Source of the DNA: Nitzschia sp. pyKryTriq1
Taxonomy: Eukaryota > Bacillariophyta > Bacillariophyceae > Bacillariales > Bacillariaceae
Direction: 5' to 3'
Length of the DNA: 64,000 nucleotides
NCBI GenBank assembly: GCA_956465555.1
Contig: OY101117.1
Coordinates: 1,364,001 to 1,428,000 of the forward strand
Translations under genes and position numbers: made by a program
Notes under the pieces: model-generated
The model's input: the letters and a program-made list of their open reading frames with translations, nothing else
What the model was told of the DNA's origin: nothing
Database searches by the model: none
Shown here: positions 1 to 64,000 of the stretch, piece by piece
How positions within the stretch are numbered: position 1 is the first letter of the stretch
How the letters are laid out: every line of letters starts with the position of its first letter

Positions 1-103
1 TCTGGAATACAAAGCTGCTTTCTATTTCCAAAGACAAAAAGCCATTACACCCAACCATTGACGTCGGTGCTTGACGACTCTCACTTGAGCGCTGAAAGTG
101 CGT

Positions 104-675
104 CTAGAGCTCTTTCGATTTCTTCACCAGCTTGTCGATAATTTTGCCGACCTTCGCGTGTTTGCGCTTCATAAGTTTGCCTTTCTTAGTTTTTCCTTTC
201 GAGTCCTGAGCACCGGAAAGAGTTTTGACTTCGGTATGGGCTCGGGTGCCGCCCAATCCAAGAGGAACAACTGGAGCAGAAGTTGTTGAGCTCGATTTTT
301 TTGTACCCTTCTTTGCGCCCTTTTTGGTGCCCTTCTTCGTCATGGAAAACGACAGCGGAAAAGAAAAATATTCCAACTTGTCTCCAAAGTCAAAGTCCCG
401 CTGGAAATGCAAATCGTCACATCAACGTGAGTCGGTCATTGGTTGAAAGGTAAGACGTTCGATCTTCACAATTTGACTCTGCAACTCACCTCTTGAACTT
501 GAATTTTGGGAAGCTTTCTTCGTTCGGACTCTGGACTGCTCACAGACTCTGGCGTGATTTCGCCTATCACTCGGTCAGCCCCTTGGCGGATCCGAACCTG
601 CCCTTGAACAAGGATGGGTAGAGGCGACAGAACTAAAAGTCCTAGAGCAAAAATTGGCTGCTTGATGCACTTCAT
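104..675 (-). CDS. Small secreted lysine-rich protein, silaffin-like composition (2 exons)
   Basis: Two exons, 675..490 and 400..104, are joined by an 89-nt intron with an AG|GTGAGT donor and a TTTCCAG acceptor. Phases match (0/0) and give 160 residues. Seen: an N-terminal hydrophobic stretch (residues 7-24) ending VQG, typical of a signal peptide. An acidic/serine pro-region with RKL follows. From about residue 82 there is a Lys-rich part with four KKG[TA]-type units followed by a Ser/Thr run, then a very basic C-terminus (KGKTKKGKLMKRKHAK). KXXK tetrapeptides behind a signal peptide are known from diatom silaffins and cingulins, where the lysines carry polyamines. That this protein works in silica deposition is inference. 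An alternative is that exon 2 alone, from the Met at 343, codes for a small basic nuclear protein. The join rests only on splice consensus and phase. Confidence 0.5.
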
Positions 676-1149
676 CGTTCGTGAAAATCTTTCAGCGGTG
701 CCTCGCGATGTCGGTTTCTTGAATAATGAGCGATTACGTTTCCGGCGTTTCTTTCATTTGCAACTCGATCGGCATCGAAGCTTCGTTCTACTACCACGAT
801 CGTCGTCAACGGGTAGAGGTATCGTACGTTGAGCTTTCACATGATTAGAGTCATGTGTTTCGTTGTGAAGTGTTATCAAACAAAGACGCCCTCTTGGTAC
901 CCTTGACGAAATCGAAGCTTCTTGAGACTCCACTTTCCTCCCTCGTTCCGCTACGATGCGGAACGAATGCAGGAAACAGAAACGTGGGTTTTGCTTTGTG
1001 CCACGAATCGAGCTTCGCTTGTGAAAGCAGTGGCGCGAGTGAAGCAGAGCGTGAACGTGGGATCCTTTGGAAACATTTGCGTTGGCATTTCTTGGTATCG
1101 GTGTAGTGCCGTCTCATCAATCGGCTTGGTGTAGATTACGAATTACGAA

Positions 1150-1480
1150 AACAGTGCAAGTAGTAACTACCGGTACGCACACGAATAGGTACAATAGGGA
1201 CACTCCTCCTCTACGAGTACCGGTTACAAAGTACCTGGTAACTCTACTGCTACTAGTAGTAGTAGAGATGCGAAGAATACCGGTGCGTACACTTGTACCT
1301 GGTAGCGAGGATTATCCTACAGTACATACCGGCACCGGTACTGGTACCGTCTACCAGTACTGGTACCGTGATTTTCGTACCTTTTCGTCGTCGAGAAACG
1401 CAAGAGCGTGAACCAAGCTACGGTAGCAAGGACCGGATGGACGGTTACTGTACAGTACCAGGTACTGCTCGTAGGACCAA
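1150..1480. repeat. GGTACCGGTACC-type palindrome cluster
   Basis: Repeated GTACC/GGTAC hexamers and their overlaps (CCGGTAC, GTACCTGGTAC, CACCGGTACTGGTACC) lie between the 3' end of the polymerase gene and the 5' side of the lysine-rich protein gene. It is the first of at least ten such clusters in the window. Confidence 0.75.
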
Positions 1481-1723
1481 CGTGACGTCCAGGCGTCAAA
1501 GGCGGGAATGGCAAGAAAACTAGTTCTGTAGAATTGATCAACAACTCTCTAGTAGTAGAGAGAGCTATTAGCGGAGAGAGAGAGAGAGAGAGAGTAGAGG
1601 GCATATCGGTACCTTCCTCGATCGATCTCTCTACTCTAGAGGATCTATATCAATGGTATCTGTAGTCTTGCGGTTCTTTCGAAGAGCGAGAGAGAGAGAG
1701 ACCATACTGCCTCTACTCCTAGC

Positions 1724-1796
1724 GTAAGGCAACGAAAAAGTGCACTGTCTAATTTAGCTAGTGCCTGGAAGCTCGAGAGCAATGAATCAATCTCTC
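1724..1796 (+). repeat. Dispersed ~73-bp repeat, copy 1
   Basis: This stretch aligns with 21136-21208. It includes an identical 18-nt block, GTGCACTGTCTAATTTAG, and the block CGAGAGCAATGAATCA, preceded in both copies by GTAA-GC and an A-run. No coding potential and no terminal inverted repeats are visible. Confidence 0.7.
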
Positions 1797-1980
1797 TTGC
1801 GACAATGCTTTTGCCTGTACTTGTGGCTGTACTTTACAGCGTCTCCTGTACATAGATACTTTCTACGATAGAAGACGTAATCTTGCATCACGCTATTAAT
1901 ATCGCTATATTGTGCCACAATCCCAACGGCGCCCACGCCATTGCACGAGAGAAGCCCCCAAGCCCGTCATCGGGGGAGAC

Positions 1981-4900
1981 CTACTGCTTTGCTCGGATTG
2001 CCCCGAACATCGATTGCCAAAATGATGGTGAAATCCAGTTGTAGGCGCACTCATCAACATTTTCCTTGGCGATCCTATAGAGTTCTCTCGAGATTTCCCG
2101 ATCATTCTTCGAGATGTATTTTTCCAACTCTGCCTTAGTACCATAGACTTCTTTGGAAGCAAGTTGCTGACAGACGTGGTCAGCGTCGAACAGGCATTCC
2201 AAGTACTTCAGCTGTGTCTGAAGTGTCCGTTCCTTGAAAGTGGAGTTCATACGACCATTGCACCCACGATTGAGACAAACACCGCCATTGACCGATAGTT
2301 GCCTTGTTTCCAAGCCACACGCAGGATCGTCACATTTTACCACGCCCTTGTAGTATTCTTGAAGCTGTTGTCTCACCAACATTGCCATGGAATTCATGAT
2401 GCGAGCCATGCATTCGTACGGGGTATTCTCTCCCCAGTAGTGGGGACGATCACAATCTGGATTGACGCAATGGAATCCTCCTCTCAAGGTGGTCACATCT
2501 TCCTTGGCTGTGTGAAGAAGACCCGGAAACTCGCTATTGACGCCACAAGCAGCACACGTGAGCATGAGTTTCTGGACACCTTGAAAGCGATCTTCGTCGC
2601 TCTTGAACGATTCTGGGACATAGTTCACAAGCTGATCCTCGTCGAAGTCGTCTTCACCGAAGGAGCTTCGCTGGTTGTACTTGCTAGAATCGAGACCGAG
2701 ACGCTCGGCAATGAGCCCAGCGGACAGGCCTTCGATCGGTTCACATAGACGGGATACAGGAGGCAGGATCTGTTGCGTCAAATACCACTCCACGTCAGGC
2801 TTCAAGACTCCTCCGCTTCTTTCAATCTCGTCAGGGTGACGAGCTCGCTCAGCCGCATTCTGGGAAATCTTGCCGGTCCTTTCCTCGCCTTCGGGAAGTT
2901 GAGTTATGATGTAGGGAATGTGGTCACCGACTGTCATAGTTCTCTTGTTTTTAAGCATCATCTTGGCCACGTGGACATGCGGCAAAGCCTTGCCGTCGGG
3001 GTAGTCGTTAGGGTGTTTGCTCAAACCTTTCGTGATAACATACTTCTGTAGAGGCAGCTCTCCATTTCTCATTTTAGTCGCAAGCTCCTCCAAATGAGTG
3101 AGGATCTTGGAGAGGGAAACTTCCTTGTCTTGATCGCTGGAAAGGATCTGATCCAACACGAAACGTCCAGAATCCTTGGACTGCACACACCAATCTCGGC
3201 GGACGAGATCCAATCCCTTTTCTTCGCGCTCAAAGACGATTTCACCGTTCTTGTTTTGGTCTACCGTAATGGCAGCGTACTTCTTTTTCTTCAACAGCAA
3301 CATGCATCTGAAGATCCCATCAACCTCAAGCTCGAGCGTCTTGTATAGCTTATTCACTTCCCTTTTGACCTGTTCACCCAATTTCCTGATGTTGGACAAC
3401 TGACTGAGATCGCTGATACGAGTATTGATCATGATACTATCGGTATCGCCGTAGATGACTTCCAGTCCCAAAGTCGACTGGGAAATGTCGACAGTTTTCT
3501 GGAGAGTTTGTCGACCCATGGACGTAACCAAGGCAGCGATTGGCTGAGCATAGAAGCGAGAGAAAGAGAAACCCAGACAACCATACATGGAGTTGGCTGT
3601 CAATTTGAATGCCTTTTGCTTGATGTCGAGCTACGAGTGAAGTAGAAGAAGATTGTGAGAGAAGATAACGCTTAGTCAACTCCAGGCGAACCATGGATGG
3701 AGAAAATTACCTCGTTCTGCTTCTCCGGATTGCTTTCCTTCTTCATGAGACCTTTCACGGCTCGGCGACGTTCGACCAAGTTTTTAATGACCTTCGGCAA
3801 AACACCTTGATGCTCCGATTCGTCTGGGATCGGGGGCAAATCTTCTCCCGACTGCTCTTCGCCCTCCACCTTGTGCTGGCCCATTTGTCTCTTGTGGAAA
3901 GTCGCCCAATCATTCACAGTGGTGAAACACAGATTGTACTCTTGAATCAAAGAGGGGTACAAACTGTTAAAATCCAGCAAAAGAATAAAGGTGTCGTAAA
4001 GTCCCTTCTTGGGTTCCAACACGAGACCACCCGAGTACTTTGCCTTGCCGGAGCCTTCTTCGCGCTTATGACGATGCTTCTCTGGAACCAAATACTTGAG
4101 TCGATGAAATTCGTGAAGAAGCAAATACTCAGTTCGCTCGGCACGATTACTCTTCATGGTATGAGACCACATATTTCCTGCAATGTTCGTGAGCTGCTTG
4201 CTCAATGGAAGAATTTGCAGCTTGAACATAAGACGCTGGACCAGTTGCGCGTCATTGAGCGTATGAAGGGCCAAAGATACGATGGTCGAGCTCTTCTGGA
4301 AGTATGCCGGCACATCCATAGGCTCAATTTCCTGGCGACTGGTCTTCAATTGAGTTTCCGCCAAGTTCTTGAGCGAGTACGTGGTTTCGCGCAAGTGTTC
4401 CTTGGCACTCAGATACGTGTCGCAGAGGAGACGACCCGAGAGAGCATCCGCAATGGCCCAATCCTTGCCAGAGGTAAAGTGAGACTTGTTTGGCATTTCA
4501 ATTTTTCGGTTGCGGCCGAGCTTGGACCAAAACTTGATCTTGTGCTCTACGCATCGAGCCAGAAGCACTTGAATATCGTGGCCCCAAGCATTGTGACCGA
4601 CCAATACATCAGGGTCCCATGTACCAATCTGGTTCACGAGCATGCTAAGCAAAGCACGCTCATTCGGCATGCGTTTGAGTTGAGGCATCTTGGCCTTGAC
4701 CTCAGCATCAAAATCGCGCGGGAACTTTGCCATTCCTTGCTCATTGGAGTCTTCCGTGTGAATGGGACGAATCAACGAAAGCTGGGTCATGAATCGACGA
4801 GACTGATCCGTCGAGCTGTCCAGTTGGACTTGCTTGTGACAAACGGCACTAACCGACACAATTTCATTCTTGTGGGTCTTTGGGTTTACGATTGTCTTGA

Positions 4901-6842
4901 GTTTCAACGTCACCGACACCACTGGTGGCGATGGACGAGGAGCCGTACCGGAAGCAACGACGGTATCGAGACGGTTAATCTGTTTGGGAGATTCCACTTC
5001 CAACTCCAACGCGCACCAAGACAAGGCACCTCGCTTGTTGGCTTCCGGCTGCTTGATGCGGAGCCAGCAGGGACCCATGAGCTTTCGCTTCAAGATGAAA
5101 GTCTCTAGGATCGAGGCTCTGCCATTCAGGATTTTGTGAACAAACTCTCCACCTTCATGACACACTTCTTCTGCAGGCGAAGGATACCTGGCATCATAGA
5201 CAACTTTCAAGTAGTTTGTCTTTTCACGGGGAACTTCAGGGTCCTCAAACGCATAGTTGCGCTCCACGACCTTTCCAGCCCAAGAGGCCCCAACTGCTTT
5301 AGGGATGCACTTGGGTTGCAATATTCCTTTCAATTCCTGGTGAACACTAGCCATATCAACGTAGTCACCGTTTTGATCCTTTCGAGGCAAAACAAATAGG
5401 TTTCTCATGTTACCCTTGACGACAACGCAGCAACTGACAAACTTGTCTTCTTCGGTGGGAGACGCAACCTTTCCGTAAATAAAGATGTCACCCCGACGTT
5501 CAATGGCATCCATCCAGAACATATCCACATAACGTTCTTCTCCCTCTGTGACAACATAGGATTCCAAAGTCGCGGCTGCAGCGGCCGACGTGGAAGACTC
5601 GGCTGCAATATCTTCCGGAGAAAAGGAGATGGAGGACGTGTCAATCGTAGGCGCCGGAGTGCTGGCCTTGCTCTCTTGAGTCTCTTGCACTTTCTTCTCT
5701 TCTTCTGCAGCCTTTAGCGCAGGGGCCGAACGTTTCATGAGCCTCTTGGGAGCCAGACGACGCATGGGTGCTGGCGCTGCTTCCTTCTCGGCCGATTCTT
5801 CCTCGGGCGGCTGCTTGACGTCGGTGAATGGGGTCACCATTTCAGCCTTGGAGGAGGACTCACCCATCTTGGCAGGTGTTTCAACATCTCCCTTGTCAGC
5901 TTCCGTTTCGTGTCTGGCAGTAGCAGCAGCTGGGGAGGGTGGGTCTAGTTCCATGTTGTGATCATCGTCATTGTCGTCATCACCAAAAGCCGGAAAACCA
6001 GAATCATCATCGTCATCTTCTGCTCCCGCGATTTGCGGATCCTCTTCCGGCTCGTGCTCGTATCGAGCACGTCGAGCCGTGGTAGAAGAAGGATTCCTCG
6101 AGCGACGACTGGCCGATCCGTATCCGGCGGACGATCGAACCGCGGGGCGACGCCGAGAGGAAGCACTGCTGGAGCGGCCCCGGCTCTTCGTCGGGGCCGA
6201 AGTAAGATCGTCCAGAGCACCCAACAGATCATCGACGTTGCGAGTGGGAGCCGCAGGTTTGGAAGAATCGTTGGAGCGGTTGACGCTGGCTCCTCGACGA
6301 ACAAACTCCCACATGGATCGGTTCGACGCGATCACTGCATCGTCGTCCTTCTCGTCTTCCGGATCGACAGCTGATGTGGCCCGGAGCGCTGCCTTAGCCT
6401 TGCGGGCCTTTTTCAATGCTCCCGCAGTCAAAGCGGCGGTGCTGGAACGCTTCTTCTTGTCTTGGGTCTCTCCGTCTTCGTCTCCCAAGCGCTCTTCTCC
6501 ATCGTCGTAATAGCCAAGTCCATCTAAAAAATAAATGACCCAACGATGAGTGGACGGGATGGAAAGAAATGAAATGAGACTGAATTCAACACAAGACAGC
6601 CGGCGATCCCTGCTGCAAAATAAACTTTGGAACTTACCATCATCTACCACAAAGTCTTCGCGTTGACGTCGAGAGTTCACCAATGTTTGATAATCATCCT
6701 CGTCGACAATATCGTAGACATCTTCCTCCTCTTTCATGTTTCCATCAAACAAGTCGTCCGCCTCGTCTTCACCCATTATTCGTTTGAGTTTGGCATCACG
6801 AAACTTGGCCAGGGCGGCCTTGCGGCTCGCTTTAGAGGACAT
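1981..6842 (-). CDS. POLA1: DNA polymerase alpha catalytic subunit
   Basis: This is the B-family polymerase that extends RNA primers in the Pol alpha-primase complex in the nucleus. Exons are 6842..6638, 6523..3711 and 3630..1981, joined by GT-AG introns of 114 and 80 nt. Together they give 1555 residues, close to the usual ~1460-1500. Seen: an N-terminal DDGLGYYDDGEE block restored by splicing intron 1, then an acidic and Ser/Ala-rich region. Motif A (DFNSLYPSLIQEYN) lies near residue 918. Motif B (KLTANSMYGCLGFS) begins just after the exon 2/3 junction, near residue 1015, and motif C (YGDTDS) is near 1067. Two C-terminal CxxC modules (from about 1364 and 1430) fit the zinc/Fe-S region that binds the B subunit. 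Intron 1 is stop-free and in frame, so an unspliced reading would add 38 residues; the family alignment argues against that. Confidence 0.97.
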
Positions 6843-7486
6843 GTTGTTGTCAATCTCGATCGATCAATCAATCAATCAATCAACCAATGTGTGACAAAAC
6901 GAGCAATGCTCAACGCTGATGCTGTAACTATCGCAATGCGCCCAATACAAAAAAAATGTCTTGCTTGTGAAAAATCCAGGTTGGATGCAGGCAGCCGCCG
7001 CTGTCGCTTTGGAGCCAGTTATGCTTTATCGTAGGATTGACAGGCTCTCTCCGTAAGCTTTTGACTGAAACACGATGTCTTGTGTCGTCGATTGTTCGGG
7101 AGCTTGTCGCCTCAAAGCAAGCTCAAAGCGCGCAATGCGGTCCTCCAAAACTTCGCGCCATCCTGGGATCGGGCAACCTGTTGAGATGAGAGCAATCGAT
7201 TGAGTCGTCTGGTTGACCCTCATCACTCATCACTCATCATTCATTCTTCATCCGTCCATCCATCTACCTACTAGTAAGAGTAGTCTACTACTTGATGATG
7301 TCGGATCTCTGCCATTCCGAGAGTTGCTATTAGAGTCTACTAGACAAGCGGTAGAGAAAACAAAACCTTATTTACTATTACGTTTCACTTGTAGACTGAT
7401 GATAGTACAAATTTCGGGCGACGATGGGGTGGACTACGAGTATGCATTATTCATGCTACTCTAGTCCCTAGCTAGATACCTCTCTA
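6843..7486. other. Spacer between POLA1 and PRP16
   Basis: It holds an ATCA tandem run (about 6863-6883), CTCTAGTAGAG-type palindromes at 7270-7340 and 7470-7495, and one weak minus-strand ORF listed separately. GTACC-type clusters are absent. Confidence 0.6.
7026..7226 (-). CDS. Possible small exon or hypothetical protein
   Basis: The ORF is 66 residues. Its last ~45 look protein-like: an amphipathic Arg/Glu/Leu helix around WREVLEDRIARFELALRRQ. A strong 3' splice site (CTCATCTCAACAG) lies just before the GCPIPGW segment, so this may be the last exon of a short gene whose first exon I cannot place; an ATG at 7316 on the minus strand is one candidate. I recognise no family. It could equally be chance. 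Confidence 0.22.
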   Translation of the reverse strand: MMRVNQTTQSIALISTGCPIPGWREVLEDRIARFELALRRQAPEQSTTQDIVFQSKAYGESLSILR

Positions 7487-10400
7487 CTAGAGCCCGACCC
7501 TGCGGTTCGACTTTGGCATAAATCGAGGGGTGCCACTACCAGATTGACGCCCTGGTGTAGCTACGGTGTGGCTCCTTCGCGAGGCAGACATAGAGGAGGC
7601 ACTGGCGCTCTCTCTTTCGCTCTTTTCCTTCTTTTCTTTCAGAGTCTTGGCCTGCAATTCCAATTCCATCTTTACCTTTTCTTCCTTCTTTTCTTGACGT
7701 TTGCGCAATGTAGTTTCAAAGGACTCCTTGATGGAAAAGAACATCGGACCCAGTTCTGCAAGCCATTCACCCTCGACTGCCGTGACACAGGACATGAACT
7801 CCTTGGACGTACTGATAAGTTCATGATAGCACACATAGTCCGGCGTATAACCCAGCCCGAACAATGCGCTCGATGGATGCAAGGCGGAGGGAATCCCACT
7901 TAGCATGTTAATGTATTCGCCAATACCCTTGATCTTCGAGCTGTTGTAAAAATAAGCGGAGCAGATGGACTTGCGAACCGCATCCCACGAGCCACCACAA
8001 CTTCTTGGTTCCAGCTTTTGTGTTTTCATCAAGTCGACAAGTTGAGCATGAACCTCACGTGCTTTCCGGATACCTTTGGCGTGAATGAAATGACGCGTAC
8101 ACCACTCGGCGTCGAACTTGTACTGCTTGGCTCTCTGGTAGACATTAAGCAGGGTCAAATGATCTGACTCGGGGACGAAGAATTTTTCTCGCGCCGCATC
8201 GGATTCTTCCTCGCGGTCCTTTGGACGAAAGAAAACACTTGGAACGCTCAGCATGCTAACCACAATCAACACTTCTGTGGAACACCCTCCGTGTTGATGA
8301 GCAAAGAGTAACATCTTGCTCAATGGTGGGTCCAGCGGAAAATCTCCCATTCGGCGCCCCATGGGGGTCAAATCACCAGTGTTGTCCAAAGCTCCGAGGA
8401 TCCATAGCTGGTATAGAGAGTTCATAATGTTTTCTTGCGGTGGAGGGTCCATAAAATCGAACTCGAGAAGATTCTGGATACCCAGGGACTTGAGCAGCAA
8501 AACGACGTTGCTCAAATTTGTTCTCTGGATTTCAGGAACAGCGCTTTCCATGAGTTCATCTCGGAATTGACGATCTGTATACAGTCGAAAGCAAAATCCT
8601 GGCCCTGTTCGTCCAGCACGACCGCTACGTTGATTGGCGTTGGCCTTACTGATAGGAGTCACCAAAAGCGTATCCATTCCGATCTTGGGATTGTAGACTT
8701 TCAGTTTACAGAAACCAGAATCAATAACATAGCGAATACCGTCGACAGTCAAACTGGTTTCTGCAACATTGGTAGAGACAATGCACTTTCGAATCCCTTT
8801 TGGGGCAGTCTCGAAAATCTTGGCTTGTAAATCAGCCGGTAGTTGGGAGTACATGGGCAATACCAGCAATGGTGACGATTCCTCACCCAGACGTTCCATC
8901 TTCTCGGCCAATACAGCACAAGTCCCTTCGATATCTTCTTGACCAGTCATGAAGATGAGAATATCCCCTGGCGGAGAATTGAAATGGATCTGCATGGTTT
9001 GTTTGACGGCTGCCATGACGTAATCTTCTTGTACACTTTTTGAAAAGTATGTCTCCACAGGGAAGGTCCGTCCAGGAATTCGAAACACTGGAACTCCTCC
9101 AAAATAATTGCTGAATGTGTCTGCACTGAGAGTGGCGGAGGTTACAATGAACTTGAGATCCGATCGCCGAGCCACGACCTTTCGGAGCACCCCAAACAGA
9201 ACGTCAGTGTTGAGAGATCGCTCGTGAGCTTCGTCCATTACAATGCAGCTGTACTTGTTGAGATCTGGGTCATTCAAAGATTCTCGCAGCAAGACTCCAT
9301 CCGTCATATATTTGATTAGGGTATGCTCTGAGGTACAGTCTTCAAAGCGAATGGCATACCCGACTCGGCCACCCAGCTCATCTTTCTCGCCCAAGGGTTG
9401 GCCCTTTTCTTCCACGCCCGCCGCTACTTCCTGGCATACACGTTTGGCAACGCTCATGGCCGCCACACGACGAGGCTGTGTACAGCCAATCAGTCCAAAT
9501 TCCGCGTACCCCTCCTCCATCAAGTACTGCGTGAGCTGTGTTGTCTTTCCACTTCCCGTTTCTCCGACAATGACGACACAGTTGTTTTCTCTAATCACGT
9601 TGAGAAGTTCCTCTCGCACCGAAAATATGGGTAAATACTCTCGTTGCTGACGGATCGTCTTGCTCTTGGCAAACGCCGAGGCTGGTCCATCTTTTTGCTT
9701 TTTCATATGTTCCGCAAATCCAGAGGACTTTTTATAGTCAATCTCTCCGCTTTCTGTCAAGGCAGGCTGATCCTTTTTCGCCGCGCCATCATCGGCTTCC
9801 TTTGGAACTCCCACCGCGTCCCCCATACGGGTGCCTCCCAGTTCCCAAAACTTTTGCCTCATGGTAGTCTTATCTTTGTTGGCACGCAAATGACGCAACG
9901 TAGCAGAACCCTCGCGAGCCATTTTGGCAAAATCCGAGCTAGCATCCTTCACTGTCGGAACGGTTTCACGGATCTTGGAAAAGGACACCCGACCATCGAG
10001 AAAGGGTGGCTTCACCTGGTGGACCAGTAGAGTTACATTGGTATCCTGTTCGGTCGTCATTTCTAGATCAACATTGGATCGAACGGCGGCACCTGAGCTT
10101 AGCAGTCGATTCTCTTCCCACGCATCTTGATCATCTTGCAGTGCCGATTTACGAGGATTGAAACGATTTTGACGTTTCTGTTCCATTTCTTCTTCGCGGG
10201 CTTTGGTCTTGGCATTCTCGAATAAAAAGCGACCCATGTCCGCCTCTCCGCCATCGGCCACGTTACTATTGTCCAAGACATAACCTCCTTCTTCTTGATC
10301 GAGGTAGAAGTGACGATCAAAGTCGTCGTCGTCACCATCACCAGCAGGTCGCGTCGAAATAGTGGCACCTGGAAGTTTCGCATCCTCGTCGTCTCGAGGA

Positions 10401-11236
10401 CCAGGAAGGGGGGTCTCATCCCATCCAGAGCGAGCGGAGGCTGGAGTCGCACGACCACCACCACGCGGGATGTTGGTTCGATCATGGTTATTATTTCTTC
10501 GCGACATGGGTGTCGAAGCATCTGCCACATCACGCCGCCTCATCATCGTCGATGTGGATGCATGTGTGGACGGAGTGACAGCCGGAGGCGGTGCCATACT
10601 TCGATCATGCCCCCGTCCCTCGCGATGATTATTAGTATTACTATTATACGACCTGCGGTCATAGGAACGATTATCCCGGCGTCTGTCATCGTATTCTCGA
10701 TCATTAGGTCGCCGGCTCTGACTGCTGGTGCTGCTGCCACCACCCCCCGAATATTGATCCTCTCGCCGTCTTCGTTCACTGTTGCCTCCTCGGTCCTCTC
10801 CTCGATTTCTACTACTACTTCGATCGTAAGAATCCCGGCCCCTGTTGCCACGATCCTCGTCCTCTCCTCTTCGAGAAGTGGTGGTAGGATACGGTTTGAA
10901 TTGACGATTTCCCCGATGTTGATTTCGATCCTCCTGTTGGTGCGTCCGACGTACGGCTTCCCGGTTCAGACCGGGTCCCAGAGAGGGCGTTTCGGCATCG
11001 CTTCGTCGATAGGATCGTTCCTGTCGCTTTTGAGCTGCCAAACGATCGAGACCCAGCCTGGATTTGCCGTCGGAGGACGACGAAGACGCCGATGGGCGAG
11101 TACTACTCGAACGGCTGGCACCACCACCACCACCACCACCACCTCGCGACTGCAAGCCTCCCCCTGAGGACGGCAGCAACGAAGTCAACCGCGTTGTGGA
11201 AGATTCTTCTTCCCTTTTGTTGTTGTGTTCTGACAT
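7487..11236 (-). CDS. DHX38: Pre-mRNA splicing DEAH-box ATPase PRP16/DHX38
   Basis: This is the spliceosomal RNA helicase that remodels the complex after the first catalytic step of splicing. I start it at the ATG at 11236 ([10 protein letters not shown]); the open frame runs 37 codons further upstream but has no family character there. Length is 1249 residues against 1227 in the human protein. Seen: a 450-residue Arg/Ser/Asp/Gly-rich N-terminus typical of PRP16. The helicase core carries Walker [10 protein letters not shown] (~555), DEAH (~666), SATL (~702), a [16 protein letters not shown] block and the motif VI region [12 protein letters not shown] (~870). HA2/OB-type sequence runs to the C-terminus. 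No intron is needed. An antisense ORF of 290 codons over the low-complexity N-terminus is a shadow. Confidence 0.96.
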
Positions 11237-11788
11237 TTTAAATCCCTTGTACTGTGGAGGTGCTGGTGGGGGGCTTTTGATAAGTGAGTGATTGGTTACA
11301 AATGTAAGAAATCGGTGGTAAACGACAACAAAGCCAGGCGTCGTCAATTTTCTTCATCTTCATCTTCTCGTTTTGGCGCTTTGTAATGCCGGTGCGTGCC
11401 ATATTATTTCATACGGTATGATACCGGTACAGTACCGGTACCTGGACCGGTACAAGTACAGTAGATCGTGACAACATTTACATAACGGACGACCTTCAGA
11501 CCGACCGAAGAACGACAACATGATCGGGAGACAGTACGGTATGAACCACCACGAGCTTCCTTAGGTTGTTTCGTCTCTCTAGTAGAGAATTCTTCATACC
11601 GTACTCTCTTTTGTGTTGAAACGGATTGAATTCTTTCTTTTCAGGCTACCCCGAAAAATATTAGTAGACTAAAATATAGAAATAGAAGATAGAAATACCA
11701 GTAAAGTCGTGATCTAAAGTAGCCTAGGAATACTGAAGTCATCGTTCGAAAAATCAAAGGATTGCATTGCACTAGTAGAAGTTTCTCT
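11237..11788. repeat. Spacer with GTACC palindromes upstream of PRP16
   Basis: A GTACC cluster at 11395-11465 (ACCGGTACAGTACCGGTACC form) sits about 160-230 nt upstream of the PRP16 ATG. A CTCTAGTAGAG palindrome lies near 11575-11590. The rest is AT-rich with no gene seen. Confidence 0.7.
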
Positions 11789-12364
11789 CTAGTTCAAGTC
11801 CTTGACCAGACATTCATCTGGGACCTCCGCTGGAGTCAAGCCACGCTTCTCTCGCTCTGCTTTTGTCCACTGCTGGGGTACCTTTCGAAGTCCATCCAGG
11901 CTATACTGATGCTTCTCTACCAGCTTCTTGGTAATGCTGTTGTACAGAGATTCATCCATCACTGGCTTTCTTGCCATAATCCAGCAGTAATCACGGGACG
12001 GGTACCCAATCACACAGTAGGAATAATCCTTGTCGTCGACTTCGATGATGGGATAAGGCATCTTAATCGGCCACATTGGGCTGACCTTCCACTTGCCACT
12101 GTTGGACTTGTCACCCTGGACCCATCCCTTCTGTGGCAGAGACTTCAGTTTGGATTTGATGGGCTCGGCCTGGTTGTATTGGAAGTCAATATCAATGTCG
12201 TAACTCTTATTCTCTAACCGCGTGTATTTCTCAACGGCATTCGAACATGTCGTTTCAAACATTGTGGGCTTGACTCCAATTACGAACCATGTTCCCATGA
12301 ATTTGGCAGTGTCGCAGGATGCAACTGTTTGAAGTGCCGGTAGGTTGCTTGCTGAATTTCCCAT
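11789..12364 (-). CDS. Lipocalin (bacterial Blc / apolipoprotein D / plant TIL type)
   Basis: This is an eight-stranded beta-barrel carrier of small hydrophobic ligands, 191 residues and a single exon. Seen: the lipocalin block 1 with the invariant Gly-x-Trp (KFMGTWFVIGVKP, residues ~21-33). The later block YPSRDYCWIMARKP is diagnostic of the Blc/TIL/ApoD branch, followed by a helix and LRKVPQQW. The N-terminus is MGNSAS, which fits an N-myristoylation signal (Gly2, Ser6). Unlike bacterial Blc, there is no signal peptide or lipobox, so cytosolic membrane association is likely. Plant temperature-induced lipocalins protect membranes against stress; a similar job here is inference. Confidence 0.92.
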   Translation of the reverse strand: MGNSASNLPALQTVASCDTAKFMGTWFVIGVKPTMFETTCSNAVEKYTRLENKSYDIDIDFQYNQAEPIKSKLKSLPQKGWVQGDKSNSGKWKVSPMWPIKMPYPIIEVDDKDYSYCVIGYPSRDYCWIMARKPVMDESLYNSITKKLVEKHQYSLDGLRKVPQQWTKAEREKRGLTPAEVPDECLVKDLN

Positions 12365-13173
12365 GTTCTTTCAAGGTAGGTGTATGTGTTATAATTGTGA
12401 ATTCTTCCTGAATTGATGGTTTGTGAGAATATGTCGCTTGATGGATGGGATTGATTCAGCCGAACTTCTTCGAATACAGAAAAACCAAACCTGTGGTACC
12501 AGTATCGGTACAGTACCAGTAAGTACTGGTACCGGCTGTAGAAGGTGAGTACCAGTAGTCGCTATCTGGTAGACCAGCAGGTACACTCGTAGTGTATCCG
12601 TAAATACTGTAGAGAGCAAAGTAGATTTTGTGACGATTGCGTGATGAGGTGGTTGCTGCCGGTACTGGTACCGGTACGTACTGTAGAGGTTGCATCCTTT
12701 TCGAAGCGATGGCGCTCTCGCGGCTTTGACAAACACGACTCACTCCTCGTACCGCTACCGTACTGGAAGTCAGGGGGGTCTCCCGTCTCAAAAGGGGGGG
12801 TATGGATACCTGCTACCACGACGGTACAGTACCAGGTACGGTGGTACTGTACTGTACCCCGGTACCGTACACAGTGCAGTGCAGTACACAGTACCGGTAC
12901 GATAGTGTACGATACTTGCACAGACGCATTGTGGTGAATGGTGAAGAATGACTGCCTGGAGTTGCTTCGGCTCCCATGTTTGGCACTCTACTCTCGAGAC
13001 TACTACTTAGAGAGCTCTCTCTCTACTCTCTACTAGTAGAGTAGAGAGTACCAGTAGTAGGCGTCTACATCTGATACACAGTCTACGCAATAAGAGGTCT
13101 ACTCTCTGTACCAGACTACGAACTACAGGTATGAAGCACTCTTCTAGTCTATATAGCTAACTTGAAGTTACGT
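12365..13173. repeat. Spacer rich in GTACC and CTCTAGTAGAG palindromes
   Basis: GTACC-type clusters lie at 12495-12550, 12655-12690 and 12820-12905, starting about 130 nt upstream of the lipocalin ATG. A CTCTCTACTAGTAGAGAG-type palindromic tract spans 13000-13060. Several overlapping ORFs here translate the repeats and are not genes. Confidence 0.75.
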
Positions 13174-15282
13174 TTAGGATGCTTGTTTTTCTGATTTCTG
13201 TCGTCCTCGTAGCTTCTGCAATAATGATTTTCCTGTCGTAACGATTGATTTTCTGACAGAACTCATTTCCAAACCTCCTACTGGTGTGCTATATTTGTTG
13301 CTTGGCTGCTCGAGCTCGATCCGTATATCTTCCGGCGACAAGCCCATATGACTGGTACAAAAGCGGAGCAACTGGCTACCCGAGTGCGTCACCATGATGA
13401 TGGGGATGCCACTTTTTATAAGAGTTGCTTCAATAGCTTTTGTAGTGGCCTCGTCCAGAGCGCTCATGCTCTCGTCCAGCAATAGCACTTTCGGTCGGAG
13501 GGAAAGAGCGATCGCTAGGGAAATGCGTTGCGCCTCTCCTCCTGATAAAGTTGACCACTCTTGGTGGAAAAGACGCTCTTCCACACCCCATCCTTGGGCT
13601 ATTTGCTCAGGTGATTGCTCCAAGAAGGTCGCATCGGAACTTTTCTTCAGTTGTTGTCGTTTGAATTGTCGAACTTCTTTGTAGAACATATTCGGTGTCC
13701 CCTGAATAGTTGGAATTCGTTGAGGAACTAAGCAAACTTGCGTTCGGAACGTTGGTAGATCTACATCGTCAAGGGTTTTCCCTTCGAACGTCAATTTCCC
13801 GCCTGCAGGTTCTTCCAGACCACCAATCGACCGAAGAACTTGCGACTTTCCCACGCCCGACTGCCCAGTAATACCGATACGGTCACCATCGTGCAACTTC
13901 AGAGTGACACTCGCCATTGCCCTCGGGACAGCCAACGATTCCGTCTTAAGAATGATAGCGCCAGATTTCCCCCCTGACTTGGTCGTGGCTTTTTGTTGTG
14001 CCACCGGTACTATCGGCTCTGGTGAGATTGTTTGGAGAAACGCAGGTACCGCATCTTTGTTGTGTTCGTGGTGCTTTCGTTCTGGCTTTTTCTGGAATAT
14101 TTCACGCCAAAATTGTCGCATCGATTTTCTTTGATGGCTTTTCTCTGGCTTGGAGGAGAGAATGCCTTGTCGAAGGCGATGGCTCTTGCTGTCCAATAAG
14201 GCGCCAATGGCCGATTTCATCAAAAGTTGGACGGTGATACACGCTGTGGTCGCAATGAGAAAGCTGATCATAATTTGATACAAGGCGGCCTGAGACACTT
14301 CCTGTCCCGCGAGAATCTGCCCCGTCATCATCCCAGGTAAATGCACTATTCCTGTTACAGCCAAGCCATTGATGGTGGGTGTAAGGGCCGTTGATAATGT
14401 GTCTTGGACTAAAGGAGAAATGGCTTCCTGCCAGGTGGCGCCCCGCGCCAGTCGAAGCTCCACGAAATCCTGCTGATTGACAAAGTCCTTGGTAAAAGTC
14501 GAAGCACCAAGCGCTGTTGCCGATAACGTATTCCCAAACAGCATTCCTGCCACAGGAATCCAGGTACGCGGTTGAAACCAAGGTTCAACGGTTCCAAGGA
14601 CCCTCAAAGCCAGAGTGAGAGAAAGAACAATGAATGCCCCAGCCCACACCGAAGTGTAAACGTGACGCCGCATTTTTGGATAGGTATATTGAATGCGGGA
14701 AAAGGCCTCATTTCCCGCGATGAAACCAACACCTGCAATCCAAGCGGCGACCAAGAGCGGGCGATCGACGCCAATCATTTTGTGCAAGATGACGGCCCCG
14801 AGAAGGAATACCTGCAAGGCACATCGGCTGGCCGAAAGTAGTAGCCCTTTTGCTATTTTGGACGCGCCAAAGGATAGTCCAAGAGGAAGGGCAGCAAGTC
14901 CGACCAACATGGTAGCAGCGGCGACTACATTCGACGCACCCAGCCTGCTTGGCATCATCCTCGAGGAAGCCGCTACTTGGACCGCTAACGCTGGACCAGA
15001 GTGTAGAGACAACGCCCACATTGTGCTGCACGCAGTAGCAGCGATTTTTGGAAGGATTTGGGAGCGCCCACCACTCTCATGTCGGTCAGGGCGAAAATCT
15101 CCATGAAACAAATTGTCCTTGGATTGAAGAACCGTCAACTCCCGGTTGGCCTCATTTTCAAAGATGATGATACTTGTTGGAGTGACAGTTTTTTGAAAAC
15201 GACGTGGCAGCGGCAAGGAAAATGAATCACTCCCTCCTATGGAAAGTGCGATAAATATGGGTGGTAGCCATGGCTTTCTCAT
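13174..15282 (-). CDS. ABC transporter, FetB/ALS3-type permease fused to FetA/STAR1-type ATPase
   Basis: One 702-residue chain carries both halves of a transporter that is two genes in bacteria (fetA, fetB) and plants (STAR1, ALS3/STAR2). Seen: an N-terminal hydrophobic leader with SDSFSLP, possibly a secretory/plastid leader. The UPF0014-type permease (about 105-370) has several membrane segments and the family block RLARGATWQEAISP plus TPTINGLAVTGIVHLPGMM. The ATPase (about 440-660) has Walker A TGQSGVGKSQ (~470), signature LSGGEAQRISLAIAL (~578), Walker B LLLDES (~600) and an H-loop MVTHS (~630). Bacterial FetAB exports iron and plant STAR1/ALS3 relates to aluminium tolerance; the substrate here is unknown. 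Organelle location is inferred only from the leader. Confidence 0.9.
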   Translation of the reverse strand: MRKPWLPPIFIALSIGGSDSFSLPLPRRFQKTVTPTSIIIFENEANRELTVLQSKDNLFHGDFRPDRHESGGRSQILPKIAATACSTMWALSLHSGPALAVQVAASSRMMPSRLGASNVVAAATMLVGLAALPLGLSFGASKIAKGLLLSASRCALQVFLLGAVILHKMIGVDRPLLVAAWIAGVGFIAGNEAFSRIQYTYPKMRRHVYTSVWAGAFIVLSLTLALRVLGTVEPWFQPRTWIPVAGMLFGNTLSATALGASTFTKDFVNQQDFVELRLARGATWQEAISPLVQDTLSTALTPTINGLAVTGIVHLPGMMTGQILAGQEVSQAALYQIMISFLIATTACITVQLLMKSAIGALLDSKSHRLRQGILSSKPEKSHQRKSMRQFWREIFQKKPERKHHEHNKDAVPAFLQTISPEPIVPVAQQKATTKSGGKSGAIILKTESLAVPRAMASVTLKLHDGDRIGITGQSGVGKSQVLRSIGGLEEPAGGKLTFEGKTLDDVDLPTFRTQVCLVPQRIPTIQGTPNMFYKEVRQFKRQQLKKSSDATFLEQSPEQIAQGWGVEERLFHQEWSTLSGGEAQRISLAIALSLRPKVLLLDESMSALDEATTKAIEATLIKSGIPIIMVTHSGSQLLRFCTSHMGLSPEDIRIELEQPSNKYSTPVGGLEMSSVRKSIVTTGKSLLQKLRGRQKSEKQAS

Positions 15283-15662
15283 TCTTGCTTTTGTACAGAC
15301 AGTAGTACGATAGAAGATGATAGACTATGATTGTTCCAATGTGTGTGTCATCATTTTCGTTGTCGTTGTCCTTGTTGTTGGGTGGGTTGGCGGTTGGCGG
15401 GTTGCGCATTGGTGTCATCAGTGTGTTCTCTTTGGGCGGTTCGCATGTTTGATGCGTGTCGTTTCGAGCTCCGATTGGAGTCGAAGGAATCATCGATGGA
15501 CCTCTTGACTTCAACCCACTAACAAACGGTACGGGTAGAAAGATAGAGCAGCATGGTGCTTGTTGAACATCCTACTGTACAAGTACTCGTCGACGCTAGA
15601 GTAGGTAGTTGGAAGCAAATGAACAGGTCGTTATTTCCCATTGCATCTACTAGCTAGCTCAA
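15283..15662. other. Spacer between two same-strand genes
   Basis: A T/G-rich segment upstream of the ABC fusion (15320-15420) reads open on the plus strand but looks low-complexity. A CTAGCTAG/CTAGTAG palindromic end lies near 15650. No gene is seen. Confidence 0.6.
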
Positions 15663-17901
15663 CTAGTTTGTGCGGTAGCGATATGTAGAAGGCAAGCCTC
15701 CAACGCCAGGATTCATTACGTTCAATGGGTCCATCTGCATCCATCTTTTTTGTGTGGATTCTGGTGCATGATATTCCGTACCATGACCATGCTCGGCAGG
15801 AAGCTTACCACGGCACTCATGCTCCACGGACTTTTTGAGTGTGTACTTGACGGATTCCACATCGACTCCCGCGGGGAATGCCACATCCTCGTGCACCACG
15901 TTGCAGCCAAAATGAGAGTATCGCATTCGTTTCAATGGAGTTTCGGACTGTAGAGGAGGAGCTTCACCACCATCCCGGGGTAAGGCGTAGTCGACACTAA
16001 AGCCTTGAACTCCATTTCCAACGCAGTAGGTTCGGAAAGCCGGGGCAGCGACAAAACGAAATGCCGTCAGAGAATTCTCCTCAGATTGGCTCTGACATTC
16101 GTGCACGGAAATGCCACTCCCCTTTTGCTTCTGGAATTCGCCGAGACGCTCCATGAATCGATCGAGGCTTCCATCAAAGTCGCCAACGGTCATAGCCACA
16201 TGATGATTCTTCTCCTTGCCCATTTTCATTATTGTGGCGGGAAGGATTTCAGGCATTAACGGATTGAGCCAATAAAGGATCTTATCCCCGATCACTACGT
16301 CGAGGATAAGATACAGTAAGTCGGGTGAGTATGTATGTACAGCGGGTAAAGATAGAACAAGCAAGAATGCGAGGATGTCATACTTACAAGACGCGCCTCG
16401 AACGTTCAGCGCCTCGATCCAGATTTTGAAATTCCAGAGGCTTCTGACAAGCGGAGACGAGGTTCCGACGGCTTTGATTGTGTTACCAAGGACCCTTCCC
16501 GATGAGTCGATCACATCAAAGGAGTCACGATCCATATATTCCATTGAAACCGGCAGATCGTTGGGATTATCCAAGCAAACTTGACGACGAAATTTGAGAG
16601 CTGTCTCAAAAGAGTCGAAGGAAATCCAAAATGTCTTGGATTTTGCCGGCTTGGGAAAAGTATCATGGACGGATGCAAGTATCAACACTTTTCCTTCTGA
16701 CCGATTACAGTCGCAACCTCTTGTGTCGGCATTGTAACGATTGACTTCCTTCCCATGTTGGCACAGCCGAGTCTTGTACTGGGTATCACTTGCGGGTTTC
16801 TTGCCATGGGTATCGTTGGACTTTTTCATCTTGTTTGAAAGGCCTGCTTTGACGGCTGATGTGTAGGTATCGAGTACGCGGATCACGCCATCGTGTCGGA
16901 GGTGACTTTCGAATTCTCCCTCTTCGCTGTCCAGCCCTTCCACTCCCAGTGTATTGACAACTAAAACAGTGCTCTTTCCAAATTTATCAGCGACAACCTT
17001 AAGATAGAGAGCCCGTTCCGTGAATGCCGGTCCTTTTCGCATTTGTGTCCCCCCAGATCCAAAGGCAACACCCGCAGCCGTGGTGGGATTCAAAAAAGTG
17101 GATCCGAGAATAGAGTGTGATTCTCGGTCTGGAAATTGCTCTTGTACGAAGTGCTGCAAAGTTGCCAATCCCGCCCCTGCTAAGCAAACGACACGTTCAC
17201 CACCGTCAATCGGAAATATGGTATCCAGCCCCTTCATTGATACTATCACTGTTGGTCGTCCACCTGCTTGATTTCGGGGCACCGATCCTCCTGTCTGAAA
17301 GTTTAAAATAGAAGAAAATATTTTTTTTGTGAACTCTTATAATATCATGTGATCGATCGCTGTATCCACGAGCGAGTTATTCCCGACTTACCAGACCAGT
17401 ATTTTGACCCTGCACCAAGACACAGCAATCCGCTTCCACGACCGCACGAACGATTTCGACCAGTTGCTTGAGCTTGTCGGGTTTGACTATACACAGCGCG
17501 GAGCCCTTTCCTAGCCTCGCCCCTTTGAGAAACGGCGACGTTTCGGTGGTTTCCTGTCTCCCATCCAGCACATTGGCTTTCCCAACGATTCGTTTGAGAA
17601 TTTTTAAGAGCTGTTGCTGTTTTTCTGTGAGTTCAGGTTCATCGCAGCAAGTGCGGGGGAGACCGTTCGGAAGATGCAAATGATCTCCTTCTTCTTCTTC
17701 ACTCGGCACTGACTGACGGCCAAGAATGAAGCCTGCTACCGAAGAAGCCACAATGACAGGAAACATTCGTCGATACATCGAAGAGTTTGAGCCTCCCCGC
17801 GTCGATGAAGTTTTCGAAGAGCCTGCGGATGTGGTGCTCGTCCTCCTGAGGAAGGCCGTCAGAGTACCATTGCGGTTTCGAATGCATCGTCGGGCTAGCA
17901 T
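15663..17901 (-). CDS. dld: D-lactate dehydrogenase, FAD-linked, respiratory Dld type
   Basis: This enzyme oxidises D-lactate to pyruvate and passes electrons to the quinone pool. Exons are 17901..17392, 17294..16388 and 16294..15663, with GT-AG introns of 97 and 93 nt, giving 682 residues (E. coli Dld is 571). Seen: an Arg/Ser-rich mitochondrial-type leader followed by a single membrane segment (MFPVIVASSVAGFILG). The FAD-binding part has GKGSALCIVKPDKL and, across junction 1, QNTGL|TGGSVP, which restores the family motif NTGLTGGS. Also seen are GSTFLNPTTAAGVAFGSGG and RKGPAFTERALY, and a C-terminal Dld membrane-binding-type region with YHAPESTQKRWMQMDPLNVMNPG. Intron 2 is stop-free and in frame and would add a hydrophobic 31-residue insert if retained. 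Inner-membrane location is inferred. Confidence 0.93.
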
Positions 17902-18150
17902 GGCAAGAAGAGTATTTCAAAATAAGTATAGTAAGAGGCCAGTCCACTCTCCTTCTCTATAATTCAGAGGCTTTGGTGCTTGGAATATGCGCCAATAGGG
18001 AACGATAGCTTTCTACACTCGTGCCGGTACAAACAGACTGTTCTTACGAAGTGAAATGGATTCTTGTTTCTTGTCACTGTTTGGCAATTTTTCCCTTCGT
18101 AATCCTGGCCGGAAAAAGGAGAAAATGGAAAAGGGGAAAAACTATCGGGG

Positions 18151-18790
18151 GTGTGCACCTACACGTGTCCCAAGACTCAAATGGCCGTGATTCAAGAGAG
18201 GCGACATAAGACGAATAATACGAACGCCACGGTGGAAGAAATGGACGAGGAGGGTTGCAACGAGAATGGCCCAAAGGATGTTCCACTGTTGAGTTCCACA
18301 GACTTGGACTGGCAACGAGAATGGCCCAGCAGGCCAGTGGAGTTCAAGGATGACTTTCGATGGTTGGCAACAGCAAACGTATCTCTCATATTCACTTTTC
18401 TTGACGAGCAAGAGCCATTCCGCAATTGGCTTACCTACCTGGGTAGAGCCAGAAGACTTTCAAGTTTTCGGTTTCCTAGATGACTTGGCTATCAAAACTT
18501 GTCGCCCTGGTTCAGAGGCCAGGCGACGCTACAATTTTGAGTACGACGTCGAGCGCGCTTTCTACAGTCGTTATTTCAGGGCTCACGGGCTCAAAGCCCA
18601 AGTTGTATTTTTACCCAACGGCATGATCAGAAGTATTTTTATTACTTCCTTACGACACAATGACAACGGATTGCTGAATATGAGTGGCTTAAACGACTAT
18701 TTGAGGGACATTCTTCAGGAGTATCGCGTTGGTGGCGACCGATTTCCCGGGTTGTACGCGGATGGTATTTTCGAAGAAACGAACATTTGA
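18151..18790 (+). mobile_element. Decayed DDE transposase, PIF/Harbinger-like (DDE_Tnp_4) fragment
   Basis: Two overlapping plus-strand frames carry the middle of a transposase common in diatoms. The first frame (18151-18483) ends its family-like part near FLDEQEPFRNWL. The second (18350-18790) continues with FGFLDDLAIKTCRPGS, HGLKAQVVFLPNGMI, SLRHNDNGLLNMSGLNDYL and YADGIF. The DDE_4 landmarks around the first two acidic residues are recognisable. A frameshift near 18435 splits the reading. The catalytic N-terminal and C-terminal parts are not found and no terminal inverted repeats are visible. This is an old DNA-transposon relic. Confidence 0.75.
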
Positions 18791-19198
18791 AATGTTGAGT
18801 TATTACCATCGTCTCTAGAGGAAGTTGTCACAAGGGAGTAAATTATTTGCCGCGGAATTGGCGCGAAGATTTCGGAGGGAGTCTGGCCGGATGATGGGGA
18901 AGAAAAGGTGGCAAAAGGTCATGGGCCTTGCTCGTGTAGCAGGCGCAGTAGGATTTGAAGCACGGTCCTGGCGAAAATAAAAAGGGCTTGTACTGTAGGA
19001 GTACGGTCTCTAATCTTGCCCTGGGGGGGGGGGGGGCTTGTTTTAGCAAACCCGGTGTAGTCTAGAAGATCCAATTCGAAATCAAAAGATATAAAATTAA
19101 TATTAGTATATTAGTAGTAGTAGAGCGAGGGAACTCCAAATGGATCATCCTGCCTAAAAAATATGTCCACAAAGAGCACAAAATTGCCAAAAGGATAG
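18791..19198. other. Spacer with a 14-nt poly-G run
   Basis: This AT-rich spacer lies between the transposase relic and the acidic protein gene. It holds a G-run at 19023-19036 and a TAGTAGTAG run near 19110. No gene is seen. Confidence 0.55.
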
Positions 19199-19816
19199 TT
19201 ACAAGGATCGCGTCTTCGCGATCTTTCGTCTAGATGACGGGGTAGGGGTGCAGGAAGTGGGTGGCGCCAGGGAAAGAATAGAATCGCTGGGGCCGCCTTT
19301 GAGAGGCACCGAGTAGTCACTCTCGTAATCACTCTCGCTATTGTCACAACAGTCATGGTCTTCGGCGTCATTTCGAGTGAGATGAAGAGAATCATTACCC
19401 AATGGCAACGAGGATCGTTGACTCTTTCTGTAACGTCGCAGACCCCGGTTTCTTCTGGCGAGGATAATGGAATCGTTGTCGTTGGTATCATCCTCTGAGT
19501 CTTCGGATACGTTGGAGAGCTTGAGAGATTCTTCTAGCCGTTCGATGAACTCTTCGATCTGCTCCTGCGTAAGGTTTGTGGTGGAGTGTTCTCGAAATTG
19601 GTCCACTAATAGCCCCCCCACCAGTGGGCATTCATCATCGTAATCCGAGTCCATTGACGAAGAATCGTCAGAGTATGCATCATCGAAATCGGAAAAGTCG
19701 CCATTGGCAATCTCGAAGTCAGGCGACGATTCTGCATCAAATACAGGATCCCTACCGGTATTGTCGCGCTCCTGGCTGGCAGCAAGGATGAAATGGAAGT
19801 CGGTGTGGATTGTCAT
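19199..19816 (-). CDS. Acidic serine-rich hypothetical protein
   Basis: The single-exon ORF of 205 residues begins MTIHTDFHF and resembles no family I recognise. Seen: a strongly acidic, Ser/Asp-rich first half (SDFDDAYSDDSSSMDSDYDD), a predicted helix QEQIEEFIERLEESLKL (about 85-100), a basic block ARRNRGLRRYRKSQR (about 120-134), another acidic stretch and a basic tail SSRRKIAKTRSL. Alternating acidic and basic disorder suggests a nuclear or scaffold protein, but no function can be assigned. GAT-repeat DNA lies about 70 nt upstream of the start. Confidence 0.5.
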   Translation of the reverse strand: MTIHTDFHFILAASQERDNTGRDPVFDAESSPDFEIANGDFSDFDDAYSDDSSSMDSDYDDECPLVGGLLVDQFREHSTTNLTQEQIEEFIERLEESLKLSNVSEDSEDDTNDNDSIILARRNRGLRRYRKSQRSSLPLGNDSLHLTRNDAEDHDCCDNSESDYESDYSVPLKGGPSDSILSLAPPTSCTPTPSSRRKIAKTRSL

Positions 19817-21759
19817 GCTCTTGGTTGCTTGAGCAAAAAATTGTGATGTTCAATTGTGTAGTGAATGAGGACGAGGCGCGAACGATGATGATGATGATGA
19901 TGATGATGATAATTTCCGGTGTATTGATAAAATAATGATAAATGATGATCTTCTCATTCTCATTCTCAAATTCTCACGTTCTCATTCTAATCTTAAAGTC
20001 AGGCGCGGCGAGGTGGCATATATTTTCGTGCGTCACTCGGTATCATGAATCATCATCATCATCATGCATGATACAGTACGAACTGTGCTCCTTTTTGCTG
20101 CACGTGTACCTACGGTACCACCTGTGCTAGTGCTTAGTTCTACTACAGACTCTACTATGCAAAGAGAACAAACTTAATCGTAGTAGAGAACACCGATTTC
20201 GAATTGCGAGATGTTGTTGAAGTTAAAAAATTAGTGACGTGCGTGGTTCGGCGGTTGAAGTTGCTTTTCAATCGAGAAGCTCACATTGTTCGTACGGTAC
20301 CGGGATCTCACTTGTGCAATTCGTTTGTCAAGAGGATTCTACTACTAGTTACATTACGAAGAAACACCTGCAAGGGCTCGTCTCGTGACTCAGAGCCTCA
20401 CCGACTGTAACACCGTAAGTGCGTGTGCATACTCCCACGAAGAGAGTGCACATGTCCGTAGGGGGGTGGTGGTCCCCAACCCCAGCCCCCAAAAGTAGGA
20501 AAGATCGAAGGATCAGACCTCGCGCTTACTATACATTTCTGCATAGCTCCAAAGAGCGGATCAGCAACTAGATCGGCAAAGCTCGTAGAAGAAAGTGGAC
20601 CTGCCAAACTGAATGTCTCCGTAGAGAAGCAGAATGTACGAGTTCCACTGAGAGTGGGAGGGACAAACCCCCATCCGTTATCACTCTTGGCTGCGTAGGT
20701 ACATGACTTGGATATGAACAACTTGACTACGCTTTACACAAATTTTAAAGAAGAAACAAAGTAAGATCAGATTGGCAATATATCTTGGAAAGATCTATGG
20801 ATGAGAAGATAAAGTGAGAGAAAGATCTATGAGAAGTTAGTCTTGGATGATCTTGATCTATTCGTGAAGTCCGGATGAAATGACAAGAAATCGAATAGTA
20901 TAATCTTTATTTTAGCTCACAATTCGAAAAGGGATATACTGACGGGCGTATTCTGGATTGTGCCTACTGTACTTGATCACACAGTAGTAGTAACAAGTAG
21001 AAGCATATCTGAGCGGAGATATCAAGTTGAGACACGTGACGAGTCACGAGTGGTGGCATCAGAACTCAACAACCATATGGTACTGGTGCCTGTCGGGATG
21101 ACCACTAGAAGTAGAGCTACTACTACTACTATATGGTAAAGCAGCAAAAAAAGTGCACTGTCTAATTTAGTTGCTACCTTGATGGTCGAGAGCAATGAAT
21201 CATCTCTCGTCCGCCAGAACAATAGCATCCACGCTAGACAGTCCTCTGATTGACGACTCAGTGGACTCTTTTAACCCGTACGGGATCATCAGCGCTAGTA
21301 GTCTGCACATCTACAAAGACGATGGAACCGGGCTCTGTGCTTGCATCCTTCGTCGATTTCGCTTGCGCGATTCAACATTAGAGCAGGCTGCTGCCAACTA
21401 GCACGTAGAATAGCAGGCTTCTAGTAGAGAGTAGAGCCACAGGTAGACTACTAGAGCAATAGCTAGTAGATTGGTAAAATTCGAATCAGATGATGATGCA
21501 TGATGCCTGGAGTTTGCTACTTTTCCCTGCGGCAACCTTGCAGCCCCTCAAATCCATACCGGTATCACTCTTTCTGCAGGTTGGCGGTTGGGAAGATAGA
21601 CTAAGAAGTAGTAGAGAGCTGTATCTCTCTAGCTAGGTAGACTAGTATAGTATTATAGTATGATCTAAAATTAAACGATCGTTGTATTGATTATACGAAC
21701 ACAAACAAAGAATTTTCAAGTAGCCACATTCGTAGGTACAGCAGTGTATTCTATTTCAT
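19817..21759. other. Gene-poor 1.9-kb spacer
   Basis: It contains a GAT microsatellite (19886-19910), TCATCATCATCAT near 20050, scattered GTACC motifs near 20110 and 20295, CTAGTAG palindromes at 21420-21480 and 21600-21650, and the second copy of the ~73-bp repeat. A minus-strand ORF of 107 codons at 20398-20721 has no recognisable feature, and I do not call it a gene. Confidence 0.65.
21136..21208 (+). repeat. Dispersed ~73-bp repeat, copy 2
   Basis: It matches 1724-1796 in the same orientation, with a conserved core GTGCACTGTCTAATTTAG and CGAGAGCAATGAATCA and divergence between and outside these blocks. In both places it lies in a spacer between a GTACC/TAG-rich tract and the next gene's 3' side. 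Confidence 0.7.
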
Positions 21760-24700
21760 TTACCAGTGCAAGTGCCAAAGAAGAAGTGATGTCGAGATTG
21801 CGGCCACCAGGAAACCCTTACTTTGATGTGTGCTTCCAGCACTATTCCTAGGAGCTCCGCCCACCACGTCCATTTGGATTTCAAACTCGAATTGGGAGTT
21901 GGCATTTTCAAGCTGTTGCAAGTCCCGATGATTTCGGTGTTTGAGACTAGCGGCCAGAGCCTTGTGGAGACGGGGAGCCGCAGCATTGGGTGTTTGTACT
22001 AGATGACGTTCAGCTCGTCGCAATAACAATTCTTCCGGAGTGCATCGAGAGCAAGGGAGAGTGACTTGATAGACTCGCGAAGTCCCTCCTTCGCGGTCAG
22101 CGATCGACAAGTTATCGCACGTGGTAGGGATAAGTGCTGATGATGCGCTTCCTTGTTTCGAATTCACAAACACATAAAATGTGACTTCGTTTGCATAGCA
22201 GTTGGCAGTCAAGATCAGGGCGGTATCGCCTTGGAAAAGAACGGGACAGGAAGTTTGTCCAACGGGGGCCTCGGGGTACAAAACAGCATAGTAGTTGTCC
22301 GTTGCGGCAAAGTTCGGGGCGAACCTGTACGAGAGAGTTTGGTCGCCTTGATCCAATAGGGTAAACATGTCACCTTTCACCCTCGTGGCGTCGTCACCCA
22401 CCACCTTGATGGCATCGGCACATCCTTCTTTTAGATCTGGTGGCAAGTCATCGATAAAGACGTCGTCCAAGGGTTGCAAATGACGGGCTGGTGTTGCTTG
22501 TAAAACTCGCAGGCGGAAGGTATCGGTAATTGGTGGATCCAAAACCTTATTTCCGTCTTTGGTGACGCCACTAATCTGGATATTGTAGTCACCAGGAGAT
22601 GTATTGCCAGCGACGGAGAGGGCAAGAGCATTCGACTGATCCTCGGTCCCTTCGAAGATCCAAATTCCACTTCCACTGCTCTTGTCATTGATCGAGCCAC
22701 CTCCCTTCGCCGTCAAACTGACGGTTGTAGGTACGGAAGAAAAGGTCAACTTAACTACTTCGAGGGCGGTTTCTCCTGGAAGCTTGACGTTGTCATCCAT
22801 GCGAACAGCGAGAACGAGATCCCCCGAGCCATTTTGAGCAACATTAATGTTTTCGGCCACAATGAGGAATGGACTGGCCACAGGGTTGACTGTGACGATT
22901 GTTTCTGCCGTCACTTCCGCCTCTGCCAAAGCATCACTCGATTCACGAGTAATTGCGGAAAACACCAATGTAATGGTTCCCGAAAAGTACATAGGTGCTC
23001 GAAATTCCAAACCACTGAGGGTGTTGGAATCGTTTGGGAGGGACCAAATGCCATTTCCGGTGTTGGAGCCCATGTTGAAGAGAGAATTCTCAGGTACATT
23101 CGACACAAATACGGAAAGTGTCTCGAAGCCATTTTCGGGGTTTTGGTCTACAAGTTGGGCGCTAAAGTCGGGAGCAAAGGCAACATAATTGTTTTCGTCG
23201 ACGGTCACTCCGGCTGGGGCAGTGAGGATAGCTGGAGTGGGGACGGCCAGCACCGTAATGGTAAACTCGTTCATGGCAACCTTGCGGTAATCCGCATCCT
23301 GGTCGTCTTCTGTCTCCTCCGAGTACGCAATGACATCGATGACACAGTCCCCGTGCCAGTACAAGTCGGGCTGGACTTGAAGGTTTCCAGCTTTAGCCCG
23401 CGGGATTCTTCTGTAACCGACCGTAGACACATCGACGATAGTTGCATCGCTGTCGCCACTAGAGACTTGAGCAAACGATTCGACAAAGCTAGCACGATCG
23501 CAAAGCTTAATGTAGACCGAACCACCAGGCTGTTCACTTCCGTCAACATCCTGAGCAGAAAAGGAAAAATTCAGAGCGATCCGCTTGTTTTCATCGGACT
23601 GAGTAGAGGGAAGCGAGATTCCGAGGCCATCCGCGACCGGGTCGAAATACAACGGCACCGTAACAAGGCCAGATGTGGCAGAGCGAAAGGAACCGTTCAC
23701 AGCAAGAACCTCGATGGTGATGTCGAGATCCCCCCCAAAGTCGGTGGGCGGGACAAAGTGAACATTTCCGTCTTGAACGTCTTGTGCTCTGGCGACAAAG
23801 TGACCCGTCTTCAAGTTGGGAAGGAAGGTACCATTGAGCGCTGACCCAGTAGGGAAACTATTACTCTTGAAGACAATCGAGATGGCTGGATTCGATGGGT
23901 CATCCGGGTCGGCTTGGGCTGTAATATCCAAGGCAAGCTCCTCGTCCTCTAGGCCTTCGTTTGTGCCGATCGTCACAATTGGCGCCAACGGTGGAATCGC
24001 ACTTAGAGTACCCTCCCAGGAAAATTGGACCTGGAATGGAAGCTTAGTCATAGCGACGTCGCCATCATTCTCGGTAGCGACAGATGTGAGCTCAAATGTC
24101 GCTGTCGCTGTTGTGCTGGTTGCATTTTGAACAGCGAAGAAAAGTCCTCCGCTGGCTTCCGCCGCTGCAACATCTTCAGGGTACAGAAACCACGTATTTT
24201 CGCCCCCATCAAAACCAACAGGAGCATTCGATGAATCAACGAACTGAAATGCAGAAATTTGATCCATGTCAATGCCCTCGATAAAATAGTGAATTCGTTC
24301 GGAAAGAACCCTTCCTAGAGCAACGTCGGTATCGGTTGATTTCCCTCCGAGTGAGATGGGAATTCTAAGATGACCAGTTATTTCACTGTCCACGAAAATG
24401 GTGGGCACGTCTGCTGTACCCTTCAGCTCGACACTCAGGGATCCGTCTTGAACTATCGAATCGGAGACAGAAGCATTATCGATTGTCACTGTGTCGACAA
24501 TCTTTGCCGAAATGGGAACTGCAAAGTCGATATTTGAATCAAGAAACAAACTTGCTTTGAGCTTCAAGCTGCTGATTGCATTTGAAGCAACGGTTAAGAC
24601 GCCAGTAGGAGCATCGTAGGAGTACGACCCTTCAATCAGATTTCCTGAGATCAAGTCATCAAGGGTAGAGCCACCGGTGAGGTCATTCAGCCGTTGCCCG

Positions 24701-27700
24701 ACCTGGGCGTCTTCGATGAAACTGGACAGGTCCACATAGAACTCCTTAACAGATTCACTTCCATCTGTGTCGAGCATCGTGAAGTTGAGCGCACTGGAAA
24801 AAGATACCCCAGCTGCTCGAACGTCATGATCTTCTTCCGTAAGAGAAACCGACATGCTCCAGTCGATCGAGTCCGCCACTGGTTGAACTTTGATGGTGAT
24901 GGGCCAATCGTCAGAAACAGCTTGATTGCCTTCGATTTCCTGTGTGATCGCTCTAACAAACATGCCGTCATAGGGATTCATACCTGCAAAGTTCTTCAAA
25001 GAAGTGACTCGCAGGGACGGGATTGCTTCCTTGTCGATTTGCCAAGATCCATTGCCGACATATGAAATACCCTCGCCGTTGTCAGTCTTTGCGAGAATAC
25101 CATCGGGAAATCCACCTATCATGAATGAGAGGGTTTCACTTCCGTCTGTGTCAACCAGCACCCCAGTGTCCAAATCGCCAAAGAACTTGCCAATGGGATA
25201 ATCCTGGTCCTCGACAGCTTCCACGATCACCGTTCTTGACTTCGCCTTGTCCGCGACTCCAATAGAGACAACAGGAACAATTTGGCTGGCAGAGATGGAG
25301 ATGTCAAAAGCTCCCGTGTTCGAAGTGTCAGTGACAACTGCAGTGATAGTCAGCTCGATGTCACCTTGAACGGCGGAAGACCAATGCAGGGGTGGGAGAA
25401 TATGAAGCGCGTCAACATCTGCCGGCTTCAAAACGAACTTTCCTGATGGGGCCGCCTGAAGCTCAGTATCGCCAGCACCGAAAATCTTCGCTCCCTCCGG
25501 TAGATTCGCAGCGATTTCAAGAACAAAAGTCTCGGAACCATCATTGTCCTTGACGGTCACACCAACAGGAACAGCAATCTTGGTGTCTTCAAGGCCTTTG
25601 CTATTTGACTTGATCGTGATTGTTGGGGTGTCCGCCTTCGGGATGACAGTAACATCGAGATAATCAGTGACTGTCTCTGTCCGGGAAGTACCGTCTTCGC
25701 CACCGTACTGAAAACGACAAAAAGGAAAAAAAATTGCGCGTGAGAAAGTAAAAAGGAGCAAACTGGTTGAGAGTTTTCCTTCCACGTACCTCGTCCGGAG
25801 CAAGTTCGTCGCCTGTTGCGCTTTCAACAGATATAACTTGACAAGTCAAGGTCACTCTTCCCGACCAGTTTTCAGACGGAACGAACTGGAGGCCTTGACC
25901 AGATTCGTCATTTACAAAGGAATTTAGCAAAGACAACCTTTCTTCGACGGTGGAGCCTTCAGATCTCACCACAAAAATATTATCGATCGGTTCGCTCAAC
26001 GTCACCCCTGATGGAACCGTTGTAAGAGCACTAATGGTACCGGGTACTTTGTCCGCATCCAATGGGACAATGATACGCAGAAATGTCTCTTCAGACCCAT
26101 CAAGATCATCCGAAGCACCGACTTCTATCTTCAGGGGAATGGGAGCACCATCTTCATCAGTTGTGGCAGCAGCATAAACCAAGATACTTGGGGTGTCAGC
26201 AACCGCTTGGATGATGATATCGTGCGTGAAAGTGACTGTCTTGGTGCTTGACTGTCCTACGTTGACATCAAGAGTTGTCATTGAAATGGAGAGCTGCCCG
26301 TTCTCGTCCGAGTGAGCCGGCCCCATCTCAACCTCGAAGGTCTCCAAGGTGTCAAGAATGTCAGTGCTAGCATCTGTCCGCTGCTTCAAGGACAATGCCG
26401 ACAAATCTCCTGAAAGGATGGTGCTAGAAATGGTGTAGCTTCTCGTCGACTCGTCAAAAGAGACTTTCGCCGACCCCACACCATCAAAGTCTCCTGACAT
26501 TGTGTAGGTGATGCTCCCATCTTCGGGGACTTGAACGAGAATTTCCGAGAAGGTTTCGGTTTCAGGATTGTTGCCTGTCGCAAGATAGAGAGCAGAACGA
26601 AGATTCAAACAAATAAGCTCCAGCATTTTTCCCGATGACGACGAACCTGTTGATCGCACACCGGTGTGTACTTACCCGCTCCATTTCCTCTGTCTTTTGG
26701 TTTCAAACCAGTGTTGACCAGCGTGCTTCCAAAGGGAACAGGACCCAAGTCCTCAACGCCGACGGTTTTACCGGTGGGTTTCACGATATCATCCGCGATT
26801 GGGAAGACTTCGATCGAAAGAGGTCGGGGCGCTGTCGTCTTCTCTGCAATTCCAGACATAGTGTAGTCGATAATATGGGCTCGCAACGATAGGCTGATCT
26901 CACCGCTGAAATTCGGGGGAGGCCTAAGCTTGAAGGAGTTAGAACCGGAAAACTCATTCAGGCGCAGCCACCCATCATCAAGGACATTCCCTTTTTGCTC
27001 AGCATTATTGACGTAGAACTTTGTTCTGGTAGGGAAGCTCGTAGTGTCAATGTCAAGGTAGTAGACTTCCGAACCATCTTGGTCAGCTGTACCCTGCAAA
27101 TCTACTCCAACGACTCCCAAAGAGATAGTGGTATCCTCGTCGCCACTGGCCGTAGGCGCATTCACAGTCAAGACTGGTTCGCCTTGAATGACTGGGTCCA
27201 CAGGGATGACAAAAGTCTCGATCTTGCGAACTTCTAGTATTGCAACCTCGCCGGGCCCTTGTTCGGTCGGGTCAGATTCAACTGCGGCCGCTGTAACGGT
27301 GACTGTAATATCTTCTCCATTCTGATCACCTGGGCGAATCATTAGGTTATTCATTGCAATTGTGACGTCTTCCGTTGTTCCTTGGACAATGTATTGAGCA
27401 GGATTGCCGGGAGTGGATGTCACAACAACACCTTCGGGCAACACTGAAAATGAAACCACAGGCTCTGCTCCAGTAGCAACACCTGTAGGGGTCGAAAGGG
27501 TGATGTTGACAGATCGTCCAAGAAACGTCTCAGTTCCATCTTTGTCGTTCAAGCCTACAGTAACAGGGTAAGCAGTGAAGGTAGCGGTTGACTCTGTTTC
27601 AATGGCCTTCAACTGCAATCCTACATCAAGCGTTGGAGCATCGGCAACTGCTTGAACGATCACAGTGTGTATGATGTAAAACTCTTCCACAAGAAGTAGG

Positions 27701-30163
27701 TCCACTCCGTCAGTGTCAGTCGCATTCCCTACCATCTCGATCTGAAAGTTCGTGTCATCATCGTTTGCCAAGATGACTTCCAATGATGACAGGACAAGTA
27801 AGACATCTTCGACGTTGTCACCTCCAATTGTGACAGTGCCTCTTCCTTGGTCTACCGTTGTAGTGACATTCTCTCGGGATTGAGCAAAAGATAGATCGAT
27901 CGAATTGGTGGGAAAGCCAGTCAGCCGTGCCTCGAGAGTCTGTGATCCGTCCAAGTCATCCACTTTGACACCCATCAGCTCGCCAATTTTCACCAGCAAT
28001 TCTTGGTCCGAGTTAGAATCCAGGTTGTTCTCAGCAACGACACTCTGGTCACTTGTCATGTAGGGAAGATCAACTACCGGTGTGACAGTGATAGGAACCA
28101 AAGTCTCCGCAACTTCAGTCCTGGTGTCAAAATCACCAAGCGTTTCATGGGCAATACTGTTCGGAAAGGCAACATCGCCAGCTTCCGTCGAAACAGCTTC
28201 CACTGTCAACGTGTTGTGACCAGCATAATTAGCACGAGGCTGAAATGCAAGACTACTAGCTGTGTAGGCGTCCAAGTTTGCCTCTCGAGCAGCTGGATCT
28301 GGGCCCGATGCTTCTACCAGGTAGAGTCTCCCTCCCTGTGACGCCGTAAGGGTGACAGACGAAGAGGGAGATGTTTCAATTATTGTACCGATTGGACCGG
28401 AGCTGTCGCCCGGTACGGTAATCCGAACTGAAAGGGTTTCAGAGTTGTCTTCATCTGCACTGCGATCTGCGAAAACTTGAAGTTGGATAGGAGCCCCATC
28501 CTCCTCCAACTATCGAAAAGACAAGCGTTCGTGAGCGGAGTTGCCTTGACCATGCTGAGAGGGCAAACACGAACGAAACAAAATACGTACAGCTAGGCTT
28601 TCTGTTGCAGAAACTGTTGGCGGATCGGCCACCGCATAGACTTGAATTGCGCGCTCATACCGGTGATCACCATCTCCGACCTGAACGATCATATCGACGA
28701 CGAAGTTGACGTCCGAATGAAGGGGCGCTTGGACGCTGAGTGTATCCAGTGACGCTCGGATGGTCGCTTCCTCGTCGTTAGACAACGGATCTCCACTCCC
28801 AATCACAATGATGAAACTATCGTCTTCAACTACGGAAGAAACTAAAGTCCCGTCGGTATCTGTGTATTCAATAGATGCACCGACGGGGAATCCATTCAGC
28901 GAGATTCGATTAACTGACCCAAGTGGAGTATCATGATGAATCCAAAACAAGTCTCCGCCCAGGGTTCGAGATCGGTCTTCTACCAACCACGATGGACCGC
29001 CAAGCGCACAGAGACCCTCGCCAATACCTCGGACGACTCCCACCCCTTGCCATGCGTAGTAGTCAGCCCTTAGAATTGTGTTGAAAGCACATATTTCTTC
29101 GCCACGCATGCAGCCGTAATCGGTAAGTTGATCTGGAGACGAGAGTGAATCCATCACAATCGACCATTGCTTAACCTCTCGAGGGTCTTCGCGAATAAAG
29201 TAAAACCAGAAGACTCTGTCCAAATAAAGGCCTTGATCCTTGGATTCTTGCGCAAGCTCAACACAAACGCGCGTTTCATCGCCTTGATTCCTATGGTCCA
29301 TTTCCGTATAGTCAGAAAGAACAGTCGCTTGAAAACAGAAATCATAACGCGAAGACTCATAAAACATACCTCAAAAATCCAGGTTCTGCAAGCGGCTGCT
29401 TGTCATCGTCGCATTCATAAGCGATGATCTCGCAATCCAGAAAGGCCGTCCTTTCCAGTTTTGCTTTGTCCTCGACGAGCACGTTTCCAACATCGAACCC
29501 ATCGGTCAGATCCACGTAAAACGTTACACTACGAGCATTGAAACGGGGGCAAAAGCAGGGTCAGTCGGTGGAAACAAACAGTTGGAAACCTCCAGCTGGC
29601 GGGCTCAAAGCTTACAGAGTCTCTTGAAAATTGACTTCGATTGCATCACTTGCTCGATGATCGGCATTGTAAAGACTGAATCGAACGCAAAAGTCAACGA
29701 CCGCTTTCAGTTGGTTGTCCTCGGTGTAGTACAAGAGGTCTGTATTGGCTAGTGTAGGTTGTACATCCATGAAAGCCCGAAAATCGCGGAATCCGTCTCC
29801 CAGGTTTGGATTGTTCGGATCGTATCGAGTATTGGAGTCGGGTTGGATGCCCAAATTCTGTAAGTATGCTCCAGTGAGGATGTCGCGATGGTTGGTCATT
29901 GACTCGGTGATATCAGTGTTCCCTTCTTTGCAGTTGTGGCCATCGTAAACTGTAAAGGTAGCGTGGGCATCGGGAATATAATCGCTTGTGCGCCATGTGA
30001 AGCTGAACTGCGAGTTTTCGTAGCGAAAGTCGGGGTCCTGGATTGCCCACCACTTTTCATCGATTTGAAGTCGTCTGGAAAGTGACTTCGTACGAGCATA
30101 GCCGGCACAGGCTGCTTGGAGGATTATCGATCCAACGGCAAGGAAGAGTGTCCTTCGAAACAT
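21760..30163 (-). CDS. Giant secreted, GPI-anchored-type adhesin with ~14 cadherin/VCBS-like repeats
   Basis: Six exons (30163..29616, 29528..29370, 29290..28591, 28509..26676, 26574..25790, 25707..21760) are linked by five GT-AG introns of 79-101 nt. All phases are compatible and the product is 2657 residues. Seen: a signal peptide (FLAVGSIILQAACAG), then a ~480-residue N-terminal region with several cysteines. About fourteen ~150-180-residue repeats follow. Many open with V-x-ADTPT-like linkers and carry Ca2+-site-like acidic loops (DDLDGSEE, DTDGSES, DNDGSET) ahead of a strand and an LP turn. A Cys-rich segment and a hydrophobic tail (FLVAAISTSLLLWHLHW) after small residues fit a GPI signal. 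The repeats closely resemble those of bacterial RTX/LapA-type biofilm adhesins. A role in adhesion or matrix binding is inferred. Exon 2/3 is the least certain junction. Confidence 0.85.
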
Positions 30164-30726
30164 ATTTTGACTTGCTGTGTATTGTAATTGAATTGATCAG
30201 AGTGGTTAGTCCCCAAAATGTGGTGTTGATCAAAGAACTGAAATTTTTTGTTTTCTTATTGTATTATTATTGTGTCAGCTCAAGCCGGGTTGGGCGGACA
30301 AATTGTTAGTCTATGTATGTTCTCCCCTGCCGGTACTGTTCCGGTGTGACGAACAACGACGACTACTTGTCTAATCTCTGTGAGTATGGTTCGCTCTATG
30401 TGTCTGAGTCTACAGTATCTTTTTCTTCTCGTTATTTTGTGATTCGTAGAAAGTCCAAAACTTCCCGTACATAGAAGTACGTGTCCCTCTGACAGTCATT
30501 TCGGAATATTTTCCCCAAGACTTATGGATCCAATAAACAGCCCCACATGCCCAATTCTCCGAATTTGCGTAAAACAGATATCGGAAAAGACGAACCAAAG
30601 TTGGGGAGTCATTTAACGGAGAATCTATAAGATCTCCTCATTGGAGGATGACTGACTGATCTTGGCGAGCGTGTAAAGAATAATCCGATTCGAAACCCAT
30701 TCACCGATGAAAGGACAGACCGTCCG
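30164..30726. other. Adhesin upstream region
   Basis: The first few hundred bases upstream of the adhesin ATG are AT-rich and hold no full GTACC cluster, only single motifs near 30335. A minus-strand ORF of 62 codons (30410-30598) has no assignable family. No gene is called. Confidence 0.5.
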
Positions 30727-31341
30727 TTGAGACCGTTGAGGTATCATTCAGATGTGGGCAAGGACTTAATAGCGAGGAAGCTGGCGACTCTGGTGTACGA
30801 GCACGAGGTCTGCCTGAGTGGTCAGCATCTCCCAGGAGAGCACAATCACGTCGCCGATTGGCTCACGTATGAGGGAAATGAGCGAGCTGAAGGAACGAAC
30901 CCACTCACGGAAGACGAGCCTGATGACGAGACACTAACAGAGCGCCTCCACACTCTATTCCCACAGATGATTCCCCCGGGTTTTCGAATCTGTTCGCTCG
31001 AGCCCGAGAAGCTCTCTTGGATCGTTCGCGTGCTGCGAACACTCGAATCATCGTTGATGCAAGAGGAGAAGCAGCAAATGAGCGGGACGACCGACACTGG
31101 AGGCGCTACACTAGATTCCTCGAGTTCGTGGACATTGATCAACACGAGGTCGATTGTCTACGGGCGGAAGAGAAAGAGATACTCGCGAAGGCCTTCTTCG
31201 AAACTGTTCGAAATGGCCAGTTCGATGTCGAAGGTCGCATGGTTGGACGGCGTGCAAGACCAATGGCTGGACCAACAGTCAGCGGTGCCGCAGGATCTGT
31301 GGCTGCGACGTTATCTCCGTAGTCTGTACTTCGTCAGCTGA
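30727..31341 (+). mobile_element. Retroelement fossil, RNase H / post-RT region (DIRS-like or related)
   Basis: This is a truncated, broken remnant of a reverse-transcribing element. Its readable part resembles the end of an RNase H domain and the following linker (HLPGEHNHVADWLTYE, then IPPGFRICSLEP-type sequence). It is common in algal retroelements with a tyrosine recombinase, but the family assignment is tentative. No terminal repeats are seen around it. It looks old. Confidence 0.55.
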
Positions 31342-31926
31342 CTGATGACTCGTGGGACTTCTTCCTCAGTCCCGTGTCGTGTAGTATTACTAGTAGTTCG
31401 TCTGATCTTCCGATGCACGAACCTGTCTCAAGTAAAGTAAACCTTCGTCTCAAACTCGAGATTATGACAATGTTATTCTACTTTTGATAACTCCATTTGT
31501 TGGATTTGGATCTTTGCTCTCGCCGATCAGTCTTGGAACTGCTGGATCCAATTAATCATATCTTCCGTGATGAAGATACTGATATTCGCTCCCAACTGTC
31601 TATATCTCTATCCCACATTCTTTCCTGTTATGGTAGCCTTTCGCTCCGTTTAGGGAATCACAATCATTGGATTGTATTATTCATTCTTCATGTATAGTAA
31701 ACAATAGTTTCCGCTGGAACGTCGCTTCCAAGACTACCGTCCGATTGAATCGCAGACTCATCCGATTGGATCTCCATTTGGGACTGTTTCTGTACATCGC
31801 GAATCCAATTCACGACAGCAAAGCACAGAGAAAACAGCTCTGGCTATTCAATATTCAATTGTTTATAGTCTGTTTTTCGTACTTTTCTTGCTCTATTGGA
31901 ATGATCATTCAGCCAAAAGACCCATC
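31342..31926. other. Spacer upstream of the DUF1244-MogA gene
   Basis: This is AT-rich spacer with no palindrome cluster and no gene seen. The last ~100 nt form the likely 5' UTR of the fusion gene. Confidence 0.5.
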
Positions 31927-33180
31927 ATGACAAGCACAAACTATATCGACGACTTTTTGCCTCCTTCCGTGGTACAGCGGTTGGAGGCCGGTGCGTTCCA
32001 GAGTTTGTGTGGCCATCTCCGCGACCGAAGCGATCAAGTGCAAAATATTGATCTGATGACAGTCAGCGGTTTTTGTCGAAATTGCTTAGCCAAGGTGCGT
32101 CGTCAGGATGAAAAGGTTCCACTACTCGTACTCCACACGTACAATTTTCTCGACCTGAAAATATCAGTGAGATCTTTACTTATCCATTTCTGTTGCTTTT
32201 TCTTTCTTTCTCTCCAGTGGCTAGTTGTAGAAGCACGCAAACTTTCGGATGATCTCAGAAGCAAAGCGCAAAGCAGTGGGACCGATGGAATTGATGCGGA
32301 TGAATTGGATTCCATACTGCAGTCGCTGGATGCCATGGGATATGATGAGGCAGCACAGTATGTGTATGGTATGAACTATAACGATTGGAAGAAACGACAC
32401 GCCAAAAATTTGGTATCTGACGAAGTTATGCAGAAATTCAACGATTCCAAGCCACTGTGGGCATCGCATGATAAGCAGATTTTGACAAAGAGAAGCGAGG
32501 GACCACCGAATAAGAAACTTGGATCCAGTACTTCTACTACTTTTAAAATCGAAAGCAAAGATGGGGCTGCCACCTCTTCTCTTCTATCGAACGTCTGCTG
32601 CCAAGATATTGATGCCCCACAAACCACGAAGAAAAGTCGTCGCGAACTGCCACTGTATCAGCCTCCGACACCCCCAGAAGTTTCGTTTTCGATGGGAATT
32701 TTGACAGTCAGCGATCGAGCGTCGTCGGGCGAATATGAGACCGGAGATCTATCGGGGCCGGCTGTGAAAGACGCCGTCGAGTTGGCGGTGACGATGTACG
32801 AGGACAAAGTGAAGCTTCAGTCGACAACTGTTGCCATTGTCCCTGATGACATTGATGCGATTCAATCCAAACTCAAAGAATGGGCCGATATCTCGAACCT
32901 TCAGTTGATTCTTACAACAGGGGGTACCGGCTTTTCCCCCCGAGATGTCACGCCCGAAGCTACCAACCTTGTCGTGGATAGTGTATGCGAAGGTTTGGTG
33001 TCGTTTTGCACTTTGGAATGCGCGAAGAGGCAACCTCTGGCCTCCTTGTCAAGGGGTAGCGCTGGAATCCGGGGCAACACATTGATTGTAAATTTGCCAG
33101 GAAACCCGAAGGGCGTTCAGGAGATAATTCCTGTACTACTTCCTTTGGCGCTCCATGTTGTGGCGGATCTTGGCCGCTAG
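31927..33180 (+). CDS. DUF1244 domain fused to MogA/Cnx1G molybdopterin adenylyltransferase
   Basis: Exons 31927..32094 and 32218..33180 are separated by a 123-nt GT-AG intron with a pyrimidine-rich acceptor, giving 376 residues. I start at the ATG at 31927 (MTSTNYIDDF). Seen: residues 1-~115 match DUF1244, with LRDRSDQVQNIDLMTVSGFC and, across the junction, RNCLAK|WLVVEA; the block ends VYGMNYNDWKKRH. A disordered linker follows. From about 212 a MogA-type domain has LTVSDRASSGEYETGDLSGP, TTGGTGFSPRDVTPEAT and SAGIRGNTLIVNLPGNPKGV. Cnx1G/MogA adenylates molybdopterin before Mo insertion by MoeA/Cnx1E, which is not part of this chain. DUF1244 has no known activity. The intron is stop-free and in frame, but reading through it would split the DUF1244 motif. 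Confidence 0.92.
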   Translation: MTSTNYIDDFLPPSVVQRLEAGAFQSLCGHLRDRSDQVQNIDLMTVSGFCRNCLAKVRRQDEKVPLLVLHTYNFLDLKISVRSLLIHFCCFFFLSLQWLVVEARKLSDDLRSKAQSSGTDGIDADELDSILQSLDAMGYDEAAQYVYGMNYNDWKKRHAKNLVSDEVMQKFNDSKPLWASHDKQILTKRSEGPPNKKLGSSTSTTFKIESKDGAATSSLLSNVCCQDIDAPQTTKKSRRELPLYQPPTPPEVSFSMGILTVSDRASSGEYETGDLSGPAVKDAVELAVTMYEDKVKLQSTTVAIVPDDIDAIQSKLKEWADISNLQLILTTGGTGFSPRDVTPEATNLVVDSVCEGLVSFCTLECAKRQPLASLSRGSAGIRGNTLIVNLPGNPKGVQEIIPVLLPLALHVVADLGR

Positions 33181-33973
33181 CGAGAAGCGCTGTCTTGCTC
33201 GAAACCATTGCGCAGATAGTTTTGCAGATTGCGAACTTGTTGTTATAAAAAAGTTGAGAGAATCAATTATATATGGATTCCTCGAGTCTAAATCTGAAAA
33301 TTATTTTTTGATCCATTTTCTAACATGACTGACGTTTAGAGTGGCGAGTGTGAGAGAGCTCGATGGACAATTCATCATTTCTACTTGTACGCTACTCCTT
33401 GAATCAAATAAAACGGTGCTTGTCAGCCTTAACCACAGAAGGAAGATGCTTCTTCGTAGCAGGGCTCCTTTCGTGTACGAGTACTAGACAAGGCGTCCCT
33501 TCACATGCTGTGCACGCTGGTCGCTTCTCTGGTTTCCCTGAAGCTCACCGTATACGTTGCCAGGATGACGACAAATAGCTACTGCATTATTCCCTAACAG
33601 GAGATCCAAAGTGCTTCTCCCGCTTCACAGTGTATCTCCATTCAGTTTAGTACTGCATTCAGCGTTGCCTAGGATCTCTCGCAGTACTGCAAGAGGATCG
33701 GACCGAAGCAAGCGCCTGAAAATTTCCTGTCCCACGGAAAGTTTTATTCCCTGCCTTTTTACCGTTGGATGGATTTTGAAAGCTTTTTTTGAGTTCATCA
33801 AGTTCTTTTCTTATATTCTTTTTTCTTTTCTTTTTTGTTTTATTCTTTTGCGATGACCTCTCACTCTTTCACATAAATTTGTATGAAACTGGTGGATTCT
33901 TCCTATAGGGCACTTCTGGGCATGTCGCAGATCTCATGGTTAAAGAAGAGTCTGGTAGATCTACCAGTACCAC
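33181..33973. other. Convergent spacer, no gene seen
   Basis: This lies between the 3' ends of two converging genes. It holds a TTTTC-rich run at 33780-33850 and short ORFs without features. Confidence 0.55.
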
Positions 33974-35515
33974 TTACGTCTCAGCGCCGCCTGATCCTCC
34001 AGCTGTATCGCCTCCATTCCCACCATCTCCGTCATCCTTCTTGCGAACCCAGGTTTTTGACTGAATCATGCTGACAATCTGTTCGCGTCCACGGCCTCTT
34101 CCTCGCCCTCTTCCTCCACGGAAAAAGCCGCGACCCTGGAATCCATAACCGCCTCTGCCACCAAAGGCTGCTTGGACCATGGGAGAAGGATGATCGGCGC
34201 CATCTCCACCACCTTCGCTGGCTTGCCCTTCGGCTCCACCACCTTCGCCGCCGCCTTCAACCTGCGCTTCACCTCCGTCTTCGGATCCACGGCCACGTCC
34301 TCGGCCTCTACCGCGTCCTCTTCCTCCTCCTCTTCCACCTCGATAAGTAGGATAAGAATGATAACCGTAGCCATCATCATAGTAGCCGCCTCCATAGCCG
34401 TAGCCATCGTCGTATCCGTAGCCATCATCATATCCTTCCTCGTAGCGAGGTCGCTTAGGGCCATCTTGTCCACCTCTGCCCCTTCCTCGTCCACGGCCTC
34501 TGCCCCCGTGATCATCGGCGGTGACGAAATCAGGCTCGTCTTCCAATTCGTCGCGTGATCGGCGCTGTCCGGATATGCGGTCACCTCGGTCGCCACGACC
34601 ATCTCGGCCACCTCGTCCGAACCGACCAGCATCGCGACCTCCTCTGCCTCCCATGTCACGAGGACCACGGCCACCATGCCCCCGCCCTCCACGTCCACCA
34701 CGATCGTCCCTTCGTCGATCAAATCCATCATCACGGTCACCACGTCCACGCCCGCGGTCACCTCTGTCATCTCGACGTCGATCGTCTCGACCTCGGTCAT
34801 CTCTGCGGTCGTTGCCTCGTGCAAGCCGATCAAATGCGGCACCTTGAGCGGAGCGATTATCCCTACCATTTTTGCGGTCACCATCTCTACCACCCTTACG
34901 GTCACTATCCCTACCACCCTTGCGGTCACCATCCCTACGGTCGTTGTGACCGCGCTCCTCCTTTTTGCCGCCGCGCTTGCCTTCCTTCTCTTCGCTCTTT
35001 TCTGGCTTGCTCTTGCTGCTCTTATCTTGTTTGTTTCTACCTCCTTCTCGCGATGCTCCAAGAGCACCGGACATGGTCAACGCATTGCCTTTGTCAGACT
35101 GGAACAAGGGATCAGGATACTGGGTCACATGCAACGGCCTCTTGATAACTGTATTACGTACCTTGAGCGACACAACCCGTGTTCCGTCCTCATCAGTGGC
35201 GGACTCTTCCTTGCCATCGTTGGTTTCACCCCCATCTTCAGTATTGAGCTTTGTGATGTATGTGGCAAGCTCTTTGCCGACTTTCTTGGAGACTTCTTCG
35301 GAACAAAATCCATCAAGCTCCTTGACAATGTAGTCAACGGCTTTGGCGTTGGAAACCATAGTAAAAGTATAATCCAGAAAATCCGTAATGTCGTCGAGCC
35401 CCATACCCCCGTCCGTGGTAAAGTAAGGAATCAAGGTTATCCGCAATTCCCGACTTTCATCCTCCGTCAGCTTCCGGCTCATACAGACGGAGCCATCGTA
35501 GGAGTCGCCGGACAT
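33974..35515 (-). CDS. RNA-binding protein with PWI-like N-terminus and RD/RGG-rich tail
   Basis: Single exon, 513 residues. Seen: residues ~15-95 form a helical region (ITDFLDYTFTMVSNAKAVDY, IVKELDGFCSEEVSKKVGKE) resembling the PWI-like N-terminal fold of RBM26/RBM27 proteins. A short conserved-looking PLHVTQYPDPLF follows. The rest is low complexity: Lys/Glu, RDGDRKGGRDSDRK repeats, RDDRGRDDRR blocks, a Gly/Tyr/Asp tract (DDGYGYDDGYGYGGGYYDDG) and many RGG/GRGRG repeats. No RRM or CCCH finger is seen, unlike animal RBM26. Such composition suits RNA binding and condensate formation in the nucleus; that is inference. Long plus-strand ORFs over it are shadows of the repeats. Confidence 0.75.
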   Translation of the reverse strand: MSGDSYDGSVCMSRKLTEDESRELRITLIPYFTTDGGMGLDDITDFLDYTFTMVSNAKAVDYIVKELDGFCSEEVSKKVGKELATYITKLNTEDGGETNDGKEESATDEDGTRVVSLKVRNTVIKRPLHVTQYPDPLFQSDKGNALTMSGALGASREGGRNKQDKSSKSKPEKSEEKEGKRGGKKEERGHNDRRDGDRKGGRDSDRKGGRDGDRKNGRDNRSAQGAAFDRLARGNDRRDDRGRDDRRRDDRGDRGRGRGDRDDGFDRRRDDRGGRGGRGHGGRGPRDMGGRGGRDAGRFGRGGRDGRGDRGDRISGQRRSRDELEDEPDFVTADDHGGRGRGRGRGRGGQDGPKRPRYEEGYDDGYGYDDGYGYGGGYYDDGYGYHSYPTYRGGRGGGRGRGRGRGRGRGSEDGGEAQVEGGGEGGGAEGQASEGGGDGADHPSPMVQAAFGGRGGYGFQGRGFFRGGRGRGRGRGREQIVSMIQSKTWVRKKDDGDGGNGGDTAGGSGGAET

Positions 35516-36641
35516 CGCGATTTAAGTTTTTGGCACGAATTAACACGCAAAACAACCTTCCAACAGCCAAAGGTTTCCCACACAAAACCTGTCGAAAAGA
35601 TCGATTTATTCCGAACCTCCAACTCAGGTCACAAGAACTGTGAAACTTGAGGTGGTCGATTTATGAATAGAACTGGTGCTTTGTCCAGTTGTCTCCGAAA
35701 CGTTTCAGAACCCGACGCCATGGCCAATTGGTCAATCGCCAAACAACATGCATGCGACTATTGCGGCAGTCGACAGTCGATTGTTGTTGGCTTGTTGTTG
35801 GTGCCAAAGTCTGGACGCCTGTCCTGTTCGATTTCAAATCATCCTTTTTGATGATTTTTCGTGGTGCTCCGCGACGACGCGCTTTGTTGTGCGTGCGTTG
35901 TGGGTTGTGGGCTTTCTGTGCGCGAAAGGAGGTGCGCGTTGTGTCGTCCGGATACTCGTACATCGCGCGGCGTGGCACATCCCTCGTATTTATTGATGGT
36001 ACCTGGTACAGTACACTGTGATACCGTACCGGTAGTCAGAGGCGCAAGGTGTGGGAACGGCGGATGGACGTTCCGTGCAAGTTCAATCTCTTCATGTTGC
36101 TAACTTTGAGCTCTCTCTCTTTCTCTGGTAGACTACTCTCTGGAGTAGAGAAAAATAGTCAATTACCCTCTAGAGTCAAACTCTCTAGAGAGAGATTAAT
36201 GCCTGATTTCGGATGACATTTCGTGCCCAAATACCACACATCTCTACTCTAGAGGCGAGAGACCGAGCAAAACATAGTAGGAACAAGTCAATAGACGATA
36301 ATCACTATCCCTCCTTTCGGGGGGGGGGGGGGGTCGTCCGGCGCCGTTGTCAATACAAGAATATAACTGTATCCACAAAGAAAGAATGGAGTAGTGAGAG
36401 TCTTATCGTTGTTTGTTGTACGAATAGTAGTAGGAGCAAAGCAAGCAAGAATGGCAGCAGGACTACTACACACAGTAGTAGACAGCGACGAGATATTTAC
36501 AGTACTACTAGACGAGGAATACGAGCACCGAATCATCACGAAAGTGTAACTCCAGGCTGCGGAATGTAAGTTTAAAGGCTACTCCGCATGGACAACTTGC
36601 TTTGTTACTCCTACAGTAGTCGGGATCTCAGCATTCGCAGA
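35516..36641. other. Spacer with GTACC motifs, CTCTAGAG palindromes and poly-G
   Basis: GTACC motifs lie at 36000-36030, about 490 nt upstream of the RGG protein start. CTCTCTAGAGAG-type palindromes span 36110-36260, and a 15-nt G-run is at 36319-36333. Overlapping ORFs on both strands at 35660-36020 show no protein features. Confidence 0.6.
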
Positions 36642-37511
36642 TCACTGGTCGTTGATACTGTCTACCTCGACCGGCTTACCCGTTTCTAGTACAAGTTCGT
36701 GGATTGACTGCTGGGGACAGACAAAGGCAATTCCGGACTGTCGACTAATCCCGAAAGCCCCTCCTCTTCCAATTTTTCGGAGAGTGCTATCGAGTTTTTG
36801 ATTTCTAGTTGAGCCATCATCTTTCCCAGCTTGTTTACTACCCCTTGGATTGTTCGACGACTTTTGCAGCAGTTGCCGAGTCGTCCACTTTTTTCCCACA
36901 GATGCCGGGTCGACGGAAGGTTCTTCCTCGGCAGATTTCAATGCCCGCTTTACGATCCATCCAATCAGGTAGTAATTGATGCAAGCAAAGATAACCATGG
37001 TTGAGAAAAAGGCTACCGTCTTGTCGATCCCCGACGAGATCAAGGAAAGATTCAACGCCGTCGACCCGAACAGGGCGATAGCATACGCATAGAATTGTCC
37101 CAAGAGCGTTTTGAAGTACTTTTCTCGCGTGTTGATGCTTTCCAAACCGTATACCAGAATAGCGTGTAACAAATGCTGTGTGATGATTTGAAGTAGATAT
37201 CCAACGAAAAATGAGACTGTTTCCTTGTAGTTTGTCACAAAGTCGGGAAGTCCTTCTTGTCTGGTTAGTTCCAGGAAGATGAATCGTTCAATGAAGAAGA
37301 AACAAATATTGCCGAGATTCCCACTAACGAAGAAGCGAGCCAAGCTCGAAACTTGAAACCATCGACTGTAAAGCTTTTGTAGAACTGTTGGCTCGATGAC
37401 CTGACGTGTGGAAGCCGAAGGAGGCGCCTTCTTCAGTACTTGAGCACCTCTTTCTCTCACAAGATTTCCCAGCGACAGAGCTATCAAGCTAACGGCTGCA
37501 GGTCCTGTCAT
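36642..37511 (-). CDS. Multi-pass membrane protein, GtrA-like
   Basis: The frame is open from 37553, but the first ATG gives 289 residues starting MTGPAAVSLIALSLGN. An upstream exon is possible, since the minus-strand sequence at 37560-37713 is also open and protein-like in another frame. Seen: about four membrane segments, including RFFVSGNLGNICFFFIERFI (about 70), VSFFVGYLLQIITQHLLHA (about 110), FYAYAIALFGSTALNLSL (about 150) and AFFSTMVIFACINYYLIGWI (about 175). A hydrophilic, Lys/Ser-rich C-terminal third follows. The first segment resembles GtrA-family small flippase-like proteins. The function is not known and the match is weak. Confidence 0.6.
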   Translation of the reverse strand: MTGPAAVSLIALSLGNLVRERGAQVLKKAPPSASTRQVIEPTVLQKLYSRWFQVSSLARFFVSGNLGNICFFFIERFIFLELTRQEGLPDFVTNYKETVSFFVGYLLQIITQHLLHAILVYGLESINTREKYFKTLLGQFYAYAIALFGSTALNLSLISSGIDKTVAFFSTMVIFACINYYLIGWIVKRALKSAEEEPSVDPASVGKKWTTRQLLQKSSNNPRGSKQAGKDDGSTRNQKLDSTLRKIGRGGAFGISRQSGIAFVCPQQSIHELVLETGKPVEVDSINDQ

Positions 37512-38091
37512 ATTGAAGAGGGGAGGGAGCTTGGCACTCAACCAGCTTTCCAAGATGATTTAATTGTTTGTCGATGAATGCCATCAATGCACTATCCGTG
37601 ATCGGTGATGGTGTCAAGCAGACGAACAACCCATCATTGCCGAAACGCGTGAAGCCATACAGTAAAAGGCGACCGAAGAGAAGTGCCAGGTTGCCGGTAA
37701 TATTTCTGTACAAGATTTCAAAATACAGTAGGATCTAAGTTAGTCGTTAATATTTGGGGTTGAAAGCGAAAGCGAGGGACAAAAGCTTTGGGTGATACAA
37801 TGTCCCCCTTTATTTGGGGTCCATGGGGTCGGTCGAACCTTGGTCGAACTACATGCTTTTGGCATTTGGGTTTTGGGTGGGGATGAGGGTTGAGAGTGAG
37901 TTGAGATGTTTTGGTTAGTCTTTACTCTACTGCCTACTACAGTATGGTCTACACTTTCGGCTTTCCTCCAAGTTGGTTTCCGTGTTTTGTCCGCCTGCTA
38001 TCTTCTTCCTGGTGTTGAGAGATTCATCATTGGTGCACATTCTGATTAATCCACTAGCGAATCATCGATTCCTGGGTTTGCTGATCGGAAG
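37512..38091. other. Spacer between divergent genes
   Basis: The minus-strand half (37560-37713) may hold an unplaced first exon of the membrane protein. A repeated TTTGGGGT element occurs at about 37750-37830. No palindrome cluster is seen. Confidence 0.45.
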
Positions 38092-41000
38092 ATGCCGCTC
38101 TCGAATCCAGCCGTCGTGGCATCATTGACCGAAGGGTCGATGAACCCATTCTCTTCTATTTCATTGTCTCCAAGTAGAGACTATGCTGTTGCCGCAGCGA
38201 AGGATACGCTGAATTTGATCCGGATCGACCCCAAAGGTATTCAATCACTTCGGAAACTCAAAATCTCGCAGGTGCGTAGTCGCACGGTGGGCAAAAATCG
38301 GGTGGTTTCTGTTATTGCTCCGATCCACCCACCCATCTTTCTCAACTTGTTTTTGTTTGCAGTATTTTCAAGCTTCTGTATCAACCGAGCACAGATCCCA
38401 GGTGGGGAAAATGTATGGAGATGTTCGTGACACTTTCAAGTTGGGAGTCAAACAGGGAACACATCATTCACATACACGAAATTCAATGACGCACGGAAAT
38501 GTAACCATCACTGCGGTGGCATGGAGTCCACCCCAGATTGGAAAGGGGAGAATGCAAGGGGCTGGTGATACCGGGGAAGAAACGAAGATTAGATACAATG
38601 ACTCGTTAGTGGCGGCAGCTGGATCCAATGGAGTTATCGCGGTTTGGAATGCCAAACATGCTTTCTTCTCGGAGGGAAGTGGGGAGTCGTCAACCCTGGC
38701 AAACCAGCAACCAGAAGCAATTCTCAGTCAAGAACATACTCGAGCGGTGAATAGTCTAGCATGGCACCCAAAGCGTCCAGGTATATTGCTTTCAGCATCT
38801 CAGGTTAGTGGTGTTGGAGTCGAAATGCCGTGGTGGTATGTACTTTTGGTCTGTTCGCCATTCTTTGCTGACTGAATTCCGTGGTTTTTCTAGGATGCGA
38901 CGGTCAAACTGTGGGAAAGGCGTGAGGTGGCACCAAAACAGGGCAGAGATAATGACTCTAAGAAGCGATTCGGCTTCTTCAATATGGCGCAGAATCAGAG
39001 TAACCGAGAATATTCTTGGTTCTGCAAAGGGACTTTTGAACCCAAGAGCGAAGCCATTCGCGAGATCCAGTGGAGCAAATTCCAAGACGACGGTACGCAC
39101 GCATTTTGTCGAAACATCAATGTTTGTCATTATCTACTAACTCATGTTTCCCATTTTCCATAGTGTTTGCACTGGTAACTGTCAGCGGATCTCTGGTTGT
39201 ATACAGCATGCACGTTACCTGGAAGTCCATTGTGAAGATTGGGGCTCATGCAGGCGACGCCACGTCCTTGGATTGGCATCCGACACGACCATATGTGATC
39301 GCCACAGGGGGCTCAGGAGATCGATGTGTCAAAGGTAATAATTATCAAGGAGGAAATTTCAGTTGGTGCTGCAGGGATGCAAAGTGTTCTTACTTTTGTT
39401 ATTTTAGTTTGGAATGTTGAAAGCAGTGTCAACATGACCCCAGACGATGCCTATGCATCGACCAATTCAAACACATGGAATAGTACCACTAGCAATAGTG
39501 AAGTTTCAACAAACAGCACTCGTTCCAATGACACTGACAGATCGTCGTAAGTATGAAGACCCGGAATACATTTGTGAGCTACATATCTCCTTTTCCTAAC
39601 CGTATGCCTTCACATGTGTCCATCCCAGTCCTCCTTTGACAAGTGCTTTCGGTCACATACACTCTGGTATGACCTTGAATTCATCAAACTCGCGCACTCT
39701 TCTTACCAATCAACCCTCCAATCGATACAAATCAAGTTCTAACATGACCCAGCATGTAATAACGATTGCATCATCAGTAACAAAGGTTAGGTGGCGTCCA
39801 CCCGCCCTTGACTCAACCAATGATGGTGAAGGGAACGTGGATAGACATGATTCGATGCTCGCTGTAGCAACAGCTAGATTGACAAGTGCCGGTGGCTCTG
39901 GTGTGATTAGTCTGTGGTCTACGCACCGCCCGTTCATGCCTTTGAGTGTTGTCGAAGGACACGAAGAAGGCGCCGTTGCAGATTTTGTTTGGATGCGCAC
40001 GCCTTCGCCGGATAGTGAGAGTCAGGGAGATCGATCACAGCCCCAAAGATCCGAGTCAAAGAAGCAGCAGTACAAGGTGGACCCACGGAAGACGCGGAAA
40101 CAAGGAGGAACTCAACAGAACAATGAGACCATCTTGATCCGTTCCGGGGGGCGTGGTGATGTCGAATCTATCTTATTCGACAACAACAACAACAATAACA
40201 ACACGAAAGAGAGCGAAAACAAGGACTCTGAGGTCGCTATTTGGCAGCACGTCCTCAGCGTAGGGAGGGATGGTAAATGTATTTTACAGAGTTTTGTACG
40301 AGGTATGTGCACCCATATATCGTCATTCCATCGCAGCGTATGAGTACAGCTGACCCACTTTCTTGATTTCATCAGGTGATCGCCCAATCTCCAGGGTACC
40401 GTCGTCCTGTTTTGCATTGGCCAATCTTTCTCCGTTTCAACGAGGGTATGGGTCACTTCAGCTGTTTTCGGTTCACCAGCAGGTACCGAATGGCGCAGGA
40501 AGTGATTTTGATCTGACAGCTTTAAGACAGGATGTAATAACCGCTAAAGCACCGGGTGTCTTCAAAGAGGTGCCAATCGAAGTCAGCAGCAACTCTTTTG
40601 ATGTTGAACAAGCGACACCCGGTGGTCGACGTCTTCCCGAGACGACGCCGGAACTTGTACGTGCATCGTCGACTTTTGGCCGAAAGAGGCTGCGTGTGTG
40701 TATCTAATTGTCTGCAATTTGCGTTGAATGTGCTGCTCGTAGATTTTCAATGTTGTGGACCAAGGCCCATTAGATGAAAATGGTTTACCGTCCCCAGACA
40801 AAGAAGAGGAGGTCATTTGTGTTGCCCCGGAAGTAGTGCACCTATCACGTTTTGCTGGCTCCTACAAGCTGTACCCGGACTCTGAATGTCCGACGCGGGT
40901 GGAATTATGTCTCCACAATGGGGACGTCGCGGAGGACCTAAAATGTACATTACTGGCTCGGATGTGGAGGTCGGTTGCTGGCATGCTTAGCGGGTCAGGT

Positions 41001-41890
41001 CTAGACGAACTACCATCAACTTTTTCAGCTTTCCACCCTTCGAATGTGATGCATTTCGCCATTCTTCCCACGATCAAGTCACTTTTATTGGAACGAGCAG
41101 ATGCTGGTGATGTTCAAACATGCGTTGCTCTGTGTGAGGTGCTTCAGGTCATCGAGCCTGAAACTGGTACTCGGATCCCTGGGCTCGAACTGAATCTCGT
41201 TCGAGAATGGTATCTGGCTTACATCGACTTGCTACAGCAGATGTGCCTCTTCACCTCTGCAACCTTTCTCATCAAGAAATGTGTAGATCCTTTTATATCT
41301 GCGCTAAACCAACAGTCGACGATGTAAGTACAATTGAGCTGCCACGCAACCCAGCCGAGTATCTATCACTAACATGCGTTTGATGAAATATTTTGGTCTA
41401 CAACAGAATACACGAGTCTTGTCCAAGATGTGGAAAAGCGTTGGACCCATCGTCCTCTTCTCCATCGAGTTCATCTGCGGTACGGGTTTGTCAGAACTGC
41501 CGCCGACGGGTAGGGCTCTGCTTCCTCTGCCATGAACCAGTGAAAGGAGTTATCGTTTGGTGTCCAGGATGTGGTAAGGATCAGAATCAGCGCCTCGTTG
41601 CTTGCATTACTTCCCAATGCCTCCCAATGACAACTACTTACCTTTTTAAATTTGCTTATCTAGGACACGGTGGGCACCTGGAACATGCACTGCAGTGGTT
41701 TGGTGGGCCAAGTGGGAAAACCGTTCGGGAAGTTTGTCCGACTGGTTGTGGTCATCGGTGTAATTTGGTTCAGACAGTCAGCGCATTCCCCAGGACCGAT
41801 TCTTTGAGATGCCTTCCCACCTTCGACACCGCTACTGAAATGGGGAACAATTCGAGCCAGATGAATCTGAATCAAGCTACTGCGTCATAG
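38092..41890 (+). CDS. WDR24: WDR24/Sea2 homologue, GATOR2 (SEA) complex subunit
   Basis: A WD40 protein of the GATOR2/SEACAT complex, which signals amino acid supply to TORC1 at the lysosome or vacuole. Ten exons: 38092..38271, 38363..38803, 38894..39092, 39164..39334, 39408..39546, 39629..40302, 40376..40656, 40743..41323, 41407..41573, 41664..41890. All introns are GT-AG, short and phase-compatible, giving 1019 residues. Seen: beta-propeller repeats (VNSLAWHPKRPGILLSASQ then DATVKLWERR; SLDWHPTRPYVIATGGSGD then RCVKVWNVES). After a helical region, the C-terminal RING-like zinc module starts near residue 890 with CPRCG, CQNCRRR and FLCHEP, then WCPGCG|HGGHLEH across the last junction and CPTGCGHRC. 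This C-terminal module is the WDR24 hallmark. An Asn-rich, Ser-rich insert lies between propeller blades. Confidence 0.93.
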
Positions 41891-42706
41891 ACCAGTCTTG
41901 CTGACAGAGAACTCGTTTCATGGAGCACTCCATTAGTTGTCGCTCTTTCAATCTTGAGGAGGCGAGATTCCCAAACCACGTCTCTACGTGCTGATTTCTA
42001 ACAAGGTATTAATATACGAGCAGGTGTCTTTCAATTACATTAAAAATAATGTCTGTCCGATCTACTGAAACTAGAGAGGATGTAGAAATACTCTCTTCCG
42101 GTAGTATCTTAGTACATAATGATCTTTTCTTGCTTGCAAGCGCGCACGCCTCTCTATGCATCCTGATAAGCCCCAGAAGACACCGGTAAGCAAGGGGGCT
42201 ACTCGTATTCTTGTGACACGCATCCTCGCAGATCTGGCATCTATGTCTGGTGTTCGCGCAATATTCGGCCTGTATGTATGAGTATGGTAGACTACATAGT
42301 ACTTGTACCATTTCGGCCTGTATGTGAGTGCAGTACAGTACAAGTACAGTACCTGGTACCGGTAGTACTACGAGTAACGATTACCGGTACGTGGCCGCAC
42401 GTCGCATTTTTCTATTGGAAGATGGTATCTTGTTGTGGTTGAAGGCTCCCCCTCTGCGGTATGATACTCTCTACTCTACTGGTAGTAGAGTTACAGGAGA
42501 GAGAGAGAGCCTCTCACGGCCTTCACTTCGTCGTCTCTATCTCTCCCGGTGCCGGTAACCGGTACCGGGTACCGTACGTGTAGTCTATCGATCTGGCCAA
42601 AAAATTAGACGATGCCATCGATTTTGGAAGAGCAAACATTTGCTGACATCGCCCAGCCCACTACAACCCCCTTTTCCTGTTTAATCCCTCTACTCTAGAG
42701 CAAGAA
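41891..42706. repeat. Spacer with GTACC cluster upstream of paralogue A
   Basis: GTACC palindromes at 42335-42395 and 42545-42580 flank a CTCTACTGGTAGTAGAG/GAGAGAGAG tract (42465-42515). They lie 130-370 nt before the ATG at 42707. Minus-strand ORFs at 42009-42343 show no features. Confidence 0.7.
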
Positions 42707-44688
42707 ATGGCGGCAGTAGTGGTGGAGGCGACGACGCCTCACGCTGCAGCCCTGAAATACAAGACGAGAAACAGAAACATCAGCGATGGTGCGAGCTGTG
42801 GAAGGAACGAAGATGGAATTTCAAGCTCCTCGCATTCGCTGGAATCAGGTCCTCGCAGCCCTCGATCTCTGATATCGGAAGTTGAGCAAGATGGCTGTAA
42901 TATCTCTTGGGGGAGAACACTTGATTCTCTTCGGCCGACCAATCATTCGAAATATATATCAAAACCACTCAAGACACAGCACCATTTCTCGACGATTCAG
43001 TACGAAGTGACTACGGAGACTACCATGGATTCGAATAAGGACACGGGCCCTTCTGTCAATGACTCAAAATTGAGCACTCTAGTCGTTAATTGTGACAGTT
43101 GGTACGGAACAGTGGCGATTGGCCAAGAGGTATCGGAGCCTGGATTTTCACTCTCTCCTGAAACCCGATGCAAAACGACGCTAAAGTACTTGGAAGTGCC
43201 CATAACTCCTCCCCTATCCAAGAAAAAGAATTCTAGCAAAGGGAGATCACCCAAAAAACAACACAGAAAGCAAAGCAGAAAATTCACAGGAGACACGACA
43301 CCGCCGAACTCTCCAGTTCTACTATGGGGCGACTACGGATCGACACACAATTCTGCATCTCTACAAAAAAGAAACGAGACTTTGGATGACCCAGATAGTC
43401 CTGGACGCACGCCAAGAAGAAGATTGAAGGCAAAATTCAGATTAGACAATGCATTGTTGGGCGAAGTTGAACAAGCGACGTGGGAAGAATTACTCGTATC
43501 GACTCATGCTGAAGAGAGTCCTCAAACTGACAGTTTTTCCAGGCTGATTCTTGAAATCGCCAGCTACAATCATTCCCTGGTGGGGAAACAACGGTTATCC
43601 GACGCCAATCCTTTGGTGACTTGTGCCGGAGGCTCCTTTCTCGGTCGATTCCACGCAACTTATTCCAAAAGGAAAGAGCAAGATGATGGAAGTGAACAAG
43701 GATTGGAATCTGTTTCTAGGATGTTGTTCGACGACGATGATTCATTTCAAAGCGTATATTCGGATATAATCGACATGGGTGGCGAACTAGAAGAGCAAAA
43801 AAGCAAATGTCGTCTTCTTCGCTTTGCCGATGAACAAGGCCTACCCATCGCGAAGATTAAAGTTGTCGGAGATGAAAATGATCCCTACGCTTCGAGTCGG
43901 ATCATTGTGCTTTTCTTGGATCCAGTTGCAAAGAAGTTTGAGTTCATGCAAGGAAATTTTTCTCACAAGGCACGCCCAACTGTCTCTGATTTGCTACTGC
44001 AACTCCCAGGATTCGCCACCGAAGAAAAATTCCGAGAGCAGGAATTCGTATCGATGTACGGTACATCCGATGGACCACGACAGCTTGCTCCAAAGGATCC
44101 ATTACACGAATTGAATCTCGGCAAGCGAGAAGTTGCCGTAGCCGTCATGAAGGGAGCTTCTGGTGAACGACTCGTGAAAGATGCCGCTCCACTCCTTACG
44201 AACAAGACAATCATGAGAGCAGTGAGTATGGACACAGAATGGTTTACTAATACCTTTTCATATGTGCTCAACCATCAGCGTCTCGTTCGTTATAGGTTAG
44301 AAAGGCTAGTCGAATTGGGCGTGGCTTAAAATACATCAAAAGTATGGATGAAATGGTGCAGGAAGCGTCTGAAGCAGCCACCGAGGCAACCGATGTGGCG
44401 ACTCCTCCTGTTCTGGACAATAATTGTACTTCCGACGAAGGGTTTGAGCAAGACGATCTGACAAAGTATCCAAAGAAGAAGCCATACCCAGCACCGGTTG
44501 TAAGAATATACGAGAACACTCAGGATCAAGAAGTTCCCAATCTAGACAATTTTGAAGATTTTCATGATGCCAAATGGCATGACGATGGTCGAGGGTCGGA
44601 AGAAGAACCCCGTCGCGTGATGAAATATTTACATGCTGCAATTTGGGCAACGATTGGGATTGCAAACACCATTACCAATTCATCATAG
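42707..44688 (+). CDS. RxxFADE family protein, paralogue A
   Basis: Exons 42707..44221 and 44296..44688 (74-nt GT-AG intron, phase 0) give 635 residues. No named domain is recognised. It is clearly homologous to the gene at 62109-63767. Shared landmarks are LRFADEQGLPI (about 370), a strand-rich block IIVLFLDPVAKKFEFMQGNF that could be a ubiquitin-like fold, VSDLLLQLPG, FREQEFVS, and APLLTNKTIMRA|VRKASRIGRGLKYIKSMDE, the last restored by splicing. The N-terminal half is Ser/Thr/Lys-rich and disordered, with TPPNSPVLLWGDYGS. The C-terminus ends in a hydrophobic segment (YLHAAIWATIGIANTI) that could act as a tail anchor. It is probably a diatom-specific family. Confidence 0.82.
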
Positions 44689-46181
44689 AATTCCAAGATG
44701 ACTCTAGCTCGAGCGCTAGTAGCGATGCTCAGTTACCTGTACCGGGACATTTTTCTATGAAACCTAGCTAGACTACAGTACAGTACCAGTACCGGTACCG
44801 GTACCTGTACCGGTAGGTTCGGCCGGTACCGGTACGGTGGTAGCAATACTCGTCGACTAATCGGAGCATCCGCGCCCCGCAGAACGGGAGGCGTACCGAC
44901 CGTACAAGTACAGTACTCGTTCCGGTACCTGGTACTAATAATAATAATAATAACACAAAGATTAATACTTTATTTTCACAGTATTGCCCATAAGGAGCTG
45001 AATGCGCGCCTATTGTCCAAGAAGTAGTCTCGCCGTCTACGGGGATAGGACGCTCGCAAGCGACTGTGCGCTTGTCTTGATATATAGATATAGATATAGA
45101 TTAGTCCACTTCGGTGGGAGCCGGTGGGCCCGGGACTTGAGTAGCTTGTAACCAGAGTAATTTGGCGTCGATGGGTTCTGCTTGTACACGTGCGCAAGAT
45201 CGGCGGGAGAAGTAACGTGATAGGTGTGGGTTGGGATTGAGGGTGTGGTTGTGCCAAGTAGTGGCGATTTTCTGGTTTGCTTCATCGTGTGCGGCAGCCC
45301 GAATCAGAGAGTCCGGTGAGTCCATAATACGTCGTCGGTGGTTCCAGAGTTCCCATGGAATGCGATCATGCGCACATCCCGTGTTGTTTATTTGTCCCTG
45401 GGTAGACATGGGGTAGACCAGGTACCGTACTCGAACAGTCGTAGACAAGCACTACCAAGTATCGGTACGTACGTACCTGCCAGAGGCGGCGGACGGACCT
45501 GCGCAATTTGAGTTACAGTACATAAAGTACCGGGTACCGGTACCTGTACCGGTACCCTGACCGTTGACCGTGCGTGCGTTCGTTGACCGACGATGACGAC
45601 TCGTACGATCAATTCTTTGGATTCGTCTGTACGGCGTTTTGAAGCGCGATTTTGTTGTATTTGCATCCTAATCTGCCGTCATTTTATAACTTTAAAATTA
45701 AAACGACGGCCTTTCGTCGCTGCTGCGAACGTGGAACAAACCACGCTTCGCACCTATTCTATGTACTCAGTACTCAGTACCAGGTACAGTACAGTGCCGG
45801 TAGTGATGGCGTAACGGAACCAAACAGTCCTTCTGTCGACCGCTTTTAAAATGATTTGCGCTTATCCTGGCTTCCTCGAACCACAGGATTTGTGGACGGC
45901 GCGATATCAAAAAATGACGTCAGCCAGTTCAAGTATCCAATGATTCGTGGTGTCATCGACGACCCTCCGACATGATGGTACAGGTAGCAGTATGTAGAAA
46001 GATCGGCTGGATGTGAAGTTGCAAGCGCGTATTTACGGGTAACAAGGAGAAAGGACGGTCGGTAGTGTCACCAAATCGGCAGTTATCAAGTTCCCCTGTC
46101 GTCCATCAAGTTTGCGTATCACGTCAAAAAGTTTTGATACTCTGTTGCTACAGTAGTAGCAATTGAAAAGAAATAGTCAAT
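44689..46181. repeat. 1.5-kb spacer with GTACC clusters
   Basis: GTACC clusters lie at 44770-44840, 44920-44935, 45460-45560 and 45770-45800. AATAAT (44938-44952) and ATAGAT (45078-45100) microsatellites also occur. One small minus-strand gene candidate (45101-45409) lies inside and is listed separately. Confidence 0.7.
45101..45409 (-). CDS. Small hypothetical protein
   Basis: The ORF of 102 residues starts at the ATG at 45409 (MSTQGQINNTGC). Its composition is unlike the surrounding repeats: Trp/His/Arg-containing motifs HDRIPWELWNHRRRIMDS, HDEANQKIATTWHNH and HLSRYFSRRSCARVQ. A GTACC cluster lies 50-150 nt upstream, as for several other genes here. I recognise no family. Size and charge would suit a small mitochondrial or accessory protein, but that is a guess. 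Confidence 0.45.
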   Translation of the reverse strand: MSTQGQINNTGCAHDRIPWELWNHRRRIMDSPDSLIRAAAHDEANQKIATTWHNHTLNPNPHLSRYFSRRSCARVQAEPIDAKLLWLQATQVPGPPAPTEVD

Positions 46182-48707
46182 ATGAGCCTTCTTGTAAGTA
46201 TACGTAGAATGAAGTTCGCTGCTTGTCTCGAGTCCAGATTTCGAATCTCCAGTGTCCGTCTTCCAATTTTCTAACTTCGCCCTTGGCGTGCATTTTCATG
46301 GGATAGAACACAGCGTCGGGCTTGATCTTCATTGCCGGTGCTGTCGCCCTACTTTGGGCACTGTCCCAGTTTTTGATCATCTCCAAGATCCCCATTATTT
46401 CTGGAGGTGGCGGTGGAGAATCCCAAGGTCTCGTCAGCAGCGGTGACGATGAAGCCACTACTGCGCGCCTGAAGGAGATTTATGAGGCGATTTACGAAGG
46501 TGCCGAGAGTTTCCTAGCGGCCGAGTACCAAGTTTGCTTCTGGTTTGTCGTCTGCTTTTCAGTTCTCATCTTTGTGCTTGTTGCGTGGGGTACCGGATGG
46601 GATATGGCTCGTGGTCTTTTCACCGCCGTCAGCTTTCTTCTTGGAGCCTTCACCTCCATGGCCAGTGGATACTTGGGCATGAAGGTTGCTGTCTATTCGA
46701 ATGTCCGTACAACTGTCTCCGCTCAAAAGCCAGGCTGGACCGAATGCTTCAACACTGCGTTCCGAGCTGGAGCCGTCATGGGTAAGCTGCCACTAGAATC
46801 TACACAATCGAAGTACATGACCAGAAGAGGTACATATTCTCACGACACTTCCTTTTTGGTTTTTGATCTTTAGGTTTTGCTCTCTGTGGTTTGGGTATGA
46901 TTATGCTTTACGGCACCATGCTCGCCTTCCGTGTTCACTACCCTGAACCCAAGGAATGGATTTTGCTCACGGAATCTATCACTGGATACGGATTGGGTGG
47001 ATCCGTCATTGCCATGTTCGGTCGTGTCGGAGGAGGCATCTACACCAAGGCTGCGGATGTTGGTGCCGACTTGGTTGGAAAGGTGGTTCACGGAATCCCT
47101 GAGGACGATCCCCGTAACCCTGCTACCATTGCTGACAATGTTGGTGACAATGTCGGCGACGTCGCCGGTATGGGATCTGATCTTTTCGGAAGTTTCGCCG
47201 AGTCTACCTGTGCAGCGTTGGTCATCGGAAGTAGCATCGGTGTTTCCAGTGGTTGGGATGCCATGGTTTTCCCTATTACAGTTTCGGCTGTTGGTATCTT
47301 TGTTTGCTTGATTTGCTCCTTCATTGCCACTCACATCAAGCCTGTCAAGAGTGAAGCCAATGTCGAGAGCGCATTGAAGGTTCAACTTATCAGTACTACC
47401 ATTTTGATGATCCCGTCAGTCTACTATGCCGCCATTACTTTCCTGCCTGAATCCTTCGAACTAAAGAGCACCGTTGGACACAAGGTTTTGACCCTTACCC
47501 CCGTCCTTGCCACCTTTTGCGTCTGCTTGGGTGCCGTTGGAGGTCTGATCATCGGCCTCGTCACTGAGTACTACACGTCGCACTCCTACCAACCCGTCCG
47601 TGAGGTCGCCAACAGTTGCAAGACTGGAGCTGCTACCAACATGATTTACGGTATTGCTCTTGGTTTCAAGTCGGCCATCATTCCCGTCATTGTTCTCGCT
47701 GTTGTTATCTACTTGTCCTTCGCTTTCTCCGATATGTATGGAGTCGCCCTTGCTGCTATTGGATTCCTTTCCAACTTGGCCACTGGGCTTACGATTGATG
47801 TGTATGGGCCTGTTTGTGACAATGCTGGAGGTATGTTCTTTGTTTTTGAATGGGATTATTTTGATCTGTGTCAACTGACGGAAGTCTAACGATATTTTTA
47901 CTTGCAGGTATTGCTGAAATGGCCGAGCTTCACCCCAGCGTTCGCGAAAAGACCGACGCCTTGGATGCCGCCGGAAACACCACTGCTGCCATTGGAAAGG
48001 GATTTGCTATTGGATCTGCCGCTCTTGTCTCCCTTGCTCTCTTCGGTGCCTTTGTAACCCGAATCCGTCACTCCTCTCATGATGCCTTGTTCTCACAGGG
48101 TGTCAACATGCTCGAGCCTTTGACTTTTGCTTTCCTCATCATTGGTGGTATGATCCCATTTGCCTTTGCTGCCATGACCATGAAGTCCGTCGGTGAAGCC
48201 GCCATGGCCATGGTGATGGAAGTCCAACGCCAGTTCGACGAAAAGCCCCACCTGCTCGACGAGAACCCGACTGAGCGCCCCGACTACGATGCTTGCATTC
48301 AAATCTCCACCAAGGCTTCTTTGCGAGAAATGATTCCTCCCGGTGCTATGGTCATCTTCACCCCGCTTTTGACTGGAATCTTCTTTGGTGTCACCGCCGT
48401 TTCGGGTCTCCTTGTCGGAGCCTTGATTGCCTCAGTTCAACTTGCCATCTCCATGTCCAACTCGGGTGGTGCCTGGGATAATGCCAAGAAGTACATTGAA
48501 AAGCAATCGCCCGATTCTGAACTCAAGGGCAAGGGATCTGACATCCACAAGGCTGCCGTTGTTGGAGACACTGTTGGAGATCCGTTCAAGGATACCTCTG
48601 GTCCTGCACTAAACATTGTGATGAAGTTGATGGCTGTGCTTTCTCTGGTCTTTGCGGATACATTTTACGCCATCAACGAAGGATCTGGTCTTTTCAAGAT
48701 GGGATAA
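46182..48707 (+). CDS. Proton-pumping membrane pyrophosphatase (K+-dependent type)
   Basis: It hydrolyses PPi to pump H+ into vacuoles or acidocalcisome-like compartments. Exons: 46182..46193 (only 12 nt, coding MSLL), 46307..46781, 46874..47830 and 47908..48707. Introns are GT-AG and phases fit, giving 747 residues with about 15-16 membrane segments. Seen: DVGADLVGK (residues ~224-232), [20 protein letters not shown], and the C-terminal [18 protein letters not shown] pyrophosphate site. [10 protein letters not shown] (about 505-514) has Ala at the position that marks the K+-dependent class. Oddly, the Glu of the DX7KXE motif is Val here ([10 protein letters not shown]). The tiny first exon is inferred from ATG-AGC-CTT-CTT followed by GTAAGTAT and the matching family N-terminus. 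Confidence 0.95.
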
Positions 48708-48892
48708 TTTCTCCGTGAACTTTTTTGTCGAATACACATGTTGATACTTCCAAGTGGCATTTACTTGGTGCTTTGCGAATCCTCTTTGTGGAGTTTTTGC
48801 TCGTCTACCGAGAATGGTCCTATTGTATGCAGGACTGTCTCTTTCGATGATCGTGAAGTAAAACTGAACTAATTAGCGCCGAGTTTTCGCCC

Positions 48893-49876
48893 TCACGTTT
48901 CTATTTGTAATAGCTCTTCGTATGTTTGCACCAGAACTTGGTTGTCATACCCAGCCGGTACCACTACACTGCCCGAAAAGGTCATTTGAGGCTCTTCCGA
49001 TGGATCTCGCTCGGGACGGGCGCCGCGCTCCATGAGGGCCTCACCTCTCAACGGCCACACTCGAAAGACTACCCGACCTACAATCAGGGCTGCTGGTACC
49101 GGGCCATAGTTCCTTGAATCCGAAGAATTCCATGGGTTGTCCCCTTCCAACCATATATGGCCGTCAGGAATGACTACACCCCCAGCAAGTCCATTCCGAT
49201 ACCGCTGCCGCAGCCGTGTTGATTTGTTGTTGTTTCGCAGAGTGGGTTTCGTTACAATATCACCTGGTAAGCCCAGGACTCGTTTACAGACTGTCCCTAT
49301 CCGATCTGGATGTTGAATAACAACTACATCACCCACACTGACCGGGGAAGTCTGTCTGGCCCAAAATCGTTTCCAACAACCTTCGGGTGGTATCTTGTTC
49401 ACCGGGATGATTGGCTGGTGCCATGTCGGTGGACCCGAGAAACCTTTCTGTCGCAGTCGCCTTTCGTGAATCTTCTGACGTTCTTCAGCGAGCAGTACTC
49501 GTTGTTTGGCGATGGTGCCTCCTTGCACCCCGTACCATTGGGGCGTGAATCGATCCATCACCACAATTTCTCCTCGAGAATGAATGGTCGGCAGCATGCT
49601 CGGCCCTTCACAAATCGTCAGTTCCATCCCATACTCGGTAAATACATATACAAAACCAAATGCACAAGTCAGACGCCACATATGAGTCCCCAGAAATAAA
49701 TCGGACGACAACTCCTCTAGAGGGAGCTCGGAGCTTTTGGGTGGGCCCTTATTGGACGACGACGACTCTTCGCTGAACAAACGTCTCCTCGGATTGTTCG
49801 ACCTTGCTGGAAGATTTGTGGATCTCTGGGCCTCATGGCGACTTGAGCCGATCACCCGAGACGATAGCCTCCACAT
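48893..49876 (-). CDS. Mitochondrial inner membrane protease, IMP1-like (S26 signal peptidase)
   Basis: A membrane-bound Ser/Lys endopeptidase that removes sorting signals of intermembrane-space proteins; 327 residues, one exon. Seen: an Arg/Ser-rich leader without acidic residues up to about 35, a membrane segment (WRLTCAFGFVYVFTEYG, about 67-83), box B GPSMLPTI with nucleophile Ser93, box D TVCKRVLGLPGD with general base Lys198, and box E GHIWLEGDNPWNSSDSRNYG. Compared with IMP1 there is an insertion of roughly 60 residues between Ser and Lys (KQRVLLAEERQKIHERRLRQ and following). It is convergent with the pyrophosphatase gene, with 185 bp between ends. Confidence 0.92.
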   Translation of the reverse strand: MWRLSSRVIGSSRHEAQRSTNLPARSNNPRRRLFSEESSSSNKGPPKSSELPLEELSSDLFLGTHMWRLTCAFGFVYVFTEYGMELTICEGPSMLPTIHSRGEIVVMDRFTPQWYGVQGGTIAKQRVLLAEERQKIHERRLRQKGFSGPPTWHQPIIPVNKIPPEGCWKRFWARQTSPVSVGDVVVIQHPDRIGTVCKRVLGLPGDIVTKPTLRNNNKSTRLRQRYRNGLAGGVVIPDGHIWLEGDNPWNSSDSRNYGPVPAALIVGRVVFRVWPLRGEALMERGARPERDPSEEPQMTFSGSVVVPAGYDNQVLVQTYEELLQIET

Positions 49877-50342
49877 CTTTCCACCTTCCCAGCTCTACTT
49901 CGTAGGGTAGACACAAAAACAATGACGAAAGGTGTCCACTCAAGTTTTAAAGTACAACGACGACCGGCAACATCATTGATCATTGACATGATATTATGTT
50001 GAGTAGAGCAAAAAGAGGGATGCGATTTCGTCTGTTATCGTCGGGGAATTTACGGTACTTGTAGCACACGTCGAGAGACAGGACCCTGGACAGGACAGCG
50101 GGGAAGGCATTGGTTCCAATGAGTCGACTATGTTTCTTTGTACGTACGTTGAACCTGAGGAGTACCAAGTACCATACCGGTACAGTACGATACCGATAGG
50201 AGCGGAGGAGATGGTAGAAGATGATGATGATTCATTCATTCGTCCATTCATTGCTTTCATATCATAGTCTACCGGAATGTTATTCGAAGCAAAAGTTTGT
50301 AGTCTATTAGCATCCAACCCATCACGCGCTATCATGTACTCC
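49877..50342. repeat. Spacer with GTACC motifs upstream of the IMP1-like gene
   Basis: A GTACC/CCGGTAC cluster spans 50158-50195, about 280 nt upstream of the IMP1-like ATG. No gene is seen. Confidence 0.6.
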
Positions 50343-53165
50343 TCATCTGTGATCTTCTGCTACTGCATGCTGTGTTCCTGCCCAGTCTTTGACAATGGAA
50401 AAAGCATATGGCGGGGGATCCTCCCCTCCTAGAATCTTGCGAACATCGTTGAATAGATTGTGTGGCTCAAAACCATGAATGTTGTCCCTCCAGCCGATCA
50501 AGTCATGATCAACCTTAGATATGTCACAGGCCAATAGTGGATGAACAAAACCTTTCTCAGTCACTTGTGGGATGTAGCCATGTACCTCATGTCGTCGCTT
50601 CACAGAGCTGAAACGTATACCTTGATCTTCTCCATCTGGCTCATAAGATGAACTGAATATCGATTTGATGTAAGGAACAACATTGCGAGTGATAAGAAGG
50701 AAAGCTGCCGCCGATACCATTGCTATGCTCGTGTATCCATACAGCGAGGTGAGAATCTCCTGGCTGGAGCGCATCCACTCCATCCCCTCTGGTTGAAACT
50801 GTGGAAGCGGTGGGAAAGTCAACGATCGGAAGAAATCTTGATTGCAATATTGGTACGTTCCATCGACCTCACAGACTTGATCATAAGGGTACCCCGACCA
50901 AAAATAGGCACTCATGACCACGTGGGCTATCAAGCTGGTAGAGAAGAAGTAGTTCCTACTGACTCGCGCCAAATGAGGACCGATATCAGAAGTGGTCCGA
51001 GAAAATCGCAGGAGACAATATTTGCCGGACCAGTAGTGGGCACAAAGGGCAATAGCTCCGAGGAGAAAGGACTCTGGGATAATGGTAGAGTAGAAGAGGG
51101 ACACGAACAGCACCTTTGTAGCATCGCTGTATCGCTCCGCAAGTTCGAATTTCGAGCCACGAAAGTAGCTGTTCATTTCCTCTTGATCTGCTGCTCGTGG
51201 TGCCAAAATGTGCTTCCGAATGTTTCCCGTAATATCTAGCAACTTGATAACCGGTACTGTGAACATCTCAGCGTATATAATCATATAGACAGTCTTTGGA
51301 AGACTGGTTTCTTGGGCTTTATTCCCGTCCTCCTCAACCGAAATCGTGTGGATGAAATCGATGATAAGAAGGAGGCAAATTGCAGAGTTGAACCACCGAA
51401 AAAGGGCGACTTTGATGTAAAGTGAAACGCTTCTTTGTGCCTCAGTTGTATGAGCTTCAAGCGATGTGACAAAGTCACAGAGAACGGGCACGACCATGTT
51501 TGTGATCGTAATATATAACGCTGTGCGAGGAGATCCCGGGAATTTCCTTTCCAAGTCGGCAATGAAGAAGCCACTCCAAGCAATGAATATGATCATGATA
51601 ATTGTGGTACTGAGAAACAAGAGCGACCGTAGTCTCGCTGATATTTCAAGATCTTTCCATCGAACATCATTCGGTTCGCCTGGCTCCTTGATCGAGAGCA
51701 CCTGGGTGCCTCGAAATCGCAAGATCTCCCTCACGGACACGCTACTCGATGATCTCACGAGTCGAATCGACACCTCCTTTGTTTCTTCGGGCTGACAAAC
51801 ATCGGCAATATTGATAATCTCCAGTGTGCTAGATACCGCAGCTTCTTCAGCCTTCATTTCCCTTCCATCGAATCTGGAAGTATCCACATTGTTTTTCCAT
51901 ACATTCATCCTGCCCGTTGACAGTGCATGCAAACAGGTCCGCTGTGCACGTTCTGTGTCAAAAACGACGAAAACAGCGACAGCCCCAAAATCATGCATCA
52001 ACAGATTCCTCACCCTCTGATTGTATTGCTGCACTTTTTCATACAATTTCTTGCTTGTAGGAATGAACGGTAGCACTGAGCGGGCCGCGTTTTCGTCCAC
52101 GAAATTCCTCAGTGCCTTTTCGTCGTCCACATCTACATCAAAGTCGCGGAGTCTCAGATGAAGCTGTCTCAGAGTCTTTCGACGCTGCACCAGAGTTTCA
52201 ATTAACATGGAGTTGTCTACCGCAATTGTCACCATCACGATCTCATTGGGAGCAAACGGCTTGAAAAAGTGTCGCCATTCCTCAGGATCCAGGGCATCAC
52301 GAGGTGGATTGGACACTTTCAATGAATAGTCCGAGGCAGTCTGGATCTCTTCATCGAATACTATCTCAGCTTTGCGTTGTAGCCAAAAATAGGCAATTCC
52401 AAACATAATGATGAGAACAATTGATGACACAAAACTGCAGATTCCTGGTATCAGCCAGTCTTCAAAATTGCAGTTGTTGACCAGAACATTGTTTCCATCT
52501 AAGCGATACTCTGGGTAGGCATATGCATATTCATTGTTACACTCCTCGCAGGCAACCCAATATGCTTCGTCACAAACCGCTGATCCCTTGATAGCCCTCA
52601 TGATTCCATCCTTGTTATCTTCAGTATAACTTGTCCAAAAGTACACGATAAGCGGAATATTGAGGAATGCCGAGATGGTCAAGAAAATACTCAAAAGCAA
52701 TAGCGTGGAGAAGTACATTCGTACCGAAACTCCCCAGGCCATTAGCTCTTTGACGGGGGTCTTCCAAAGTGGGTACAGATCCGTCGGTCGTTTCATTTCT
52801 CCCACTTCGGCGCGTGTATATCGGTACATGTATGGACTGTTTGTTGATGATGTGAGATTTTCATCGGTGTAATGCCTTGCGAGAGTCACATGTTCCATGT
52901 AAGCCCATGCAGCGTCAATCGAAGGTAACAGTTTTCCTGACTTGGTATAGCTGCTCTTGTCGTGACCAGCGAGTGGGTTGTAAAACCAGAACCGAGACAT
53001 GAAACGAGCAAAAAGACGCGAACTGGTCATGCCTGAAAAATCCGTCCCGTAGGTTTCGCATGGTCGCTTGACATCGTCAAGATCTATCGCCTTTCCCGTC
53101 GCTACTATCAAGCTCCTTCGGCCCTCATGTAACAGCCGGTCAGGTTCGATTTCTATTGAATTCAT
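50343..53165 (-). CDS. OSCA/TMEM63-like (DUF221) membrane channel
   Basis: One exon, 940 residues. Seen: an N-terminal soluble part, membrane segments near 143-170 and 235-265, then a ~260-residue cytosolic domain with an RNA-recognition-like strand pattern (VTIAVDNSMLIETLVQRRKT ... GAVAVFVVFDTERAQRTCLHAL). EPNDVRWKDLEISARLRSLL follows, leading into the main pore-type membrane block. FVSLFYSTIIPESFLLGA and WSGKYCLLR resemble the OSCA/TMEM63 signature around its pore helices. OSCA proteins are mechano- or osmosensitive cation channels. The Cys-rich loop CDEAYWVACEECNNEYAYAY between the first segments is unusual. Sequence identity to plant OSCA is low by eye, so the substrate and gating are not assigned. 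Confidence 0.75.
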   Translation of the reverse strand: MNSIEIEPDRLLHEGRRSLIVATGKAIDLDDVKRPCETYGTDFSGMTSSRLFARFMSRFWFYNPLAGHDKSSYTKSGKLLPSIDAAWAYMEHVTLARHYTDENLTSSTNSPYMYRYTRAEVGEMKRPTDLYPLWKTPVKELMAWGVSVRMYFSTLLLLSIFLTISAFLNIPLIVYFWTSYTEDNKDGIMRAIKGSAVCDEAYWVACEECNNEYAYAYPEYRLDGNNVLVNNCNFEDWLIPGICSFVSSIVLIIMFGIAYFWLQRKAEIVFDEEIQTASDYSLKVSNPPRDALDPEEWRHFFKPFAPNEIVMVTIAVDNSMLIETLVQRRKTLRQLHLRLRDFDVDVDDEKALRNFVDENAARSVLPFIPTSKKLYEKVQQYNQRVRNLLMHDFGAVAVFVVFDTERAQRTCLHALSTGRMNVWKNNVDTSRFDGREMKAEEAAVSSTLEIINIADVCQPEETKEVSIRLVRSSSSVSVREILRFRGTQVLSIKEPGEPNDVRWKDLEISARLRSLLFLSTTIIMIIFIAWSGFFIADLERKFPGSPRTALYITITNMVVPVLCDFVTSLEAHTTEAQRSVSLYIKVALFRWFNSAICLLLIIDFIHTISVEEDGNKAQETSLPKTVYMIIYAEMFTVPVIKLLDITGNIRKHILAPRAADQEEMNSYFRGSKFELAERYSDATKVLFVSLFYSTIIPESFLLGAIALCAHYWSGKYCLLRFSRTTSDIGPHLARVSRNYFFSTSLIAHVVMSAYFWSGYPYDQVCEVDGTYQYCNQDFFRSLTFPPLPQFQPEGMEWMRSSQEILTSLYGYTSIAMVSAAAFLLITRNVVPYIKSIFSSSYEPDGEDQGIRFSSVKRRHEVHGYIPQVTEKGFVHPLLACDISKVDHDLIGWRDNIHGFEPHNLFNDVRKILGGEDPPPYAFSIVKDWAGTQHAVAEDHR

Positions 53166-54114
53166 ATGCCTCTTTGCAGCAGTCGACCTTCGATGATGGT
53201 TATCATTACAGTCGCATGGTGTACGTACGGTATGACTTGGACTTTGAACTTGTTGGACGTGGAAGCTGGAGATGAAAACGAATGAATGATGACAAAAAAT
53301 ACTCGTACACGTACAGTACTGAGTATTGAAGTCCTAAAAGGTGAAGGTCAATGTGATAACGGGGAGCTACACAAATTATGGGTCATTGTCGCTGTGGCTT
53401 TGTGATGTGTCGGAATAAACGGCTACGTCCGGGTGACCGAATATCAACACACCCTCACCGTAGCGAGAATGCTATAACGCGTGGAGCTTGACGTTGGCAG
53501 ATTGTGCGTGTACAGGATCTTCAGTGGCGCGGTACACGTGTACTTGTACGCAGTAGGATCGAGAAAAACCTTTCATTGATGGCGAAAGGGAAAAACTCGA
53601 CGCATATGCTCCGTAACGTCGGGAGCTCTCCGAATAGTCAATGTTCCATTCGCACGACATGGCAACCGATGAGGGTGCTTCCCGAAGTCATTGTGCAACG
53701 CGCTCGCCTTCCGTGTTCGGCCATTCTACGACTACTACGACCATATTATTTTTTATTCTCTATCTGAGATTATTATGGACCAGCAGGTATCACATACATC
53801 TGTCTTAGACTAATGGCGGGTACGTACCCTGGTACCAGGTACCGGTAGATTCGAGGATTCATTCATTCCCAATTCTTCTTCGTGCAAAAGTTGTTCCTCG
53901 TTGTTCCCCCCGAAGATTCCGAGATTCGTCCGAGATTCACGGGTTGTTCCTGCTCACATCGACGGAGTATTCCCAACTCAGCTTCCAGATTCCAGAACCA
54001 ATTTCATCGCGAATCTATTCACGGCGTCACTCACTTTCCTTCATCACCACCCCAACGGATTCATATTTCACACAATCTCTCTTCACCTCACCAGCAAACT
54101 AGCCTATACTAACA
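53166..54114. other. Divergent promoter region with GTAC motifs
   Basis: This spacer lies between the OSCA-like gene (minus) and the Cys/His-domain gene (plus). GTACGTACGGTA lies at 53221-53232 and CGTACACGTACAGTAC near 53304. GGTACCAGGTACCGG lies at 53828-53847, about 270 nt before the ATG at 54115. No gene is seen; the last ~200 nt are C/T-rich and look like a 5' UTR. Confidence 0.6.
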
Positions 54115-55911
54115 ATGTTACGGGTTTTGAAACAAAAGGCAAAGGGATCATCCGATGATGCCGCTGGGGAGCAAATTCCCTGTGTTCCGACCACGGAGAT
54201 CGAAATAAGTAGCCCGGAACCAGTCCCACCACACATCGTTTCTCATGTTCCCATTTCCATCGGAAGTCGCACAATTTCGTCTAGCGCCGAGAGCACAATA
54301 TCATCTAAGAGCGATGCTTCGTATCAAGGACCGAATGTCAACGAGGAGGACACCACGACCATCATCGACGTGATCCCAGCAGGTTCTCTCAACCAGATGA
54401 TACAGGCGCCAGATTCTCAGGACGAATCTTGCAGCAGTGCCGCTACGGACACAGCATTACGCCCACGCAGCTCCCAGAAAGCTTTGACCAGGAGCAGAAC
54501 AATAAGCTGGGAGGAAAGTCCAATGACGAAAAAGCCGAGGCTAAATTTGAACTGCACCTCTGCGGACACCTCGGGTGGCAACCTAGCCAAGTTGACTCTC
54601 TTGGCACTAAAAGAAGATGACTACGTGTTAAGCCCGCTTCATGCATTTGTTCGGAAGCAAATCGAAGTATTTACAGCAACACCATTCGACCTCAAGCAGC
54701 CTGCTCCGGGACGAAAACAGGCAATCGGATTGTATCAAGTTGGGCTTCGGTGCATCCATTGCAAGGACAATGCCAGCGGCAAAAGAGTCAAGCGCGCTGT
54801 CTGCTATCCGAGCAACGTCAAAAGAATCTACCACTCTGTGAGTGATATGAAGTTTGACCATTTCAGTAACTGCACGAGCCTACCCGCTGACGTCAGGGCG
54901 CAATTCGAGAGCCTCAAGGCCGAGGGAACCAAGCGGAATGGTGACAGCAAAGGCTCCAAGAGAGGACCACTATCATCCACTGCACAATACTATCATGACT
55001 CTGCCGTCAGCATGGGCATGCTTGATGGCCCTGGAGGGATCTTCATGGTGTCGAACTCCAATTGGAGTGTCGACCACGGACAAACTTTCCCAGCCACTCT
55101 AGTCCCGAAGAACCCCAGCCCAAGTACTGGCTATGGTACCGCAAGCGATGTTGGTATCAACACGCGGGACATGCCTGCCAGCGCGACTACCCAAATACAA
55201 GCTCTTCCCACCTTTACGATGAAGGCCCTTGATTCTTCCGCATTCGGAGGCATTTTTCCTCTCACAGGGGGTGCTACCATACAATTCAATGCCATCACCA
55301 CAAGCCTTGCGCAGGCTCCCAAGACAACTCCTTCTCCACCAGGTGCAAGAATTACTCTCCATGAAGATTCTGATCGGGAGAATCTAAACAAAATCCATTG
55401 CTTTGTCCGCAAGCATGTCGAACTTTTCGCCGCCGACGATACTGATATGGCTGCACCCTCACCCGGACGAAAGACACGGGTTGTTTTGGGTCAAGTTGGA
55501 ATCCGCTGCGTACACTGTACCCAGTTGCCCACGAAGCATCGCGTGAAGCGCGCCATTTGCTACCCTCCCTCCATCCATGGTATCTACCATGCAGTTTCCA
55601 ACATGAAGTTCGACCATTTTGCCAACTGTCGGGGACTTCCAGTCGAATCTCGCGAGGAATTTCGAGCCCTACAGGATTCCTGCTGCCGCAAAGGATCTGG
55701 TGGCGGTACCAAAGGCACCAAGGGCACAGCGAGCTCGACAGCGAAGTACTATCAGGAGTCTGCGATCCGAAAAGGACTGGTAGACACCGACTCAGGAATT
55801 CGCTTCGCTACTTCACCAGAAGCAACTACTGCTTCTACTGATCCGTCGCAACCTCTTTTTTTGCCTACAGGCCTGTTGGCTCTAGTCAAGGCCGCCTGCC
55901 AGGCTGCATAA
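54115..55911 (+). CDS. Protein with two tandem CxxC...HxxxC domains (diatom family)
   Basis: One exon, 598 residues. Two copies of a ~145-residue domain lie at about 167-310 and 419-570. Each has a helix [LI]HxFVRKxxE[VL]F, APGRK/SPGRK, GQVG[LI]RC[IV]HC, then VKRA[VI]CYP, IYH[SA]VS[DN]MKFDHFxNC, and a tail ending in S[ST]TA[QK]YY. Conserved CxxC plus HxxxC with about 33 residues between suggests a zinc site, with spacing reminiscent of BED-type fingers. The first ~165 residues are Ser/Thr-rich, with a basic patch (MTKKPRLNLN) that could be a nuclear signal. A DNA-binding or regulatory role is inference. I recall this domain as common in diatom proteins but know no Pfam name for it. Confidence 0.8.
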   Translation: MLRVLKQKAKGSSDDAAGEQIPCVPTTEIEISSPEPVPPHIVSHVPISIGSRTISSSAESTISSKSDASYQGPNVNEEDTTTIIDVIPAGSLNQMIQAPDSQDESCSSAATDTALRPRSSQKALTRSRTISWEESPMTKKPRLNLNCTSADTSGGNLAKLTLLALKEDDYVLSPLHAFVRKQIEVFTATPFDLKQPAPGRKQAIGLYQVGLRCIHCKDNASGKRVKRAVCYPSNVKRIYHSVSDMKFDHFSNCTSLPADVRAQFESLKAEGTKRNGDSKGSKRGPLSSTAQYYHDSAVSMGMLDGPGGIFMVSNSNWSVDHGQTFPATLVPKNPSPSTGYGTASDVGINTRDMPASATTQIQALPTFTMKALDSSAFGGIFPLTGGATIQFNAITTSLAQAPKTTPSPPGARITLHEDSDRENLNKIHCFVRKHVELFAADDTDMAAPSPGRKTRVVLGQVGIRCVHCTQLPTKHRVKRAICYPPSIHGIYHAVSNMKFDHFANCRGLPVESREEFRALQDSCCRKGSGGGTKGTKGTASSTAKYYQESAIRKGLVDTDSGIRFATSPEATTASTDPSQPLFLPTGLLALVKAACQAA

Positions 55912-56047
55912 TAGTTTTGAATTTCATTTTTTATACCTTTGTTGTTTCATCAAAAAGAAGTGCCCAGTACGAGTAGGCGATTCTGTACGAATAGAGGTCG
56001 AGAAACGTAAGCATCCCTTCCGTCCGTGTGGCATCGACGTACATTCC

Positions 56048-56658
56048 TTAATCCTTGATTCGTGCCCACAGAGCCTGTTCAATTTTCTCCATTGTCAAAA
56101 CGAGTTTTGTTGTGCCACCACTCTTATCCAGTGTCCAAGTCGATCCATCTGCATCAATCGCCTCAAACAACTCCAGATCCAGAAGTAATTCGTTTCGACA
56201 GGAAATGGAGAGATGCCTAGGCCAAAATTTCACTTCAACCTCCTTTGAGACAACATTGATATCAGGAAGCCTCAACGCAACCTCTAATTCCTCTTCCGTT
56301 TGCGTCCATGCGTAACCTGCTTCTGAGTTGGCCTCACTGCTGCTTCCGTCCAGTTGAGCGTCGGAACGGCAACCAGCAAGACCAGTCGTCTCCAGGAGAT
56401 CCTCGTCCTCAAAATCATTGTCGGTTTCCCTCATGATATTTGCAATGGCTTTTGCCCTTCGCTCTTCCGGTGTCTCCACAAGAATTCCCTATAAAAGATC
56501 GTGATCAGTCACACGATTTGAGAATCTCCCAGTGGAATAAATATGCAATGATGACAAGAATGAATGAACTCGAATACTGTGTTCGTAGGACGACTTACCC
56601 TCGCTCGTAGCCACTGTAGCCGCTCATCGGACGTTAGGTCCTTTTCTTCTTCTGACAT
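56048..56658 (-). CDS. CS-domain (NudC/p23-like) co-chaperone
   Basis: Exons 56658..56599 and 56488..56048 (110-nt intron, AGG|GTAAGT donor, TTTTATAG acceptor, phase 0) give 166 residues starting MSEEEKDLTSDERLQWLRAR. Seen: an N-terminal acidic helical part. The CS domain runs from about residue 75 to the end with YAWTQTEEELEVALRLPD, LSISCRNELLLDLELFEAID, STWTLDK and the final LTMEKIEQALWARI, ending in the typical Lys/Trp pattern of NudC-type CS domains. These bind Hsp90 or dynein-linked clients. It converges on the Cys/His gene, with 136 bp between ends. Confidence 0.85.
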
Positions 56659-57271
56659 GATGACTTTCTAGCTAGTACAGACTTGCTCGTTTAAGGTTCG
56701 TACGATGGAATTGATGGTAGGATCTAATCTCAAGGGTGAAAGTTGTGGAGATCGGGCATCGACGACAAGCATAGCATGGAAATGAAATGTGAAAAAAGAT
56801 CACGAAAGATGAAAGATCATCGTTCATCTTGAATAATCTTATTGGATCGCGGGTGGGCGGTTTGGAGGGAGTTTCTATCTTAATTAGGTGCGTGTGCTTC
56901 ACGAATGCTCAAAGACAGACAGTACAAGTACAAGTACAAGTACAAGTACACGTACGAGTACAGTATCGTACCGTACTGGGACTTTAACGTACAAGTACGG
57001 GCACCCGAAGTTCACGTCACAAAACACACCCTCGGTACCGTGTACCCGGTACCAGGTACGGTAACGCACAACATTCCCAACCGCATAGGCGACAGCGACC
57101 TGGAAAGTTACGTTGTAGTTGAAAGTTGAATGATGACACTACCGGTACATACTGCCGATACGGACACAAAGCAAGGTCGGTATTCCCGCTGGACGACGCT
57201 GACGGGAAGTCAACAGCTTTGGAATACGAACAATACACCCCTCCATTCCATCTTACCAACCTACCTTGAAT
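56659..57271. repeat. Divergent promoter with GTACAA tandem repeat and GTACC palindromes
   Basis: A 613-bp spacer separates the divergent CS-domain and TLC genes. AGTACA is tandemly repeated at 56921-56951. GTACC-type palindromes occur at 57030-57062 (GGTACCGTGTACCCGGTACC form) and CCGGTAC near 57140. No gene is seen. Confidence 0.7.
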
Positions 57272-58186
57272 ATGTGCAAAGGAAAAAGCAATAAAAACTC
57301 CACTCAAGAAGATGAGTCGGAGTTGCCGACGATTGCCAAGTTATGGCGGCGGGCGTACTTAATGGTGCCCAAGGTCAACTTCCCAGGTACAAATCTAAGC
57401 GTCTCCTTCACGCTGGTCAGTTCTTTGTTCCTGATTACGATCCGTTTGATAGCTACCATCAATCTAGAATTCTTAGGTTGGCCCGAAGTCCCTGCAGATG
57501 AAGCGGCAGCAAGCGTGTCCGGTGTGGTGCACTCTTCCTTGTTGTGCCCAGGGCTCATCGTTGCCTTTTTAACGCATCGTTACAACCCCTCCGAACACAT
57601 TTCCAAGGCCCCTCAGTGGTGGCAAGAGCTTGTCGATGCACTTCTACAATTCTGCACGGGGTACATGATTTACGATGCCAGTTTCATCGTCATGAATAGA
57701 ATCGACCCGTCGGTATCTTGGATTCCTGCCTTTGTTGGAGACGACTTTCTCTTTCTTGGCCATCATTTTGCGACAACCACGTACATGACACAGACGCGAA
57801 TCTATAAAGCAGGCCACATGTCGGCCATGATGTGTATGTTGCTGGGAGAGGCGAGCAATCCTGCAATGAATACTTGGTTTGTCACATCCAAAGCCATCAC
57901 TTTGGAATGTTGCAACAGCCCCATGATGCAATCCTTGCACAACTACATTGAAATCGCTTTTGCGGCCATCTATCTCTTGTTTCGAGTCGTTCTTGGACCG
58001 ATAATCTGCACTCACATGTCATGGAATTTGCTATTTTCCAAGGACGCCAAGGAAAATCTGCCGCTCCCTTTGCGACTCTTTTGGAACTTTATGATTTGGG
58101 CTGTGATCATCGGGTCGTACTCGTGGATTGTCTTTGCTTACGAGCTCCTACAGAGCCATGTACGTGGAACGGAGCAAGAGCTATAA
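57272..58186 (+). CDS. TLC-domain (TRAM-LAG1-CLN8) membrane protein
   Basis: The first ATG in the frame, at 57272 (MCKGKSNKNS), gives 304 residues. Seen: about six membrane segments, a central FLGHHFATTTYMTQTRIYKA with the conserved paired histidines, then GHMSAMMCMLLGEASNPAMNTW, which is the TLC signature (ExSxPxxN). Later segments include IEIAFAAIYLLFRVVLGPII and FMIWAVIIGSYSWIVFAYEL. It resembles TLCD/TMEM56-type proteins more than ceramide synthases, as no homeobox-like part or Lag1 extension is seen. A role in membrane lipid composition is likely but unproven. Confidence 0.88.
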   Translation: MCKGKSNKNSTQEDESELPTIAKLWRRAYLMVPKVNFPGTNLSVSFTLVSSLFLITIRLIATINLEFLGWPEVPADEAAASVSGVVHSSLLCPGLIVAFLTHRYNPSEHISKAPQWWQELVDALLQFCTGYMIYDASFIVMNRIDPSVSWIPAFVGDDFLFLGHHFATTTYMTQTRIYKAGHMSAMMCMLLGEASNPAMNTWFVTSKAITLECCNSPMMQSLHNYIEIAFAAIYLLFRVVLGPIICTHMSWNLLFSKDAKENLPLPLRLFWNFMIWAVIIGSYSWIVFAYELLQSHVRGTEQEL

Positions 58187-58317
58187 TCACTGACTGTTCA
58201 GTAGGGGAGACGGAAAGATCCACAGTTGCTACCACATAAATAAATAATTCGTACTAAGTTCCTTCACGTTACAGTAGTGGCATGGCTAGATTTCCGGAGG
58301 CGCCAATTTTGCATGCT

Positions 58318-59076
58318 TTAGCACGATGTGGCACCACGATCAAGACAAACATTCTACAGTACAGAACAATCAACAAAAAGAAAACGAGTGTGAGACAATC
58401 GAACACTGACGACGAACGAAATTAGAGCACGCCCAGTCGTCCGAGATCCACTTACCGTAATGAAATGGGTATACTCTCCAACAGGTACTTTGAGTTCCTT
58501 GGCAACGTAGTCAATAAGAGTCGCAAAAAAGTGAATGTTCTTCACAAAAATGTTGGCATTTTGCATACGAACAATGCCGGTGCACTTGAGTTTCCCGTCC
58601 TCCAAGTAAAAGTGAAGCTCGCGGCAGCACTTGGTTTGACCTTGATTGGTCCAGTCAACAGCGGAGGAGGGTTCCTCAGCAAAGGGGATGGGGATGATGG
58701 CCCGTTTACTAAATGGTTCCGTTTTGAGACAGTCAATCACATTGTTAATCTTGGCCTGCATCCCCTCTCGGTAATCTCCTTGCGCGCCACCTCGTTCGGC
58801 CAGTTGCCATGTGTCGTAATCTTCTTGAGTATACTCCCAACCCATATTTTTCTTGGTATAATATTCCAAGGCACCCTTTGGAAACAAGTCCGTTTCCACC
58901 GTCGAAGCTTCGATAGAGATATCTTCAATCACACCAACAAAGTTTCTCACGATAAACTCTCCTCCTCCACCGGCAGTCGTCAGGTCGACGAGGCGCTGGT
59001 GCAGATCCTTGGCAGTTTTAAAGTGAGGAAATCCCACATTGAGATTGTTGGAGGGAGCACACTTGACTTCCGACAT
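58318..59076 (-). CDS. Thymidylate-synthase-fold protein (TS/dCMP hydroxymethylase-like)
   Basis: Exons 59076..58456 and 58353..58318 (102-nt GT-AG intron with a Y-rich acceptor) give 218 residues, the last 11 (NVCLDRGATSC) from the tiny second exon. Seen: TKCCRELHFYLEDGKLKCTG, comparable to the TS catalytic-loop region with a retained Cys, then IVRMQNANIFVKNIHFFATL and VGEYTHFIT, comparable to the substrate-binding and GxxxH region. It is shorter than classical TS (~260-300) and lacks obvious folate-end motifs. Canonical diatom TS is a DHFR-TS fusion, so this is a divergent family member of unknown substrate. It is tail-to-tail with the TLC gene. Confidence 0.65.
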
Positions 59077-59426
59077 GATGGTGGATGGATGCTGGATCTA
59101 TCTTTTTTAAGTTTCACAGTAGGAGTATTTCGTCGACTCTGAGATGTAGATTGGGAAGGACCCAAACTTTGCTTGTGAAGCCTCCTCTGCTGCTGTGCTT
59201 CCTGCTTCCTCTACTACTAGTAGGCAGACAAGTAGATCTGTTGCGGCTCGATCTTCTTATCATCTTCGTCAGCGAAATTAGAGGAACAAAGATGAAAGAT
59301 ATCCCGCTGATCTTGATCGCATTAGTCGAAAAAGTTCGAGGATCCGAGGAGTCGCGTGGAACATTGCGCGGGCTTTCTCGGTACAGTGTACCGGTACCAG
59401 TACTGTACCGGTATGATACCTGCGCT
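59077..59426. other. Promoter-side spacer of the TS-fold gene
   Basis: A GTACC cluster spans 59380-59415, about 305-340 nt upstream of the TS-fold ATG. The element at 59427 begins right after it. No gene is seen. Confidence 0.6.
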
Positions 59427-59666
59427 TGTTACAAACTCTCGTGTCTCTTTAGCGTAATGTCCGCTTACTAAAATTATGAGCACTTCTACTCTACTATTTT
59501 CTTCTCATGTACTTTCGGTCAAACGTGTGTCGTTCTTCATATCGTTTCTCCGATGTTCTCCGGGGGTCTTCGATTCTCTCCGAATCCTTCAGAATTATAC
59601 AGAATCATTCGCCGCGTGTCTCAATATTCGATTCCTTCGAATCATCATGAGCAACACTCTCCAACA
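59427..59666. repeat. LTR of the TRIM element (left copy)
   Basis: A 240-bp direct repeat identical to 59821-60060, with TG...CA termini. Open frames across it are incidental. Confidence 0.9.
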
Positions 59667-59820
59667 CCCTTCCTGTTGCGACTTGATCCACGTTTGTCAC
59701 TGTGATCCGCTCTGTTTTACCGTTCTTCTAGCTCTGTGTTCAAGCCCTTATCTGTTGATCAATTTCAGTAACGGATCGTTGCTTCAAACGAGGTTCGTCT
59801 TAACCTTTCGCTTCGAAGCG

Positions 59821-60060
59821 TGTTACAAACTCTCGTGTCTCTTTAGCGTAATGTCCGCTTACTAAAATTATGAGCACTTCTACTCTACTATTTTCTTCTC
59901 ATGTACTTTCGGTCAAACGTGTGTCGTTCTTCATATCGTTTCTCCGATGTTCTCCGGGGGTCTTCGATTCTCTCCGAATCCTTCAGAATTATACAGAATC
60001 ATTCGCCGCGTGTCTCAATATTCGATTCCTTCGAATCATCATGAGCAACACTCTCCAACA
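59821..60060. repeat. LTR of the TRIM element (right copy)
   Basis: A 240-bp direct repeat identical to 59427-59666, followed directly by the second TGCGCT duplication. Confidence 0.9.
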
Positions 60061-60228
60061 TGCGCTATCTAGCCGGCGACCTCCCCCCAAACCAGCAATG
60101 ACGACACTGGAGACGACGACGACAAAAACTAGTACAAGCCACAAGCCTGTAAAACAAAAAAAGGCAGCAGGTTGGTATTGTCGCTGATTGTCATTGTTTC
60201 ATTCAAAGCACCTACATTACCGAATACC

Positions 60229-61443
60229 ATGTCGAACGAAGACTTTCCGATTTACCTCGCCTCAGTTTCGGCCCCCACGAACATCGCTTGCATCAAATAT
60301 TGGGGCAAAGCGGACGCCAAGTGGAACACGCCGACCAATGATAGTGTGAGTGTGACGTTGGATCAGTCCGATTTGCGAGCCGTGACCACAGCTGCCGCTT
60401 CAGCCAAGTTTGTCAAGGATCGATTGTGGTTGAATGGTATCGAAGAGGAGGATGCTGCCACTAGCAAGCGCTTTCGTGCCTGCGTGGATGGGGTTAAAAA
60501 GCTGGCCAAGGAACCTGCCAAATGGAAAGATTTGTATGTGCACATTAGCAGCTACAACACCTTTCCCACTGCCGCTGGTCTGGCTTCCAGTGCTGCTGGA
60601 TACGCGGCTCTGGTTGCGGCGTTGGCCAAGTTAATGGATGCACAAGAGGAATATCCAGGTCAATTGACGACCTTGGCGCGACAGGGCAGTGGATCAGCTT
60701 GTCGGTCTTTGTACGGGGGATTTGTCGCATGGCGCAAGGGCGGCGAGCAACCAGATTGGGCGGATTCTATGGCTCAACAAGTCGCGGACGAGAACCACTG
60801 GCCCGAGTTGCGAGCTGTCATTTTGGTTGTCAGCGATGAAAAGAAGGATACCTCCTCCACGGCAGGTATGAGCACAAGTGTTGCGACCTCTACTTTGCTG
60901 GAACACCGCATCAAAGAAGTCGTCCCACAGCGCATGAAAGAAATTGAAGCAGCCTTTTTGAGCAAGGACTTTGGAACGTTTGGGGAATTAACAATGAAGG
61001 ATTCCAACCAGTTCCACGCTGTCTGTATGGACACGTATCCTCCTATTTTTTACATGAACGACGTCTCGCGAATGGTGGTCCGTATTGTACATGCTTACAA
61101 CAAATGGGCTGGTGAAGTGCGAGCCGCATATACCTTTGATGCGGGGCCGAATGCGGTGTTGTATACTTTGGATAAGTATGTTGTTGAAGTTGGAGCTCTC
61201 ATGTTGCACTACTTTCCGGCCACTGGAAAAGACTACGTGAGTAATCCTGACTTTGGAAAGCAGATTGAGGAATTTTCCTTGGACCCCGAGCTTTTGGCTG
61301 CCACGGCCAAGACTGGTCGAACGCCTGCAGCCGGTGATGTCAAGATGTTTTACTACACCAAGAGTGGACCCGGTCCTCTGACCTTGTCTTTGGAAGAATC
61401 CAACCTAGACCCCAAGACGGGTCTCAACATCTACAAGCCATAA
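60229..61443 (+). CDS. MVD: Diphosphomevalonate decarboxylase
   Basis: A GHMP-fold enzyme that converts mevalonate-5-diphosphate plus ATP to isopentenyl diphosphate, the last step of the mevalonate pathway. One exon, 404 residues, the usual length. I start at ATG 60229 (MSNEDFPIYL); upstream in-frame codons have no family character. Seen: SAPTNIACIKYWGKAD, PTNDSVSVTLDQ, the ATP-binding PTAAGLASSAAGYAALV, RQGSGSACRSLYGGFVAW, and the C-terminal TFDAGPNAV with the conserved aspartate. An intact MVD means the cytosolic mevalonate route is present in this organism. A young TRIM element lies in its promoter region. Confidence 0.97.
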   Translation: MSNEDFPIYLASVSAPTNIACIKYWGKADAKWNTPTNDSVSVTLDQSDLRAVTTAAASAKFVKDRLWLNGIEEEDAATSKRFRACVDGVKKLAKEPAKWKDLYVHISSYNTFPTAAGLASSAAGYAALVAALAKLMDAQEEYPGQLTTLARQGSGSACRSLYGGFVAWRKGGEQPDWADSMAQQVADENHWPELRAVILVVSDEKKDTSSTAGMSTSVATSTLLEHRIKEVVPQRMKEIEAAFLSKDFGTFGELTMKDSNQFHAVCMDTYPPIFYMNDVSRMVVRIVHAYNKWAGEVRAAYTFDAGPNAVLYTLDKYVVEVGALMLHYFPATGKDYVSNPDFGKQIEEFSLDPELLAATAKTGRTPAAGDVKMFYYTKSGPGPLTLSLEESNLDPKTGLNIYKP

Positions 61444-62108
61444 ACCAAAATAGTTCACAAAGTATTACAAGCGCATAACTCACAGGCTATCCATGTATGC
61501 ACTCTCGTTTTTCTGGTGATTTTTTTAAATTTTCCTCACCGGTGGTCTCTAGATTCTACTAAATAGATCTTTTCTACCCGCGTGTAGCATTTTCAATTTA
61601 TCCAACTACATTAGTAATGGTAATACGAAATATTGAATAGCTACACTATTTGTTTCGCACGCAATAGAAATAGAAATTCCAGATTCCTCTTTTGCTGCAT
61701 GACGTCATTTTTTATCAGCCATTCCCGTGTAAGAGTACAGTACCTGGTACTTGTACTGTACCTGTAGGCCGGTACGCAGTCTGTAGTACAAGTACCAGAT
61801 ACCGCTAAAATTTCAAAAATCTTGCCATCCGTTGGGAAAAACGACATCATGACGTTTATTGGCCCCAAGCAATCAATCCTCTAACCGAAACTGGGATCAG
61901 GGTCACAAAAAATAATGTAATAATAATCACAAAGTCTCCTTCCAACAACGAAACGAAAACTATCCGGTTTCTGAGATTGGTTGGTTTTCGACAAAAGTGT
62001 TCCCAGAGTAGAGGCATAACTTTAGCCGTCGCATTGGGCAACTTTAAACTGTTCCAGGTATCTTCTGAGATTGGCTACTTGGATACAATTGTTCCGAGAA
62101 CACAGACA
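61444..62108. repeat. Spacer with GTACC cluster upstream of paralogue B
   Basis: A GTACC/GTACAAGTACC cluster spans 61735-61802, about 310-370 nt before the ATG at 62109. A possible 5' UTR or intron follows, since a CTGTTCCAG acceptor-like site lies at about 62050-62058. No separate gene is seen. Confidence 0.6.
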
Positions 62109-63767
62109 ATGGCTTGCTTACAAAGCCTAGACAACATTGTCCTTAACTCGGACTCGATGTCCAACTATGCGACCCCGGAAGGAAATTATAATGATTTGTC
62201 GCAGAAAAGTGGCACAGATGAGAGGCGCAATGAGGACTTGAGCGGGGACGAAGTCGAAGAGTGCGTCTCGCCCATATACTTGCCGAGCAACTCTCGGTCG
62301 AAATATGACACAGAGATCGGTTGTCGTACTATTACTCCATCGGACAAACAGATACGTTCTACGCAATGCCCGAGCCCCGATAGCGTCATGGCGTGGCCCG
62401 GAGAGGTAAACGATACAACACCCATAAAGCATTCGCTGCACTTGGGCTCGCTGGATTCACCTCCTACAATCACCAACGACGAGGACGATGCAATTGTAGC
62501 GGCGAGCGATATGACGACCATGGACTTTCACGATGCCCAGTCAGATCATGTCCCACTAACACCCAGCAGTCAAGAGGAAGAGTTCCCTACTCTAACTCGG
62601 CGGGTATCCTTTGCCGACGAATGGGGCTCTCCGCTCAAAGAGATCCGCGTGATGGAGCCACCCCAGGTCAGACGAGTATTATTGTTACTACTGAGCCCGC
62701 CTGATCGAAAGTTTGAGTTTCTAAACGTTGAATACCCGCTGGATGATAACACCACCGTTCAAGTGGTCTTGGATCAACTGCCAAAACTAACGGCAAACCC
62801 TGTCTTTCGGACGCAAACATTTTCATCTTTCGCAAAGACGTGCAAGAACGAAAAACTTGACAACGCAGTGGTAATGGCTGATTGTGAATTGGCAGAAAAT
62901 GAGCTGTTACTAGGAATTTTGTCAGGATATCCAGCCGCACAAATCGGGGCCTTGGCCGTTCCACTTCTTTTGAATGGAGACATCATTAAAGCTGTGGGTC
63001 GTGCCAAACGCAGCGGCAGGGGGCTGAAAAATATCAAAAGCGGAAACGAGTGGCGTATGAGAGGAAAACAGCGAAGGAGACTCCGAGGCCGTGTAAAGAA
63101 AGCAAAATTTACTTTTGAATGCCCTCTGGAGACGACCGAAACAGTATATCAAAACAGCAAGCTTGTTCACGCGGACTCCCTACAACCTAGCAACGCTGAT
63201 GACCTGACAGGAGCAAGTCTTCAGTCCTCGGACGATGCAGATGTAGAAGCAGGGCACGGCGAAAAGGTAGACGCCCACAATGAGCCGAGGACATTTTCGA
63301 CGGAGATGGGTTCCCTTGAAACCAACGCAAGAAGTGTTGTGCAGCAACTGGTTGCAGCTAGCAACTGGGAAAGAATTGCAACCAAGGTAACAAATAATGG
63401 TCATTCTGCAGAACAATGTCCCGAGCATAAGCAAAACTCAGAGGACGACAATGCCTCCACAAGTAGCTCCGATCTTGAAGACAATCCTTCAGAGTCAAAC
63501 GCGAGAAGTGTCGTGGACCAGCTACTCGCAGACGAAGGTTTGGGGGACTCTTCGTTTGAATCTGAATCTAGTATCGACGCTGCTTACACAAGCAACTGTG
63601 CTATAGAGGGGATTCCAGACATGGATGAACAGGAAGGCTCATTGAAATATCCAGATCTCCTTCGGGATCATCTCCAGGGTGACAACCATGCCGAGAAAAC
63701 AATATATTGGATTCATGCAGTGTCCATTGCCGCGATCTGCTATCTTACGACGGTAACAATGGGCTAA
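62109..63767 (+). CDS. RxxFADE family protein, paralogue B
   Basis: The first ATG of the long frame, at 62109 (MACLQSLDNIVL), gives 552 residues; the frame is open from 61977 without an ATG. It is homologous to the gene at 42707-44688 through RRVSFADEWGSPLKEIRV, RVLLLLLSPPDRKFEFLNVE, VQVVLDQLPK, FRTQTFSSF, and VPLLLNGDIIKAVGRAKRSG followed by RGLKNIKSGNEW. The intron found in paralogue A is absent at the matching point. A basic block (MRGKQRRRLRGRVKK) follows. The C-terminal part carries two repeats of NARSVV[QD]QL. The chain ends in a hydrophobic segment (IYWIHAVSIAAICYLTTVTM) that may anchor it in a membrane. The function is unknown. Confidence 0.82.
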   Translation: MACLQSLDNIVLNSDSMSNYATPEGNYNDLSQKSGTDERRNEDLSGDEVEECVSPIYLPSNSRSKYDTEIGCRTITPSDKQIRSTQCPSPDSVMAWPGEVNDTTPIKHSLHLGSLDSPPTITNDEDDAIVAASDMTTMDFHDAQSDHVPLTPSSQEEEFPTLTRRVSFADEWGSPLKEIRVMEPPQVRRVLLLLLSPPDRKFEFLNVEYPLDDNTTVQVVLDQLPKLTANPVFRTQTFSSFAKTCKNEKLDNAVVMADCELAENELLLGILSGYPAAQIGALAVPLLLNGDIIKAVGRAKRSGRGLKNIKSGNEWRMRGKQRRRLRGRVKKAKFTFECPLETTETVYQNSKLVHADSLQPSNADDLTGASLQSSDDADVEAGHGEKVDAHNEPRTFSTEMGSLETNARSVVQQLVAASNWERIATKVTNNGHSAEQCPEHKQNSEDDNASTSSSDLEDNPSESNARSVVDQLLADEGLGDSSFESESSIDAAYTSNCAIEGIPDMDEQEGSLKYPDLLRDHLQGDNHAEKTIYWIHAVSIAAICYLTTVTMG

Positions 63768-64000
63768 GAAGACACACGGTACACAGCGTAGACATAACCG
63801 AGGCGACAAGAGCAAGAAGGAATCTGGCAGTAAGACAAGAAGGGCCGTCAACGCGCTAGTCATCCCCATATGTTTCCTTTCCCGAATGCATAATTTGCTA
63901 TCATCCAAAGCGAAAACGACAAGGAACTTTGTAGTTGAGTTCTTACCGACAACCATGCTATAAAATAAACCGGTATTCTTCTACAAGTCAAATCTCGTAG
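63768..64000. other. Window end, 3' flank of paralogue B
   Basis: No gene is seen. A minus-strand ORF overlapping the end of paralogue B is a shadow. Confidence 0.5.

What the first reader, a model, noticed from the sequence alone, without database searches (positions are those of the whole stretch)
21760..30163. Bacterial-biofilm-type repeat adhesin as a 2657-residue GPI-anchored eukaryotic protein
Seen: five introns restore one frame with a signal peptide, about 14 repeats carrying D-x-DGSE/T loops and ADTPT-like linkers, and a GPI-type tail. Known: this repeat style is typical of RTX/LapA adhesins and cadherin/VCBS-like domains of marine bacteria. Inference: the algal gene acquired or convergently expanded bacterial-like adhesive repeats and then gained introns and a GPI signal, giving a cell-surface glue or matrix receptor.
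Basis: partly seen in the sequence, partly recalled or inferred. Interest (0 to 1): 0.75.

Follow-up and report, generated by a model that had tools for sequence, protein, structure and literature searches.

The report
Diatom surface protein with bacterial adhesin stalk
A single-celled alga (a diatom) carries a gene whose long middle part, fifteen domains in a row, descends in order from a giant secreted protein of bacteria of the adhesin kind and sits between a head and a tail piece of the alga's own.

Summary
In detail: one minus-strand gene, six exons, five GT-AG introns, 2657 aa, in a diatom genome (eight silicon-transporter matches). The interpretation sharpens. Residues 334-2412 are a colinear orthologue of the repeat array of a giant type I-secreted protein of alphaproteobacteria: one alignment, 42% identity, 2132 columns, 1325 bits. 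Searched singly, 14 of 15 repeats land on the bacterial repeat of the same position; in order they score 1323 bits, 100 shufflings of the order at most 386. So the array came ready-made; it was not expanded convergently. A rooted tree nests the diatom inside the bacterial family (100/100 with four of them; bacterial monophyly rejected, AU p about 1e-52). Residues 22-333, and more weakly the C-terminal tail, belong to a resident diatom family with some 20 matching places in the genome. The bacterial RTX/secretion end is absent. Three introns lie in the bacterial part, and its GC3 matches host genes. Repeats 8-9 model as beta-sandwiches. GPI anchoring, expression and adhesion are inferred, not shown.

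The parts
21760..30163 (-). whole gene, 6 exons, 2657 aa
   Evidence: gene model; joints supported by homology
30104..30163 (-). signal peptide candidate (residues 1-20)
   Evidence: most hydrophobic 15-mer of the protein begins at residue 6; no dedicated predictor
28999..30100 (-). N-terminal diatom-family domain (residues 22-333), introns 1 and 2 inside
   Evidence: HMM from 8 own-genome paralogues: match 22-333 in the full protein (222 bits), 20-326 in residues 1-340 alone (226 bits); shuffles at most 4.3 (117 of 200 reported); paralogues found with exon 3 and exon 1
29529..29615 (-). intron 1 (87 nt)
   Evidence: paralogues continuous here
29291..29369 (-). intron 2 (79 nt)
   Evidence: paralogues continuous here
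22498..28998 (-). bacterial-derived array of 15 repeats (residues 334-2412), introns 3-5 inside
   Evidence: 41.8% identity, 1325 bits to L080 residues 1491-3559; order control; tree. Ends of local alignments are uncertain by some residues
28510..28590 (-). intron 3 (81 nt), between repeats 1 and 2
   Evidence: bacterial orthologues continuous
26575..26675 (-). intron 4 (101 nt)
   Evidence: bacterial orthologues continuous
25708..25789 (-). intron 5 (82 nt)
   Evidence: bacterial orthologues continuous
24829..25665 (-). repeats 8-9 (residues 1357-1635), modelled as two beta-sandwich domains
   Evidence: AlphaFold2 mean pLDDT 90.3; the ten best Foldseek matches are cadherins
21946..22497 (-). 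C-terminal region with several cysteines, origin unknown (residues 2413-2596)
   Evidence: no Pfam family (E up to 0.01); no second copy in the own genome (E up to 10)
21763..21945 (-). diatom-family tail with GPI-type signal (residues 2597-2657)
   Evidence: tail HMM from five paralogue tails (three of them near-identical): 14.9 bits, reached by 0 of 1000 full shuffles and 0 of 1000 shuffles that keep the hydrophobic end; the family-wide HMM sees the tail only at -1.0 bits, E 0.036; alignment

Best explanation
The gene is a mosaic. A diatom surface-protein gene (signal peptide, head domain of about 310 residues, GPI-type tail) holds, between head and tail, a block of about 2080 codons that descends from a type I-secreted giant protein, of the adhesin kind, of an alphaproteobacterium related to the order of Nitratireductor (Hyphomicrobiales). 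The block carries all 15 repeats in their bacterial order; the bacterial N-terminal half and the C-terminal RTX/secretion end are not there. Inside the block three introns were gained and the base composition has become that of the host. Shown: the mosaic, the bacterial origin, the order of the repeats. Inferred: the protein goes through the ER, is anchored by GPI at its C-terminus and uses the array, stiffened by calcium, as a stalk that holds the diatom head domain away from the membrane, through or beyond the silica wall, for attachment to a surface, to matrix or to another cell. If bacterial relatives are held to the cell by their N-terminal half (recalled for LapA-type adhesins, not tested here), the polarity would be turned round. 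Confidence in origin and anatomy about 0.97; in the adhesive stalk role about 0.6; the number given below is for the whole.
For: Residues 334-2412 align to L080 1491-3559 in one piece: 891 of 2132 identical, 1243 positive, 116 gaps. L081 40.9%, 1294 bits; L082 36.1%, 948 bits; L097 41.2%, 1174 bits, frame cut by the contig end. Order control: 1323 bits against at most 386 in 100 order shuffles; 14 of 15 repeats map singly to their own slot. Rooted tree: diatom inside the bacterial family, 100/100 with L080, L081, L082, L097; bacterial monophyly rejected. Diatom-family HMM covers residues 22-333 of the full protein, bacterial match starts at 334. Bacterial match ends at 2412; in L080 RTX repeats and a type I secretion target domain follow, and downstream genes for an outer membrane efflux protein and an ABC transporter over the cut-off of the LssB subfamily. 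Introns 3-5 fall where intron-free bacteria run on. GC3: array 0.496, head 0.514, four neighbouring frames 0.499-0.558, L080 0.742. 9 of 10 D-x-D-G-S-E-type loops of L080 kept (looser pattern for 'kept'); of columns invariant in four bacteria E 38 of 43 and D 68 of 84 kept against 61% of all 834. Repeats 8-9 model as beta-sandwiches, pLDDT 90.3.
Against: No transcript or protein data. TM-scores to the cadherins are low (0.23-0.37 for the ten best, rmsd 8 to 19) and antibody-like and other beta proteins follow in the list, so the fold statement is at topology level. The model of repeats 10-12 failed (mean pLDDT 46, three sequences). In the tree the diatom branch is long (0.88) and letter make-up differs; grouping with L080/L081/L097 without L082 is neither shown nor rejected (AU p 0.18). 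The tail's kinship to the diatom family is weak in absolute score. N-glycosylation sites are no more frequent in the array than in bacteria (7.2 per 1000 residues against 9.6-15.5), so there is no sign of adaptation to glycosylation. Residues 2413-2596 are unexplained. Other uses of a surface stalk are not excluded.
Confidence: 0.8

Rival explanations
1. Convergence or internal expansion: a repeat was multiplied inside the diatom and came to look like bacterial repeats.
For: Tandem repeats often arise by internal duplication; repeats 2 and 7 are alike (phmmer E 1e-14).
Against: Before L080 was found, 13 of 15 repeats already scored higher with some bacterial repeat than with any sibling; repeats 2 and 7 score higher with each other. 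Against L080, 14 of 15 map to their own slot and repeat 2 to the slot of repeat 7; the two slots are visibly alike in L080 too (by eye). Shuffling the repeat order loses most of the score.
Confidence: 0.01
2. Bacterial contamination or a mis-assembled chimera in the diatom assembly.
For: The array is bacterial by descent, and the assembly was not checked against reads.
Against: Three introns inside the array, host-like GC3, diatom-family head, a contig of 3.6 Mb with frames on both sides that look by eye like ordinary eukaryotic genes, and a best bacterial match of only 42% identity.
Confidence: 0.02
3. Transfer ran from eukaryotes to bacteria, or the array is an old eukaryotic inheritance.
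For: Only one eukaryotic genome could be searched here.
Against: The diatom nests within the bacterial family. The same repeat type fills large proteins of Azospirillum and other bacteria, with type I secretion genes beside the one of Azospirillum sp. B510. A bacterial double-repeat query finds three places in the diatom genome, all in this gene, and one at E 0.076 that is a low-complexity protein.
Confidence: 0.02
4. Same origin, other use: a structural part of wall or girdle, a mating or recognition protein, or a receptor for bacteria.
For: The head family, with some 20 matching places in the genome, has no known role; five members scanned have no Pfam family.
Against: None direct. That such arrays belong to secreted adhesins is a family-level, partly recalled argument.
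Confidence: 0.35

Closest known systems
   Same: 15 repeats in the same order, 42% identical (L080); the Nitratireductor frame matches residues 1326-2394, 32% identical
   Different: the diatom protein lacks the bacterial N-terminal half, RTX repeats and secretion end, and has introns, signal peptide candidate, diatom head and GPI-type tail
Azospirillum sp. B510 'Ig-like domain-containing protein' WP_012977562.1 (5519 aa)
   Same: same repeat type, T1SS adaptor and ABC genes nearby
   Different: about 25% identical over the array, with several overlapping alignments at different offsets and like scores, so no single register
Diatom adhesive trail proteins (Trailins; Zackova Suchanova et al. 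2023, doi 10.1111/nph.19145; not held, seen only as a title in reference lists and one passage of PMC11420354)
   Same: diatom adhesive proteins reported as acquired from bacteria by horizontal transfer
   Different: by recall the transferred part is a Choice-of-Anchor A domain, not a tandem array; sequences not compared here
Eleven proteins of the diatom Nitzschia inconspicua with 'outer membrane adhesin' in their description (PMC8329260; passages and section 9 part 1 of 2 seen)
   Same: diatom proteins whose automatic names point to bacterial adhesins; some clusters unique to that species
   Different: a keyword count in the part read, without origin or structure; sequences could not be compared, so they might be relatives
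Thalassiosira oceanica 'Adhesin 1' (p329), low-iron induced (PMC3491386, passages seen)
   Same: diatom surface-targeted protein called an adhesin
   Different: sequence not compared
Metazoan cadherins
   Same: tandem beta-sandwich domains with acidic loops; ten best structural matches
   Different: no Pfam cadherin match, no PDB sequence match for exon 6, low TM-scores

Membership tests
Type I-secreted giant adhesin (bacterial) | long tandem array of the same, orthologous repeats | tested here: met
Type I-secreted giant adhesin (bacterial) | C-terminal RTX repeats and type I secretion target domain | tested here: not met
   present in L080; no such family up to E 1 in the diatom protein, scanned in two pieces; match stops at residue 2412
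Type I-secreted giant adhesin (bacterial) | neighbouring outer membrane channel and T1SS ABC transporter genes | tested here: not met
   present beside L080 (OEP over its Pfam cut-off, TIGR01844 just below its cut-off, TIGR03375 over its cut-off). In the window none was recognised by eye among frames of 150 aa or more; seven frames were scanned against Pfam, the one ABC frame there being fused to UPF0014
Type I-secreted giant adhesin (bacterial) | mediates adhesion | not testable with these tools
   no experiment, neither for the diatom protein nor for the bacterial relatives used
LapA-type adhesin | N-terminal retention module | tested here: not met
   diatom residues 22-333 match the diatom family instead; no NCBIfam retention-module hit in the diatom protein up to E 1 or in L080 at E 0.001
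Diatom head-domain family (unnamed, this genome) | homologous N-terminal domain | tested here: met
Diatom head-domain family (unnamed, this genome) | RxLQ...EF-type linker and hydrophobic tail | tested here: met
   0 of 2000 shuffles reach 14.9 bits; weak in absolute score, and -1.0 bits with the family-wide HMM
GPI-anchored protein | signal peptide, small-residue site, spacer, hydrophobic C-terminus | tested here: inconclusive
   pattern present; no predictor, no biochemistry
Cadherin | cadherin fold with calcium-binding linkers | tested here: inconclusive
   topology-level similarity for repeats 8-9; calcium sites inferred from motifs
Cadherin | sequence family membership (Pfam) | tested here: not met
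   no cadherin family up to E 1
Trailin | Choice-of-Anchor A domain (recalled) | tested here: not met
   no such match up to E 1 in Pfam or NCBIfam; Trailin sequences themselves not available

The most novel reading that the evidence does not exclude
A diatom took over the whole 15-domain extender of a bacterial biofilm adhesin and turned it round into a GPI-anchored stalk for its own head domain; because diatom and bacteria now display homologous arrays, the two surfaces might even stick to each other through like repeats.
Probability: 0.1. Interest if true: 0.9.

Novelty: new variant of a known kind. Interest (0 to 1): 0.75.

Why it matters
Transfer of bacterial genes into algae is mostly reported for enzymes or single domains (recalled). 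Here an ordered array of 15 domains, about 2080 residues, can be followed repeat by repeat from a bacterial secreted protein into a diatom gene, with both joints placed to within some ten residues, introns gained inside it, and a head and tail of a resident family around it. That makes the taking over of a bacterial adhesin by a eukaryote directly testable and bears on how diatoms attach to surfaces and to bacteria.

Tried and rejected
Pfam and NCBIfam scans of the diatom protein (two pieces) gave nothing over a cut-off: CopC E 0.088, MBG_2 E 0.52, tandem-95 E 7e-4 at 19.4 bits against a cut-off of 90. A PDB sequence search of exon 6 gave nothing up to E 1. Hits of the repetitive Azospirillum segment to unrelated families were taken as artefacts of repetition. 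Cadherin_4 (PF17803) finds nothing in the diatom genome. The place on C2 (E 0.076) is a low-complexity protein. No relative in viral contigs (76 stretches matched a pattern, none confirmed) and no match in phage records, so no sign of a viral carrier. Tblastn of the L080 array against plasmids gave Azospirillum only. The model of repeats 10-12 was too poor to use. A structural second look was not on the machine. Literature: searches; in the listings seen (not all hits are listed and few were opened) no paper describes such an array in a eukaryote; subscription papers are mostly missing, so this is no proof of novelty. The trees left out L098 (partial frame) and L041/L087 (cut by the contig end). 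The diatom species was not established.
Full report
What is there. The window is part of contig C3, 3.6 Mb, of a 40.65 Mb genome in 20 contigs. Eight matches to the silicon-transporter family, seven over 870 bits and one of 451.5, mark it as a diatom. The large frames around the gene look by eye like ordinary eukaryotic genes.

The gene model without RNA. Exon 1 alone gives 17 places in the own genome including itself, exon 3 alone 21 including itself (both E up to 1), and many of the loci are the same. Paralogues read on across the positions of introns 1 and 2. Introns 3, 4 and 5 fall at points where intron-free bacterial orthologues run on. So each joint has homology support, but no transcript was seen.

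The repeats. A profile built from 108 non-redundant bacterial repeats, without diatom sequence, finds 15 tandem envelopes in residues 356-2413, 292.7 bits in all, 12 of them with domain E below 1e-3; the best of 200 shuffles has 10.7 bits. The loci behind that profile were recruited with a query that held one diatom repeat. Repeats 8 and 9 model as beta-sandwiches with mean pLDDT 90.3; the ten best PDB matches are cadherins, at low TM-scores, with other beta proteins below. The attempt on repeats 10-12 failed.

The array is a bacterial one, in order. The first hint: repeats 9-12, 14 and 15 each had their best match in the corresponding place of one protein of a Nitratireductor MAG, and that frame then aligned to residues 1326-2394 in one piece, 32% identical, E 1e-102. 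It is cut off by its contig end; by eye it ends in RTX repeats and is followed by frames that look like a TolC-type channel and an ABC transporter (not scanned for families). In four other genomes with such repeats the same query gave only short matches and in a fifth of the set, its own genome, itself (4 of 5 genomes with a match at E up to 1e-5). A search of 397 genomes of the same order found 7 with a match at E up to 1e-15, one being the MAG itself. Frames from these were fetched, some cut by contig ends. The best is L080: residues 334-2412 of the diatom protein align to its residues 1491-3559 in one piece, 41.8% identity over 2132 columns, 1325 bits. L081 (40.9%) and L097 (41.2%, frame cut by the contig end) are close behind; the others range from 28% to 36%. 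Searching 103 genomes of the family of L080's genome with exon 4 gave 5 with a match at E up to 1e-20, 3 of them over nearly the full query. Searched one by one, 14 of 15 diatom repeats land on the L080 repeat in the same position; repeat 2 lands on the slot of repeat 7, and repeats 2 and 7 are alike in the diatom and, by eye, in L080. Shuffling the order of the repeats 100 times gives at most 386 bits against 1323.

Direction. With three more distant alphaproteobacterial proteins as outgroup (two of Azospirillum, one of a MAG), the diatom sits inside the bacterial family, in a clade with L080, L081, L097 and L082 at 100/100, with L085/L086, L083 and L084 outside (12 rows). Holding the eight bacterial orthologues together without the diatom is rejected (AU p about 1e-52). 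Cautions: long diatom branch, unlike letter make-up in 8 of 12 rows, a simple model, a test chosen after a first tree had been seen, and outgroups whose repeats may not be in register. The order within the clade is open: diatom with L080/L081/L097 AU p 0.18, diatom with L082 p 0.06.

The donor. Behind its array L080 carries RTX repeats (HemolysinCabind over its cut-off) and a type I secretion target domain (TIGR03661 over its cut-off); downstream lie an outer membrane efflux protein (OEP over its cut-off, TIGR01844 just below) and an ABC transporter over the cut-off of the LssB subfamily. It is therefore most likely a substrate of an LssB-type export system. The diatom match ends at residue 2412, just before the RTX part.

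The host part. A profile from eight own-genome paralogues covers residues 22-333 of the full protein (222 bits), or 20-326 when residues 1-340 are given alone (226 bits); shuffles reach at most 4.3 bits. The bacterial match starts at 334; ends of local alignments are uncertain by some residues. In the eight paralogues aligned the head is followed shortly by a hydrophobic end, by eye. The window tail scores 14.9 bits against a profile of five such tails, three of them near-identical; none of 2000 shuffles reaches that, but the family-wide profile sees the tail only at -1.0 bits. Between array and tail lies a region with several cysteines and no known relative (2413-2596). No second gene with the array was found in the genome: bacterial repeat query, exon 6, exon 4, which finds itself and one more place in this same gene. 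Such searches score only the best candidates.

Age and constraint. GC3 is 0.496 in the array, 0.514 in the head, 0.499-0.558 in four neighbouring frames, 0.742 in L080. Of 834 columns invariant in four bacteria 61% are kept; glutamate 38 of 43, aspartate 68 of 84, tryptophan 6 of 7, phenylalanine 20 of 23. Nine of ten D-x-D-G-S-E-type loops of L080 are kept. This fits an old transfer under selection for the fold and its calcium-type sites; calcium binding itself is inferred. N-glycosylation motifs are not enriched.

Function. The best-supported picture is a cell-surface stalk: signal peptide, diatom head, 15 stiff domains, GPI-type anchor. In bacteria such arrays extend adhesins (recalled). 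Adhesion, anchoring and expression are not shown.

Prior work. Diatom adhesive trail proteins acquired from bacteria are reported by title (doi 10.1111/nph.19145, not held; cited in PMC11420354 and PMC13056149, passages seen). Nitzschia inconspicua has 11 proteins with 'outer membrane adhesin' in their description, with some such clusters unique to it (PMC8329260, section 9 part 1 of 2); Thalassiosira oceanica has an 'Adhesin 1' induced by low iron (PMC3491386, passages). Either might be related; neither could be compared. In the listings of eight searches I saw no paper that describes a type I-secreted array in a eukaryote.

Noticed in passing
own genome, loci L013-L025 (places on C1, C2, C3, C8, C9, C13, C15, C17): An unnamed family of proteins with the same head domain (20 further places with exon 3); five scanned have no Pfam family. 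By eye some end in a GPI-type tail, others have repeated head copies, a transmembrane segment and a long charged tail; several very similar copies lie on C9.
   Followed up: partly
window 13174-15324 (-): One frame joins a UPF0014 permease and an ABC ATPase (Pfam); by recall these are usually separate proteins (FetB/FetA, STAR2/STAR1).
   Followed up: no
window 31708-33180 (+): One frame matches DUF1244 and a molybdopterin-binding domain: an unusual pairing or two neighbours read as one.
   Followed up: no
window 30652-31341 (+) and 18293-18790 (+): Frames that look by eye like mobile-element remnants near the gene; the second has a DDE_Tnp_4 match below cut-off, the first no Pfam match up to E 0.01.
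   Followed up: partly
window 21946-22497 (-): Residues 2413-2596, with several cysteines, have no relative found in the own genome or Pfam; origin unknown.
   Followed up: partly
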